Shown here: piece by piece, positions 1-64,000 of the stretch
Numbering within the stretch: the first letter of the stretch is position 1
How the letters are laid out: each line of letters opens with the position of its first letter
Notes under the pieces: generated by a model
Told to the model about the DNA's origin: nothing
What the model saw: the letters and a program-made list of their open reading frames with translations, nothing else
Databases searched by the model: none
Assembly (NCBI GenBank): GCA_001599295.1
Contig: BCGN01000001.1
Span: 1,364,001-1,428,000, forward strand
Length of the DNA stretch: 64,000 nt
DNA from: Sporopachydermia quercuum
Lineage: Eukaryota > Ascomycota > Sporopachydermiomycetes > Sporopachydermiales > Sporopachydermiaceae
Direction: 5' to 3'
Position numbers and translations under genes: made by a program

Positions 1-788
1 CTATTGAGCTAAGCTGGACAGATAAAAATCAGCAGAAGAGTAGTGATATGCATTATGAAACAGCTTCCGATAATCAGTCAAAAAATGCTAACGATGATAA
101 ATTCCTTGGTATCAGAATAGAAACATTTGCTAAGGCACAATTTGGCAGTCCTCACTACATTGTATTGAAAAGAGACAACAAAACTAATGATTGGAGCTTA
201 TTTAAATATACATTACCATCATTTATTCCTACACAGCAATTAGCTGATAAGTATCTCCCTACAGATATCGAGGTATGTGTATAAATTTGAGCCTGGAATT
301 AAGCATTTTGCCCTAAGCTACTAACCATATCATGTACATAGCTCTTTGCCCGTCAGGTAAGAACTCAGCTCGTTCTTTATATGGAAAAGCTAAGGATAGT
401 CAATATGCTTGATCCAAAAACGTACAATCAAGAGATAGAGATTTCTGGTAACCCAGATGAAGACACTGATTTGGTAGGATCAGTAGAAGTCAATAAAATG
501 GAGTTTCCTAATGGTTTAGCATTAATCCAAAGATGTAATAGCGATTTGGCTGCCAAAATGATTGACATAGTTTTTAAAGATGGTCTAACAGCAAAGCTGA
601 AGGTCACATCAATGGAGGTCATTGATGTTATGATCAGTGTTAAAATGTCTGTTTCAAATGATGCAAGAATGTCTAATGATGCGCAATTAGATACTAAAGT
701 ACAGCAGTTGAGATTGATCCTTCAAGGATCGATAACAGGTTTACCAGCACGTCTGGAAGCATACGCACGGTCGTTGAAATTTAGATGA
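1..788 (+). CDS. MCM21: CENP-O / Mcm21 kinetochore protein, 5' end outside window
   Basis: Subunit of the COMA/CCAN inner kinetochore complex. The frame is open from base 3, so the gene starts left of the window. Exon 1 runs to 272 and encodes the typical CENP-O segment GIRIETF..F..PHYIVLKR..W.LFKYTLPSFIP..LADKYLP. A GTATGT donor follows at 273 and a perfect TACTAAC at 319-325. Two acceptors keep the frame: TAG ending at 341 (exon from 342) and CAG ending at 356 (exon from 357). I prefer 342 because it adds LFARQ before VRTQLVLY, giving the family's F..xVR..LV.Y pattern; this is from memory, not an alignment. The rest is the second RWD-like half, ending LEAYARSLKFR. It converges with the SCS3-like gene, 26 bp away. 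Confidence 0.82.
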
Positions 789-814
789 TCTGAAGCAAGA
801 AAATAAGGACAACA

Positions 815-1618
815 TTAGACATCAATTGGAAGCCATATATGCAGTATGGAATTCATGAAATAACCGCAAGAAAGTCCTGCTACTTTTTCAAAAAAAGTAT
901 GATAAAATAATGATGTGATTATGAATGATAACCACCAGATAACAATAAAGAATGCAATAAAGCAACTACACCAATGTAATTTGGCTGCTTTGATAAACGA
1001 TCCAAACCCATTCGATATCGTATCTTGTCTTGTCAAAGGCAAATGTTCACTCAGACTAGAAGCATACTGGAAGTGCTCGAAAAATAGCATGAGTGTCATT
1101 TGAGATAGTATGAAACTATGACCTGAGAAATTAAATCCAGAGTTCCAGGATCCTCCTGATTTTCTGCAGCCAGCTGGAATTGTAGTATCAAGCTTCTTTG
1201 AGATTGCTAATTGTTCACTGTTAACGATGCAATGACCCCCTGACGAAACTGATATTCTATTTTGTATGGATGGACCAAAAAACCATACTATGAAAAAGAT
1301 AAACCATATTGTTTGAATAGCATATCTTATGGCAAATCTTACAAAATGACTTCTAACTTTGAACAGCGATCTACGATTTTCGTATGTTAGAAAATGGCTG
1401 TGAATCCAAATCTGATTAAGTATAAGTGCTAGTGTAGTCCAGTACCAACAATATGTTCCAAAAACTTCGTTGATGAAGTTACTTTTGACATATGGTTCTG
1501 TGGCTAACACACGGACTCGAAAAACTGTTCGAATAAACCAGCCAAGAACAAGGATCACTGGAAAAGACCAAATAACAATGGTTTTCAAGTTGGAGTACGT
1601 TTTATTAGAAATTAACAT
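815..1618 (-). CDS. SCS3: FIT-family lipid-droplet/ER protein (Scs3/Yft2-like)
   Basis: Fat-storage-inducing transmembrane (FIT) protein of 267 aa, an ER acyl-CoA diphosphatase family needed for normal lipid-droplet budding and ER lipid balance; yeast scs3 mutants need inositol. Both signature histidines are visible: NFSGHSFIL (about residue 165) and FYHTFFEKVAG (about residue 240). Around six hydrophobic segments are spread along the chain. The length is closer to S. cerevisiae Yft2 than to Scs3, so it could be either orthologue. The ATG at 1618 is the first in frame and precedes a plausible first membrane helix. It is transcribed divergently from the serine acyltransferase gene. Confidence 0.85.
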   Translation of the reverse strand: MLISNKTYSNLKTIVIWSFPVILVLGWFIRTVFRVRVLATEPYVKSNFINEVFGTYCWYWTTLALILNQIWIHSHFLTYENRRSLFKVRSHFVRFAIRYAIQTIWFIFFIVWFFGPSIQNRISVSSGGHCIVNSEQLAISKKLDTTIPAGCRKSGGSWNSGFNFSGHSFILSQMTLMLFFEHFQYASSLSEHLPLTRQDTISNGFGSFIKAAKLHWCSCFIAFFIVIWWLSFIITSLFYHTFFEKVAGLSCGYFMNSILHIWLPIDV

Positions 1619-1923
1619 TGAATGTCCCCTATTGTATGGTATGCCTATACATTAAGTTGTGATTTATTACAATTCCTAGCACCTTCCTTTAAGCTGTGTG
1701 AGCCAGCTGCTTTTTCGTTTCTATACAATCAACTGAGATATTCCAATATTCATCTAGTTAATTGCTTCTTATTACAGCTTGCTAAATGGCCATTTTCCTT
1801 TAGATGGTTACCCACAATTAGCCAGTTCACTACATTGAGGACTTGTTTACACGCTATATCTACTGGAGCACGAATTGAGTAGGGATAGCATAAACAAGAT
1901 TACATCTCACTTCAAAATGAGGA

Positions 1924-1931
1924 TCACGTGA
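1924..1931. promoter_or_regulatory. TCACGTGA, Cbf1-type E-box
   Basis: Perfect palindrome TCACGTGA. In yeasts Cbf1 binds RTCACRTG at sulfur-amino-acid genes, which fits the serine acyltransferase gene downstream on the plus strand. Confidence 0.55.
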
Positions 1932-1968
1932 TAAGGGATTATTTGCCATTCACTATTATTTCATAACT

Positions 1969-1976
1969 TCACGTGA
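1969..1976. promoter_or_regulatory. Second TCACGTGA; also resembles an inositol-responsive element
   Basis: A second TCACGTGA 45 bp from the first. Its left context, CTTCACGTG, also fits the TTCACRTG core bound by Ino2/Ino4, which control phospholipid genes in S. cerevisiae; the divergent neighbour is SCS3-like. Which factor acts here cannot be told from sequence. Confidence 0.5.
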
Positions 1977-2066
1977 TATGGCGAATACGAACTAAAACCG
2001 TTAAACTTTTAGAGTTACAGCTTTAAACTTTATAGGACGACTCATGAGATCCTAAAACCAGTAAGA

Positions 2067-2073
2067 TGACTCA
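2067..2073. promoter_or_regulatory. TGACTCA, Gcn4-type site
   Basis: Perfect Gcn4/AP-1 core (TGACTCAT), about 730 bp upstream of the serine acyltransferase start and close to the two E-boxes. Confidence 0.45.
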
Positions 2074-2795
2074 TAAATGCTTTCCTATTTCGATTATAAT
2101 TCTCGAAGTACATACATTTACGCCCAAACCCCGAAAAAGGTTTTAGTAACTGGTATTTTTCATTATTTCATTCTTCTACACGGGGAGAGAAAAATAGAAT
2201 CATAGGAAATCTTCACCCTTTCTTTGCCGATTAAGAATGGAAACCATAAAATATACTATAAGCCTGATGATGGCATTATAGATGTTATCGATTGAGGCTT
2301 AATGCAATTGAGTGCACGTCTTTTAGTTCAGTGGCTGAAACAAGGTTAGCAGAATAGTCTTAGTTATAGTAGGTGAAAGTTCCCGTTGTCCTAGGTTCTA
2401 ACATACCAGAAGATTTCTGCTGTGAAGATACCTTTTTTTGCTCTCATATTCTTTCTTTCTGAGTATTGCCAATAGGAGATACCTGATTCTAATCAGGATT
2501 ATTGAATTGATCAAGATTTGTCTCTGATTTCCACAACAATCAAAATTCCGCAAAAGAAAGTTTCTTGAGGAAGAACCATTATTTGCATACTCCATTGTAT
2601 CTAGAAAAAGCCTCCTAGGGTTATACACATACTATTAATTTGATTTCTTTTCTTTGTTTACTAGAGAGACATCTCAAATCGACTAGCGATATTAGAATTC
2701 TTGCTATAGCAGTAAGAAATTAGACCTAAAGCTGACATTTAAAAGTTATTGGTCTTTGATCTCTTTCAACTGTTTCATATCTTTCAATCATCATA

Positions 2796-4400
2796 ATGTT
2801 TTCACGACAAGCCCTCAAAACAAGTCGGTGCCTTACTAGACATACAAGATACGGAATCCGAAAGATCTCTGTTGTATCGAAAGTTGAAGTACCTTCAAAA
2901 TCAACAGTAACTCAAGCTCAAGCTGCTGATCGGAATATATCAAGTGCTGATATTCATTCAAGAATAATACCTAACATTACACCACCACCACCGCCACCAC
3001 CAAACGGATCAGCAACACCTCATACATCATCAAACCCTCAAATGAAATTTCCATGTCTAGATAAACTCGAAGATCGATCCAAAAGCTTTGACTCAGGTCC
3101 TGAGCCTTCTTATTCTCAAGTTAAATCTGGCTATCAAATATATAAATCACAAGAGCATTTGAGACTTGATTACGGAGGTGTTTTACCAGAATTTGAAATC
3201 GCTTATGAATCGTGGGGTGAATTAGACACTGATAAGTCCAATGCGATTTTACTTCACACAGGTTTATCTGCTTCATCTCATGCTAAATCGCACGAGCTAA
3301 ATAATAAACCAGGATGGTGGGAAAAGTTCATCGGACCAGGTTTAAGTATCGATACCAATAAATTCTTTGTAGTGTGTACCAATGTTTTAGGAGGATGCTA
3401 TGGTTCAACTGGACCATCGTCGCTTGATCCTGCTGATGGTGAACGTTATGCAACTAGATTTCCTATCCTTTCCTTAAATGATATGGTGAGAGCTCAGCAT
3501 AGATTAATGACCAAGCATTTTGGTATCAAGAAGTTGTATGCTTCTATGGGAGCTTCAATGGGAGGTATGCAATCATTAGCTTTTGCCTCTGAATACCCTG
3601 AAGCTGTCGAACGGATCATATCAATTTCTGGCGCAGCAAGATCACATCCTTATTCAATTGCAATGAGACACACTCAAAGACAGGTGCTAATGGCCGATCC
3701 AAACTGGAAAAGAGGCTTTTATTATGACGGTGTTCCTCCTCATGTTGGAATGAAGTTAGCAAGAGAAATTGCAACAATTACATACAGATCTGGTCCGGAA
3801 TGGGAATTGAGATTTGGAAGAGATCGCGCTGATCCTTCAAAAACACCAGCATTATGTCCAGACTTTTTAATTGAAACATATTTAGATCATCAAGGTGAAA
3901 AGTTTTGTTTGGAATATGATCCTAATTCACTATTGTATGTTTCAAAAGCAATGGATTTGTTTGATTTAGGTTATGCTAATAGATACGAAGCCGCCGAAAG
4001 AAGAAAAATTGCCGAGGAAGCTTGGTTGAAAGGAGAATACCGAGCTCAGTATAGTGAGCATTGTGCCTTACCTTCAAAACCATATAAAGAAAAGCCTAGA
4101 CATCAAGTAAGAGAAAGCTCAACTATTGATGATTTGATTGAAGGAATGAAGCATTTTGCTGATCATCCAACTTTAGTATTGGGTGTTGAGTCAGATATTT
4201 TGTTCCCTGCATGGCAACAACGGGAAGTTGCTACTGTATTGAAAGAAGGAGCAAAGGTAATAAGTAATGGTGAAAGTGATGGTAGTCATATTGAGTACAT
4301 TGAATTAAGCGAAGAGACAAGCATGTATGGTCACGATACATTCTTACTGGACGTTGAACATGTTGGTGGACCAATCAAGAAGTTTTTGGAAAGTAATTAA
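2796..4400 (+). CDS. CYS2: Mitochondrial serine O-acetyl/succinyltransferase (CysA/Cys2 type)
   Basis: Alpha/beta-hydrolase acyltransferase of 534 aa that activates serine for cysteine synthesis by sulfhydrylation. It resembles Met2 homoserine acetyltransferase, but stretches such as [31 protein letters not shown] and [18 protein letters not shown] match the S. pombe cys2 / A. nidulans cysA branch as I recall it. Residues 1-30 are Arg/Ser-rich without acids, a likely mitochondrial presequence; a proline run at 63-69 separates it from the enzyme. Likely triad: Ser254 in GASMGGMQ, Asp near 467 in GVESDILFP, His near 513 in YGHDTF. The ATG precedes the presequence directly. Assignment to serine rather than homoserine rests on family resemblance. 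Confidence 0.85.
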
Positions 4401-4885
4401 TTGTATCCTTATGTTAAGCTGTTGAAATCGTTTCATTAGTTATGATTGTAGTTCATGTTATATATTACTACGCAGTTGGTTTTATTCAATATCACAGCTG
4501 TGATTTTCTAGCAATACAAAGTATCTACACGTTCTGTTTTGTTATTGGGTTTTCATATTGGGGGGTCTATATAAATTTTATATTTCAATAATTATGAAGC
4601 AAATGAGTTTTAAAGATATCAATATCGTAGTGGTAGAACGGGATTCGGCCCGAGTATAAATAACAGTTGGGAGTATGGTCTTGAATAAGAGAGAAAAGTT
4701 AGTATCAGAAAATGCAAAAACATTGTCTCTTTTCTAACAAAATACGGAATAACTAGAAAAACAATCTACCACAGTTTTCTAATAACTAATATCAAATCAA
4801 TGTAAGCGACTATCACTTTATTTCCAATAATATATACAAGCAAAGTCTATGAACCTCTCAGCAAATCTCATTAAACTCAATGAGA
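4401..4885. other. Convergent intergenic region
   Basis: Between the 3' ends of the serine acyltransferase and MRPS28 genes. It contains a copy of the GGCCCGAG motif at 4647-4654 and, on the minus strand at 4831-4838, TGTATATA in the presumed MRPS28 3' UTR. No gene is seen. Confidence 0.5.
4831..4838 (-). promoter_or_regulatory. Puf3-like UGUAUAUA in MRPS28 3' UTR
   Basis: TGTATATA on the minus strand about 48 nt after the MRPS28 stop, followed by an AATAAAG-like signal. It matches the UGUAHAUA Puf3 site typical of yeast mRNAs for mitochondrial ribosomal proteins. In A+T-rich DNA the motif is also frequent by chance. Confidence 0.35.
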
Positions 4886-5806
4886 TTAACGAATCTTCAA
4901 TCTCTTTGCAGCCTTTGACTTTCTCAAACTCTTAACCTTCTCGTTCAAGTTACGGGCTTTTTTGGTATTGAATAATTTCTGAGGACCATAGAAGAGGAAC
5001 TCATCCATATATTGTCGATCAAGGTTAAATTCCATGGTAGCAGCTTTATCGGTAAGGCCTAATCTTGCAACAATCATGTAATACTTTTTGGGATCATCTC
5101 TCTTCAAATATCTCAAGATCTTTTGACGTTGTTGAACCAGCATTCTGAATTTTCTTAAATTATGGAAATCTTTCTTATTTTCTTTAACATGTTCTCCCAA
5201 ATAATGAATCTTTGTAGTTAACACAGCAGCCTGAACTTCAGATGAACCAGTATCACCTTCAAATCTTTCAAATTCTTTAACAGTTAATCTGATAGCAGCT
5301 TTAATTTCTTCATCACGACTTGAGTTCTTCAGACTCAGAATTCTTTCAACAACCTGTCTTTTCTTTGCTTCTTCTTCTAAAACAACTTTACGAACTGTAG
5401 CATCATCAAAACTAGGATCACGATCAATTCTTTCTAAAGCAGCCTTTTGAGCACCATATAGCAATTTCTCGATTTCTTCCTTGGAATAGCCACGACTTAA
5501 TTCATCACCTTCTTTAACAGCAGCCACAATTCTTGGGACAAAAGATGAACTAGAATCACCAAATACGGGATCAATATCATATCTTTTCAAAGAACGTAAA
5601 GCATGAACCAACTTATTCATATTAGCTCGATGTCGAGCTCTGGATTTTCTCACAGTTCTCTTTAGAATGATTGGCTTTGGTCCTTCATTTACAACTGTAG
5701 AGCTGAAGGTTCTGACGGTTTGTTGGTTTATTCTTAAACATTGAATAGCTAAAGAATTGTTAACAGGCTTTACTTGCCTGCTTATTATACTCCACGCATT
5801 CCACAT
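4886..5806 (-). CDS. MRPS28: Mitochondrial small-subunit ribosomal protein uS15m
   Basis: 306 aa, against 286 aa for S. cerevisiae Mrps28. The S15 domain lies at about residues 185-275: FEGDTGSSEVQAAVLTTKIHYL, then HVKENKKDFHNLRKFRMLV and QRQKILRYLKRDDPKKYY. The first 40 residues are Arg/Ser/Gln-rich and nearly free of acids, as expected of a mitochondrial targeting sequence, followed by a charged helical region usual in fungal orthologues. The C-terminus is Lys-rich. It is divergent from TUB2. No intron is needed. Confidence 0.95.
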   Translation of the reverse strand: MWNAWSIISRQVKPVNNSLAIQCLRINQQTVRTFSSTVVNEGPKPIILKRTVRKSRARHRANMNKLVHALRSLKRYDIDPVFGDSSSSFVPRIVAAVKEGDELSRGYSKEEIEKLLYGAQKAALERIDRDPSFDDATVRKVVLEEEAKKRQVVERILSLKNSSRDEEIKAAIRLTVKEFERFEGDTGSSEVQAAVLTTKIHYLGEHVKENKKDFHNLRKFRMLVQQRQKILRYLKRDDPKKYYMIVARLGLTDKAATMEFNLDRQYMDEFLFYGPQKLFNTKKARNLNEKVKSLRKSKAAKRLKIR

Positions 5807-6793
5807 TATGAATATATTTCAGAGAAAATTGTCAATGCTAGTTATTAATGCTGAGTGCTGATAACTGGTGGTATTTATGAGAATTTCCAGTTCGGTTTAA
5901 CGTTTCAACAATTCCTTCTCCCAAGTATAGTGCTAGTGGGTTTGTGCGTGTGAAAAGACACAACTGGGAACACAAGACCTAATGAAATTGTACTTCCACT
6001 ATCCCGGCTGAACTACCCGTAATACAAAACACCAATGTTTATACAAAGGTCAAAAGAAAGACAGCTGATGTAAGAAAGCCCTTGCACACACAAAATCAAA
6101 AGACATTCTTCTACCACATTATGCTAATGTTGTGTTATTGGTTACTTGAAAGATTTTCGATGGTGAGAATCAAACTTGTCGACAGGAACGGAGGTAATTT
6201 GAGATATATAATGATCACCTAATCGTTTAATGAATGACACATCAACACCCGCCCACTCAACAACCGGGTAATTTTTGATTATGCCGTAAGGGTATATTAG
6301 TACGTCATGTGATCTCTGCTAAACCTTATGTATGTTTCCACCCTTGCAGGACTATACATGAATCATACATACAGTATAAAATAAACATGCTACAATAACT
6401 AGAAGAAAGACTCCATTTGATTATTCAATCGATAATATAATTCTTGATAATGCAGAAGTATTCCTGTTTCTCAATTTTAAGAAAAAAAGAAAAATACAAA
6501 ATTCTTTAATTTTCTTTTATTGTTCACTATACTTTGTATTTTCTATATTTTCAGAAGACTATAATAAGTTTGATTAATAGTATAGTAATTCATTTGATAT
6601 CATAAGGTACTTATCAGATAAGACGCGTTACATTGTGTGTTTACTTTTACAATTTGGCAGGTCCAACGAATACCAATATCAACAACAATTGAGAAGAACT
6701 GAAGTATATGATTGCAGTTTCAAAAACTTCAACAGACTGAACTCAAGATCAAAAGAGGATTTGTAACAAGGAACTGTTAATTGATTGTTTAAT
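5807..6793. promoter_or_regulatory. Divergent promoter region MRPS28 / TUB2
   Basis: 987 bp. An ACGCGT (MCB-like) hexamer lies at 6623-6628, 166 bp before the TUB2 start. Nearby 6480-6560 is strongly A+T-rich. No gene is seen. Confidence 0.45.
6623..6628. promoter_or_regulatory. ACGCGT (MCB-like) upstream of TUB2
   Basis: Perfect MluI cell-cycle box core upstream of the beta-tubulin gene. A single copy, so support for cell-cycle control is weak. Confidence 0.3.
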
Positions 6794-8734
6794 ATGCGTG
6801 AAATTATCTCTGTTCAATGTGGTCAAGCAGGTATGTGATTTAACGAATAATAACAGTCCCCAAGATTGAAAGGGCGAAAAGAGGAGCAGAGTCAAGGGAT
6901 GTGCTATAGGAATGAATCTGGAGCTGTCTGTTTATTGATACTAACAATTGTGCATTTGTTAGGGTATGTTCAAGAACTAGAACTCTTTTGGTTCGGAAAA
7001 CTTCGTTGATGTGCAGAAGAAGAGAATTGGATCGTCATACCATATCCGCTCTGACGAAGTGTTATTTGTTTGGATCTTCAGCATCCAATTGTCACACTGA
7101 TTATCTCATAATTCACAACATGATTTATGTTTAATTTTTTCTTCTTATTACTGCTATTGTTGTTTAAATGCTCTGCATGGGTTTTTTTTTCCTAATCACT
7201 AACATCCCATTCACCTATCTAGAAATCAAGTTGCTACTGCATTCTGGAGTGTAGTGTTAAAAGAGCACGGTATCGATGAACAAGGATTTCTATCACAGAC
7301 AAGTGACATCAATAATCGTCTGGATGTGTTTTTTGAGGAAGCAGGTCATAAAAAATATGTTCCCCGAGCAGTGTGTGTTGACTTAGAGCCAGCTACCATT
7401 GATAATATTCGTAGTGGTCCTTTAGGTAATCTCTTCAGACCTGATAGTTTATTATCTTCCAAAGCAGGAGCAGGTAATACCTGGGCTAAAGGTTTTTATA
7501 CAGAAGGTGCAGAAATTTTAGAACCAGTATTAGATATTATTAGACGTGAAGCTGAAAGTTCCGAATCTTTACAAGGTTTTCAATTGACTCATAGTCTGGG
7601 TGGTGGTACAGGTTCTGGTTTAGGCACTGCTTTGATTGGTAGAATCAAAGAAGAGTTTCCTGATCGTATGATTGCAACTTACTCTGTTTTACCAAGTCCT
7701 AAAGTATCTGATACTATTACGGAACCATATAATGCTGTTTTATCATTGAATCAACTGATTGAAAACAGTGATGAAACATTCTGTCTTGATAATGAGGCTT
7801 TGTACAATATTGCAGCCAGAGTATCCAAAAAGGATCCTGATTATTCAAATCTAAACAGTCTAATTGCAAATGTTATGTCTGGTGTTACAACTCCATTTAG
7901 ATTTCCTGGTCAATTGAATGGAGATCTCAGAAAATTGGCGGTTAATTTAATTCCTTTCCCAAGACTGCATTTCTTCACCGTTGGATACGCACCAATTATG
8001 AACACTGCTGGTAAGGCATTTCAAGGCTATTCAGCCCGTGATTTAACAAATCAAATATTTGATCCTATAAATACAATGGCTGCCTGCAATTTGAACGGCG
8101 GGAGATATTTGGCTGTTTCTGCAATTTACAGAGGTAAAATCTCTGCCAGTGAAATTGATGATGCTATTCAACATGCTAAATTCCAACGGGCAGGCTTATT
8201 TGTTGATTGGATTCCTAATAACATTCAGTACTCAGTTTGTGATAAAGCATCGTTAGTTGCAGATAAATCTGCTACATTTATTGCCAATACTACTGCTGTT
8301 CAGGAACTGTTCACTAGAAATATCAGTCAATTCTCAAAGATGTTCCGAAGAAAGGCATTTTTAGAATGGTACATCAGAGAAGGAATGGAAGAATTGGAGT
8401 TTGAAGAAGCCGAAAGCAATTTGAGAGATTTAGTCAGTGAATGTAAGTTGCTTTTTAATTGTTCCGTTATGTATAGTCAACAATTTAGCATCATACGCTA
8501 CCTAGGCTGCTCTTCGCTAAGCAACTTCTCTGCTTCGGTGAATTTTTTTTTTTTGTTTTTGCTTGTTTGTCTGATTGTCCTTGTGTACTAACATTAATTC
8601 TTTTAGATGAACAATACCAACAGGCGACAGCTGATGACGATTATGATTATGATGTTGACGTTGACGTTGATGTGGAAGTCGATGTTGAAGATGCACCAAT
8701 AGCAGAAGCTCAAGGTAATGAGGATGAGTTTTGA
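6794..8734 (+). CDS. TUB2: Beta-tubulin, divergent, with a one-nucleotide exon
   Basis: Exons 6794-6830, 6963, 7223-8442 and 8607-8734; total 1386 nt, 461 aa. Exon 1 encodes MREIISVQCGQAG; the glycine codon is G (6830) + G (6963) + A (7223), then NQVATAFW. Introns: 6831-6962 (GTATGT, TACTAAC 6939-6945, TAG), 6964-7222 (GTATGT, CACTAAC 7197-7203, TAG), 8443-8606 (GTAAGT, TACTAAC 8586-8592, TAG). The tubulin GTP motif GGGTGSG, RFPGQLN and the MFRRKAFLEWY segment are present. The protein is more divergent than usual for fungal beta-tubulin: GQAGNQ for GQCGNQ, AGAGNTWAKGFYTEG for SAGNxWAKGHYTEG. The C-terminal tail alternates Asp/Glu with Val. It may be a diverged second copy if a conventional TUB2 exists elsewhere. 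Confidence 0.93.
6963..6963 (+). other. TUB2: One-nucleotide microexon of TUB2
   Basis: A single G between a complete upstream intron (acceptor TTAG ending at 6962) and a complete downstream intron (donor GTATGT from 6964). Without it the summed exons are 1385 nt and the frame shifts, reaching a stop ten codons on. With it the universal Gly-Asn-Gln of beta-tubulin is restored. Splicing may be stepwise, the first intron being removed before the second donor is used. Confidence 0.8.
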
Positions 8735-9313
8735 CCTACCCAGTTTCTGATTGATTCTTGAGTATTATACATATTTTTCCTTTTCCTTCTCTTCTGTTGT
8801 ATTTTCTCTTCTCATTTCAAACGATTGCTATTCGTTCTACTTTGTATAGTATTTAAGTATTGATTCAATCTCTTGTCTTGTCATTTCTCATACCCTTTGT
8901 TTGTTTGTCAGGTTGCATAGTAAATGGTGTTTCTTCTGATGCTTGTTAAACTCCAATATATAAAGTGTATTTAATATATAAAACAGTATGAATCAATCTA
9001 CGAAAGAAAATCAATCAATTTCAACTACTCAATTCATGATCATTATATCAGTAAAAATAACGAAACTCAAGATATTGAATGAGTAGAATAGTCCATGTAA
9101 AACAGATTATGAACAGTATGCCTAGAATAGCATACTGATAGTATAAGCTGCTGTATTGATCACTTAAGTTGGGTCAACTACATGAGTAGAACAAAATAAA
9201 TTAAAACAAAGTAAAACTGAATAAATATATAAATAAACATCGTAATACAAGTTAAATTAAAATAGTAATATCCAAAAAACAAATGAAATACATTCAACTT
9301 AGTAATAGTTATT
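8735..9313. other. Convergent intergenic region TUB2 / pyruvate carboxylase
   Basis: 3' flanks of two convergent genes. A+T-rich tracts at 8961-9010 and 9190-9270 probably carry polyadenylation signals. No gene is seen. Confidence 0.5.
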
Positions 9314-12300
9314 TTAAACAGATTTAACAATCTTTGCAACCAAGTCACCGCCATCAACAGAATCACCTTCCTTCACTTGTAAATCAGAAACAAAACCTGA
9401 AACTGGTGCACTGATGATCATTTCCATCTTCATGGCACTCAAAACAACCACAGGATCACCCTTCTTGACTTCAGAACCATCATGAACTCTGACTTCAACA
9501 ATGACACCTGCCATTGGGGCACCCATTTCATTAGGGTTGTGAACATCAGCTTTCAATCTGCTAACGGTCTCAACAGCTGCTTTCTTATCTTCAACAGTGA
9601 CCTTTCGGATTTCACCATTAAGTTCAAAGTAAACTTCTCTAGTACCTGTTTGAAGGGACAAAGCACCAACAGCCATACATTTGATAATCAAAGTCTTACC
9701 CTTTTCAATGTCAACCCAAATTTCTTCATGAAGTTCTGGTGGAGCTAAGAAATATCTGGTAGGTAAAACCGATAAATCTCCGTATTTTTCAAGGAATGTA
9801 CGGAAGTCCTCGTAAACCTTTGGATACATATTATAACTGGCGACATCACAATCGGTGATTTTATTGAACCTGGATTGTAAATCTTCTTTGATCGCGTTCA
9901 TATCGAAAGGTTTCAAGTTCTTTCCAGGACGCTCAGTGAACTTTTCTCTCTTACCTTCAAGGATATCTGTTCTCAAAGGTTCAGGGAATCCACCGTAAGG
10001 TTGACCCATTAAACCTTGGAAGAAATCTAACACTGAAGCAGGGAAATCCAATGAACCAGCTCTCTTTTTAACTTCTTCAGGTGTAAGTTTGTTGGATACC
10101 ATGAATTGGGCAAGATCACCAACAACCTTTGAAGTAGGGGTGACCTTGACGATATCACCTAGCAAGTTATTAGCTTCAATATAAGCCTTTTTGGTTTCCT
10201 TCCATTGATCACCAAGACCAACTTGTTGAGCTTGGAACAAAAGGTTAGTCAATTGACCACCAGGAATCTCGTGATCATAGACTTCTGGATCAGGTCCCTT
10301 GATATCAGCTTCGAAACAAGAGTATAGCAATCTCATTTGAGCCCAATAACTGTCGATTTCCTTGATGTATGAAGGAGTTAAACCGGTATCGATACTTCCT
10401 TCTAATGAAGCCAGCAAAGCACTGATAGACGGTTGAGAAGTCATACCTGACATGGAATTGGTAGCAGCATCAACAACATCAGCACCAGCTTTAGCACATG
10501 CAGACATAGAGGCAACACCTGTACCAGCAGAATCGTGAGTATGAACATGGATTGGTAAATCAGGGTATTTTTCTCTGATGGTACCGATAAGTAAAGTGGC
10601 TGCAGCAGGTTTCATAGTACCAGCCATGTCTTTAATACCTAGAATATGAGTGCCCATTTCAACAATCTTGTCAACCATACTAAGATAGTATTGCAAGTTG
10701 TATTTCTTTTTAGGGTTCAACATATCACCAGAATAACAGACAGTGGCTTCAACCACACCGCCAGCTTTCTTCACTGCATCAACACCAACCTTTAACTGTT
10801 CAATATCGTTAAGAGCATCAAACACACGGAAGATATCAACACCATTATCTTTAGCTTGTTTGACAAAATGATCAATGGCATTATCAGGTAAAGAAGAATA
10901 AGCAACACCATTAGCACCTCTTAACAACATTTGGAACGGAATGTTAGGCACTAAAGCTCTTAACTTTCTAAGTCTGTCCCAAGGATCTTCATACAAGAAT
11001 CGCATTGCTACATCAAAAGTAGCACCTCCCCAACACTCTAAGGCAAAAGCATTGCCTAATCCGTGAGAAGTAGTAGATGCAATGTTTAGTAAGTCGATGG
11101 TTCTCACCCTTGTAGCTAATAAGGATTGATGAGCATCTCTCCAAGTGGTATCCATGATAAGAGTACCATCGTAATTACGAACAGCCTTCGCAAAAGCTTC
11201 GGGTCCCTTTTCAACCAAAATGTTTCTCCAACCCGTAGCACAAGGAACAGAAGTGTCGATTTCTTCACCAGTAGAAGGATCAACTAGAGTAGGTAATGTA
11301 GCTTCAACACTTAGCTTAGGTAAACCGGTTTGACCTTTGATGCTGGAGCCATTAACAGCCAAATCACCAAGATAAGCAAGCAACTTTTGAGCTCTGTTCT
11401 TAGAAGTAAGCATTTCAAATAATGATGGAGTATCGTCTATAAAAGTAGTCCAGACGTCACCTTTAATGAATGTTTCATTGGTCAAAAGAGCAATCAAGAA
11501 AGGAATGTTGGTTTTTACACCACGAATACGGAATTCAATTAATGATCGAATCATCTTTCTTCGAGCAATCTCGTGAGTAGCACCTGAGCATGTGCATTTA
11601 ACCAACATGGAATCATAATGAGGTGAAATCACTGCACCAGTATAATTGTTACCACCATCTAATCGAACGCCGTTACCACCAGATGATCTATACACTTCAA
11701 TCTTACCGGTATCCGGTTGAAAATTCTTTGTAGGATCTTCGGTTGTGATACGACATTGGATAGCAAATCCGCGAAGACTGATTTTGTTTTGGATTAATCC
11801 TAATTGTTCTAAAGACGCACCAGCAGCAATTTGAAGTTGAGCTGCAACAATATCAATACCAGTGATTTCTTCAGTGATAGTATGTTCGACTTGAATTCTT
11901 GGATTGATTTCAATGAAATAATGTCGGTTTTGATTATCGACTAAAAATTCAGCAGTACCAGCGCTTCTGTAGTTAACTGATTTAGCTAATTTGACGGCAT
12001 CTTGTAAAATGGCGTTTCTAACTTCTAAAGGTAAAGTGAGAGCAGGGGCCACTTCAACGACCTTTTGATGTCTTCTTTGAACTGAACAATCACGTTCGTA
12101 TAAATGGATTACGTTACCTTGGCCATCACCCAACAATTGAACTTCAATATGCTTAGGTTTATATAAGAATCTTTCAATGAAACATGTACCGTTACCAAAG
12201 GATGTTTTGGCTTCAGATGTGGCTCTTTGAAATGCATCTCCAATATTATCACCTTCATTAACAACTCTCATACCTCTACCACCACCACCATAGGCAGCTT

Positions 12301-13359
12301 TAATGATAACAGGATAACCGTACTGAGCAACAAAAGCTTCGGCTTCTTCGACAGTTTCAATTGGACCAGGAGTACCAGGAATAATAGGTACGTCATTCTC
12401 GATTGCCAGATTTCTGGCAGAGACCTTATCACCAACGGCGTCAATAACAGTATGAGGAGGACCAATCCAAGCCATACCAGCTTCTTCTACCTTTCTGGCA
12501 AATTCAGAGTTTTCGGATAAAAATCCGTAACCAGGATGAACCATATTAACACCATGACTCTTTGCAATGCTGATGATTTCGTCAATTTGCAAATAGGCTT
12601 GAACTGGAGAATATTGACCTTTTTTACCAATGACATAGGCTTCATCAGCCTTTAATCTGTGCATGGACAATCGATCTTCATGGGAGTAGATAGCAGTTGT
12701 GAAAATGGACAATTCATGGGCAGTTCTGAAAATCTGTTTACAGTTAGTATTTGAAAATGGGATTAAGAAGCAAATTCTCAATGGGTAGAACGATGAGTTG
12801 TTTTATTTGTTGAATGGGTTGAAGCATATTTGCGAGCTGAAAAACACAAAAATTTTTGAGATTTCCGATTCTTTTCTCGGGAATATAGTATATTCAACAG
12901 CCATTACAGCTTCTTTCTTGTTCGCAATATATGAAAGTGAATTGGCTGTTCGGTAAGAAGACGGCGGGGGTATCTTGATAGCAAGCAAGCATCAAGCATC
13001 AATCTAAAAACAAACTATCGAACGTCATATTTCTCTTATTCATAGATATAAACTCACTCTAATAGCTATTGATAATTGTTAGTATGCATGTATATCAGAC
13101 GTACCTATAGAACCGGGACAAGCTACTATGTATGCCCTACCCTCAGCAAAGAGAACCTACCAATTTCACCACGGTTTGCAACTAAAGCAATTTTTGTTAG
13201 TGTATTCATTTCCATTAGCAAAATTCGTCATCAGATTAAGAGAACCAAATCGACTATGAAAGTTTTTCAACACATACCTAAGATCTTATTGGCGCTTCCG
13301 CCCAACAAGTTGTTTTCCGATCGGATGTTTCCAAAGGATTTATTATGAGCAATTGACAT
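9314..13359 (-). CDS. PYC: Pyruvate carboxylase with an 8-nt internal exon
   Basis: Biotin enzyme making oxaloacetate from pyruvate, bicarbonate and ATP; cytosolic in yeasts. Exons on the minus strand: 13278-13359, 13161-13181, 13058-13065 and 9314-12733; total 3531 nt, 1176 aa against 1178 in S. cerevisiae Pyc1. Exon 1 starts MSIAHNKSFG and ends ANKIL; then V-ANRGEI, A-I-R from the 8-nt exon, then IFRTAHELS. Introns: GTATGT/CACTAAC/TAG, GTAGGT/TACTAAC/TAG, GTGAGT/TACTAAC/CAG. Domains follow in order: biotin carboxylase (KAAYGGGGRGMR, about 165), carboxyltransferase (MDTTWRDAHQS, about 570) and C-terminal biotinyl domain with LSAMKMEM, Lys about 1139. An upstream in-frame reading MRICFLIP just before IFRTA is intron, not protein. 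Yeasts may have one or two copies. Confidence 0.96.
13058..13065 (-). other. PYC: 8-nt microexon of pyruvate carboxylase
   Basis: CTATTAGA on the minus strand. The acceptor is CAATAG, 12 nt after a perfect TACTAAC; the donor is GTGAGT. With the split G from the preceding exon it encodes Ala-Ile-Arg, completing RGEIAIRIFRTAHELS, the conserved start of the biotin carboxylase domain. Confidence 0.85.
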
Positions 13360-16300
13360 GATGAACTGATTATCTTCGATATCCCTCAACCTCCAATATC
13401 TAGATGGTCAAAACAGTAAAATTCAATCAGGTCAATTCCCAAGTATAACTCCAAGTATAACTACCGCTGATCACAATATCAGTTCCTTGTTACCAAGAGT
13501 AATGAATGTATTGTATGTACAACTGAAGCTGCCTGTTAAAAACTAAGAAAGATTTAAAGTAAGAAACAATAGAAAAGTTAGGAAGTGCTAACTGTCAACT
13601 ATTGTGTGAAGGGAGGTAGGAAAAGTAAAAAGGAAGAAGTCACTTTTAAAACAAATAAATAAAAGAAGGAACAGAAACTCAAAAGGTGTAGAAACATCCT
13701 CCCAGCAGCTTTTGCTTGACGAAGTCTTGTACGTACAATTTAAAGTTTGGAGGTTCTTTCTGCTGGCTGGATAAAGTTGGAAATTTAATCTTCCGTTTTT
13801 GTCCCGAAACGGAAGATTAAATTTTTATGTACCGAAATGTTTGGCTTTTGTGGGTTTTTGAGGGGGTTGTTGAGAGGGTGAAGTGTGAGTCCAGGAAGAA
13901 TTTGGGACAATAGAGAAGGCAAAAGCCTGGTTTAGCAGAAATTGGAAATATGACAGTTATTAGTAGTTTAATGTGTAGCTTTATAATGTTTTTGCTGACT
14001 GATGTTGTTTAGAGAACATTGCAACAAGAAGCATGAACTCTTCCTCAGTAATGTAGAACAACCTCTAATTGACTAGAAATGTACGAAAGAAAAGAAGATG
14101 CAGTTCAGGTTAGCAAATAATTAGTGCAAGAAGAACAAGAAGATTTTTTGTCAATTATATTGGAAACTCTAGAACCGCATTTGATCTTTTGATTTTTAAT
14201 TATTTGAAATTATTCAAGCAAGAAAAATGATTTATTCAATTTCCAAGGAAGGTATTTATATGCTATCCTTTGAAGTAAACCAATTAGAGGTAGATGTGGT
14301 AACGTAGTACTGTACAAATTAAGGCGATAGCAAATTTGCCAGGTTTAACTATGTTGAATAGGAGAAATAATGAGGTTTGTACATTCTTCAAGTGGTTCAT
14401 TTTCATAAAGCTATTACTAAGGTGACTGATCAAAACATTTTGTAATCAAGAATTGAAAGTCCAGTCAGCATTGACTGCTTGTTCAATTGCTAATTATTTA
14501 TATACATGAACCATCAATCGAGTTCATCTGGTAAAATATCTATAGGTTCTTTAGAGATTGCGTACAGTTGGTCCTATGCGAAAATGAAGTAGCTTTAATG
14601 AATCAGCAATTGGCTATAATCATCAATGGTAGGTTTCAATGAACAATCCGAATAAGAGATCTGAATGATTGCATATTCTTGGTATTAGAATTCAAGTGAA
14701 TTGAAATGCTGAAAATTGTTCTCGGCATTTGACTCTTATGTACTAGATGAAATGTAACGATAGAATTAGATCTTTCTCTTTCTTGCTCTGTTACTTAATG
14801 AATGCCGAGTAGTTTCATTCCATCGGTATATAATTTAAGGTTCTACTGGAGTAGCAGCAAACTCGTCAAAAAGAACTAAATTACACTTTAAGAATGAACT
14901 AAAATGCAATCATGCATGAAGTCGCATATGGCATGCATAGTAAACTCAATGGCCATCAAGAGATAATATCATCCTTTGCTATTCGATTGAAAATAAGAGG
15001 AATGTACATGAATATAATCGTTGTAGTCCGTTTATGTTAACTGGTGATAGTGTTAAAAGAAAGACTTGGTGTTAAAGAGCTCCTGCTGATGTCATTTCAA
15101 ATAATCTTTGAAGCGATGAATACTGTTGATATTATTCTGATGTTCAGACAGCGAATGTTCATCTGATGGTTGCTTCCTGTTATCAGAGTTTAAGTTTGGA
15201 TGAGGTTAAGATGAGTTATTTCAATGACCAATGAGACGGGAATAATAAAGAAGTATCTGATTGATTGATGAGTCTGGAATAATATTAAGTAAAGCCTTGA
15301 ATATTATCTGACCCGGTATTTTGGTCTTTTGATATCAAGCAAAATGAAGGAGGATCATGAATTGAAGTTGCTGTTCGAAAGTTGAGCAAAGAAATCATTA
15401 AGCAACTGTTTGCCCGAGCGACAGACAACCGTGGACAGTCATTCCATTTCAATAAGTTTAATCCCTGATATCTTTTCTAAAACTAGAAATATACGTAGAA
15501 GCATTAGAATGGAATGATTATGCAAACAAAAAGAATATTCACTTGTTCTTAATCCATGGGAATTTGATCAACAGCTACAGCGTTAAACAAGTTTGCTTTC
15601 AGTAGGTAATACTTCTTGTTCATAGAACCAAAAAATCAGATTTAGATATCTTAGAATCTTCGTCTAGAGCTACTGTTGCATATTCAGCTCTACTCACACT
15701 TCATCATAAATGGCAAATACTCATCGAATGATACTAAGTTACCACGGCAATTATAATATGAAGGTACAACTGATATGATACTATTATTCTTTCAATAGCT
15801 CTTTAACTTCCTATCTCTGCCCTTTCTTTTTGGAAAACTTCCTCTCAGTATGAATTTCTTAGAAGGCCGTTTGGTTCCAAATGAGTAAAGTCCTTTCTCA
15901 TCCGACTCGGCATAGAAAATCGTCCGATGAAGAATCCTTATAAATAAAGTCATACTTCCTTCACCATTTGCACACACTGATAGCTTTAAAACAACTACAT
16001 AACAGTTCTGCCTATACTCTAGTCAGAACTTTCTAATGTATCTTTTTCAATTTAATCCCTCCTTCTCATCGCTCCTTTTATGATTGTGAAATCTTACTTC
16101 ATCTCCTTCATCCTTATCAGTAACTTGAGGTATCGAACTTTATGCATGACACCTGTATCTCTTATGTGGTTGCAAGTATACTTAAGGAGTTTAAACCTTA
16201 AACGAGATACACACCCGATGTTGGATAATAAAAAGGCTAATAAGCAATTGAGAAATTTTTGGAGGAACGAATGATATTGGCTATCTTTTGCAAGTGATAT

Positions 16301-18185
16301 ATAATGGGATTCAACGTTTCTTGAATGGCTGGTACAGTGGTGTTACAATTGGTTTATTCAAACGTATATTGGCTGGCACAATGGCTCCTATGTTCATGAG
16401 ATTCTGCTGATCAAACATTCAGACTGATCATAATATTGTAAGGTCAATTGACCTTATGATTCATTTTTACACATTGTGTTGCAGACAGTGGAAGAAAAAT
16501 AAACAAAAATTATTGTTTGAGTTCTATTAATCCCAACCTGCAAAGTTCAAATAAAAGTTATAATTTTTTTTGGTGAAAGACTTATTGAAGTATAAGCTCG
16601 AGAAAGCTAATTTGTTTTCAACGCTTTGACAGTTTTTTTTAGCCTTTCAACGTTAATAGGGCACCGGATCAATTTCCAGGATTCCACTTACCTTTTAAGG
16701 AATTGGGCCCGAGTAATTTATCCAAGGTTGAATAACCTCTTCAAGCACCGTTATACGATCGACCCCAGATGGCCGCAACCATTGAAAGAGTGGATGAAAA
16801 GCCAGACAGAAGTTTTTCGACTCAAAGGGATACTACTGTAATTAATTGATAATTGTTAATAGTGATGCTATCAAACTTGAGTCTTTATAGCTACAAAACG
16901 AAATGGAAATTAGGATACTCAATAATTTTTATCTTGCTGATGTTCAGATTCATGTAAAATCTATCGTCTAACAAAGAATGCTTACCAGTTCTGGTAAGTT
17001 ACTCGAGGTTGTGTCATCTTATTTGTTTCATAGTCAGCTATAGTTCACCCTTACCCAATGACTCATAATTCGCTTGGCCCGAAGAGATTAAAATATTTTT
17101 CTCTAGTCCGTTCAATTGCTCACGTATTCTAAATGAGGCTACCTTTACATTGTGTTATCTATTGATCCCATTAAATAGGCATATTTGAATTATTGATCAC
17201 CAAGACAAATACAGCAAAGAACACTTTTGAATTTCATTTATTCTCATACATTGACTTAGCTACAAGATAATAATTTTTTGGATATTCATTCATGCTCTTT
17301 GAAATATGCTAATCGGTACAATAATGATGGACGGAACTTGTTTCCATAACTATAAGTTTTCGAGTATGAATAAATAAAATCAAAGTGATTCATTCAATGT
17401 AAGGAATGTTGAGATCTTTTCTCTATTGCATTTGCTTATAAACTTCTCCGTAGCATTGGCGCATAGAACGATTTTTCAACCAAACTATTTACATGAAAAG
17501 TTCAGGTTTCGCTAGTTGTGAGAGTATGAATTACTGATTACGCGATTTATCACAATAATTATTTTTTAAATATTACGTTATCATTATTGAAAATATTAAA
17601 CGATTATCTCATCTTCAAAAACTCTATAAAGTGATTAGATCATCCTATATTAGTAAAAACAGCATCCAACCACTATTAAAAAGATCAACTCCTAAAATCC
17701 CTATATGCCTGGTTATTCGCTTAATACTACTTTCTAGTAAACATTATCAAATTTTAGATTTAACCATTTAGGCATGAAACCACTTCAAAACTCGTATTAG
17801 GACAAAATTGATTCATTCCTGATGCTTCCCAAGCAACTTTTATCCACCTTTGTGCTGTGCTTTCAATTAAGTCCCTCAAGAAATACAAGACCCTTTTGGC
17901 TTCTTAGGTCTCATCGTAAGGGACTGAACTCCAAGGCTGCATGCAACCAGCAAATTCAACTTCGTTATCACTTCAACCTCTTTCTTTATTGTAATCAATC
18001 ATAATATTGTAACTGATTCTATGGTTTAACACCCAAACTCTTCAGTAAAACATTCGTTTACGAAACATTTTGATAAAAACATCTCCTACTAAACATATCT
18101 CACGGTCAACTGCTTTTGCAACTGCATTTAATCAGCTTTCACTGATTGATTATTGAAGTGAACAAAGCAATTGGTAGGGTGAAAG
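13360..18185. other. 4.8-kb gene-free region between PYC and VPH1
   Basis: Divergent intergenic region with no reading frame over about 70 codons and no recognisable protein. It contains a 12-bp tandem duplication CCAAGTATAACT (13439-13462), a strong perfect hairpin (13781-13824), a 15-bp imperfect direct repeat (16326-16340 and 16370-16384), GGCCCGAG at 16704-16711 and TGACTCA at 17059-17065. Roughly 13.5-15.5 kb is purine-rich on the plus strand and 15.8-16.1 kb and parts of the rest are pyrimidine-rich. Long promoters, a noncoding transcript or a chromosomal element such as an origin are all possible. Confidence 0.5.
13781..13824. repeat. Perfect 18-bp inverted repeat with 8-nt loop
   Basis: Arms 13781-13798 and 13807-13824 are exact reverse complements (AAATTTAATCTTCCGTTT / AAACGGAAGATTAAATTT), with loop TTGTCCCG. 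It lies about 420 bp upstream of the pyruvate carboxylase start. A weaker 7-bp pair CCAGCAG (13702-13708) / CTGCTGG (13760-13766) sits beside it. Confidence 0.85.
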
Positions 18186-20788
18186 ATGGGTAACAAAGAA
18201 GCCATTTTCCGTATGTTTTACGATTTTTCTGTTATGATCACATTTCCAATTCAGTGATTCTTATCTTACTAACTTTCTTAGGCTCTGCGGAAATGTCTTT
18301 AGTTCAGTTCTACTTTTCAACAGAAATTGGCAGAGAAGCTATTTATGGATTGGGTGATGTTGGATTGGTTCAATTCCGTGATTTGAACTCCAAAGTCAAT
18401 TCGTTTCAACGTAACTTTGTCAAAGAAATCAGAAGATTGGATAACACTGAGAGACAGCTCAGATTTCTTGCCAATCAAATCATTGAACATGATTTGGAAG
18501 TGAAGGATTATCCTTATGAAGTGGATTCTATTGTCAAGCCTAGTGAAATTGATGACTTGGTGGAAAAATCTAATGCATTAGAAGAGCAAATTAAACAATT
18601 ATTAGAATCTTCTGAATCGTTACAAAAGAAGCAGATGGAATTGCTTGAATTGCAACATGTTTTAAAAGGTACTGGGCAGTTTTTTCAGGATTCATTCAGA
18701 TCTGACGGTAACGGTGAATCAAGTAGTGAGACTCCTCTGCTATCAGATAGTCTTGAAAACGGAAATGGTGATGTATCAGGTAACGGAACAACAGCTACTG
18801 CCAATGCTGCTGCAAATGCTTTACGTAATGTTAATTTTGTTGCTGGTGTCATCCCAAGAGATAAGGCTGTTGTTTTAGAAAGAATTTTGTGGAGAGCCTT
18901 AAGAGGAAACTTGTATATGAATCAAGTTGAGATTGATGATCCTATTTATGACCCTAAATCAAAAACGGTTATTGATAAGAATGTGTTCATTATTTTTTCT
19001 CATGGCCAAGAGATTATTGCTAAAATCCAGAAAATATGCGAAGCTTTAGATGCTGATTTGTATAAAATTGATGCCAATGCTACTGCAAGAGCTGAACACT
19101 TAGAAGTTGTCAAGGGAAGATTATCAGATATCAACGCTGTACTAGACAATACAACTTCAATATTAAATACGAAGTTATCATTAGTTGGCGAACGACTTGA
19201 AAAATGGTTTACCATTATTCGAAAGGAGAAGTCCATTTATTCAGCTATGAATCTGTTTCTTTACGATAAGAATCGTAAATGTCTAATTGCTGAAGGTTGG
19301 GTTCCAACAGACGATATTGGAGTAGTATCAAATACTCTCCGTGATATAACTGAGTCATTAGGATCAGAAGTGCCATCTGTTGTGAATGTTTTGGAAACAA
19401 ACAGAACACCTCCTACTTATCATAAAACTAACAAGTTTACATTAGCATTCCAAAACATTATTGATGCTTATGGTATCGCAACATACAGAGAAGTCAATCC
19501 TGGTTTACCCACTATTGTCACATTCCCATTTATGTTTGCTATTATGTTTGGGGATATGGGACATGGATTTCTAATGTTCCTTGCTGCATTAACATTGGTT
19601 TTGAATGAAAAAAAGATTGGTGCTATGAAAAACAGAGATGAAATCTTTGATATGGCATACGTTGGTAGATATATTGTATTACTAATGGGAGCCTTTTCAA
19701 TGTACACTGGTTTCCTTTACAATGATTTATTCTCTAGGTCTATGACTTGGTTTAAAAGTGGATGGGCTTGGCCTCAACATTGGGAAGCTGGTGAGCAAAT
19801 CGAAGGTCATCAGGTTGGTGTTTATGCTATTGGTTTAGATCCTGCTTGGCATGGTACTGAGAATGCATTATTGTTCTCTAACTCTTATAAAATGAAGTTA
19901 TCTATTCTTATGGGTTATACTCATATGTCATATTCATACATTTTCTCCTTAGTTAATCATATCCATTTCAAATCTATGATTGATATTGTTGGTAACTTTA
20001 TTCCTGGTTTATTGTTCATGCAAGGTATCTTTGGGTATTTATCTTTATGTATAGTCTACAAGTGGACTGTTGATTGGGTCCATATTGGCAAGCCAGCTCC
20101 TGGTTTACTGAATATGCTTATTTCTATGTTCCTTTCTCCAGGTTCAGTTGAAGAAGAGCTTTATCCAAATCAAGCCACGGTTCAAATTTGGCTTGTAATC
20201 ATTGCATTGATCTGTGTACCATGGCTATTGTTAGTAAAGCCTTTATACTTCAAGAGAAAGTTTGAAAAAGAAGCTCAATATCATGCTTTGCCAAATGAGG
20301 AAACTGGCACTGGTGGTTCCTCTGGAGATGCGATTGAAGATGAGGCAGCAGGAGGCGATCAAACATTCATTCCTGATGATGATGAAGAGCATGAAGCCCA
20401 TGAATTTGGAGATATTATGATTCACCAAGTTATCCATACTATTGAATTCTGCTTAAACTGTGTCTCTCATACTGCATCATACTTACGTTTATGGGCCTTA
20501 TCTTTAGCTCATGCTCAATTATCCACAGTTTTATGGTCTATGACTGTTGAAGGAGCTTTTGCCATGACAGGTATTGTCGGTGTTATTATGACCGTTATTT
20601 TGTTTGGTATGTGGCTCATTTTAACTGTAGTTATTCTTGTTATCATGGAAGGTACTTCTGCTATGTTACATTCCCTTCGTCTTCACTGGGTCGAAAGTAT
20701 GTCTAAGTTTTTTGAAGGTGAAGGAAAACCATATGAACCTTTCAGTTTTGAACTTATTTTGGATCAAAGTAGCCTTACTGAGGCCTAG
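18186..20788 (+). CDS. VPH1: V-ATPase V0 subunit a (vacuolar isoform type)
   Basis: Proton-pump a subunit. Exon 1 is 18186-18210 (MGNKEAIF plus one base); the intron 18211-18281 has GTATGT, TACTAAC at 18267-18273 and TAG only 8 nt further; exon 2 is 18282-20788. Total 2532 nt, 843 aa, against 840 for Vph1 and 890 for Stv1. The junction restores the conserved EAIFRSAEMSLVQFY. The N-terminal cytosolic half (to about 400) has coiled-coil stretches; then about eight membrane segments with FGDMGHG and SYLRLWALSLAHAQ, whose Arg (about 744) is the essential proton-path residue. Length favours Vph1, though a single a subunit serving all compartments is possible. Confidence 0.95.
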
Positions 20789-21340
20789 ATGCTTTTGACT
20801 GGTTTACTTTAGGTCGTCTTGTCTATCAAAGCTTCAATTGTATAGAAAAATACCTATAGGGCTGATATGAAAAATAAATACTGATCTCTCATTAAAACAA
20901 AAAGATATAGTTGTATGTAGTATATTATTGGTCTACAACTCTAAATTAACCCAGGATCTCTATAGATCTCTATAGATATCTGACAGAGAAGTATAGACAG
21001 TGATTGACTCCGGAATTGAAACAAAACTCTCTTTATCAGATACTTCACATTTCATAGCAATACATTTTGGATGATGTTGAAGACTTCCAGTTCTTATTGA
21101 ACGGTAACATCAAAATCAATTGCTGTTCTGTATTCTTCGATTTTAAATTTTTAATAGTGAGCTCTCGAGATGTTGTAATCACTGAAATACATGTCTTCAA
21201 AACTCAACGGTACACGTGTGGAGATGTCCCATGTGCAGTAGCTTGCATAAAACAATAAACTTTAATAAAACTTTATTCTTGGACTCGGCAAAATGATTAC
21301 TTCAACGACTTACATCTGCTTTTAAATTGGGTACTCTGAC
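20789..21340. other. 3' flank of VPH1, no gene seen
   Basis: Contains a near-tandem repeat of CTATAGAT units at about 20957-20980 and an ACACGTGT palindrome at 21212-21219. A 63-codon frame at 21067-21258 shows no protein-like features. Confidence 0.35.
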
Positions 21341-21565
21341 ATGTTGTTTCCATTTGGAGTTTTATTGTTTTCAGCATATATATTATTAGCGGTTACATTC
21401 TTACTGTTTACTCAACGTAGGAACACTTTGGTCAATTATTTGTTTCATTCCTCTGAAGACGCCCTACCCCAGAAAGCCAACACCAGTTTTATTGAAAACT
21501 TCCGAATTCGTAAGTCCACAGAAACCTCAAAAGTTTCAAAGGCTCAATCTTGGAAGTTAAAGTGA
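21341..21565 (+). CDS. Possible small membrane protein, 74 aa
   Basis: Not recognised. An ATG-initiated frame encodes one long hydrophobic segment (residues 1-24, FGVLLFSAYILLAVTFLLF) followed at once by QRR and a hydrophilic basic tail ending WKLK, a pattern fitting a small single-pass membrane protein. It stands alone in a 2-kb gap on the same strand as VPH1 and MAM3. No family signature, so a chance frame remains quite possible. Confidence 0.3.
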   Translation: MLFPFGVLLFSAYILLAVTFLLFTQRRNTLVNYLFHSSEDALPQKANTSFIENFRIRKSTETSKVSKAQSWKLK

Positions 21566-22787
21566 AACCTTAAAATTGGCCCTTGGATTTCGATGTGAAG
21601 AGAAATTCGGGGGAAAACAGTGGATACAAAAAATTATTACTGGAACAAATACTCAAATATTCAATGTTGTAGAACTTCGACAGTAACTAAAATACTCAAT
21701 CACTAGTTTTCCTGCTTACTCTTTGTTAAAGGTTGTGATTTCCGCCCACTAGTAATCGGAGAGAAAAAAATGCTCGGTGAGGTGGAACCACATAATGGGT
21801 TAGACATACAGTAAACTGTCAAAAATTACCAATATGTGTATTTCGGGTAGAACATAGTGTCGTTCGTTATAAATATCTAAGTTTTACCTTACATTTCTGT
21901 TATTATATTTTTATATTTCATAGATTCTCTTTTCTCTTAGAAATGAAGAAAGTAGGATGAAAAACACGAAGGAGCTAAATGAAATCACGTTTTAAATCAG
22001 AGAAGTGTAATTGCAATGTTAGTTTAACATGCTCTCTTCTCAATGCTCAGATTTCATCATTCGATAATAAGTTAGAATCCAAATTTACCTATCATCAAGT
22101 ACTAGTGTCCAGAAAACTGTCTGATTCATTTTGGTTTCTCTTCTAATCTTTCTAGCTCATTTTTATAATTTCTCACAGTAAAACTCAATTCGTTTCACTT
22201 TCATATGTTTATGCGCAGCAATGCAGAAATTCCGAAAACGTTAAAAAATTGTTTGTCTCTGCCTGTGGATGGTAAAGTGGCATCCAAGAGCTATTTGCTC
22301 CAACCAGTTCGTCGTTTTCATTCCATATATACTTTATTAAACATAGTCAATAAATAAAATAAAGACTAATAAGCTGTAATCAAGTAAACTATAGCTTATA
22401 ACGAATTATTAAACGCTAAGAAGTAAGCTTCCGATAGTTAAGAAAGACAGTATTGATATTTTCAAGAAAGCTCAATGTATCTAATGAGTGAACTCTTTAA
22501 TACAACAGACAAACCATTTATTCCGGTGGTATAGAGATATAAATTACCTTGATTGAAATTGAAAAAGCAGTTGAAAAGTGCAGTTATAAAAAAAAACAGG
22601 ATACTAGCAACATTTTGTTTGGTTTTCATTAGTCCTAATACTTAACTCAACTGATTTGTATGCTCCTATCTTCATCAATCAGTTACATGAGTCTCATATA
22701 TTTTGCAGGACATTAACTCAAATAAACAGCCTTACATTCGTTTGACTATTAAAAACTATTTCCACTAGTATATTTTAAATCTTCACA
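21566..22787. promoter_or_regulatory. Upstream region of MAM3
   Basis: 1.2 kb of A+T-rich sequence without reading frames of note; presumed promoter and 5' UTR of MAM3. No specific site is claimed. Confidence 0.4.
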
Positions 22788-24695
22788 ATGGAATTAAGGG
22801 AGTCCATTAACTTCACAACCGTCAGGTTTCTACTGGTATTCCTGCTACCGATATTTGTTCGAGCATCACCAATAACCAAGAACACATTCTTCAAAGCTCC
22901 GTCAGATTTTACAGATGATTCAAAAAAGAAAGCGCCTTTGGACGATTTAGAACTACATTTGTCAATATTTGTTAATTTAGGATTGTCTCTAATATTAGTT
23001 CTACTTGGAGGAGCATTTGCTGGTCTAACTCTAGCATTAATGGGTCAAGATGAGGTACATTTACAAGTTATAAAGGAGTCAGGTACGGTAACAGAAAGAC
23101 GAAGTGCAGCTAAAGTTTTGAAACTTTTAGAAAGAGGAAAACATTGGGTTCTGGTTACGTTGTTGCTAGGTAATGTTATCACTAACGAAACGCTTCCTAT
23201 TGTTCTTGATCGCTGTCTAGGTGGAGGTTGGCCAGCAGTATTCTTCTCCACAGTGCTAATTGTGATTTTTGGCGAGGTTATTCCTCAGAGTGTTTCAGCA
23301 AGATATGGCTTATCTATAGGTGCATTGTGTGCCCCTTTTGTTCAATGGCTCATGTATATTCTATATCCTATTGCTTATCCTACAGCACTACTATTAGATA
23401 AGGTGTTAGGTGAGGATCATGGCGTTATCTATAAACGTGCAGGACTTAAATCATTAGTAACTTTACATGAACATTTAGGACAAGGTGTTGAAAGGTTGCA
23501 CCAAGATGAAGTAACAATTATTAACGCAGTGTTGGATCTAAGATTCAAAACTGTAGGATCAGTATTAACACCTTTGGAGAACGTTTTCAGTCTATCAGCT
23601 GATACCATCCTTGATCAGGAAGTCATTGAAGATATTTTGGATAGAGGACATTCTAGAATACCTGTTCACGCGCCAAACGAGCCTCATAATTTCATAGGAA
23701 TGCTATTAGTCAGAATTCTCATTTCCTACGATCCTGAAGATGCTCTACCAGTTTATTCGTTTCCATTGGCAAATTTGCCTGAAACGAGACCTACAACCAC
23801 ATGTCTTAAGATTCTAAACTATTTTCAAGAGGGAAATTCGCATATGGTTCTTGTGTCTGATCATCCTGGTGAAAATTATGGTGCTTTAGGTATTCTGACG
23901 CTGGAAGATGTCATTGAAGAACTCCTCAATGAAGAGATTATTGATGAGTCTGATATTTATGTTGATATCAGTCATTCAATCAAACGGGATCATCCACGAC
24001 CATTAGCAAAGAAGAACTACGCTGAATATTATGAAAATGTCAGACGGGCAAGCAGTCTGAGTATCGATAGACCTAGTTTCAACCATGACATGTTTTCTCA
24101 TGATGTGTCAAAGCATGTCATCAATGAAGAAACACCATTAATCAGGACAACTCATGATGATCCAGGACCTCCCTATCCAAACAAAGAAATGAAACTGTCG
24201 GAATCAAGTATACCATGGAAGAATTACTATACGAATAACGATAATGAATCTGAAGGAAAAAGTGCAACTATTGAAATAGCTGATGATGATGATGCACTTA
24301 TAGGAACAGCTATTGGTACCCCTATCACACCAAGTACTAGCAATTCCGTCCCTAAACAAATTACAAATAGCACAGCGCGCACAACTCCAAAATCTGTCGA
24401 TAACACTATCGCTATTGAACAATCTGATCAGCATTTAACTGTTGCAAGACCAGTAAGTGTTGATTCGGGATTCTCCTACATTAAAATCAAATCTCCAGTT
24501 TTAAGGCCGAATAAGAAAATTCAGGACTCGGATTTCAAACCTTTGGCTATTTCTACTGCTATTAAAGATAGTGCATTGAAAGAACTAAGAGCATCCTTCT
24601 ATGCTCGCACATGTGCTAAACCTGTGACTACTTCTAAACCTCCGAAAGGAAGCAATGGGAAAGACTCAGAAAACAACCCTCCAATAAAAGTGTAA
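22788..24695 (+). CDS. MAM3: CNNM/DUF21-CBS vacuolar membrane protein
   Basis: 635 aa, CNNM (ACDP) family; S. cerevisiae Mam3 (706 aa) lies in the vacuolar membrane and affects Mg2+/metal tolerance and mitochondrial morphology. Residues 1-26 look like a signal peptide. The DUF21 membrane domain (about 50-215) has helices at LSLILVLLGGAFAGLTLALMG, WVLVTLLLGNVITNETLP and FFSTVLIVIFGEVIPQSVSARYG, with the family's conserved small-residue and acidic positions. A CBS pair follows (about 250-385), including SRIPVHAPNEPHNFIGMLL and YGALGILTLEDVIEELLNEEI. The C-terminal 240 residues are low-complexity Ser/Thr/Pro-rich. Confidence 0.93.
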   Translation: MELRESINFTTVRFLLVFLLPIFVRASPITKNTFFKAPSDFTDDSKKKAPLDDLELHLSIFVNLGLSLILVLLGGAFAGLTLALMGQDEVHLQVIKESGTVTERRSAAKVLKLLERGKHWVLVTLLLGNVITNETLPIVLDRCLGGGWPAVFFSTVLIVIFGEVIPQSVSARYGLSIGALCAPFVQWLMYILYPIAYPTALLLDKVLGEDHGVIYKRAGLKSLVTLHEHLGQGVERLHQDEVTIINAVLDLRFKTVGSVLTPLENVFSLSADTILDQEVIEDILDRGHSRIPVHAPNEPHNFIGMLLVRILISYDPEDALPVYSFPLANLPETRPTTTCLKILNYFQEGNSHMVLVSDHPGENYGALGILTLEDVIEELLNEEIIDESDIYVDISHSIKRDHPRPLAKKNYAEYYENVRRASSLSIDRPSFNHDMFSHDVSKHVINEETPLIRTTHDDPGPPYPNKEMKLSESSIPWKNYYTNNDNESEGKSATIEIADDDDALIGTAIGTPITPSTSNSVPKQITNSTARTTPKSVDNTIAIEQSDQHLTVARPVSVDSGFSYIKIKSPVLRPNKKIQDSDFKPLAISTAIKDSALKELRASFYARTCAKPVTTSKPPKGSNGKDSENNPPIKV

Positions 24696-24938
24696 TTATA
24701 TTAATAGAACATTGAACAGATATTGATTCTTAAGTGAGTAGGTTACTACTGTAATCTTCTCGGTATATATAATGTTTAACTCAATACAATGGAATGGATA
24801 TTCAGAACTTCTTTGTAAGGGCAAAACAGCAAAGGAAAGAGTTAATAATGAATTCTATTTCACAAGCAGTATATTTTCTATTTAACATGAGACTGATATT
24901 ATCATCATTATTGTGAGTATATATAGCATTAAGAATTT

Positions 24939-26669
24939 CTAGGCTATGGTATCGATATTGCAAGACCATCCAGATGCACTTGGATCAATTAAAGGCAAAG
25001 ACGCTCCTAAGCACCATCCCAATTCATTGTTCCTAATCTTCTTAGCGATCTTAACTTCTCTACTTAATGGAATATCATAACCAGTATGGAGCATTGATAA
25101 GATGAAGTTCAGATCTAAACACCAATGAGGCTCTGCTAATAATTCATCAACTGCACCATCCAAGGCAGCAAAAATATTGTTCCAGGTCTCAGTTCCTTCA
25201 CAGACGCCTTTAGCTAAATCAAACAATTCTTCGATAGTGAAGCTAGATGGCATACCAAGGGGAAAAGTTCTATCGTAGAAATAGGAAAAGATAAAGATAT
25301 CACTGTCTTTAAGGTAGTTTCTAGTAAGTGATGGTTGATGAATGCCGTTGAAACTACACGGTTCTTGTGGGCATTCGGCATCCTTGTTTAAAACACTTTC
25401 AGCGATGAATCTACACTGAGTTCCAGAAGGTGTATCAGGGCCAACAAAGTTAACAATGTAGGTATCTCCGTTTTCGAATTTCACTTTAACATTATCGGCA
25501 GTAACACCAGGAGGAATACAAGGACTTACTAATGTTGCAGTTGCTTTAGCATTAGGATCTGTCGCAGGAACAAGATCTTTGGCTTTCTTACCCTTCAGAT
25601 GACCTTGAACAATAGCAGCGTTGATCTTATTTCTTCCTTCCATGAGACCATATCCAAGATGAGACCATTGGTATAAAGTGAAATCTCTATTACCAAATTG
25701 TAAATCATACTTATGCTCACCTTCTGTCATTTCTTGATTCTTCAAAGAATCAAACTCTGGTTCAAAGACGATCTGAGTCGATCCACCACCTAAGTCAAAC
25801 ACAGCAGCGGTTGGGATCTTAGAGGAAGAGCCAATGTTACCAAGCAAGTAGTTGGTGGTAATCCATGCATAAACACCTTCATCTTTACCACTCATAATCT
25901 CGATACCACTACCAGGAACAACAGGAAAAGGATAATCATTTTCTAAATGGCTTCTAACAGCATCCAATATGGCATCAGACTTAGTTTCGCCTAATAATCT
26001 GAGACCAGCAGTTGCTTTAACAGCAACTGGTGAACATGCTTGATAGTTTTCAGGAATTGACTTCAAAGCTACTTCCAATAAAGGATCTAAACTTTTAGCA
26101 GCCCCAACAGAATCAGTATCAAAACTTGATAAACCAGGTTTTAACATTTCAAAGTCTTCCTTAATCAGCTTGGGGACTTCATCACAGGTATCAAAATGAT
26201 AAACGTGGATTCTAGAACCAGTTGAACCAGCATCAATCATAATAACGTATTGGTTAGTCTTATCCGCAGTGCACGTAGACTTTTCAACATCTTCAAGATT
26301 GGGATCACCTTTCGTCTTAGACTTGGGATTGGTCTTAGCTTTTGGCTTAGTTTCGGTATCTTTTAGACGTTTAGTATCCTCCTTGGGTTCAGCAGCTTCT
26401 TCTTCTTCTTCAGTAGCCTCTTGTAATAACTTTTGAGATTCAGGCTTACTGGTTGGTGTTGATTTATTGATATGCTTATGCTGTGTTGAATCGTCTTCAG
26501 GTACTGGCAAAAAGTTGTTGTCAGGTTTGGAACTCTCTTCTTGTGATAACTTGTAGGACTCGAGACTTTTAACAGAATCAACGCTGGATTGTCGAGAGAT
26601 GAAAAATGTTATCAAGATCACTAAAGTGACCAAGAAAATCAGCCGGAAACTTTTAGCCGGAGCAGCCAT
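24939..26669 (-). CDS. GDA1: Golgi guanosine diphosphatase (apyrase family)
   Basis: Type II Golgi membrane enzyme hydrolysing GDP to GMP so that GMP can be exchanged for GDP-mannose. 576 aa against 518 in S. cerevisiae. Order: short cytosolic tail, membrane anchor at about 9-23 ([15 protein letters not shown]), a Lys/Glu-rich stem (about 40-130), then the GDA1/CD39 domain with apyrase conserved regions DAGSTGSR (146-153), [21 protein letters not shown] and [12 protein letters not shown]. It is convergent with MAM3, 243 bp apart. The longer stem explains the extra length. Confidence 0.96.
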
Positions 26670-27566
26670 CTTTTTAATATATTTTATCGAACTATTAGAA
26701 TATAGTTGGTCTACAACCTGTAAATGTTTCTATGTTTGTAGACGTGAATGTAAACCCAAAAGTAAGATTGCGATTTCTGAGCTCATAATACCTATTACAT
26801 ATAATTGAACACGACTCAGCCCACGAACCAGGAATTAAATACAAAAAACCCAACCACTGCAGTAGACTAACTATTAGAGTCAACTCAAGTTGCACCTTGT
26901 TTAATACTCAACAAGGTACTATGAACCATCAGATAAAGAAGTTCAGGCTCTTTTGTCCAAAATGCATATCTTTCTCTGTCGTTCGCGTCCAATAGGTCTG
27001 TTACATGCATAATACATATTAATTGATTACATGATCAGTACTTATGAAGAAAAAGAAACAAATGATTGCTGTCTCTTTTCATGTAGAACTGCAAGTACTA
27101 TCTATCACTAAGACAACCAAAAGTAAGTCTAGAACTTAGACCCTATTCTAACCTTATTCACTTGTTAAGGAAAGGATGAATGCAGCTTATTCACACGACA
27201 GGAGAAATGAAGAGGAAAAAACTTTTAACAGTTTCTGCTGTAAATGAATAAAAGCAAAATACAATATGCATTTAAAGAGAAAAGAGGACTCCTCACGCCG
27301 TAAGTGAATATTCATTTAAAATGGTACTCTTTCTGGAGATTCCATTGCAGATGTGACTAGGAGTACAATTGTGTCTGTATGAGTATAAAATAAGTCATTA
27401 TAAGATTATTGTTTTATTTTTATTGTCATCTTATTTGACTGAGGTAGATCTAGTTATTTGGTTGGAAGTGAATAGCATTGTATTGAATCCAAGAGGTAAG
27501 AAGATAAGAGCTGAATCTATCTGAAGGTTTGCTATCTTGTGACTGGGAAGCAAAACAGATTTTACA
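26670..27566. promoter_or_regulatory. Divergent promoter region GDA1 / SSS symporter
   Basis: About 0.9 kb. AGATAAGAG near 27499-27506, about 65 bp before the symporter start, contains a GATAAG core as used by nitrogen-regulating GATA factors; a single copy, so weak. No gene is seen. Confidence 0.4.
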
Positions 27567-29864
27567 ATGGGAGAACTATCATCACAGGCATCATATGCTG
27601 TAACGTTTGTTACCTATGGGTTATTCCTGGTATTAGGTGTAGCTATATCATTATGGAAACTTAGTGATAAACAGTTTTTAAGTGGAAATGGCACTCAGAA
27701 AGGTATGAATTATATGATTGTGAGGAGGTGAGGTAATGAGGTGATGGGGTGATGAGATAAGGAACCTGCATTGACTCATAATCTGACCTTTTATGAGGAA
27801 ATCAATAATATGCATATCTTTTCAATACTAACAGAAGTATAGCTTTGCCTCTAGCGTTTAACTTTGTAGCATCAGGTCAGTATATTTCATAAAATGGGTG
27901 CAGGACGTAACAACCGCATTGTAGTAACGAATAGATCACCTGAAGACTTACTTACTTTACTCTATGGCCAAATGTTGTATTTGGTCTCAACATATTGGTA
28001 TTCTGTGTATATGTTTTTTCTCAATTGAAAGTGAAAAGTTCCTCGATGAAAATCCTTTTCTCTTTTATAACAGTCAGGTTATACACAGAGTTAGTGAAGT
28101 AACAACGGGTGCCATCATTAGTAGCTATCATGATTTGATGATATCAATGATTGGAGTGTTCTCAATGAGAGGCTGAGATGATACCGCTTGGACTCGAACA
28201 AGATAATACTTGCGTGAGAACTGTTACTGCACATCATTATTTCTTTCATTGCATTATTTGTCGAAGAATTGAAGTCTAATTGGGTTGTTCATGAGCGTTA
28301 TACTAATTGGGTTCTTTAAGACTTTATTCTTAGTACCAACGGTCTCTGACATTCAATTATAACCATTTTCCTCAACTGATCAATAGTGCGATGAGTAATG
28401 AATTTACTTCAACTAACAATCTATTTAGCGATGGGTGCTGGTATCTTGACGACGTATCCTGATGTCACTGCTTGGGCAGGTTTACAAGGACTGCTTGTAT
28501 ATGGGCTTGCTTCATCTTTACCAATAATGCTTTTTGCATTTGCTGGTCCTGCAATCCGTAAAAGATGTCCTGATGGATTTGTTCTAACTGAATGGGTTTA
28601 TCAAAGATATGGCTTAGTTGCATCTTTATATCTGAGTTTATGTACCATTTTAACCATGTTTTTATACATGACTGCTGAATTAACGTCTATCCAATATGCT
28701 TTTGAAGCTTTAACAGGACTAGATGCTTTGTCAGTAATGATTGTTGAGTGTGTTGTTACAACTATTTATACATCTTTAGGTGGTTTTCATATCTCTTTCT
28801 TGACAGACAATGTTCAAGGAGCAATGATATTCTTGTTATTGATCATTTGCTCAATTGCTATTGGTGTTAATGTTCACGTTGACACAAGCTTAGTACAATC
28901 GACTGGAATGCTTGATTCTACAGTTTTAGGCTGGAAGCTGGTTTATATTCTTCCTGTAGCAATTGCTACTAATGATTGCTTCTTGTCCGGATTTTGGCTT
29001 CGAACTTTTGCTTCTAGAACTGATAAAGATTTGATCATTGGATGTTCTATTGCCACTGTGGTCATATTTGTATTCTTAACATTGGTTGGTTTTACAGGAT
29101 TGTTAACCGTGTGGTCTGGTATGCTTCCACCGCAATCCGATCTGGGATCCACATCATTTTTCATAATTATTACTACAATGCCTTCTTGGATCATTGGTTT
29201 CGTTCTTGTTTTCACGGTTTCATTATCAACAGCAGCTTTTGATTCTTTACAATCGGGAATGGTCTCCAGCATCTCTAATGATTTTTTCAGAAACAAGTTA
29301 CCTATGATTTACGTTAGAATTATTGTTGTTCTCACTATGGCTCCAGCAATTGTTGTTGCCCTTAAAGCGCCAAATGTCCTTCAAATTTTCTTGATTGCTG
29401 ATTTAGTTTCATCTTCTGTTATTCCTGTTTTATTCTTGGGATTATCGAAAAGATTTTATTTCCTCTCTGGTTTGGAAGTCGTTGGAGGAGGATTTGGAGG
29501 AATCTTAACAGTCTTCATCTTTGGAACAATCTATTATGGCTCTGCTCGTGAAGGAGGAAGACTACTCATCTTGTGGGATGGATTGTATGTTGATAATTGG
29601 GGTCCTTTTGGTGCCTTCATTGCTGCTCCTGTAGGAGGAGTGATATCTGGTTTCATAATTCTTGGGGTTAGATCTTTGGTTACATATATCTATTGCAGAG
29701 TCAAGAGCAAAGAATTCACTATTTTCGACAAACCAGACGACTCGCAAATAATTACACCTACCAATTATACCAGAGTAAAGAAACGGGATGACAACGAATC
29801 TTTACTTATTGATAATGATACATCAAAAACTTCTTTCGCTGAATCTACCAAACAAGTGGACTAG
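27567..29864 (+). CDS. Sodium:solute symporter (SSS) family permease
   Basis: Exons 27567-27702, 27843-27875 and 28429-29864; total 1605 nt, 534 aa. Introns: 27703-27842 (GTATGA, TACTAAC, TAG) and 27876-28428 (GTCAGT, AACTAAC, TAG). The spliced junctions give NGTQ-K-ALPLAFNFVAS-AMGAGILTTYPD, a conserved stretch of a fungal SSS branch. About 13 membrane helices follow; typical segments are RCPDGFVLTEWVYQRYG, YTSLGGFHISFLTDNVQGAM, DCFLSGFWLRTFASRTDKDL and STAAFDSLQSGM. SSS proteins couple substrate uptake to Na+ or H+. It is clearly different from S. cerevisiae Dur3, so urea is not assumed; the substrate is unknown. The next gene, same strand, is inositol oxygenase. Confidence 0.88.
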
Positions 29865-31033
29865 GATAGAACAGCTTTTCTTGTAGATCTTCATTCTTCA
29901 TATTTTTTTCTTCTCGTTCATAATTCTAACCTGTTTAGCTCTGTATAATGTATAATGTGAATAGGTAATAAAATAATGCTAATAGTTTTTATTGTTTTCC
30001 CCACCTGATTATGCCTCACAACCGATGAAGAATACTGACAGATCAGCAGTTACTCTAGGTATAATGTACCAATGATAGTTGACTATCAGCATTTCTACAT
30101 ATTGCAAAATGTACTGAGTTTAAAACCAAGTAGTTTCTTGTTTTCAAGCTTATCATAGGAGATTGCTCACGTTACTATATTATTTCTCTCTCCTTACTCT
30201 ATCCTACTGCAATCTGGGGAGATCAATTTGAAGTAAAGTATAGTAAAATATAAAATATGTAACAGACAATCAATCAAACTACCCTCCCTGCATACACTTT
30301 TCCCCAATAGCCAATATCCCTCCATAATTACTATCGCCTCACGTTCGTGCTTACTCTCCTACTCTCTCAAGGACAGTTATTTCTCTATTCTCTAAGCAAA
30401 TAGCATATATACCAGGTACTGTCACACTCGAACCAGCTACTTTGTTTATCAGTATACTCCACCATTGTTTCAAAAATAATCAAAAAGAGGGTTATGGGTA
30501 CATAACCAAAATTAGATGGTCAGATATGACAGGACTTTGTCAGTATCCCGCAAACAAACTGATGTCATGACACATATGGCTCTGTTTTTAGTAACACAAA
30601 TAGGCCATACTCCAAAATGCACCTTGAACCATTTTCTCATTTATATATTTGAGTATACAAAGATTACACACGACGACAATATTACAATACACAACAGAAA
30701 ACAGTAGAAAGCTAGGATACTTTGATGACTTCTATAATTTCATTCTAGGAAAATCAAGAGGTAATCCGAAGACTACAAAGTGAGGAGATCTATCGGCTGA
30801 AAAGAAAACAACTCAAAAAGTAAGTGTCGGCAGATTAAGATTGACGGTGGCTAGATCATTTAGTAACTGGAGAAGTTTGTTTGATGGAAGAGCTCAACAA
30901 ATTTTGAGATAGCAGAAAGGCACAGATTGAAACAAAAAGTAGGATTGGAATTAAAGAAAGTAGTGAGAGGAGTTGATTAAGTGATCAGGGATAAAGGGGT
31001 TAAATCGGTTGAGTTAGAGAAAAACATTATAAA
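29865..31033. promoter_or_regulatory. Intergenic region upstream of inositol oxygenase
   Basis: 1.17 kb. The stretch 30260-30400 is pyrimidine-rich; 30740-31030 is purine-rich and runs into the start codon, like a yeast 5' leader. No specific binding site stands out. Confidence 0.4.
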
Positions 31034-32164
31034 ATGTCTACTACAGCTACCTCAGAAGCCCTTAATAGTCGCTATAAGAGAGTCAGCGAAGGGCACATTT
31101 TGGACAGCGTAGACGACGATGTTCAAGCAGTTAATAGGTTAAGAAAAAAGATTAGGAGAGAATCATTATCAGGTGAAGATGGCTACAAGAATGGAGAAAG
31201 AAGCGAGAAGAAATCTATCGAGTCAAAACTTTTACCCGTTGATGAGACTGTCTCCTTCACTGACGAGAAAGTGAAGCAAACAGTTTTTCCTTTGAGCAGC
31301 AATTCACCAGAGAGTCAGTCAGGTGATGAAGCGGGATCTTCAAAACCTAGTGACTTCGATGATAATTATTATAAACAAGCTAAGAATAAAGATGCATTTC
31401 GACAGTATGAGTTGGCATGTTCTAGAGTCTCTAAGTTTTATAGAGAACAGCATGCCAAACAAACTGTAGCGTTCAATATTCAGGCTCGGGTCAACTTCAA
31501 AACGAAAATGAGAGCAAAGTTATCTATTTGGGACGCATTAGAAAAGTTGAATCGACTTATTGATCAATCTGATCCCGATACAGAATTATCTCAAATTGAT
31601 CATGCTATTCAGACAGCCGAAGCAATAAGAGGAGATGGGAAACCAAGATGGATGCAACTGACAGGTCTGATACATGATTTAGGAAAGTTATTATATTTTT
31701 TTGATGCAGAAGGTCAATGGGATGTGGTAGGTGATACTTTCCCAGTTGGCTGTAAATTTTCAGATAAGATTATTTTCCATGATTATTTCAAACGCAATCC
31801 TGATTATCATCATCCAATATATTCTTCTGAATATGGAATTTATGCCCCTCACTGCGGTCTTTCAAATGTGATGTTATCTTGGGGTCATGATGAATATATG
31901 TTTCATATTGCTAAAGCACAATCAACACTGCCTGATGAGGCTTTAGCCATGATTAGATATCATTCTTTTTACCCATGGCATACAGAAGGTGCATATAAGC
32001 AGTTAATGAACAAAGATGATGAGCTCATGTTAAAAGCAGTTCAAGAGTTTAATCCTTATGATTTATATTCAAAAACAGATAAAAAGTATGACATTGAATT
32101 ATTGAAGCCTTATTATTTAGAACTAATTGACGAGTTTTTCCCTAATAAAATTGTGGAGTTCTAA
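31034..32164 (+). CDS. Myo-inositol oxygenase (MIOX)
   Basis: Di-iron enzyme cleaving myo-inositol with O2 to D-glucuronate, the first step of inositol breakdown; absent from S. cerevisiae. 376 aa: a Ser/Lys/Glu-rich N-terminal extension (about 1-110) with a basic cluster RLRKKIRRES (34-43), then a complete catalytic domain. All six iron ligands known from mouse MIOX are recognisable: His in IDHAIQTAE, His-Asp in LIHDLGK, His in SWGHDEY, His in RYHSFYPWH and Asp in NPYDLYSK. VGDTFPVGC and APHCGLSNV are also conserved. The animal enzyme is about 285 aa, so the extension is extra. The codons for both leucines of QLTGLIHD are CTG. Confidence 0.95.
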   Translation: MSTTATSEALNSRYKRVSEGHILDSVDDDVQAVNRLRKKIRRESLSGEDGYKNGERSEKKSIESKLLPVDETVSFTDEKVKQTVFPLSSNSPESQSGDEAGSSKPSDFDDNYYKQAKNKDAFRQYELACSRVSKFYREQHAKQTVAFNIQARVNFKTKMRAKLSIWDALEKLNRLIDQSDPDTELSQIDHAIQTAEAIRGDGKPRWMQLTGLIHDLGKLLYFFDAEGQWDVVGDTFPVGCKFSDKIIFHDYFKRNPDYHHPIYSSEYGIYAPHCGLSNVMLSWGHDEYMFHIAKAQSTLPDEALAMIRYHSFYPWHTEGAYKQLMNKDDELMLKAVQEFNPYDLYSKTDKKYDIELLKPYYLELIDEFFPNKIVEF

Positions 32165-32789
32165 GAGTGCTAGTGATTTTTGGGTCAGGGTTATTTCGGT
32201 TTGGTATTCATGGCTTCTGGTATTCTCATATCTGTTTTTAAGTACTTTATGGGTCTGGTTAAGTTTTATAATTCATGGGAAAGGATTGTTTTTTTAGTTT
32301 TCTTTTTGTTTTATTGCCTTTGGTCATAATGAGAAATTTTTGAACAGGACAGCTGATAAAAGGGTATTGATTAGCTGCTTTATCCTGCGGATGTTAATAT
32401 TAATATCTCCGTTTTGGTTAGTCCTTGGTATTATTTAATTAGTTATTTATTTTTTCGTTCGCGACGTTTGGAGTTCTTCAATTTTTTTAGGCTAAACCTA
32501 TAAAAATTGTTTTCTAGAACTATGTATAATAGAATTTTAATGATAATGATTTGTCTTGTTTAATATAACTGACCCCTCGTTTAATGTAAGACATTATTTA
32601 TAACTGTAGTATGTGTTGGTTATGTTCAAACTACAATTTACAATTCCCAACGAAAAAATAGTTAAATAGTTAAGTTAACTAAATGAACCAAAACCTTTTA
32701 TTCCTATATATTATTATACATATACCTTCTTGAAAAGTAATCATACTAAAATGAGTTATTTATATTTAAATTGGTAGTAACTTTGTTCA
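32165..32789. other. Convergent intergenic region
   Basis: 3' flanks of inositol oxygenase and the GH17 gene. A T-rich run around 32280-32310 and A+T-rich sequence to 32780. No gene is seen. Confidence 0.45.
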
Positions 32790-34247
32790 TTAAAACAACT
32801 CTATAGCTCCAAAGTACTGTTCTACACCATAGGGCCCAGGATTCTTCCAAAGATCATTGTATGTCGTTAGAAGCACAATGTTAGAACCCACAGTTTCCAG
32901 GATTGATTTTATGCATACTTCCTGGTTATCAGAGCTTGGCACTTGGTCACCATTGGTAGCACCTTGAGAAGGATACCCGGTTTCGACAACCATTACATCC
33001 TTGTTATTACAAACGTTTTTGGCAATTTCGATTTGACCAGCAACAAATTGACCACCTTGATCTGCGCTTGAAGAAGAATCAAAGTATGGATGAGCATTTA
33101 TTCCGACGAAATCAAGAGCATCATCAGTACATAAGCTTGGGTTGTCCTGATAGATATTTGGTGGTTCGGCAGTTGAGACTGGACCAGTATAGCCAGCTTG
33201 CCTCAAAGTTGCTTTAGTCGATATGATTTTATTCAAAAGAGCATCGGCTGAAACCATTCCACCATAAACTGCTTCATTTCCAATAAGGATTTGTGGGTAT
33301 AAATCCCACTTTTTGCTTGAAGTAGTTTGTACATAATTAATAAGGTCATTGACACTTTCATCTATTGAGTCAACACCGGAAGTTCCAATCCAGAATCCTT
33401 GCATGACTAATAATCCTAACTCTTCAGATATTGGTTGCACAGTTGAAAGCGAGTTACAATCAGTTGCATACATTCTGATCTTAATTATTCCTTTATTTTT
33501 GATCAATGACAAGTCGCTATAAACTGTATCGTAATCTTTGCAAGTGGAGTCATCATTATAAGGAGAGTAGACAATGTAATCAGGCTTAACTGATAGTGTA
33601 CCCTCTGTTGTGCTGTCTTCACTATTAGTTCCATCTCCAGAACTACTGTTGTCACCCGATGCTTTTTTGGTTGATGATTCAGTTTCTGTCGGGGTATCCC
33701 CAATTGTGATAGTGGATTCTATAACTGTGGTGGACTGCTCTTGCGACACAACAATATTGGTGGAAACAATTGTTTCTACAACAGTGGTTGGAGATGAACT
33801 CTCAGGGTAGGAATAAGAGGTGAAAGTGATAGTTCTGGGTCCAAATGTAGTACTGGGATTAGTGTAAGTAGTAGTTTCAGTCAAAGTGTAAGTAGTAGTT
33901 TGTTCTTCAGATGCTGGTGTTGGCGTTGGTGTTGGATCAATAGTAACTCCAACCTCAACTTCTGGTGTTGATGTTGGTTCAGCTGTTGTACTCGGGTTAG
34001 GGTCACCAATAGTTTGAATGATTGTAACTATTGGAGCCTCAGGAGTGTACAATTCCCAAAATGTATGAGTTTTCACTGTATTAGGATCAGTGTACCAAAC
34101 AGTAACTGTGTCCCTTGGTTGCACATCAACTACATTATACTCTCTCGCTTTCTTGATAGGAGCTGCGTGTGCTAGTTGACAAAAGATAAACAAAGCAACT
34201 AGTGCTGCAAACAAAAGTTGACTTTTATTGGCTGAAGACTTCATCAT
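32790..34247 (-). CDS. GH17 cell-wall beta-1,3-glucanase/transglycosidase (Scw family)
   Basis: Secreted wall protein of 485 aa, starting at the first of two adjacent ATGs (34247); a slightly longer frame would need a TTG. Signal peptide about 1-28 (LLFAALVALFIFCQLAHA), then a basic APIKKAR stretch that may be a processing site. Residues about 60-215 are Ser/Thr/Pro-rich and probably O-mannosylated. The GH17 domain (about 225-485) starts DYIVYSPYNDDSTCKDYD and contains the acid/base Glu in LIGNEAVYGG and the nucleophile Glu in VVETGYPSQG. Closest in organisation to Scw4/Scw10/Scw11 and Candida Mp65; I cannot say which. No GPI signal at the C-terminus. Confidence 0.9.
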   Translation of the reverse strand: MMKSSANKSQLLFAALVALFIFCQLAHAAPIKKAREYNVVDVQPRDTVTVWYTDPNTVKTHTFWELYTPEAPIVTIIQTIGDPNPSTTAEPTSTPEVEVGVTIDPTPTPTPASEEQTTTYTLTETTTYTNPSTTFGPRTITFTSYSYPESSSPTTVVETIVSTNIVVSQEQSTTVIESTITIGDTPTETESSTKKASGDNSSSGDGTNSEDSTTEGTLSVKPDYIVYSPYNDDSTCKDYDTVYSDLSLIKNKGIIKIRMYATDCNSLSTVQPISEELGLLVMQGFWIGTSGVDSIDESVNDLINYVQTTSSKKWDLYPQILIGNEAVYGGMVSADALLNKIISTKATLRQAGYTGPVSTAEPPNIYQDNPSLCTDDALDFVGINAHPYFDSSSSADQGGQFVAGQIEIAKNVCNNKDVMVVETGYPSQGATNGDQVPSSDNQEVCIKSILETVGSNIVLLTTYNDLWKNPGPYGVEQYFGAIELF

Positions 34248-36118
34248 GGTTCCCTTCAATTACTGATTTTGATTCTATCTTCAATGTAGAAAGATAATGA
34301 TATGTGGTATATTGTATTGTGTTTAAGAAAGATCGAATATAGTTGGTTTGATCCGAAGGGTAGTTGTAGGATCTCTTCAAGTTTTAATAACTTGCATCCA
34401 GAATTCAGTTCAGTGTTATTTGATTATTTGAGGAAGTGAAGAGAAAGTTATTAGTTGTAAGAAATTTATAAACAAGTGAGTGAAATCTGCGTGAAACAGG
34501 GGTAATTGTTTATAATAATTCAGTACTGGTACTTCGCTGTTGATAATTCAATCTAAATGAATGACTAGTAGTTGGTTTATTAATGATTGTTAATTTAAGA
34601 AAAGGAAGAAAAAGAAAAAAGAAAGAAACTTCAAACAAGTTTCCAACTTGCGAGAATATTAAAAGAATCCCATGATGAACAACGGGAATTGTGGTTTTAT
34701 ATAAATTGCTATCAATCATCATGGTAACAATACAATCTCTCCAATATCTGGTATTTACCAGGATCAAATCTCTGTTGGCTGGCTCTTAGTTACATTGCCG
34801 TAGTTTATATTTCCTCAATTATATTTGATCATCAATCTGTTAAGTAATCGCTGTATGTCGTGAATACAGGAGGATGGTTATTGATTGAAATCAGTAATAT
34901 CATCAACATGCAACCTCTAATCGTTTCAAGGATGTACCTGTTTGGTAACTGTCGGAAGTTGGTTTCAACCAGCCGCTAAATTCTACTTTCTATTTCGGGG
35001 GCATGAATCTTTTGTTTTGGTTAATCGTTACCTTCCTAATTGGGTTCTAGAGAACAAAAAATGCATGATATATGCGCTTGGAGTTAATTTATTAGGTTAT
35101 ATATGTACTCATATGTTAGTGAAGGTTCTATGCATATGTGAGAACCTTATTTGTCTGATGTCAACTGTCAAAATCTTAAAAGATGAAATAATGCTGGTCG
35201 AAAACAATAAGCGGCTCAAATAATGGTTTCTCAATACATCAACTAAAATTGGAGAAAGTATGAGAACTTGTCATTATTACTGTCGTGTGAAAGCAGTAAT
35301 AAACGAATAGCAAGGCATGTTGGAAAGACAAAAAGTAATTATGATACTTTTCATATCCCGTGCCAACGACATGTCAAATAGTCAACCTAGATCCAACCTA
35401 AATCATTAATGAAATCAGAATTCATATTTTCAATATCACCCACAGATATTTTTAGATGTATGATTCGAAGGATTGAAAATCTGGAGCTGGCTACTGATAA
35501 TACCCTAGGAAAGTATATTGGGTGCTAATCGTATGTTGATACAAATGATGGATATGGCCATAGTTCGTTTGGTACGTAATAGTGGGTTAGAGTACTTACT
35601 CATAACTTACTTACTAGTTATTTAGTACTTACTTGCTTGAGGATCTATCTGATGTGCGTCTTACATAGATAGTTAAACTATAACCCAAGAGAACCTGCGA
35701 GTTCGATTTTATGTGATACCATCAGTCTGTCTGATGCAGGCTTTAATAGCAAGAACTCAGGTCTCAAGCTGTAAAACTAGGAACGAAAGCAGAGAAAGTG
35801 ATAATATTATTACTAGAATAAATCTAATAAATCTAAGAGTTTGAGGAAGTAGTTTTTCACGATTCTTCACAAATCTTAAGACAAGTAAATGTTGGATAAG
35901 TTCATAGCATAATAAATAAAGAAAATGTTCGTACAATTGTAAGTGGGAACTAGTACAACTTCACACTCAAATAGACCCTACAATTAAAAATGGACCTATG
36001 TTTGCATCTTAGGTGCTGAACGTCATAGTTCCTGTGATTCTCCAGAGCGCTCTGAAATGCCTTTGTAATGTTACATTAATAAGGATGTTATATTGAATGA
36101 TTTAAATATTCATTTTAT
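34248..36118. other. Gene-free region between GH17 and RPL37 genes
   Basis: 1.87 kb: promoter of the GH17 gene (34248 onward) and 3' flank of RPL37. Two frames of 85 and 93 codons (34510-34767 minus, 34942-35223 plus) begin with TTG and lack protein-like features. Four copies of ACTTAC cluster at 35594-35632. No RNA gene was recognised. Confidence 0.4.
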
Positions 36119-36868
36119 TTAAGCAGCAACCTTAGGAGTGGCAGCACCAGTTTGGAAACCATTCTTGAATTTTCTAGAGATTAACTTCAAAGATCTGAGA
36201 CGGCCAGTGCCAGTAGTCTTTCTTCTCTTACCCTTAACACTCCAGTTGAACTTTCTGATCTTAGCAGCAGGATATCCGCAGGAAGCACATGTGGACTTTT
36301 GAATGTGGAATGATCGCTTACCACATCTTCTGCACAAAGTGTGGGATTTGTTTTGCTTCTTACCAAATGAAGTGGTACCCTCTGTAAAGTTTGTTAGTAT
36401 GAACATTTATTAGTCATGACATGTAGTTTATCATAGTTATCCCAATAGAAAGTGAATGATTAAGCTGTATTAGTGTCGGAACGCTGAATACACAATGGAA
36501 AACAAGAGATCTTCTCGATGATTTCATAGTTTCTTGACAAATTCATAAAAATAGTGTTGGAGTATTAAACAATGGCAATATATAGTCATTTGATCTTTCC
36601 TGTTGGTTTCTGTTGTGCTGATGCTATCTATTTTCGTACTCATTGCCGAAGCCTGCTAGCTGATTTAACATTGTTGAAATACATTCTCCATAATCTGCTG
36701 CCAAATTTCTACCATCGCTTATACACTCTACAACCCCTTTCATATCATATTCTGTTCGCTTGTTTTCCTTTGTTTACGACGGCGAGCCAACTTTCATCCA
36801 CAATACTATCCTATTGTTTCATTCACATTCTATTGATCATCCTCCACTCAATTTAACTTACTAGTCAT
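36119..36868 (-). CDS. RPL37: 60S ribosomal protein L37 (eL37)
   Basis: Zinc-finger ribosomal protein, 89 aa. Exon 1 is only 7 nt (36862-36868, ATGACTA); the intron 36382-36861 (480 nt) has GTAAGT, TACTAAC and CAG; exon 2 is 36119-36381. The junction gives [17 protein letters not shown]. Four cysteines C..C..C..C (LCRRCG and CASCGYPAA) form the zinc site. A first intron just after the start is typical of yeast ribosomal protein genes. A 94-codon open frame antisense to the intron (36572-36856) looks like chance. Confidence 0.96.
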
Positions 36869-37883
36869 CTTGAATTATAATACGTTGATTATTTTTTGAT
36901 ACTGATGCAACAACTAATCTGCTTTCAGATGTTTTCAAGATATTAATTGCAATAAAGCAGTAATAATCTCTTTGTTCTGTTGATACTACCATTCAACGTT
37001 GTATAGTATGAATGAGTAGAACCAGGCTCCACCACCTGGTCTGTCTACCTACAAAGTGGAATAACGAACAGAGTGCGTGGGTGGCTACACTCAACCAGTA
37101 CCTGCCAAATGAAAATTAGTTTTCCCTTAGCATCTTAGGCAGTCTGAATTTTACATGCATATCAGAATTAAAAGGGTTACTTCCATCCCAAAGCCCTTTA
37201 TCACGTGTTGTATATTAGGTTTTGAATAACGTGTGAATACCATCAGGTCTCGTCTTGATCTTGAACCTACCAATCTTTAAGCCTTTTTTGGTCTATTTTC
37301 ATGATCAAGAAGTAAACATAATACTGAAAATAATCATTCTAATAAGCCAGTCCTTCTCGTGATTAATTCTGTTTTTTCTCTTCAAAATTATATCTTATTC
37401 TTTGTCTTGTGAGGTGTCTAGATTGGATTTGAACCTCCTCTACATGGTTTGAGTTCCTAGACAATCAAACATGATAAACCTACACTCTATGTATTGGTAG
37501 TTCCGAAAATTGGTATCATTAATTAAATATATGTATAATGAATATTTTATATTATTCTAAGTCTCAAACTTTGAAGAAGGCGTGTTGAACACTATTAAGT
37601 GAAAGGAAATCAGTCCTTAAATGGTGAAAAAGATATGTGAATTATAAGAATACTAGTACACAAGAACCACCAGGGCTGTGGTAGAATATTGTTGAAGATA
37701 TCTGAAAATTAATCTCTGAAGAATTGCGGGGGATTGAATGCAATAACATTCATTTTCTATTAACAACTGTCAAATCGTACGATCAAGTGAACGTCAGACA
37801 AACATGTTGCTGAATTATACTGTAGTTTATTAGTTGGTATTGACATCAATTGACGATGTTATTGTATTTCTCGCTGCTTTCTC
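36869..37883. promoter_or_regulatory. Upstream region of RPL37 and 3' flank of CDS1
   Basis: 1.0 kb. Contains TCACGTG at 37201-37207, and a small hairpin-forming stretch with ACCAGG/CCTGGT arms around 37021-37042. A GATTTGAACC string near 37427 resembles a reversed tRNA T-loop but has no matching stems. Confidence 0.45.
37201..37207. promoter_or_regulatory. TCACGTG about 330 bp upstream of RPL37
   Basis: E-box core. In Candida albicans and other non-Saccharomyces yeasts Cbf1 takes part in ribosomal-protein gene control; the position is compatible with that. Confidence 0.35.
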
Positions 37884-39203
37884 TTAAGCTTTGGTCAAAC
37901 ACTCGTAAACCTGCTCACTGATTAGACCACTGTTGTAGAGATATTTGTGTAAAGATGCAACCAATTGTAATTGTTCGTCATGGCTGAGATTTAAAATAGC
38001 AAGTTGTAGTACAGATCCGACAGTTACTTGATGAGTAGCAATGAAAGTTTGATAGTATAGATAGACAAATGAACCCATAAGATATTGGCAATCCATTCTA
38101 TCGGTAATTCCCCCATGTCCAGGGATAGTGTCACCAAAATCTTTGATATTGAATGCCCTTTTCAGACCAGAAGCAAAAAATCCTCCAAATGGAGCAATCA
38201 GCGAGGCAAACGATCCAATAATGCAGGCATGGATGTGAATTGGTCTAAGTAGAAATTGTTCTTGCCCCACATATTGCACCAAAAATGAAGGGACGTTATA
38301 AAGAGCTGGAACAAATACTGGATTGGGATCACATTCTAATCCACTTAGGATATTTGATCCAAGATCAGTAACCGGACATGTAATGAATGATGATCTAATC
38401 AAGAAGTGTGAGAAGACCATAGCAGCAAACATTGTACAAATCCAAGCACCAATAAAGCCTTCTCTTGTCTTTTTGGGTGAGATGGCAATCAGCTGAGTTC
38501 TTCCAAAGGTGATACCACATAAATAAGCGAAAATGTCGTTGACAATAACTAGAGCTGCCGGTAAAATGAACCAAAACATCCCTGTGAGAATGTTATTGAT
38601 GATCAAATGTGCTTGGAATACAACAAGTAATAGACACATGTGGGTAATGCAGAATTGAGTAAATTGAAACTTGTAGTAACCTTTCTCCAAAGAGAAGACA
38701 AAAAAGATGAAACCAAAAACATAGAGACAATAGGAAATGAATCTATGATGGGTAGCAAATGGGATCAAATAATTGTCGATCAAAATAATATGTTTGAAAT
38801 AGTAAATGAAGCTCTCACCATCAAGATAAAACACTGTTGTGGCCAAGAAATACCAATTCAGAATTGAGGAATATGGAAGATTATAGTATTGAGAAGGCAT
38901 AACTGCCAAATTGATGACTTCCTTGAAGGTCATGATTTGTAGCACTAAAACTAATCCGATTGTCCAAAGATGACCAGCTGCCAGTATAAGTAAAAATCCG
39001 CCAATCATAACAAGAGTCCATAATGTTCTGACAATGAAATTTTGCTTCTTGCGTTCTTTCTCATTGATCACAACAGGTGGTTCATTAGTCTTTAATTTCG
39101 TATCATCACCTTTCTTCAATTCTACTTTCTTCAGATCCTTAATTTTCACCTCATTTAAAGGTTCGGTCTTTCCTGAGTTCTTGGTCTTTCTCTTTGCAGA
39201 CAT
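37884..39203 (-). CDS. CDS1: Phosphatidate cytidylyltransferase (CDP-DAG synthase)
   Basis: Makes CDP-diacylglycerol from CTP and phosphatidic acid in the ER, the branch point for phosphatidylinositol and phosphatidylserine. 439 aa against 457 in S. cerevisiae. The Lys-rich cytosolic N-terminus (1-55) is followed by about eight membrane helices from IVRTLWTLVMIGGFLL on. Conserved motifs: VNDIFAYLCGITFGRTQLIAISPKKTREGF (about 235-265) and the C-terminal family signature FGDTIPGHGGITDRMDCQ (about 360-377) with its catalytic acidic residues. The tail is LHKYLYNSGLISEQVYECL. No intron. Confidence 0.97.
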   Translation of the reverse strand: MSAKRKTKNSGKTEPLNEVKIKDLKKVELKKGDDTKLKTNEPPVVINEKERKKQNFIVRTLWTLVMIGGFLLILAAGHLWTIGLVLVLQIMTFKEVINLAVMPSQYYNLPYSSILNWYFLATTVFYLDGESFIYYFKHIILIDNYLIPFATHHRFISYCLYVFGFIFFVFSLEKGYYKFQFTQFCITHMCLLLVVFQAHLIINNILTGMFWFILPAALVIVNDIFAYLCGITFGRTQLIAISPKKTREGFIGAWICTMFAAMVFSHFLIRSSFITCPVTDLGSNILSGLECDPNPVFVPALYNVPSFLVQYVGQEQFLLRPIHIHACIIGSFASLIAPFGGFFASGLKRAFNIKDFGDTIPGHGGITDRMDCQYLMGSFVYLYYQTFIATHQVTVGSVLQLAILNLSHDEQLQLVASLHKYLYNSGLISEQVYECLTKA

Positions 39204-41284
39204 TTTTCTTGATTCTCAAAATTGAAAGAGCGTTCTAAAGTTTTTCTGTTGACAGATGTATCTCCTTTGCCTTTAGCATTCAGTAAGGAACCTAACCAGT
39301 TATTATGCAAATCACAACCAAAAGGACAATTGCTGACACTAGAAGAAAGTTGCTCTTAGTTCAAAACCACTTTCTATCAACAAACACCAATGACACTTAA
39401 TCTTCCAGTTCAGAAATTAATAAATTCGGTCTTGATATCATCAAATACTTATTAATGTTCTATTATTCTTCTTACATAGAATGAACAACACTGATCAATT
39501 TTTCAGAATGGCGGGCACGAAGTTTGAAAATATTATTGAGACAATCAAGACATATAGCAAGACAAAGATAATGAAAGCATAAACAAAAGGTTCTATGTCT
39601 TACTTTGACTACTCTGCATAATGAAAGTGAAAGAATTAAACTCGTAAACTCGTATTTTCACATTGTTTTACTGCAGTAATTAGTTGACCGGTTCCTAAAT
39701 TTTTGGGATTAGTATTTTTGTTTCTAATTCTTTTTTTTTGTGCTCCATTCTCCGATCCATTTAGAATTTGTAGAGCGTATAGTAAGTAGTACCACTCAGG
39801 TATACTGTCATGTTTTTAACAACTAGGAATGTCCTAAGATTATCACTATCATTGTCATGACTCAATACACGCTTACTTGTTATGTTGAAAAAACCTCTGT
39901 AAGGAAAGGGAGATTTCAAGGAAATTTAGAATTAGAAACAATGAGTGAGAGTAAATAATAAAAATAATAGCAGCTGGTTTAGTCGATTACAAAATAGTAG
40001 TATTTAAGTATCTTTGCAATAGCATGTTACGAATATCATCGGAATAGAAATGATTTCCTGTTGGTATTTCCAACTCAAAACTGCAGAGCCTCCGGACATT
40101 GCCATTACATATGCTTTTAAAATTTAATGATTTCAGTTCACTTTGGAACGATAGATATTTATATGAAATTTCTGATTGATAGTAACGAAAAGCTGATCTT
40201 TTCCAAACTCGACATCCAATTGAAATATACTACAAATTCTGGAATTAAGAAATTTTATTAAATTCCCAATATGTGCCAGTTTGGAGCTGAAATTCTTGAC
40301 TAGAAAGAACAAGTGAACTATATGCTAATTCCTACTATTCACCTACAGATCCACATCTTCAGGTACCCTCTCTGAACTTTACGTACTAAACTCATTCAAC
40401 TTATGCTGATTCTTACTGGCTTCTCTTTCTAATATCATGCTCCTTCTTAACTTCTCACCCGATGATCTCTTCTTATAATCGTAATCCATTTTAGAACAAC
40501 GAATTCCTTCCACTCAAACCTCAGTACACTTGTACATTCACATTCACATTCCGTCATTCCATCCTGTGTGTAGTGTAGAAGTTTCCCTATTATTCAACTC
40601 ACTTGCATGTGAAAATACTTATAAAGTTTCTCTATTGTGAATAACGTAATCATTATTTTATCAAACAGCGCATCCCATGTGCCAATTCGGGCCCGAGCTA
40701 GGAGTTAAAGCCAATTTACCAGTGGCCAACTCAGAAATTAATGAACTACTAAGATAGAATAGTTAACGAGTGGTGTATTTGATAGTATTAAATAGTGCCT
40801 CTACGTTTGCCAGCTGTGCTCATATTGACACTAAATAAACGAGGAAAAAATTGTTTTCCAGCAGACTGATTTCCTGATCAGGATATTTTCGATGAAATAA
40901 ACTTCAGCAAAAGGGTGTGATAGAAAACGTTATCCGAGATGATCTATTTTCTATTTGGGTAATGCGATTCCCAATACTTTCGAGGCTATTCAATTAATCA
41001 CTAACCATTGCTTTTTCTTTGCCTCTTGAAGAGTGGAGAGAAGAAAGGAAGATACAAAAGGGTGGACGTTGTTGATCAACAAATAATTGCTTTGTTTGAA
41101 ACAATTATTTGACTTGGATGTGTGCTACAACAGATAGTTCTTCATATAGCAATTGCGCATTAAGACGAGAAAGAAATCTGAACATGCTATAAATGATAAT
41201 TCGTATCAGAAGAATAGTGCAATAATAGTTACCTGTCATCTTGTACATTCGTGCCAATACCAATCTAGTATAGCGTACTTCAAA
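39204..41284. promoter_or_regulatory. Divergent intergenic region CDS1 / UsgS-like gene
   Basis: 2.1 kb without a convincing gene. Contains GGCCCGAG at 40689-40696. No clear inositol-responsive element was found upstream of CDS1. Confidence 0.4.
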
Positions 41285-42688
41285 ATGGCTTCACCTATTT
41301 TCTTATCTAGACCGCCGCCAGAGTTCTCACTTCTGGCTATTGCTAGAGGGATTCAGTTGGGGCTCTTAGGAGCTTACAGGTCCTTGCAAAATCCTGACCT
41401 GTTTACTCATAAGTACTATAAACAAGCAATTGTGGCAATTATGATCGCCTTAATTATTAAATTTATTGTTTGGATTCCATTTGCCTCAGTAAAGTTGCTT
41501 TTAGAAGTATTAAAACTTGTAACATCATTCACGACTAATGATGAGACAAGAGAAGAAATCATAATAGATACACTTAATCTATCCATAAACTGGATAGAGT
41601 TTCTCCAAGACAATATATTCAATACTGTACCATTTCTAGTTCGATCCGTTAGATTTATTCGGCCCGAGTTAGACGAAATGTTTTTGAAAAGTTTAGCATT
41701 TGCTGATGATGTGTATAAAAGCAAGCATCCGCATAGTGAGGCTTGCTACTATACTAATTTGATGGATTATGGTGCTTACTCCAATGCATATAAACGTTCA
41801 TTGAAGCATGGGTCAAAATGGATATCATTCCTGCGCCTTGATACCTTTTTGAAGCATTATGAGAAACAAGCCACTGTAAGGTTTGAAGTTGATGCTTTTC
41901 TATTGTTTCTATCCAACTACTTCTCAAGAGTTGCTGTTTCACTACTCATATTATTAACTTCAAAGACACCTATTCTTGGTAGTTTAATAGCATTTACTGT
42001 ATCTTTCAACACTTTCAACAAATACGTAGGGGCCCCTACGGCGATAGCTATTTTTTCTGTAGGTATCGCTGTGAATAGGGTGTACCTTATCAAGTTTTTA
42101 TCTGCTTTTTATGGTGCTAGAAGTTTGGTGCAAGAACTACTGATACCTTACTTCAGCCGATTGCCTTTCTCTAAGCTTGATAGAGAACAATGGTGGAAAT
42201 CCAGAGAAGGAATTCTCTTTGGTTTTGGTGTTCTTTATTATTTCTTGATCCAAACCCCTTACTTGAGTTTGCTATTTTATGGATTTGCTGAAGCATCTGC
42301 TGCTTATCTTGTATCAAAAATAACAGACCCAGTACCACAGGTAAAAATAAGAAGTAAAGATCCTCGTTTGCCTTCTTCAATGATCATTCCAACTCACTGG
42401 ATAGAATCACAGAAGGCCTGGACCAAAGGTAAACGTATGATTGAAGATAATGACTGGGTTGTGAATGACGTAGGGTACGCTCCTATCCCGGGATCATTCA
42501 TACTATACCAATCTGAAATCTCCAACTCAAGCTCCTCAAGCTTGAATAGTTTAGGTGATAGCTATAGAACCCCTAATGAAAGCAGATCCGGAACTCCTTT
42601 GAACGTCTCTGGATCTACTCCCACTCCTCGATCTTCATTTTCATACTATGATGCCAAATTCTCTCCACAGATACCTAATGCATTATGA
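41285..42688 (+). CDS. UsgS-like multi-pass membrane protein
   Basis: 467 aa from the ATG at 41285 (MASPIFLSRPPPEFS); the open frame extends further upstream but only with a non-ATG start. Segments such as ARGIQLGLLGAYRSLQNPDLF, FNTFNKYVGAPTAIAIFSVG and REGILFGFGVLYYFLIQTPYLSLLFYGFAEASAAYLV.KITDP match the fungal transmembrane protein family named UsgS, as I recall it. About five hydrophobic regions, with a Ser-rich cytosolic tail. Function is unknown. GGCCCGAG at 41658-41665 falls inside the coding sequence (Arg-Pro-Glu). Confidence 0.75.
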   Translation: MASPIFLSRPPPEFSLLAIARGIQLGLLGAYRSLQNPDLFTHKYYKQAIVAIMIALIIKFIVWIPFASVKLLLEVLKLVTSFTTNDETREEIIIDTLNLSINWIEFLQDNIFNTVPFLVRSVRFIRPELDEMFLKSLAFADDVYKSKHPHSEACYYTNLMDYGAYSNAYKRSLKHGSKWISFLRLDTFLKHYEKQATVRFEVDAFLLFLSNYFSRVAVSLLILLTSKTPILGSLIAFTVSFNTFNKYVGAPTAIAIFSVGIAVNRVYLIKFLSAFYGARSLVQELLIPYFSRLPFSKLDREQWWKSREGILFGFGVLYYFLIQTPYLSLLFYGFAEASAAYLVSKITDPVPQVKIRSKDPRLPSSMIIPTHWIESQKAWTKGKRMIEDNDWVVNDVGYAPIPGSFILYQSEISNSSSSSLNSLGDSYRTPNESRSGTPLNVSGSTPTPRSSFSYYDAKFSPQIPNAL

Positions 42689-43435
42689 GTATTGGCTGCA
42701 TGACCCGCATTATTTTAACCAGCAAAAAGGTTCAACTACATACAATTATAAATCCAATTACAATCAATAATAATCAGAGAACTCCTATCTTGCATTAACT
42801 CAATACGCGTGAAACAAACAAATGTTGAAAAGCATCGCGTTATTGGCCTACAAGTACATTGATGATAGTAGGAATGAATAAATCAACAATAATGCCACTT
42901 ACACCCTGAACAATCAACATAGATTATAAATTAGAATTATATGAAACGCAATGATTTTATATGACATGATGCATAGTCTTTTTGTGTAATGATCTACCTA
43001 GCATATCTTCATATACTTTGTGGATTTGTACAGACTTTATATTGAATCCTTATTTATTATTATTCATCTTTGTACAAGTAACACGACCAACTTGATTGTT
43101 TTTTATTTGTTCACAAGTCATCCCTGCTTTGTCTAACTGCTGGTGGCTCTTGACTTATTTATCCCTCTGTTACTTCCGAATGGAAGAAGTACTTTGTTAT
43201 TTACGAATTGTCTACACCTGGCTCAAAATCAAGGTTATTAAAATCTCATAGAAAGGCAACTGAACTGCTGTTAAATATACTATAGCGTTTTGCACAAATA
43301 ATTAAGGAAAATCAAACAGTGTAGAGCTCTTGGATGATATATATAATGCTAAGGTCTGTTGCTAAGAAGATCGCCAGAATAATGCATGAGATGATCCATC
43401 AAAGATCGACATTTTGCTTTCTATTGTTCCTATAA
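42689..43435. other. Tandem intergenic region
   Basis: 747 bp between two plus-strand genes; carries ACGCGT at 42805-42810 but no other recognisable element. Confidence 0.4.
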
Positions 43436-44533
43436 ATGAATTCAGGCTTAGCTATTATTGCAGTTGGAGTTGTGACAGCTGTGTCAGGTGTATCAATAGC
43501 TGTTGGGTCAAGGAAAGCTTACAAGAATCATAGAAGACGACAGACAAAGAACCCTCAGAATATTTATGAACTCAATGAGTTAACCCCAAATTACAGAACG
43601 TTGTATTTATCAAGAGATAGATTCTCAAGGAGAGACACTCTATGTGTTTACAATGATGTGAATGAAGTTCTGTATTCTATTGAGAAAAAATTCAATTTCC
43701 GATACGTCAAAGAGGTCACTTCTGATGAAGTTATAGGTATAGTACATGTTGGTAAATTCTCTCAAGTATCAGGGATTGGATCCAACTGGTTCTCAACAAG
43801 AGAAACTAATCAAGGAAAACAGTACTATTTGGAGGTTGTAGTCAATTCAGCGAGAGAAAGAGATTGGAAGTTCACCCCAGGAGAGAAGTATCAAGAGTTT
43901 TTTGCCCTTGATGGCCCTAGATTCAAAGACGTACAGTATCGATGGTATAAAGGATCCCATAGTTTAGAATTAATCACAAATTACGGCAGAGAAGCAGAAA
44001 AGCATCAAAGGGCCGCAATAATTAACATGGAAGCGGAAAATGGTAACGAGTTTGAGATCTGGTATGACGCTCAACTTGTCAGAACGGATATTCTAATGCT
44101 TTCTGTCTTAGTGTCATTATTAACTCAATGGAAAAGAGAATACAACTTGTTGTTTCCAAAGCAAAGTAATTTTCTTTCGCCTATTGCCAATCATCCTCCA
44201 AACCAGGGGCATAAAACTTCAACTATCAACGTGATTAACACTCGTGTAAAAGAAGTATCGAGATGCAATGAGTGGATCTGTAATAACTTGATGCCTTTGA
44301 TGAATAAACGTATGAATTTGAAGACCAGAAGAGCTATGGAAAGTAAAAGCACAGCACCGTCATTCAAGAGACTTGTCAAACGGAAGAAGAAAAGAGTTAA
44401 GTTCTTAAGATCAAGAAAAGGACAGTTGGAAAGACGTGGCTCATCAACGTCTATGTCAGTTAATTCAGATCTATCGGTAACACAGAATTTCCACCCTCAG
44501 AGCATTTTACCCCAGAGTGATCTCGTAACTTAA
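43436..44533 (+). CDS. Membrane-anchored protein of unknown function, possibly tubby/LOR-like fold
   Basis: 365 aa, not firmly recognised. Residues 5-24 (LAIIAVGVVTAVSGVSIAVG) form an N-terminal membrane anchor followed by a basic stretch (KAYKNHRRRQ). The middle (about 40-240) is rich in short alternating beta-like segments (TLYLSRDRFSRRDTLCVYN, EVLYSIEKKF, YYLEVVVNSA, VQYRWYKG..LELIT, EFEIWYDAQL) and ends in a hydrophobic helix (ILMLSVLVSLLTQWKRE). That layout resembles tubby C-terminal/LURP-one-related barrels with their central helix; this is inference. The C-terminal 80 residues are strongly basic (KRLVKRKKKRVKF) then Ser-rich. Confidence 0.7.
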   Translation: MNSGLAIIAVGVVTAVSGVSIAVGSRKAYKNHRRRQTKNPQNIYELNELTPNYRTLYLSRDRFSRRDTLCVYNDVNEVLYSIEKKFNFRYVKEVTSDEVIGIVHVGKFSQVSGIGSNWFSTRETNQGKQYYLEVVVNSARERDWKFTPGEKYQEFFALDGPRFKDVQYRWYKGSHSLELITNYGREAEKHQRAAIINMEAENGNEFEIWYDAQLVRTDILMLSVLVSLLTQWKREYNLLFPKQSNFLSPIANHPPNQGHKTSTINVINTRVKEVSRCNEWICNNLMPLMNKRMNLKTRRAMESKSTAPSFKRLVKRKKKRVKFLRSRKGQLERRGSSTSMSVNSDLSVTQNFHPQSILPQSDLVT

Positions 44534-44819
44534 AATATATTTAAATTAAATGAATAGTACCTCATATGGAACATAAAATGAAAGATACATTACTTTATAG
44601 TGTATTTTCCATCAGTGATACCTATAATAAAGTCCTTTTTTTTCTTTTTCTTTTTCTTTTTCTTTTTCTTTTTCTTTTTCTTTGTCCTTTGCTTTTGCCA
44701 GTAGTAAATCTTTCATAAATACCCATTAATAATAGTACATATTTTTAAATTGTCAATCCCTAATTCTCCCCGACTTAAACATTATAATACATTTTGATGT
44801 CCTCGTTCATAGTTATTTG
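44534..44819. other. Short convergent intergenic region
   Basis: Separates the preceding gene from TFC8; consists largely of a pyrimidine microsatellite plus A+T-rich sequence. Confidence 0.6.
44634..44691 (+). repeat. (TTTTTC)n microsatellite
   Basis: About eight near-perfect TTTTTC units between two convergent 3' ends. The minus strand is GAAAAA-rich, so it could influence transcription ends on either side. Confidence 0.95.
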
Positions 44820-47466
44820 TCATATTCCACTACCAAGAACAAACCTTCCACCACAATAAATACATACATCAAGCGAATTCAGTAATACACTTCCAATTGG
44901 ACCTAAAGGTTCATTGAATACAGATGGCCTAGCAATAACTTTCTCACAACCTTCACATATACGTTCATCTGGGTTAAGTAATGGCAGTAATGAAATACTA
45001 CATCGTGCCCATAAATGTCCTTCAGCCGACTCTATACTATCTAAGTCCATTTCACCGTCAATAAAAGCTGGGAACTTGAACGTTTCCGTTAATCTAAAAG
45101 GTTTCTCAGACGTCAGTTCAAATGATTCTTCTGATAAATCATGTGACTCGCTATTCCTCAATCGTTTAAACGATTCAACTATAAACCTGTCAATATTTGT
45201 TTCTGGCGTCGACTTTAGTATCCATTCACTGATAATAAGAAGATGCTGTCTTTCGACAGATGTAAAATCTGCTTTCTGAATTAGTTGAAGCTGAGACAAA
45301 TACGTGGTAGCCAAATGATACAGAGCTAACTTTTGATTGTCAGCAAAATTGTTGAAAAGAACTCTCACCAATGTGTCGTCTGACGACGAACCGATGGTGG
45401 AAATTCCAGAATTAAAGATTTCAGTGAGAAAAGTCTGAAGATGTTTCTTAACTATATTTTTAACAGTTTTATTCAACAAAGACAACCAGATGCTAAGCAT
45501 GATATAATTAATATGAGTTGCATTAGAAGTCAAGTTATTGTTATTCAAATAAAGAGGCAGTCTTTGAGACAAAATATCGGTGTTTATCTCATTGTCTAAA
45601 GAGACAAAAGAAATCCGATGGTTTATCAAACTGGGAATCATTTGAACAAAATAGGGTGTTGGTAAAATTCTATACAGTATAGCTCCAAACTTCAAATTCC
45701 CTATACCAAGAACTTCAAACCCTTTAACCTTCGGCAAAGGCTGGCACTGCTTTTTACTGTCGTCATTATCATTTATATTTGTGTTCTCTTTGACCTTTTC
45801 TAATTTTTGAATAAGTTTATCTTTCAATGTAGAGGCAACAGAACGAAATGTTCTCGATTCAATGTTGTATTCAATAGTTTCACACTCTCCATCATCAAAT
45901 GCACAGTATATATTCAATATGACTTTTCCATTAGCATCATAGGCATCAGTGAGCCTTACTGAGCTTGGGAATTGATACGTGCTCAGGCTAAGGCTATCAT
46001 ACTCAGAAGTATGCTCGTTCATATAGTCAAAATGCCATACTTGAAGCAGTTTTGATGATACCGCTGACAGAATTATCTTTAATGAGTCATGTAGTGTACT
46101 TCTCATCAGCCTCAGAGATGCTATTGGAGCAGGTGAAGGTTCCGAGAGCTGCCTTGGTGCTCCAATTATTAGTTCCTTAGTATCTGGTTTGAATGATACT
46201 TCTAAAACTTGAACTGAATTGTCTTTCAAACAGTAGGCTATGTGTGACTTTTGAATGTGTCTAATCTCCTGCCAAGGAGACCAAGCAAGATGAACAATAG
46301 GCTGATTAGAAACTTGTTTCTCTTCCTCCAATAAAAATGTGTTATCATTCCTATATACCAATACACTTCCTGAACCTGTTCCTGCAGCTAAGAAAGCAAT
46401 CTCTGAATGATCTGTTTGAATCTTTGGGGACCATATAATACCTGAGAAAAATTGTTAGACAGATGAAAATTTGATACTGAGAATGTAATAATAAAACGGT
46501 ACATACTATTAACAGAAATAGATTGAAGAACTTGATCTTCCAGTTCCGTTGGACATGTAATATTGATTCTTTTCAATAGATCACTAGTACAATGCGCTAA
46601 CTATGAAAACAAATAAGTACTGTTAGTTATCGTGATTCAAGTTTAATAACACTTCTCGCATTTCAATTGTAAGTAAATTTACTCACCAAAGACCATTTCT
46701 TATTAGCTCCTAACTCATTATACTCAAAGATATACAACTCAAACCTCGTTGTGAGCAAAGTAAGTAAACATCTATATTCTGTTAGAGAGTGAATCCCCAG
46801 ACTTCTTATAGATAAAATAACTCATATAACAGTATGCCAATCATAATCATACCCTTTCCTAGAAGTAAGAAAACTAGGAGACCATTCAACAGCGAGTGGT
46901 TTCACATCAGTACCATAAACTGCCCATCGGAATTCAATCTCCTGCTTCACTATAATAAAATTCGCAGAAGGTTAATGGTGGTACTTGACTAAATTAACAG
47001 ATTACTGTGTTTCTTTAAAACTGTTTTATAACACCAAGTGTTCATTTCGTAGGATAATGACTATTCTTCAAATCGATTTAACATACAAGCAATCAGTTTG
47101 CACACTGTAGGTAAATCACTTAAAAGTACAGCTTCGTTTGACTGAAAATAAGTTGAGCTTTTCAAATGATTGAATTCTTTACTGTTCAATCCTGTAGGTT
47201 TCTATAATATTGCAATTGGTTGTGTTAGTTGAACCATCATCAGCATCAAGAATATGTAGAAAAACAAACCGCTGTTTATTCTCATCTACTCCTATGGAAC
47301 AGATGCAGTAAGTAGTACACAGTATATCAATACATTGTATTATCACACTTACAATGACAACCACAGAGGAATCAGTGAGAACGGCAAACTCGCTATCATG
47401 ATTAACTTTCAATCCTTCGTATGGACTAGATATTGTCGTTTTCTTCAAAATGATATCAGCCACCAT
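44820..47466 (-). CDS. TFC8: TFIIIC subunit Tfc8-like (tau60), five introns
   Basis: RNA polymerase III assembly factor subunit in the tauB subcomplex. Six minus-strand exons: 47353-47466, 47087-47201, 46853-46949, 46687-46771, 46507-46600 and 44820-46441; 2127 nt, 708 aa. Donors GTAAGT, GTATGT, GTATGA, GTGAGT, GTATGT; branch sites AACTAAC, ATTAAC, TCTAAC, AACTAAC, TCTAAC; all acceptors YAG. Junctions restore VEWSPSFLTSRKG-CLLTLLTTRFELYIF and ISVN-SIIWSPK, typical beta-propeller strands. The C-terminal part has WARCSISLLPLLNP then CEGC and CIYCGGRF, the zinc-binding end of the TFIIIC90 family. S. cerevisiae Tfc8 is 588 aa. The name rests on these family features. Confidence 0.82.
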
Positions 47467-48375
47467 CACGCTTGGTTCCTCATCATTCTCTCAATTGTAA
47501 TCTAATTCAAGTAATTGTGTAAGAATGAAGAAAGAACTTCAACAATAAGGATCGGTGGAAGAACAATAGCTTTTGATGAGACATACGAGTACAATGTAAC
47601 TGGAGAAACTATTCACGAAATATAATTGAATAAAATGACCTTCCTAATCAACGAAATTATTCAGCTTAAGGATTGATAAAAACGATACATTAAACAGATC
47701 TTATCCATCCATACTCATTATCTCAGAAGTAAAGCGAAATGAGACGTGATGATAGGCCGTCACCAATGTATGGCATTCCCTCTTATCAAATGAAATGCAA
47801 GTTAGGTTAATAACTAGTCAAGTGATGAGACACTAGTATTTTGATGCTAAAGATAAGTTTGATATCTTTTACAATATCTTTCTAGTTATTATTCTGGCTT
47901 TTAATTGAATTACATAGAGCAACGAAGATATAATCTGACAATAGAAGCTATGTCTCAATACCCTCCCCAGTTTTATGTCTCGTTAAACTAGGGGAAACTA
48001 GAACCGAACGGAACAGATCAATGTAAGAGTTCAAATCTTACTATATTTGTTGCAAGACATAGTATGATTGATCTAGTAGTAAAAGTTCATTAACTGTAAT
48101 TACTGCAGTTTTCGATTGAAAATTAAACATTACTATGAAACAAATATGGTGGTTGAACAGCTTGTGCATTAAAATTATCAAAAGTTCTATATTACAAGAG
48201 GTGTATATATCAATGACAGGCAGATAAGAACAGGCCTGGATGGAATATTGATATCCAAAGCCTATTATGATTCTTACTATAAGAAAAGTATAACTTCATT
48301 GGATATCTTGACATTAACACACACCAAAAATCATCATAATCCTCAACGTGAATTGTTTCCATTTTGCCCAAAATT
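47467..48375. other. Intergenic region TFC8 / NCR1
   Basis: 909 bp: promoter of TFC8 and 3' flank of NCR1. A GAGTTCAAATC string at about 48027 resembles a tRNA B box, but no cloverleaf forms. No gene is seen. Confidence 0.4.
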
Positions 48376-51300
48376 CTAATCATCAGTAAGAGAAGTATCT
48401 CCCGAAGTCCCGCTATCTGTTCTATCATCTTGATCAATAGGGATATCATGATATTGCTGATTATCTCTCATTCGTGATATTATAGCCTTAGGTAAACCAA
48501 AATTCATTGAATCTTTGATATAACCATCAGTACCAATATATGTTAATAAAACAGGCAAAAATACTAAGCTGTGAAGTATAGAGATCAAGACAAGACAAAG
48601 CCACATTCTGAAATAGTAGACCTCAAATATTTTGGATTTGGTGAATGCTAAAACAAAAACACCAATTAACTTAGTAAGGGCAATTCCACCAAATACTGAC
48701 CCACCGACACCTTTTAGGGCTTGAATGGATCTAGAACTTCTATTCGCACGTCTAAGCTCTTGTATATTAACTGCAAAAAGACCATTAGCATCAGATGATT
48801 CGGAAATATCAGTAAAAGTATACGCTCTGATAATATGAATAGAAAACTCAATAGCAATACCTGTGCATATAACTAGATTGACCAAACTGACAGCATTCAA
48901 TGAAATTCCAAATAGTGACATCGCTCCAACGATATTACATAAAACCATCCATGTTACTAATATTAGAATCAATCCCATTCTAATTGACCCTAGTAGAATG
49001 GATGAGACGAGAAATGCTACGCCGGAAACAGCGGATATAAGACCAAATGATAAGGCAACAATACTTACGTATTGGACAAAGAAAATATAGAAAGGTGAAT
49101 AGGCAAATATGTCTAAACTTGTGGTTTTCTTGATTGAATCAACAACACGTAAAGCTGAAGAATATGCTTTGATGAAGTCATCTTGAGATCTCAGTGGTAC
49201 ATGTGCTGATCGAAAGTTAGATGCTTTGATAGTAACTCCGTCATAATCAGGCATAATAACATTAGAATAAGGAGCTTTCCCACCTAAAGGACAAGGATCA
49301 CTTGGTGCTTCAATCCAAATATCATAAAACTTCAAAAATTCCTCACCTTGAGGAAATCCTTCCATTGTAACACTCCAAGGAGGAGAATGGTCAGCAAAGC
49401 ATGCTTCACATAACCTATCAGGAGTATAAGCGCCACAAACTTCAGTTTGGTTCGTCCCCTTCTTGAACATACAGCAACGATCCAATTCAGGATTTAAAAA
49501 TTGAAGGAAATCGTCAATCCAACTGGTTGGTGTTTCAATTAATGTAGAAACCTCTGGTCGCTTCCTTTCTTGTTCTAACATATTTACCAATGAAAATTCA
49601 TCACAAGTAGAAAACCTTCCACATAGTGCCTGTTGCCCTTGCAATGTTGTTACATTCAAATCTTTAACAACAAAATAAACAGGTGGACCAACACCGAGAT
49701 AAGCATATAAATCATCAAAATAAGCAATTAAATACGAATCAGATGGGATAGCAATTCTTTGATCTAAGCCTAACTTCAAATGTGGGAAAAAACTGAGAGA
49801 AATTCCAAACATTATAGCAAATGTCAGAATAACAATAGGTCGAACATTATCAGAGAACAGCTTTGGTATATAGCTTCTTCTCATTAGACGTGAAATCCAT
49901 GTTTCATTGCTAGTAGAAATAAGTTGATCAGGTATTGAAGGGTCCCTTGGTTGATACCTTGCCCAAGACAGAGATGAGATTCTCGCCGTTGAAATGTCAG
50001 CAACCTTTATGAAAGGGAATAAATCTAATCTGCCATCTTCCGTTCTGTGTTGATCTAATGCTAATACGCTAATAAATGCGGTTAATTGTAGTATGGAATT
50101 AAGAAAAACAGCACCAGCAGAATACAATGCAAAATTTCTAACTGCAGGCATTGAAACAACAGCTCCTAAAGCAAAAGCTACTGTTTCGCATGTTGTTGAT
50201 AATACAATACTAGGTCCAATCCTGCTCACTGCTTTAGACACTTTTTGAGGAACTGTATCATTAGGTAAGTAGAAATTAACATCTTGTAGTTCATGAGTTA
50301 TTAGGAAAATGTTATCCACTCCAACAGCAAGAACTAAGAAAGGAATAACTTCAGCGATTATTAAAGTGGCTTTAACGCCAATCAGAGCAAAAAATCCAAC
50401 TGATGATGTCACTGAAAGAAGAACAATAATGATACCACTCAAACCCAACGAGAACTTTGTATGAACTAATGATTGCCAGCTAAAATTTCTGATTCCTCCT
50501 CCTAAAGCAAGTGATGCATAAGCAAACATAAACAAGTATGATAAGATTATGATTCTAGCATCGCTATTGCTTGATTTGTTCAATTCCTTTTCTAACGAAA
50601 TTTCTGTTGAGAAACTGAAATTCAATCCTTTGCTTTCTGCCTCTTGTTTGATATTCAATAATAACTCTTCTAATTTCTCTTCCCAGATCATCGATTTTCG
50701 CACTTGGTCGGATGTTGAAGCGTTATTTGAAACAACCCAGGTAACAACAAACGCCTGTGATGTTAAAATATCCTCATTTTCGTAACCACCAAACAGCAAT
50801 TCTTTCTTCAAAGGTAATTGGAAAGGTGGTAAACACTGTACAGGCGATTCGGCACAAGAACTCAGCTTGGTTCGCCAATTGGAACGGGGAAATTGCTTTA
50901 CATCCCCAGAAAAATACTGAGTGAAGGATTCAACAACACAGCTGGTTCCTGTTGGTTTGAAGCAAATATCATCTAAAGTGATAGCTTCATCAGTATTAGA
51001 TGTGGCTGTTAAACTGTTTATTCTCGTTTCAACATCAAACCACCATGTTGCAACCTCATAAGATAAAACAGCGCCGGTAGGATTAGATATATAGGCCTGT
51101 TCAGTTCTATAGAATGGACCAAAGTTATCATCGAAAAACTGTTTTTCCTTATATGCAGGTGCATTGGGGCTTACCCAGAGATGAACAGGGTCTTTTTCCA
51201 ATTGTAAAGCAAACATTCCCAATGACAGTAAAAATGTGATGATAGCAGTAAACGATAGAACAATGAATGGTTTATCAGCGCAATAAAATGCTAAACTGGC

Positions 51301-52553
51301 AAATAACTGTTCAATCGTTCGGTTTAATGTATAAGTTCTTGGAAGCAGTTTAGCACCAATAAACTCATCATTTTCAAATTCTTCATCTGATGAAGAGTTA
51401 TCATGAAACATCCTCGATCTTTCCAATTGTTGTTTTGTATGATGTTTCCAGAATGAAAATGTTCCATATCCAAGGACATATAATGTAAGTAGTGCTGTAT
51501 AAATCATTATAACTATGAAAGAAAAACATGGCATAATACCAACATGACAGGAACCCTGAATGCTAACAGGCGGAAGAACAGGACAGGATCGTTCACAATC
51601 AGGACACGCACATCGGTACTTCGGATCCTCACTATAACATTGTTTTGCTTCTAAATTCAATCGTTGAACTTCTTCAGGAATATCTGATCCCCAAGGAAAA
51701 TTCATTTGAAACGGTGATCCTCCAAGCATAGGTTTCTCATCACCCAAAAATTTTAGAAAAGAAGTATAATTTTTAGCACCACCACCAATTAAATCCATTG
51801 CATAACCATTTGTTGCTGAGAATTTAATTTCCTTACACGAATTGAAAAATCCTTCTCCAAATTGATCATCTAGATAATAGTTTAGTTCGGAAACTATTTT
51901 TTTACCACTTGTTGAGGTGGAGGTCGACATTATGTCAACGAATTGTGATTGATCAGGAGAACAAGTGAAATGACAGAACAGATCGTAAAAGTTCCGTTGA
52001 CAAGCAGGACATGAGGATATCAAATTATCAGCCTTTTTGAGATTTGTTCGTAAGTTGTTGATCTGTAATTATCATAAAATGTGAATGTTAGTTATCAAAA
52101 GATCACAGTACTCTTACTACAATACAATATCACCCGCCTACTAGCTAAGGTCTAACTAGTCATCACAACAAGAATCAAAAGCAGGAACTTACCTGGTCTT
52201 CATTGCAGCAAACTAGTCCTTGTTGCCACTCTTCTCCACATATTGAAACCAACAAGTCCCTTTCTTCTTTACTGGGCTCAACAGCATCAGTATTTGAAAC
52301 ACATGGCAAATCTGCTCCAAAGAATGACTTTTTCCCGCACTGAATGACTTTATGTTAGTATGATTGGTTCATTTTGAAGCACAAAATATTCATTTCTACT
52401 TATCAACAATCGGCCTGCTATTCACCTTGTTCAACTTACATTTCCATACATAGCACAGGTGTTCGGAGCATGAACTGGTGTTAATTCTGCCCCCAGGACA
52501 TTGAAAGTCCATAGAGTCCAGATTACACCTAGAATGATGAACTTGCCAACCAT
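48376..52553 (-). CDS. NCR1: Niemann-Pick C1-related vacuolar sterol transporter
   Basis: Vacuolar membrane protein inserting sterol into the lysosome-type membrane with Npc2. Three minus-strand exons: 52440-52553, 52193-52339 and 48376-52062; 1315 aa against 1170 in S. cerevisiae. Introns 52340-52439 (GTAAGT, TACTAAC, CAG) and 52063-52192 (GTAAGT, AACTAAC, CAG). Signal peptide about 1-22; the N-terminal cysteine-rich sterol-binding domain includes CAMYGN-CGKKSFFG and ISSCPACQRNFYDLFCHFTCSPDQ. NGYAMDLIGGGAKNY is nearly invariant. A sterol-sensing domain follows (about 610-780), including VIPFLVLAVGVDNIFLI, then a second RND repeat. The extra length lies partly in the acidic cytosolic loop and tail. 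Confidence 0.97.
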
Positions 52554-53355
52554 CCTTCTTAAAAAGCTATACCAGCAAATGAGAATTTTCAATTAGCTTT
52601 CACAGCTGTATCCTAACAACCTGAGAAATAGCTGTAATAACGAAATTGTATCTTCAGAGTATATAAATCAATATTCTCTCCTTCAACTCACAATCAACAA
52701 TACAAACTGTAGCTGGGTTTGATACATCGTTTCTGGGTAAAAACTATCTGAGAGACAACCTTCAGTACTTCCTAAAACCAAAAGCCCAATTCTTCAATTT
52801 CTCGAATATTAGTATCATTAACGAAAACACATACGTATGTATACATACATTTATCTCACAATTATTAGTAAATGGCTTATGATGTATGAAACACTATAAT
52901 CGATGATGATAAATGATGTCTGAGTTTAATGTATGGGCGATAAGCCCACTATGATTTTCTCTTTGGGGTAAGGGAGGGGGTAGTTCGTGTGATTGGAAAA
53001 AGTAAATGATTATGTAACCAACGAGGGTATCTATCAAGAAGTGGGCAGGTAGGCAGTTGATTTATGCTACAATTACAATTGAGAATACAGATGACAGTAA
53101 TGTTGATAGAATTCTTAGAATGTGTCATTATACTCATTGATATATGTTGCTGATGGCGAAAGTAGTTTGTCTATATATCTAGATGTATGAAAGTAGAGTT
53201 TTGAGGTTCGAGTATATACATGAAGAGACTTGCTTCTTGTTGGAAGGGTGAGAATGGCTGTGGTTGTTTCAGCATATATGACAAGTAAATCTCGAATGAT
53301 CAGAAAGGTTCATTGTTGGCTGAATTTGTAGATTGTTCAAATCTAAAGGAACTGT
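52554..53355. other. Intergenic region NCR1 / PPR-like gene
   Basis: 802 bp with a palindromic ATACGTATGTATACATAC stretch around 52830-52849. On the minus strand TGTATATA lies at 53213-53220, about 135 nt after the PPR-like gene's stop (Puf3-like; may be chance). Confidence 0.4.
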
Positions 53356-55377
53356 CTATTTATCTTCTTTGAGCTTCTTCAGACGTTTCAGGTGTTCAGC
53401 TTCTCTTAAAATAATAATGTCTTTTTCAAGATTCCTGTTACTTCCTTTTAGTTGCCTCTTCTTCATTAATTCATAGTCACGTCGTTTTTCCTTCATTACC
53501 AAAATATCAGACACGCCGATGATTTTCTTGATTCTCTCCTTTTCCTCCGGTTCCATGTCTCTGCCAAAAGTCTGATTAGAAAGATTGATATTGGCAAATT
53601 TCTCACGCTTTTGCCCATCACCGGGAGTCATTCCAATAGCACTCATAAGTGTTTTCTTCTCTGGGCTGAATGTTTCAACACTAAACGTTGGTTCAAGATA
53701 CCAATTCATGTATAGTGAAAGGCTCTGCCATAGTTTTTCGTGCTCTGAAGTTGAAGTAAACTCCAGGGGGTTTAGGTGGTCATGCAATTCCCTTTCTCTC
53801 ACATCCCCCACTCTAATTTTCTTCACAAGTTTCGAATAACTCGATTTGAATAAACAACCAGGAAAGATCATCTTGGTATGCTTGACAATTGTTTCCACAG
53901 TAAATCTCCAGTTGGGAAATTTTCCCCTTGAACAGACGCTTGAAAGAAGGTTAGAATAGTTCAGTAAGTTTTCCCTCTGGACGTTATATTTAGTTTTAAC
54001 ACCCCAGAATATAGAGAATGCAAAATCAGGTCTTCTGGCTCGCGTACATAATGCTAGTAGTCTCGACATGAAGGGCTTTACTTTATCTGGACTGCTATTC
54101 TTAATGCAATAGTTTAATAGTTCCCATATTTTTTGTCCTTCATTGTCATTTATTAGTTTCTCGAAAACAACCTGCATCGTTTTTGGATCTTCCGCTACTC
54201 CTGGAGTTTCCTTCGCCCATTGAATCAATTTTTCACAGTCTAACGTTTCAATCATTGTTTCGGCTAGAACACCTAATAGATCATCCTCAATGGGAACTTG
54301 TAGATTTTGCATTGTTTTGATAAAGGATAGTTTTGCTGATGTAGATACCACCATTTTTAAAGTGTATGCCCATGTGTTAGAATCAGCTGAGATATTTTTT
54401 CGGGCCATGTCTTCAAAAACACTAACGGCTGACTGAAAAACATTGGTAAGATGCGGCCTTTTAGCAGAGTGATATATCATATAAAGTATTGAGTTGTAGG
54501 TATCAGTATTGAGAGGAATACCATCTAATTTCATGAATGTGATTAAATTTCTTGCAAATGCAAAGTTGTTCTTGCGAACGTAGTAACGGATAGCAAAATT
54601 ATACGACATGGTGGTACGGAAAGGCTTTGTCTTGCTATTGCAAATATCTAACAGTTCTCGTATCAATTTGCTTTCAGTTCTGCCTTTATCGCTGGCAAAA
54701 AATTTATGATGCGTTAAATAGTAGATCAGAGTATCGAACGATTCTTGAGTGAAACTCTCCGGTATCTCAGGAGGAAAACTGAACATTCCAGGATGAGTGT
54801 TGTAAGTTAGAAAAGCATTCTTTTTGATTTCTGCTATCTTACTTTTAAACATTACGCTATTACCATTTCTACTATCAAAAAGATTTGGCTCTTTTGGTGT
54901 TAATTGGTACAGTCTTGCCAGAAGCTTCCTTATATGTTCTTCATTGTTCTGTTCATATAACTCCATGTTCTGTCCCCTATCTATCCGTTTCCGTTGGAAA
55001 GCCTCGTCTATATAATATTTTGTTCCGTGCATCTTCTTCTGTTGATTATGCGTAAGGGTCATATATGCTAATCTTGTTAAGTTTGCATCATCTCCAAACA
55101 GACTTGCAGCCTCCTCTAAAACCTCCTTAAGGTAATCAGTTACACTTGCACCCTCAGCTGGAAGTCTTATCTTTGATTCTTTAACCTCATCTTCGCATTG
55201 ATCTTTGCCTCGAGGCTTAATATAACTTCCTGCTTTAATATTTATGATGTCTGTCCTGTTATTTTCAGAAATAGTACTTACTAGTCTGGCCGCTTGAGTC
55301 TGATATATAATTTGACAGTTCTTCACTCGTAGCAATCTCCCTTGTCCCACATGTCTACACTTGCTTCTGATCATCAT
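53356..55377 (-). CDS. Mitochondrial PPR-like protein
   Basis: 673 aa. The N-terminus (MMIRSKCRHVGQGRLLRVKN) is basic and acid-free, a likely mitochondrial presequence. The central part (about 240-500) consists of paired helices in pentatricopeptide style, for example MSYNFAIRYYVRKNNFAFARNLITFMKLDGIPLNTDTYNSILY (read as a PPR unit) and FMSRLLALCTRARRPDFAFSIFWG. The C-terminal 100 residues are charged. Yeast relatives act on particular mitochondrial mRNAs (Aep3, Rmd9, Dmr1 and others); I cannot assign it to one. It is divergent from RPB12 across 746 bp. Confidence 0.75.
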   Translation of the reverse strand: MMIRSKCRHVGQGRLLRVKNCQIIYQTQAARLVSTISENNRTDIINIKAGSYIKPRGKDQCEDEVKESKIRLPAEGASVTDYLKEVLEEAASLFGDDANLTRLAYMTLTHNQQKKMHGTKYYIDEAFQRKRIDRGQNMELYEQNNEEHIRKLLARLYQLTPKEPNLFDSRNGNSVMFKSKIAEIKKNAFLTYNTHPGMFSFPPEIPESFTQESFDTLIYYLTHHKFFASDKGRTESKLIRELLDICNSKTKPFRTTMSYNFAIRYYVRKNNFAFARNLITFMKLDGIPLNTDTYNSILYMIYHSAKRPHLTNVFQSAVSVFEDMARKNISADSNTWAYTLKMVVSTSAKLSFIKTMQNLQVPIEDDLLGVLAETMIETLDCEKLIQWAKETPGVAEDPKTMQVVFEKLINDNEGQKIWELLNYCIKNSSPDKVKPFMSRLLALCTRARRPDFAFSIFWGVKTKYNVQRENLLNYSNLLSSVCSRGKFPNWRFTVETIVKHTKMIFPGCLFKSSYSKLVKKIRVGDVRERELHDHLNPLEFTSTSEHEKLWQSLSLYMNWYLEPTFSVETFSPEKKTLMSAIGMTPGDGQKREKFANINLSNQTFGRDMEPEEKERIKKIIGVSDILVMKEKRRDYELMKKRQLKGSNRNLEKDIIILREAEHLKRLKKLKEDK

Positions 55378-56123
55378 TTTTATTCAGACATGCTACTATC
55401 AATATTTCTATATTTCCATTGTAACAAATTGGGAAAGTGACGTATCATACTATTCGTCATTTCCATATTTCAAATATTCAGGTGTTGAGTAATGGTGTAA
55501 GCAATATACCAACAGCAGAGCAGAAACAATAGGTTCCATTAATACAAACGTCAAATGGGGATCATTAGGGTTTTCTGGCTTCGGGTTTAAATTAAGAAGA
55601 GAGATAGAGAAAAGTTTCACGAGGGTGTTTCGCTAGATGTTTAGAATAGCGGAAACCATCTGAGAAGTTTGACGTATGATGAAGCTACAAGTGTAAAGTG
55701 TGCAACTTGCCGAGAGCTCAGTTGGGATGAAGACTTTTTATAGCTAGACAAGAGCAAACTCAGAAAAGACTCAAAAGACAGTTGTAGGTTTTATTAGAAA
55801 TACTTTCAATATAGTATAATGTTCAGTGCATGATCACTGGACTAATTCCAGATATTACTGTCGGCTTTTTGTCTAACATTATCTACATTACGTCTCGTTA
55901 CACAGTTTTGTGCTTACATCATCCAATAAACATTGATTAATATTCATTCTAGTAAAAATTTTCGAGCTAGACTTGCTTCTTTATCTTGCATGATAACAGA
56001 TGGATTTATGAAGTTAAGGTATACAATGAGTACCAGTTGAAGAGTTCGTCAAAAGAAAAGGATACGTTGGTGGCATATTGTCTGAATAAAGGATTGATCG
56101 CTGATATAGAAAGAAGAATCAAG
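55378..56123. promoter_or_regulatory. Divergent promoter region PPR-like / RPB12
   Basis: 746 bp. An open frame runs into RPB12 from upstream but only from a TTG and is unlike the family, so it is not taken as coding. Confidence 0.4.
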
Positions 56124-56432
56124 ATGAACAGAGAAGCATTTGTCCCTCCCAATGCCAACCAAGGTGACTTCATGTCAGGAAGCATGAAGTCATATGGTGT
56201 GAAGTATATGTGCGGTGACTGTGGTGCATTATTTACTTTGAATAAAGGCGATGCTGTGAGATGTAAAGAATGTGGACATCGTATCTTGTACAAAGCTCGT
56301 ACTAGAAGAATGGGTATGTAATGAAAAGCTATTAGGAGGCAAGCCTGGAAGAAGGTTATTATTGTTGTTACGAATTCGAAGGACATGTTTAACTAACATG
56401 ATCATGAAATAGTTCAATTTGAAGCACGATAA
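56124..56432 (+). CDS. RPB12: Shared RNA polymerase subunit ABC10-alpha (Rpb12)
   Basis: Small zinc-binding subunit common to RNA polymerases I, II and III (S. cerevisiae gene also called RPC10, 70 aa). Exon 1 is 56124-56313, the intron 56314-56412 (GTATGT, AACTAAC, TAG), and a 20-nt last exon 56413-56432 encodes the end of the protein. 69 aa: MNREAFVPPN start, zinc ligands CGDC and CKEC, then GHRILYKARTRRM-VQFEAR. VQFEAR is the conserved C-terminus and is reached only through the intron. The ATG chosen aligns with the S. cerevisiae start MSREGF. Confidence 0.96.
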
Positions 56433-58055
56433 GGTAGATGCTGAGTAAAATTTGAGTCGGTGTGTGGTATTGGTAGAGATTTTTGCTGGCTTGTGATTCC
56501 AGGAGTTGTAAACATAAAGGAATAGTTGGTTGATGACTGGCTTTTGGGCAGCTTGTTTCAACGTTACCTTTAACAGGTAGAAGAAGAAAGGAAACGAGGT
56601 AGTGCATAAAGAAATCAAAACGTGTATTTTAAGGCATAAAAATAAGCTTACAGTTCATAAGCTGCAATGAATTATTGAAGTGACAAAAGCATGGCTCGGG
56701 AACATAATAATTCGAAGAATGCAAATGAACTTATTTAGTATCCAGTAGTATTTGAATTGGGAGAACCTTTTCAATATAATTTATATAAATTTTTAATGAT
56801 ACTCTTAAAAAATTGTAACTAATCGAAAGAAGTACATCCGAAGAGCCATGCTCGTTCCTTCATAGAATTTGGTCTCAGTTATGGATCACAGGATAATCCA
56901 TACCATCGTAGCTTAGTAGCCATATCTGAACTGAGTTCATTGTCTGCGAGACATCTCCAACAAATACTGTTCTCATCTTCATAGACTAAACTAACTAAAC
57001 TATCATTATCCTCTATCAATTTATTATATCATATCTTCCTTGTTTATCACTTGCCTCTCGATATGTCGAGTTTACTATTTTTGATGACCTAAACATATTA
57101 TTTACTTTGGCCTCTCTTGAGACAAATTTATTCTGAAATATACTGATACTGCGTAAAGTTCATCCTGTAAGTTTTTCATTACAGTTTTTCCCAATCTTTA
57201 TATAAATGGCTCTAAATTTGCTGGTTCTCTTTCTTTCTCCTTCTTCTTATTAAGGAGAAAATATAAATTGAGAATAATCGAACTTATGCACTTTGCATAA
57301 CCGTAGGCAACAATTCTGCAGAGGAGTACCTTCTGAAGTAAATTGGAGTTTTATCTTCTTTTATTAAGTGGTATGTTAATATTGGAACTCTTTCAGTCTA
57401 AGATATGTTTCAATATGACGAGAAAAGTTTGCTGTGCACCAGTCCGATAGGGAAGTACTCTCCCTTCTATGAGGTTATTCAAATATACCCAAATTTCTGA
57501 TCCAAAAACTATCTTAGACTCAACTTTCGTTCAGGCTATGAATTTGTTTACTAACTTTTATTAGAGTCATTAGTCTGTTGGAAGAATGAGCTGTTGCTGA
57601 CTCGAAAGTCAAGCCAATAAATAGTGCATGTGTAAAACTGTGAATAGCTGTAAAAGCAATATATAAGCTGTTTCAATTGTCGGTTAAATTTTTCAGTTTC
57701 AATTGAGAGTAATTCGTCAGATCATATTAGTGAGTTCCCAACAAATGGGCAAACAAAAACACTGAAATTCTATAACCAAATGCGTATAAATAATATGCTC
57801 TTCTACAGGGGAAAAAAGAAGGCTTATTTGCAGCAAGGAAGTAAATCTGCTGGTCTTTTCCTTCTGTTGAAGTAACTTCTAAAATTATACACCTACAATG
57901 CTATCAAGTCATTCATACATGAAATCATAAATTATATTACGTCTCTAAAATCTATTTGTACATAATTCTAACCCAAAACCGATTATCCATGAAAGATAAT
58001 ATCCCAAAAATTCTTTTTCATCTTTCTTTATTCTTTTATATTGTGATAGTTTAGT
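56433..58055. other. Convergent gene-free region RPB12 / cyclin gene
   Basis: 1.6 kb, long for a gap between two 3' ends. A 9-bp inverted pair GCATGGCTC (about 56690) / GAGCCATGC (about 56843) is the only structure I noticed. An RNA gene could be hidden here but none was recognised. Confidence 0.35.
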
Positions 58056-59129
58056 CTAGATTGCCATTTCGTAAGAATTGAGTAGACTGATGTCCCTTAT
58101 AGGCATAAGTGGTTTCTGGCTGCACAGTGCTTGATTGTAAACTTCAGGCTTCATATAGACAGGAGCCTGGAAAGGAATGCTGCCTGGGGTATCGAAATCT
58201 TCCGGCGATGTAGCTGCCGAAGAAACTGAAGCGTAAGAGGAAGTTGATGAAACGGAGGAAATTGATAATGTATTCGATAGGTTTCTTCTTGGTTGTGGAT
58301 ACTCTATAGGACCATAAGAGTATGAAGGTCTTCTTTGATGTGTGTAGTTGTGAACTCTTGGACCTGTTCTTGGAGAGACAGGTGAATGTGGTAAGCTCTT
58401 TCCGCCTTTATTGAAACGGAGGTTGGTATTGAAGCATGGTCTATCAAAAGGTTGCTTATGAGCCCCGCTATTCTCAGAATGATTTCTAGTTTGATGGGTG
58501 CCTGATGAGTTCGAAGAAAGTCTCCTTTTGAATTCAGCACTTCTTCTCAAGTCACCTTTGATGGGCTCTAAGAAAGGTCTAAAGTGTGCATATAATTCGG
58601 CCTCAGAAAAAGTAACATTCCAGCCAATGCAATTCAAAAACTGTCTTTCCATAAGATTCACATCTTCAACTGAGAAAAGGCCGTCAGTATATTGTGCCCA
58701 GTGGCAGTTCTTAGGAGATGAATCATTGAGATTCTTAGCAGCAATTATTAGGCAGGATAAGAATATTCTATGGCAAGTTTCATGATGACCTCTTGTATTA
58801 GGAGGCAAACATTTCTTGAATCTATACAACAACACTAAAGTTGACATTAATGTTCCTGTGTAGACATGTGAATGGTTAACTAAGTTAACAATGAAAGTCA
58901 TGAGAGATGGATAAGCTTTTGATGAATTGTCAACACTCTCAGAGTCATGACTTGGTGATGCAGGAGGGGAAGGATAACAAGAAGTACTTGATGGTTGAGA
59001 GAAAGCATTTGAACAAATAGATTCATTCTTTGGTCGAACAACCTTTAATGTAGCGCCAACTAGGTGCTGAATCATATCATTGGTAACGGGAGACTGAACA
59101 AACAGTCTAAGAGCAGCTTTATCGGACAT
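58056..59129 (-). CDS. PHO85-type G1 cyclin (Pcl1/2 subfamily)
   Basis: 357 aa from the ATG at 59129 (MSDKAALRLFVQSPV); a longer frame needs a TTG. The cyclin box (about 75-195) includes SLMTFIVNLVNHSHVYTGTLMSTLVLLYR, HRIFLSCLIIAAKNLNDSSPKN.HWAQYT and NLMERQFLNCIGWNVTFSEAELY, typical of Pcl1/Pcl2/Pcl9 cyclins that bind the Pho85 kinase in G1. The C-terminal 150 residues are Ser/Pro-rich with several SP sites (SPVSPRTGP, TSPEDFDTPG), possible kinase targets. MCB- and SCB-like sites upstream fit G1/S expression. Confidence 0.88.
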   Translation of the reverse strand: MSDKAALRLFVQSPVTNDMIQHLVGATLKVVRPKNESICSNAFSQPSSTSCYPSPPASPSHDSESVDNSSKAYPSLMTFIVNLVNHSHVYTGTLMSTLVLLYRFKKCLPPNTRGHHETCHRIFLSCLIIAAKNLNDSSPKNCHWAQYTDGLFSVEDVNLMERQFLNCIGWNVTFSEAELYAHFRPFLEPIKGDLRRSAEFKRRLSSNSSGTHQTRNHSENSGAHKQPFDRPCFNTNLRFNKGGKSLPHSPVSPRTGPRVHNYTHQRRPSYSYGPIEYPQPRRNLSNTLSISSVSSTSSYASVSSAATSPEDFDTPGSIPFQAPVYMKPEVYNQALCSQKPLMPIRDISLLNSYEMAI

Positions 59130-59502
59130 CTTGATCAAGTAGACTGTTGTGTGAATGTAAGTGATAGCAAGTAAAGGATCAATTGTCCACTGTTATGGTT
59201 GATTAGTTGTTTTGAAGCAATGATGCGGTATTAGCATTGGTTGTTATCAAAGAATTGAAGAGATGAACCCAGATATTTATCTAAAAGATGAATAGATGAT
59301 CGAAAGAAAGAACATGAAGTAAACACGAATTTGACAACCAAAAGAAGTAATTTGATTTAGTCAAGTTAGTATGTATTGAAATTTGACCAGAATGGAATGT
59401 TAATTAAAATACCGTGTCAAGCATTATACTTTTCGCTTAATATTTTTGTCGATTTTGAGAATTAGCTTGGAGTAAATTCTGACGTGTTTTTAGTTTAGTT
59501 TG

Positions 59503-59508
59503 ACGCGT
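59503..59508. promoter_or_regulatory. ACGCGT (MCB) upstream of the cyclin gene
   Basis: Within TTTGACGCGTGTT, about 375 bp from the cyclin ATG; a degenerate neighbour TGACGTGT lies at about 59480. MBF binds ACGCGT in yeast G1/S genes. Confidence 0.5.
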
Positions 59509-59739
59509 GTTTGGAATTTTGTTGTTCTCGAACTTAAATTTTTAGTTTGATTGGGATAACTTTAATGTCTTATCCAAGTGAGTCCTGAAGTTGAAGCTGA
59601 TATTGAAATCACTTAAAGGACAATAAATAATGTTACTGGTAGATATGATGATATAAAGCGAGAAAACTAGTATCAAAAAATGCTCACTAGTAGATTGAAT
59701 ATGTGATTTCTTGTGATTTTTGAGTGATGGTAATAAAGG

Positions 59740-59746
59740 TTTCGTG
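59740..59746 (-). promoter_or_regulatory. SCB-like CACGAAA upstream of the cyclin gene
   Basis: TTTCGTG on the plus strand, i.e. CACGAAA reading toward the gene, about 610 bp upstream of its ATG. SBF binds this in PCL1/PCL2 promoters of S. cerevisiae. Confidence 0.4.
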
Positions 59747-59944
59747 CTTCAAGGTGAGAAACTCGAATGAATGCAAATTTTTGATTGGTTGATGTGTGAT
59801 GTGAATCAATACATTACTATGCAAATATGAATTATGGGGACTCTTCAGTGACTGAATTCCAATCCAACATGAGTGAGATTGTTCATCGAAACCTGGTTAG
59901 GTAGCTATTGATAAAGTAGTTTGGTAGATAAAAGGATTATTTTG

Positions 59945-59963
59945 TATATATATATATATATAT
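59945..59963. repeat. (TA)n microsatellite
   Basis: About nine TA units in the cyclin upstream region. Confidence 0.9.
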
Positions 59964-62900
59964 GACCTGTTAACAATTTCCTGCTATCATCATGGGTAAA
60001 ACTAAGTGTGGAAACTTAAAATTTACTGTTTAAAACTATCACCCAAAAGAAGTTTAATTTTAAACCTTCGTGCTATTTTTTATTATCGGTCAATGCTAGC
60101 TTTGATGCCTTGCATAAATTTCTGTAATAAACACTAATAAAGTTCTTTTGACGTGGACAATTTTTCATGCTTAGAGTTGAACTTTGTTCTCAAAATCGCT
60201 AAAAAATAGTTCATACTCAAATTGGTAAAGAACCGTTTCACATTTTTCAAAAGCTAAATAATATTTTTTTCTCTCCAACTTTAGTCCAATAATTCAGCTG
60301 ATGCTTCATGATTCATAAAGTTAAAAATCAAAATTACTTCCCCATACAGTAAAGTTCTTGAACGTTTTCGGTTAGTTACATCTTCTCCTCTGACTGTTGA
60401 GACATAAGGAGAATACGATATGACTCAGCAAATTGCCTTGTGGACTCACGCAAGACACCTATCCGAGAGGAGAAGAGCAATCGAAAATCTGTTTTAAGCA
60501 TATTAATCACATGAATAACAGATGAAAAATTACCATATACACTTTAATCATGTTGATATATATAGCTTTTTATCAACGTAGTAGTTAAGACCTCAATCTT
60601 AACTCTTTCACTGAGTGAATTGATGTTCAACTTTAAGAAGGACTATGTTCTTCAAAACTACCAAGCCTTAACTGGTGATAAATTTTGAGTCATCAAATTA
60701 TGGCTGATGACAACAGGTTCCATTTCAGCAAACGGTTTACAACGCCTTACAACTATTGCTGCCGAAATTATTCATTCCCTAGTAAACGCTAAAAGAAAAA
60801 AAGAAGATTTAATCATCTGTAGCTAACCTAATAACAGTCTTTCTCGATCTTAGGAATTGATAGATAGTGTATCACAAATTACAAAATAAGCTGAAATAGA
60901 TTAAATGTTCTAGCCATATTTCTTTCCTTTCTCCCTCAGTTTGACTGAAAATTGTATTTCTGTAGGACATCTTGATTGATTTAAACCCGATCAAATAAGA
61001 ATAAACGATATTTTATTGTCGTAGTGGCTCATTGTCAAGTAAAATGTATTCATCTCACAGCAACGCAAAATATCGATCCATCCGAAGAAGGGTAATCATA
61101 TGGCCAACTATTCAAGTGAGCAATCCTTCAGCTGTTTCAAGAGAGGTACATCAATTATCTTCTAAAGTTAAGGTTTAGTAAACTCCATGTTCAAAACACC
61201 TTAATTAAAGTTTGAGAGTTAGAAGTTTATATTGATATTCATTTGAATGATGATTTATGATTACACACTATTACATTATCCGAGGTTTGAATATGCTAGA
61301 GGCTGTTCCTGAAACGATCAAACAATAGCTACATCTGTCTACAAAATAGCAATTATTTGGATAGTGGTTCCAACACAGCAATTATCTTTCGAACCAGTAT
61401 TGTAACTATGTTAACTGGGAATACCGGGAATAGAGTAAATTATATGGACGGCTAACCTAATCATTTTACTTACAATTCTCTTAATAAATCATATCGTTTG
61501 TTCGTTTCAATTGTATTTACTCCTGAAAACTGGTAACTAAATATTGCCTCAATTAATGTGATTTTCCGTTAAAATATAATCTTTTGATTAGTATTATTTC
61601 AAAGTGTTTCCTCTAGTTATTTGAATAATAAATAGCAAGAAACTGATTGGGCTACCGGTACTATCACTATCATAAATGGAAGGCATCACTTTAGGCTAGC
61701 CTTTCTTTTTTCAATTGTATATGCTTCTGAAAATAAACAAAAAGAGGGCGGATCAGTGAATTGTGGAAAAAGCATTTTTGTTAGTTATACTTCATTTGTT
61801 GATAGCTTTTCTAACTAAAATATCGAATGAAGTAATGTAGTAACAAACAGTAAATTTAGAAGTTATTTGGAACTGAGTTTATGGAATTATATACCTCTGG
61901 CAGTCAACTATGAAAGTGGGATCAACCTTATAAATTTCTGCGACTATTCTCCACCAAAAATTGCCATTCGCTCCCTAAACATTTCTAAATTGAAACATTT
62001 CAACAGGACCCGGCTTCAGTTTTTTGAATGGGCTGTATTATATTTTATAATATTCTGTATTCATGGAACTCCTACTTCGCTTAAGTGAAGTTACTGCTCA
62101 TCGGTTTCAAGTACGTTTAGACGCTTAAAAAAGATGATCCTCCAAAAGAAAGCCATCTAAAAGTTTACTCAGCTTACAAATAAAGTTTATATTATAAATA
62201 AACGTTGGAGTAACCTAAAATGAACCACTATTTTGAGTCAACCTAAACAATTAATAATAACTTCATACAAACTAATTATCAATCATTATTAAAAATTAAG
62301 GTTTCTCCTTTCTCAAAACTTATATAAACATTGCTCAATTGACGCATTGGCTCAATATCATTATCATCTAATGCGCTCGAACAATATGAGATGAATTTAT
62401 GTAGAAAAAAACTGAAAACAAGAAGAATCAAAATGTTTTGAGACATATAATCCATATGTTCTGAGATGCGTGTGCAACAAATCAGTTTATTATGAGGTAA
62501 AAGTAAAAGAATAATAGACAGTTTATCGCCTCAGTATATGCTTGTAATAATGTCAAACGACGTACAACCAAGAACCACAGACCCTGGCAGATCAAAATAT
62601 ACAATACAATTAGTAGAGATTGAGAGAGGGATGACTGAGACTATTATATATTCATTATATATTTTTGAGAGGACGGAAAAAAATGTTGTTATCTATTTTG
62701 TATGAAAGTTCTTCATGAAAAGTGTCCATAATATCATTGATAAATGATAAAGATAAACGTGAGACATCCTCAACTTTCATTATCATTTTCAACGTTCTAT
62801 TTTGTTCTATTATTTAAGACTGTTGTTTCACAGTTATATATTTACCCCAGGCCAAGAGATTTAGTTTAAGTTGATACGTACAAATTGGTGTTTTTGATAA

Positions 62901-64000
62901 GAAATTCATCACAACCTACGCAATCGAGAGAATAATAAATTTTAGTCCAATACTATGAATTGAATGTTTCGTTATTAAGCTCCAAATCATTATCTGTTTA
63001 GAATATCAAAAATTCTATCGATAGTGTTTTATTTTTTACTTTCAGGTGTTTTTTTGAACTAGCAATCAATCAACTTGACAGCACCTCCTACCATATCTTG
63101 CTATTAATTAATATTGACGTTTAATAGTACATAATTTAGTTAATAATCAGATACTTTACCGACGAGCTGCTAAGATGTGACAATAGTATAAACGACAATT
63201 TTGATTACTTTACTTCATTCAGGAAGTATTTCAAAGTTTATTCACATTTCCATTCAACGTATGTGAACCCGCAGCCATAAGCTTCCTTCATAAGTTTGAA
63301 ATTTTGCATTTAGCTACCATCAATATGGTTTAAGGTTAAACCATTATTACTATATTTAAAAAAATTTGGTTAAGTTTAACTATTGATTACCCTTTTGATG
63401 TTTACTGAATTAATCTATTTTAAGTTGCGATAAATAACCATTCGGTAATAATATCAACCAAGTAGGAGCAAAAATTGGAACTGGGTTTAACCCTCAAACC
63501 TAAAACGGATCAATTTTTTTTGACTGAATGAATTAAGAAAAAAGGGATGTTCAAGGTTTTCACTGTTACATCTATTTCCGCTCAATTTTAGTGATTCAAC
63601 TGAAAGCCACAGACCGCCGTTTGATCTTGAAATTGTTATATGATTCCCTTTTCAAAAGTTTTATCGTAGGGCATGGCATTGACTTCGAGAGTTATAGAAA
63701 ATTTTTTAATCAATACCACACAAACATTCCATCATTAGGTAAGATCAATTTTTTTAGGGAGTGAGAGAGGCAAAAGTTTCCGCATCCTAAAATCACTGCA
63801 GAAGATGAAAAATCCTCGATAAGACAGTTGAACATCAATAGAAAGAATGATTCAATGATTACGTAATAAACAAACCATACATTCACCTTATGAACCGCGT
63901 TTTACTGAAAAGTCTCTTTGAAATCCAAGCTCTCGCGTTTCCGTGTTTTCTGAAACCATTTCCATTGGTAGTGGAGGAAATAATATATCAAATAACGGTC

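Follow-up and report, generated by a model that had tools for sequence, protein, structure and literature searches.

A probable one-nucleotide exon in a second, divergent beta-tubulin gene of Sporopachydermia quercuum

A single guanine in the genome of the budding yeast Sporopachydermia quercuum very probably constitutes an exon by itself. The base is located at position 6963 of the analysed window, a stretch of 64,000 nucleotides. Two successive U2-type splicing events of an ordinary kind would build it constitutively into the transcript of a second beta-tubulin gene. One-nucleotide exons as a kind are already known, although few are in print with evidence; the unusual elements are the host gene and the probable deep history of the exon. 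With its near-consensus signals, a budding-yeast tubulin case could provide a simple system for studying the handling of one-base exons and the order of intron removal.

Gene structure and splicing signals

The gene occupies positions 6794-8734 of the plus strand and contains four exons and three introns. Exon 1 (6794..6830, 37 nt) encodes codons 1-12 and the first base of codon 13 (MREIISVQCGQA-G), its 3' end being GCAG at 6830. Intron 1 (6831..6962, 132 nt, phase 1) runs from GTATGT to TTAG and carries the branch-point motif TACTAAC (6939..6945) approximately 19 nt from its end. The single G of exon 2 (6963..6963) is the middle base of Gly codon 13. Intron 2 (6964..7222, 259 nt, phase 2) likewise begins with GTATGT, ends with CTAG and has its branch-point motif, CACTAAC (7197..7203), about 21 nt from the end. 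Exon 3 (7223..8442; 5' letters AAATCAAG) opens with the third base of codon 13, and intron 3 (8443..8606, phase 1; GTAAGT...TACTAAC...TTTTAG) separates it from exon 4 (8607..8734), which encodes the stop and an acidic C-terminal tail containing DVDVDVDVEVDVED. The joined exons (6794-6830, 6963, 7223-8442, 8607-8734) form an open frame of 1386 nt that encodes a beta-tubulin of 461 amino acids, and the mRNA predicted from the 6830-6963-7223 junctions reads ...CAAGCAGGAAATCAAG.

Inspection of the sequence identifies a full yeast-type donor, branch point and acceptor in both intron 1 and intron 2; TACTAAC is the full yeast branch-point consensus. G 6963 thus stands in an AG-N-GT arrangement with a complete canonical intron on either side. 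It is part of a run of three G in the assembly (6962-6964), where the string AGGGT is present. The donors, branch points and acceptors, as well as the G itself, had been described in a sequence-only reading of the same DNA and are borne out by re-reading of the coordinates. The neighbouring genes lie on the minus strand: one for the mitochondrial ribosomal S15 protein (window 4886-5818), whose best named match, at 47%, is from Wickerhamomyces ciferrii and whose best match overall reaches 49%, and one that by eye encodes pyruvate carboxylase (window 9314-12802), its 5' end seemingly split off by an intron.

Requirement of the single G for the reading frame

G 6963 is needed for the frame and restores a conserved residue. 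Skipping of the base by a direct join of 6830 to 7223 (...CAAGCAGAAATCAAG) leaves ten further codons before a stop, i.e., a frame of 22 codons, while retention of either flanking intron also results in a stop. The sequence-only reading had anticipated the frameshift caused by skipping, which was found as described. Its further claims, the spliced length of 1386 nt as a multiple of three and the appearance of Gly-Asn-Gln only with the G, were confirmed by translation and by an enumeration of cassette exons. The enumeration covered AG-exon-GT units within 6831-7222 whose exon did not exceed 150 nt, which kept a distance of 30 nt or more from either end and which met no stop up to 8442. It yielded 21 frame-restoring cassette exons, of which three (6890 A, 6963 G and 7060 T) consist of a single base. 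Among these three, only 6963 is followed by GTATGT, preceded by CTAAC and restores Gly13. The A at 6890 was rejected, as it lacks a branch-like motif and would place Glu at codon 13; so was the T at 7060, where the donor is weak (GTTATT), the branch-like motif is no more than loose and codon 13 would become Val.

A single intron could also keep the frame open, and 14 such GT-AG alternatives exist in the range tried. Removal of 6831-7230, using an AAG located 8 nt further on, results in an mRNA reading ...GCAGTTGCT and a protein devoid of Gly13-Asn14-Gln15. The frame is open, but the three lost residues, which are located at the nucleotide site in tubulins, are invariant in a 16-row alignment of the clade, and the nearer CTAG would have to be passed over; this solution is extremely improbable. 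Removal of 6835-7222 corresponds to a donor shifted by four bases: exon 1 would extend to 6834 and the GT at 6835..6836 would be joined to 7223, giving an mRNA of ...GCAGGTATAAATC. The frame is kept here too, with an additional Ile (GINQ), as in the public gene model of Nadsonia. Nevertheless, GTGATT is a poor donor beside GTATGT, and a full acceptor-donor unit (6939-6969) would go unused. The remaining alternatives lose or replace more residues. The one-nucleotide exon is the only reading found that uses canonical sites and yields Gly-Asn-Gln.

The probability of such a unit arising by chance was estimated from 200,000 shuffles of the intron interior that kept dinucleotides and left out the outer donor and acceptor; the patterns were set after the site had been seen, and the counts serve as guides. 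The strict unit (CTAAC, 5 to 35 nt, YAG, one base, GTA(A/T)GT) occurred in 15 of the 200,000 shuffles, and in 4 of 200,000 when the single base had to be G. Allowing exons of 1, 4, 7...28 nt raised the count to 101 of 200,000, and a looser one-base unit was encountered in 538 of 200,000. These counts bear on an assembly error, by which a base would be missing near 7222 and one intron of about 392 nt would be enough. The joints in question (TCTAGAAATC and TTAGGGTATG in the assembled letters) do sit in short runs of A and G, but a missing base leaves unexplained why a CTAAC-TTAG-G-GTATGT unit (15/200,000) lies inside the intron, and an error of this kind appears very unlikely.

Across the 16.4-Mb genome (12 contigs), CTAAC-N5-30-AG-N-GTATGT is not enriched, with 5 places, the site at 6963 included, versus 18 for the reversed control. 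The case for the one-base exon consequently relies on the frame, the residue and the signals taken together. Two of the other four places are AG-A-GTATGT units with CTAAC upstream (L010:1501-1529 and L008:1501-1520), the latter antisense to an open frame that looks glyoxalase-like by eye. No processed cDNA copy of the joined exons was found in the same genome at up to one mismatch.

Affiliation with the QCGQAG paralogue clade

The host gene was correctly recognised as a beta-tubulin in the sequence-only reading, but it is not the canonical copy. The canonical beta-tubulin TUB2 of S. quercuum is located on contig 2 (L003:343-2697). Five introns, many for a budding yeast, interrupt that gene, all inside its first 53 codons (after codons 4 and 16, plus three later ones), and none is located in codon 13. 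Their donors are GTAAGT or GTATGT, their branch-like motifs GCTAAC (three introns), TATTAAC and TACTGAC, and their acceptors TAG; the intron signals of the gene at 6794-8734 match them.

The window gene is a second, divergent beta-tubulin that belongs to a separate paralogue clade, marked by a QCGQAG motif near the N-terminus. In the reconstructed tree, the window protein and 26 relatives (27 rows) are set apart from 18 typical beta-tubulins, namely 17 hand-picked fetched tubulins and the organism's own L003 protein, by a branch with support of 100/100 (one change on the tree); the QCGQAG group is a clade if the root falls among the typical rows. An assignment to the canonical fungal beta-tubulins (TUB2/benA) was rejected, as the window gene does not group with Saccharomycotina TUB2. 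Named members of the group come from Lipomyces, Dipodascopsis, Kockiozyma, Limtongia, Nadsonia, Geotrichum (TBB2), Magnusiomyces, Trichomonascus and Tortispora.

The window protein has an end branch of 1.23, compared with a median of 0.19 in the tree, and this long branch makes relaxed constraint possible. On the other hand, 20 full-length group members are invariant in 165 columns, of which the window protein retains 157. It thus gives no impression of decay; judged by its sequence, the paralogue reads as a working but fast-evolving tubulin. The L003 TUB2 groups with those of Candida subhashii and Henningerozyma (100/99), which places the source organism among the crown yeasts. The QCGQAG paralogue seems to be rare in these yeasts, as far as the best 120 of 7948 and the best 120 of 8000 matches indicate. 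For a crown-lineage yeast, possession of a second, divergent tubulin may be out of the ordinary in its own right.

Irregularities at codon 13 in gene models of relatives

The group comprises 30 records picked by eye from the search results (26 among the best 120 of 7948 matches and four added from the best 120 of 8000); the four records that start downstream of codon 13 were left out of the tree. An MREI-type start is present in 20 of the 30. Fifteen of these contain plain GNQ, and five have an insertion directly after Gly13: I in Nadsonia, T in L. tetrasporus, M in G. candidum, N in D. uninucleata and YISSS in Limtongia. The other ten records include two that start with MSIQ or MSVQ and have GNQ intact, four that break at codon 13 and the four that start downstream. 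Plain GNQ without a scar, as found in 17 of the 30 records, is uninformative with respect to the exon.

Among the 155 tubulins fetched, 129 have an MREI-type start; Asn14-Gln15 is present in 123 of these and absent in six. The spacing is irregular in 5 of 20 group members and in 1 of 109 others (Fisher p 0.0003, a guide value, since related records are not independent), and the sole irregular tubulin outside the group lacks the stretch before GNQ.

The single inserted residues can be explained by faulty gene prediction. Exon 1 followed by GTAT, GTAC or GTAA, one base and AAT CAA can encode I, M, T and N. An extension by the first four bases of GTATGT gives GINQ or GMNQ, while GTACGT gives GTNQ and GTAAGT gives GNNQ or GKNQ. 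All four observed single insertions are among those encodable, which suggests that the gene finders used the GT four bases into the donor; in the window gene, the same false choice yields GINQ. The extra residue in the public models of Nadsonia, Geotrichum, L. tetrasporus and D. uninucleata might instead be taken as support for a genuinely shifted donor in S. quercuum. However, 123 of the 129 MREI-start tubulins contain no insertion, including the clade members P0052 and P0054 (longest contigs 44 and 172 kb), and the identity of the extra residue (I, M, T or N) differs between records, as would be expected of sequence derived from intron donors. Given also its poor donor, real use of the shifted site is hardly to be expected.

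Other records point in the same direction. MWPGS-NQ in Magnusiomyces is obtained when ...TGTGGCCAGGCAG is fused directly to TAAC and translated in one of its frames, which implies a phase-1 end for exon 1 and a phase-2 start for its successor; the model seems to start out of frame, as if its start had been relocated to cope with an out-of-frame junction of exons 1 and 3. P0060, P0064 and P0075 seem to read through the acceptor; NQ is preceded in them by R, R or S, in keeping with AG|N AAY, and by eye P0060 and P0064 also allow CTAAC in register. The Limtongia insertion YISSS is, at a guess, a retained intron-2 donor; G+G+GTAYAT can encode GYI. For the relatives' DNA, as deduced from the models of Nadsonia, Geotrichum, Lipomyces, Dipodascopsis and Magnusiomyces, a phase-1 donor and a phase-2 acceptor that are one base short of each other would be implied. 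The same one-base gap, as implied by the models of several relatives, also argues against an assembly error in the window.

P0042, which sits with the Magnusiomyces row, is full length with GNQ, and its contig of at most 1538 bases barely exceeds the coding length; as a possible transcript, it lends weak support to exact splicing. Contiguous GNQ is found in eight rows of one subgroup (P0047, P0049, P0052, P0054, P0056, P0063, P0074 and P0080), with longest contigs of 21-172 kb for four of the eight, and this subgroup probably lost its introns at codon 13. A profile search for the relatives' DNA with the 26-row alignment gave six pattern matches in genome contigs and nine in viral contigs (one of eight viral scans), none of which was confirmed.

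To judge from their translated sequences, the records P0041, P0046, P0050, P0051, P0062 and P0079 (Nadsonia, Lipomyces, Geotrichum, Limtongia, Dipodascopsis and Magnusiomyces) probably contain wrong residues or starts at codon 13. If the structure is indeed clade-wide, the beta-tubulin records of Geotrichum, Nadsonia, Lipomyces, Dipodascopsis, Limtongia and Magnusiomyces could be corrected.

Proposed splicing and ancestry

Two consecutive U2-type reactions of the ordinary kind would be sufficient to join G 6963 to its neighbours. Whichever intron is removed first, the G would become fused to an adjoining exon (GCAG+G, or G+AAATC); the second reaction would then see a normal intron and no steric problem would arise, so that two spliceosomes need not share a single base. 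The G would provide the codon of Gly13, a residue of the conserved GQxGNQ segment, with its middle base. Of the two branch points, the one preceding the G (TACTAAC) matches the consensus better, in agreement with inclusion of the base rather than its skipping.

The sequence-only reading had proposed that omission of the G acts as a tubulin dosage switch, in the manner of a poison exon: deliberate skipping would lead to an early stop and less tubulin. The idea is compatible with the one-base exon, and skipping does produce a stop after ten more codons. This property is, however, common to any essential exon of one nucleotide, the branch point before the G has the full consensus that favours inclusion, and nothing points to skipping or to its regulation; a regulatory role is accordingly unsupported and very unlikely.

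A frame ratchet probably keeps the putative constitutive one-base exon where it is. Loss or displacement of just one of the two introns would disrupt the frame, and escape would be possible only by the simultaneous loss of both, such as by cDNA-mediated gene conversion. If the structure is clade-wide, the case would illustrate how such exons can persist, as the loss of one intron breaks the frame, which joint loss does not.

The irregular models of relatives suggest that the one-base exon is ancient in the QCGQAG clade. It is likely, though less so than the exon itself, that the G has been kept in the paralogue since near the root of Saccharomycotina, with Lipomyces and Dipodascopsis, Nadsonia, Geotrichum, Magnusiomyces and S. 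quercuum as the lineages concerned, and that faulty public gene models have hidden it. The models would conceal the exon by inserting a residue, starting out of frame or dropping the N-terminus at codon 13. If so, we know of no older example from a fungal nuclear gene, and the exon would offer a natural test of how a frame ratchet preserves an intron pair.

Comparison with known one-nucleotide exons

The sequence-only reading had regarded such exons as extremely rare, with one known from Arabidopsis APC11 and none from a yeast. Among the titles and abstract openings listed by a literature search, no one-nucleotide exon in a yeast nuclear gene or in a tubulin was apparent, and a term search gave no literature on the tubulin introns of Geotrichum or Lipomyces. 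The precedents are nevertheless wider than APC11 and include plant VPS55 and Fusarium CYP621A.

The closest counterpart is CYP621A from Fusarium, in which Nelson and Syed (2026; PMC12940212) describe a one-nucleotide exon in 20 orthologues (24 genes in their discussion), with 18 SRA reads from two species, and claim the first fungal gene with such an exon. As in the window, a single G in a fungal nuclear gene forms the middle of a Gly codon within a conserved motif, in an AGGGT context. Nearly all gene-model transcripts are reported to be wrong at the joint, where a phase-one boundary cannot be joined to phase two (PMC12940212). The authors propose that loss of a base at an exon edge and adoption of a cryptic AGGGT, the string also present in the window, may create such exons (PMC12940212). 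In contrast to this P450 of filamentous fungi, which has been documented by reads (PMC12940212), the exon of the budding-yeast tubulin paralogue is predicted from the genomic sequence and shows signs of deeper ancestry.

Plant APC11, first described in Arabidopsis (Guo and Liu 2015; PMC4674806), similarly contains a constitutive 1-nt exon that is needed for the frame and was missed in annotation (PMC4674806, PMC8831610). It is reported to be kept in most land plants, with intronless copies in some lineages; unlike the case in S. quercuum, the base is A in Arabidopsis and has been proven by constructs and cDNA (PMC8831610, PMC4674806). The 1-nt exon of plant VPS55 is also well conserved, and its annotation loses the N-terminus, as in several records of the QCGQAG clade, but there the exon goes with alternative transcripts or with one copy where the gene is present twice (PMC8831610). 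A genome survey from 2011 mentions unconfirmed 1-bp exons in some of the genomes analysed (PMC3064661), while PMC8208691, as judged by a term search, cites one-nucleotide exons in the references only.

Adjacent introns are known from further systems. In Ophiostoma mitochondria, one base likewise separates neighbouring fungal introns, there the group II introns rnl-576 and rnl-577; these are organelle introns of the self-splicing type in a ribosomal RNA gene, with no reading frame at stake (PMC12308204). The [D] stwintrons of Lipomyces, an early-branching yeast, resemble the window gene in that adjoining U2 introns at a single intron position are spliced out one after the other, but there one intron sits inside the donor of a second (PMC7138796), whereas both introns of the window gene are complete and a base is retained. 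A [D1,2] stwintron was rejected for the window gene, as removal of intron 1 leaves GCAGG|GTATGT with the donor already whole and no rebuilding from halves. A recursive, zero-nucleotide splice site was rejected as well, because the AG does not abut the GT. Recursive splicing shares the stepwise removal through an acceptor beside a donor, but its ratchet points juxtapose the two (PMC8605326), while in the window one coding base lies between them.
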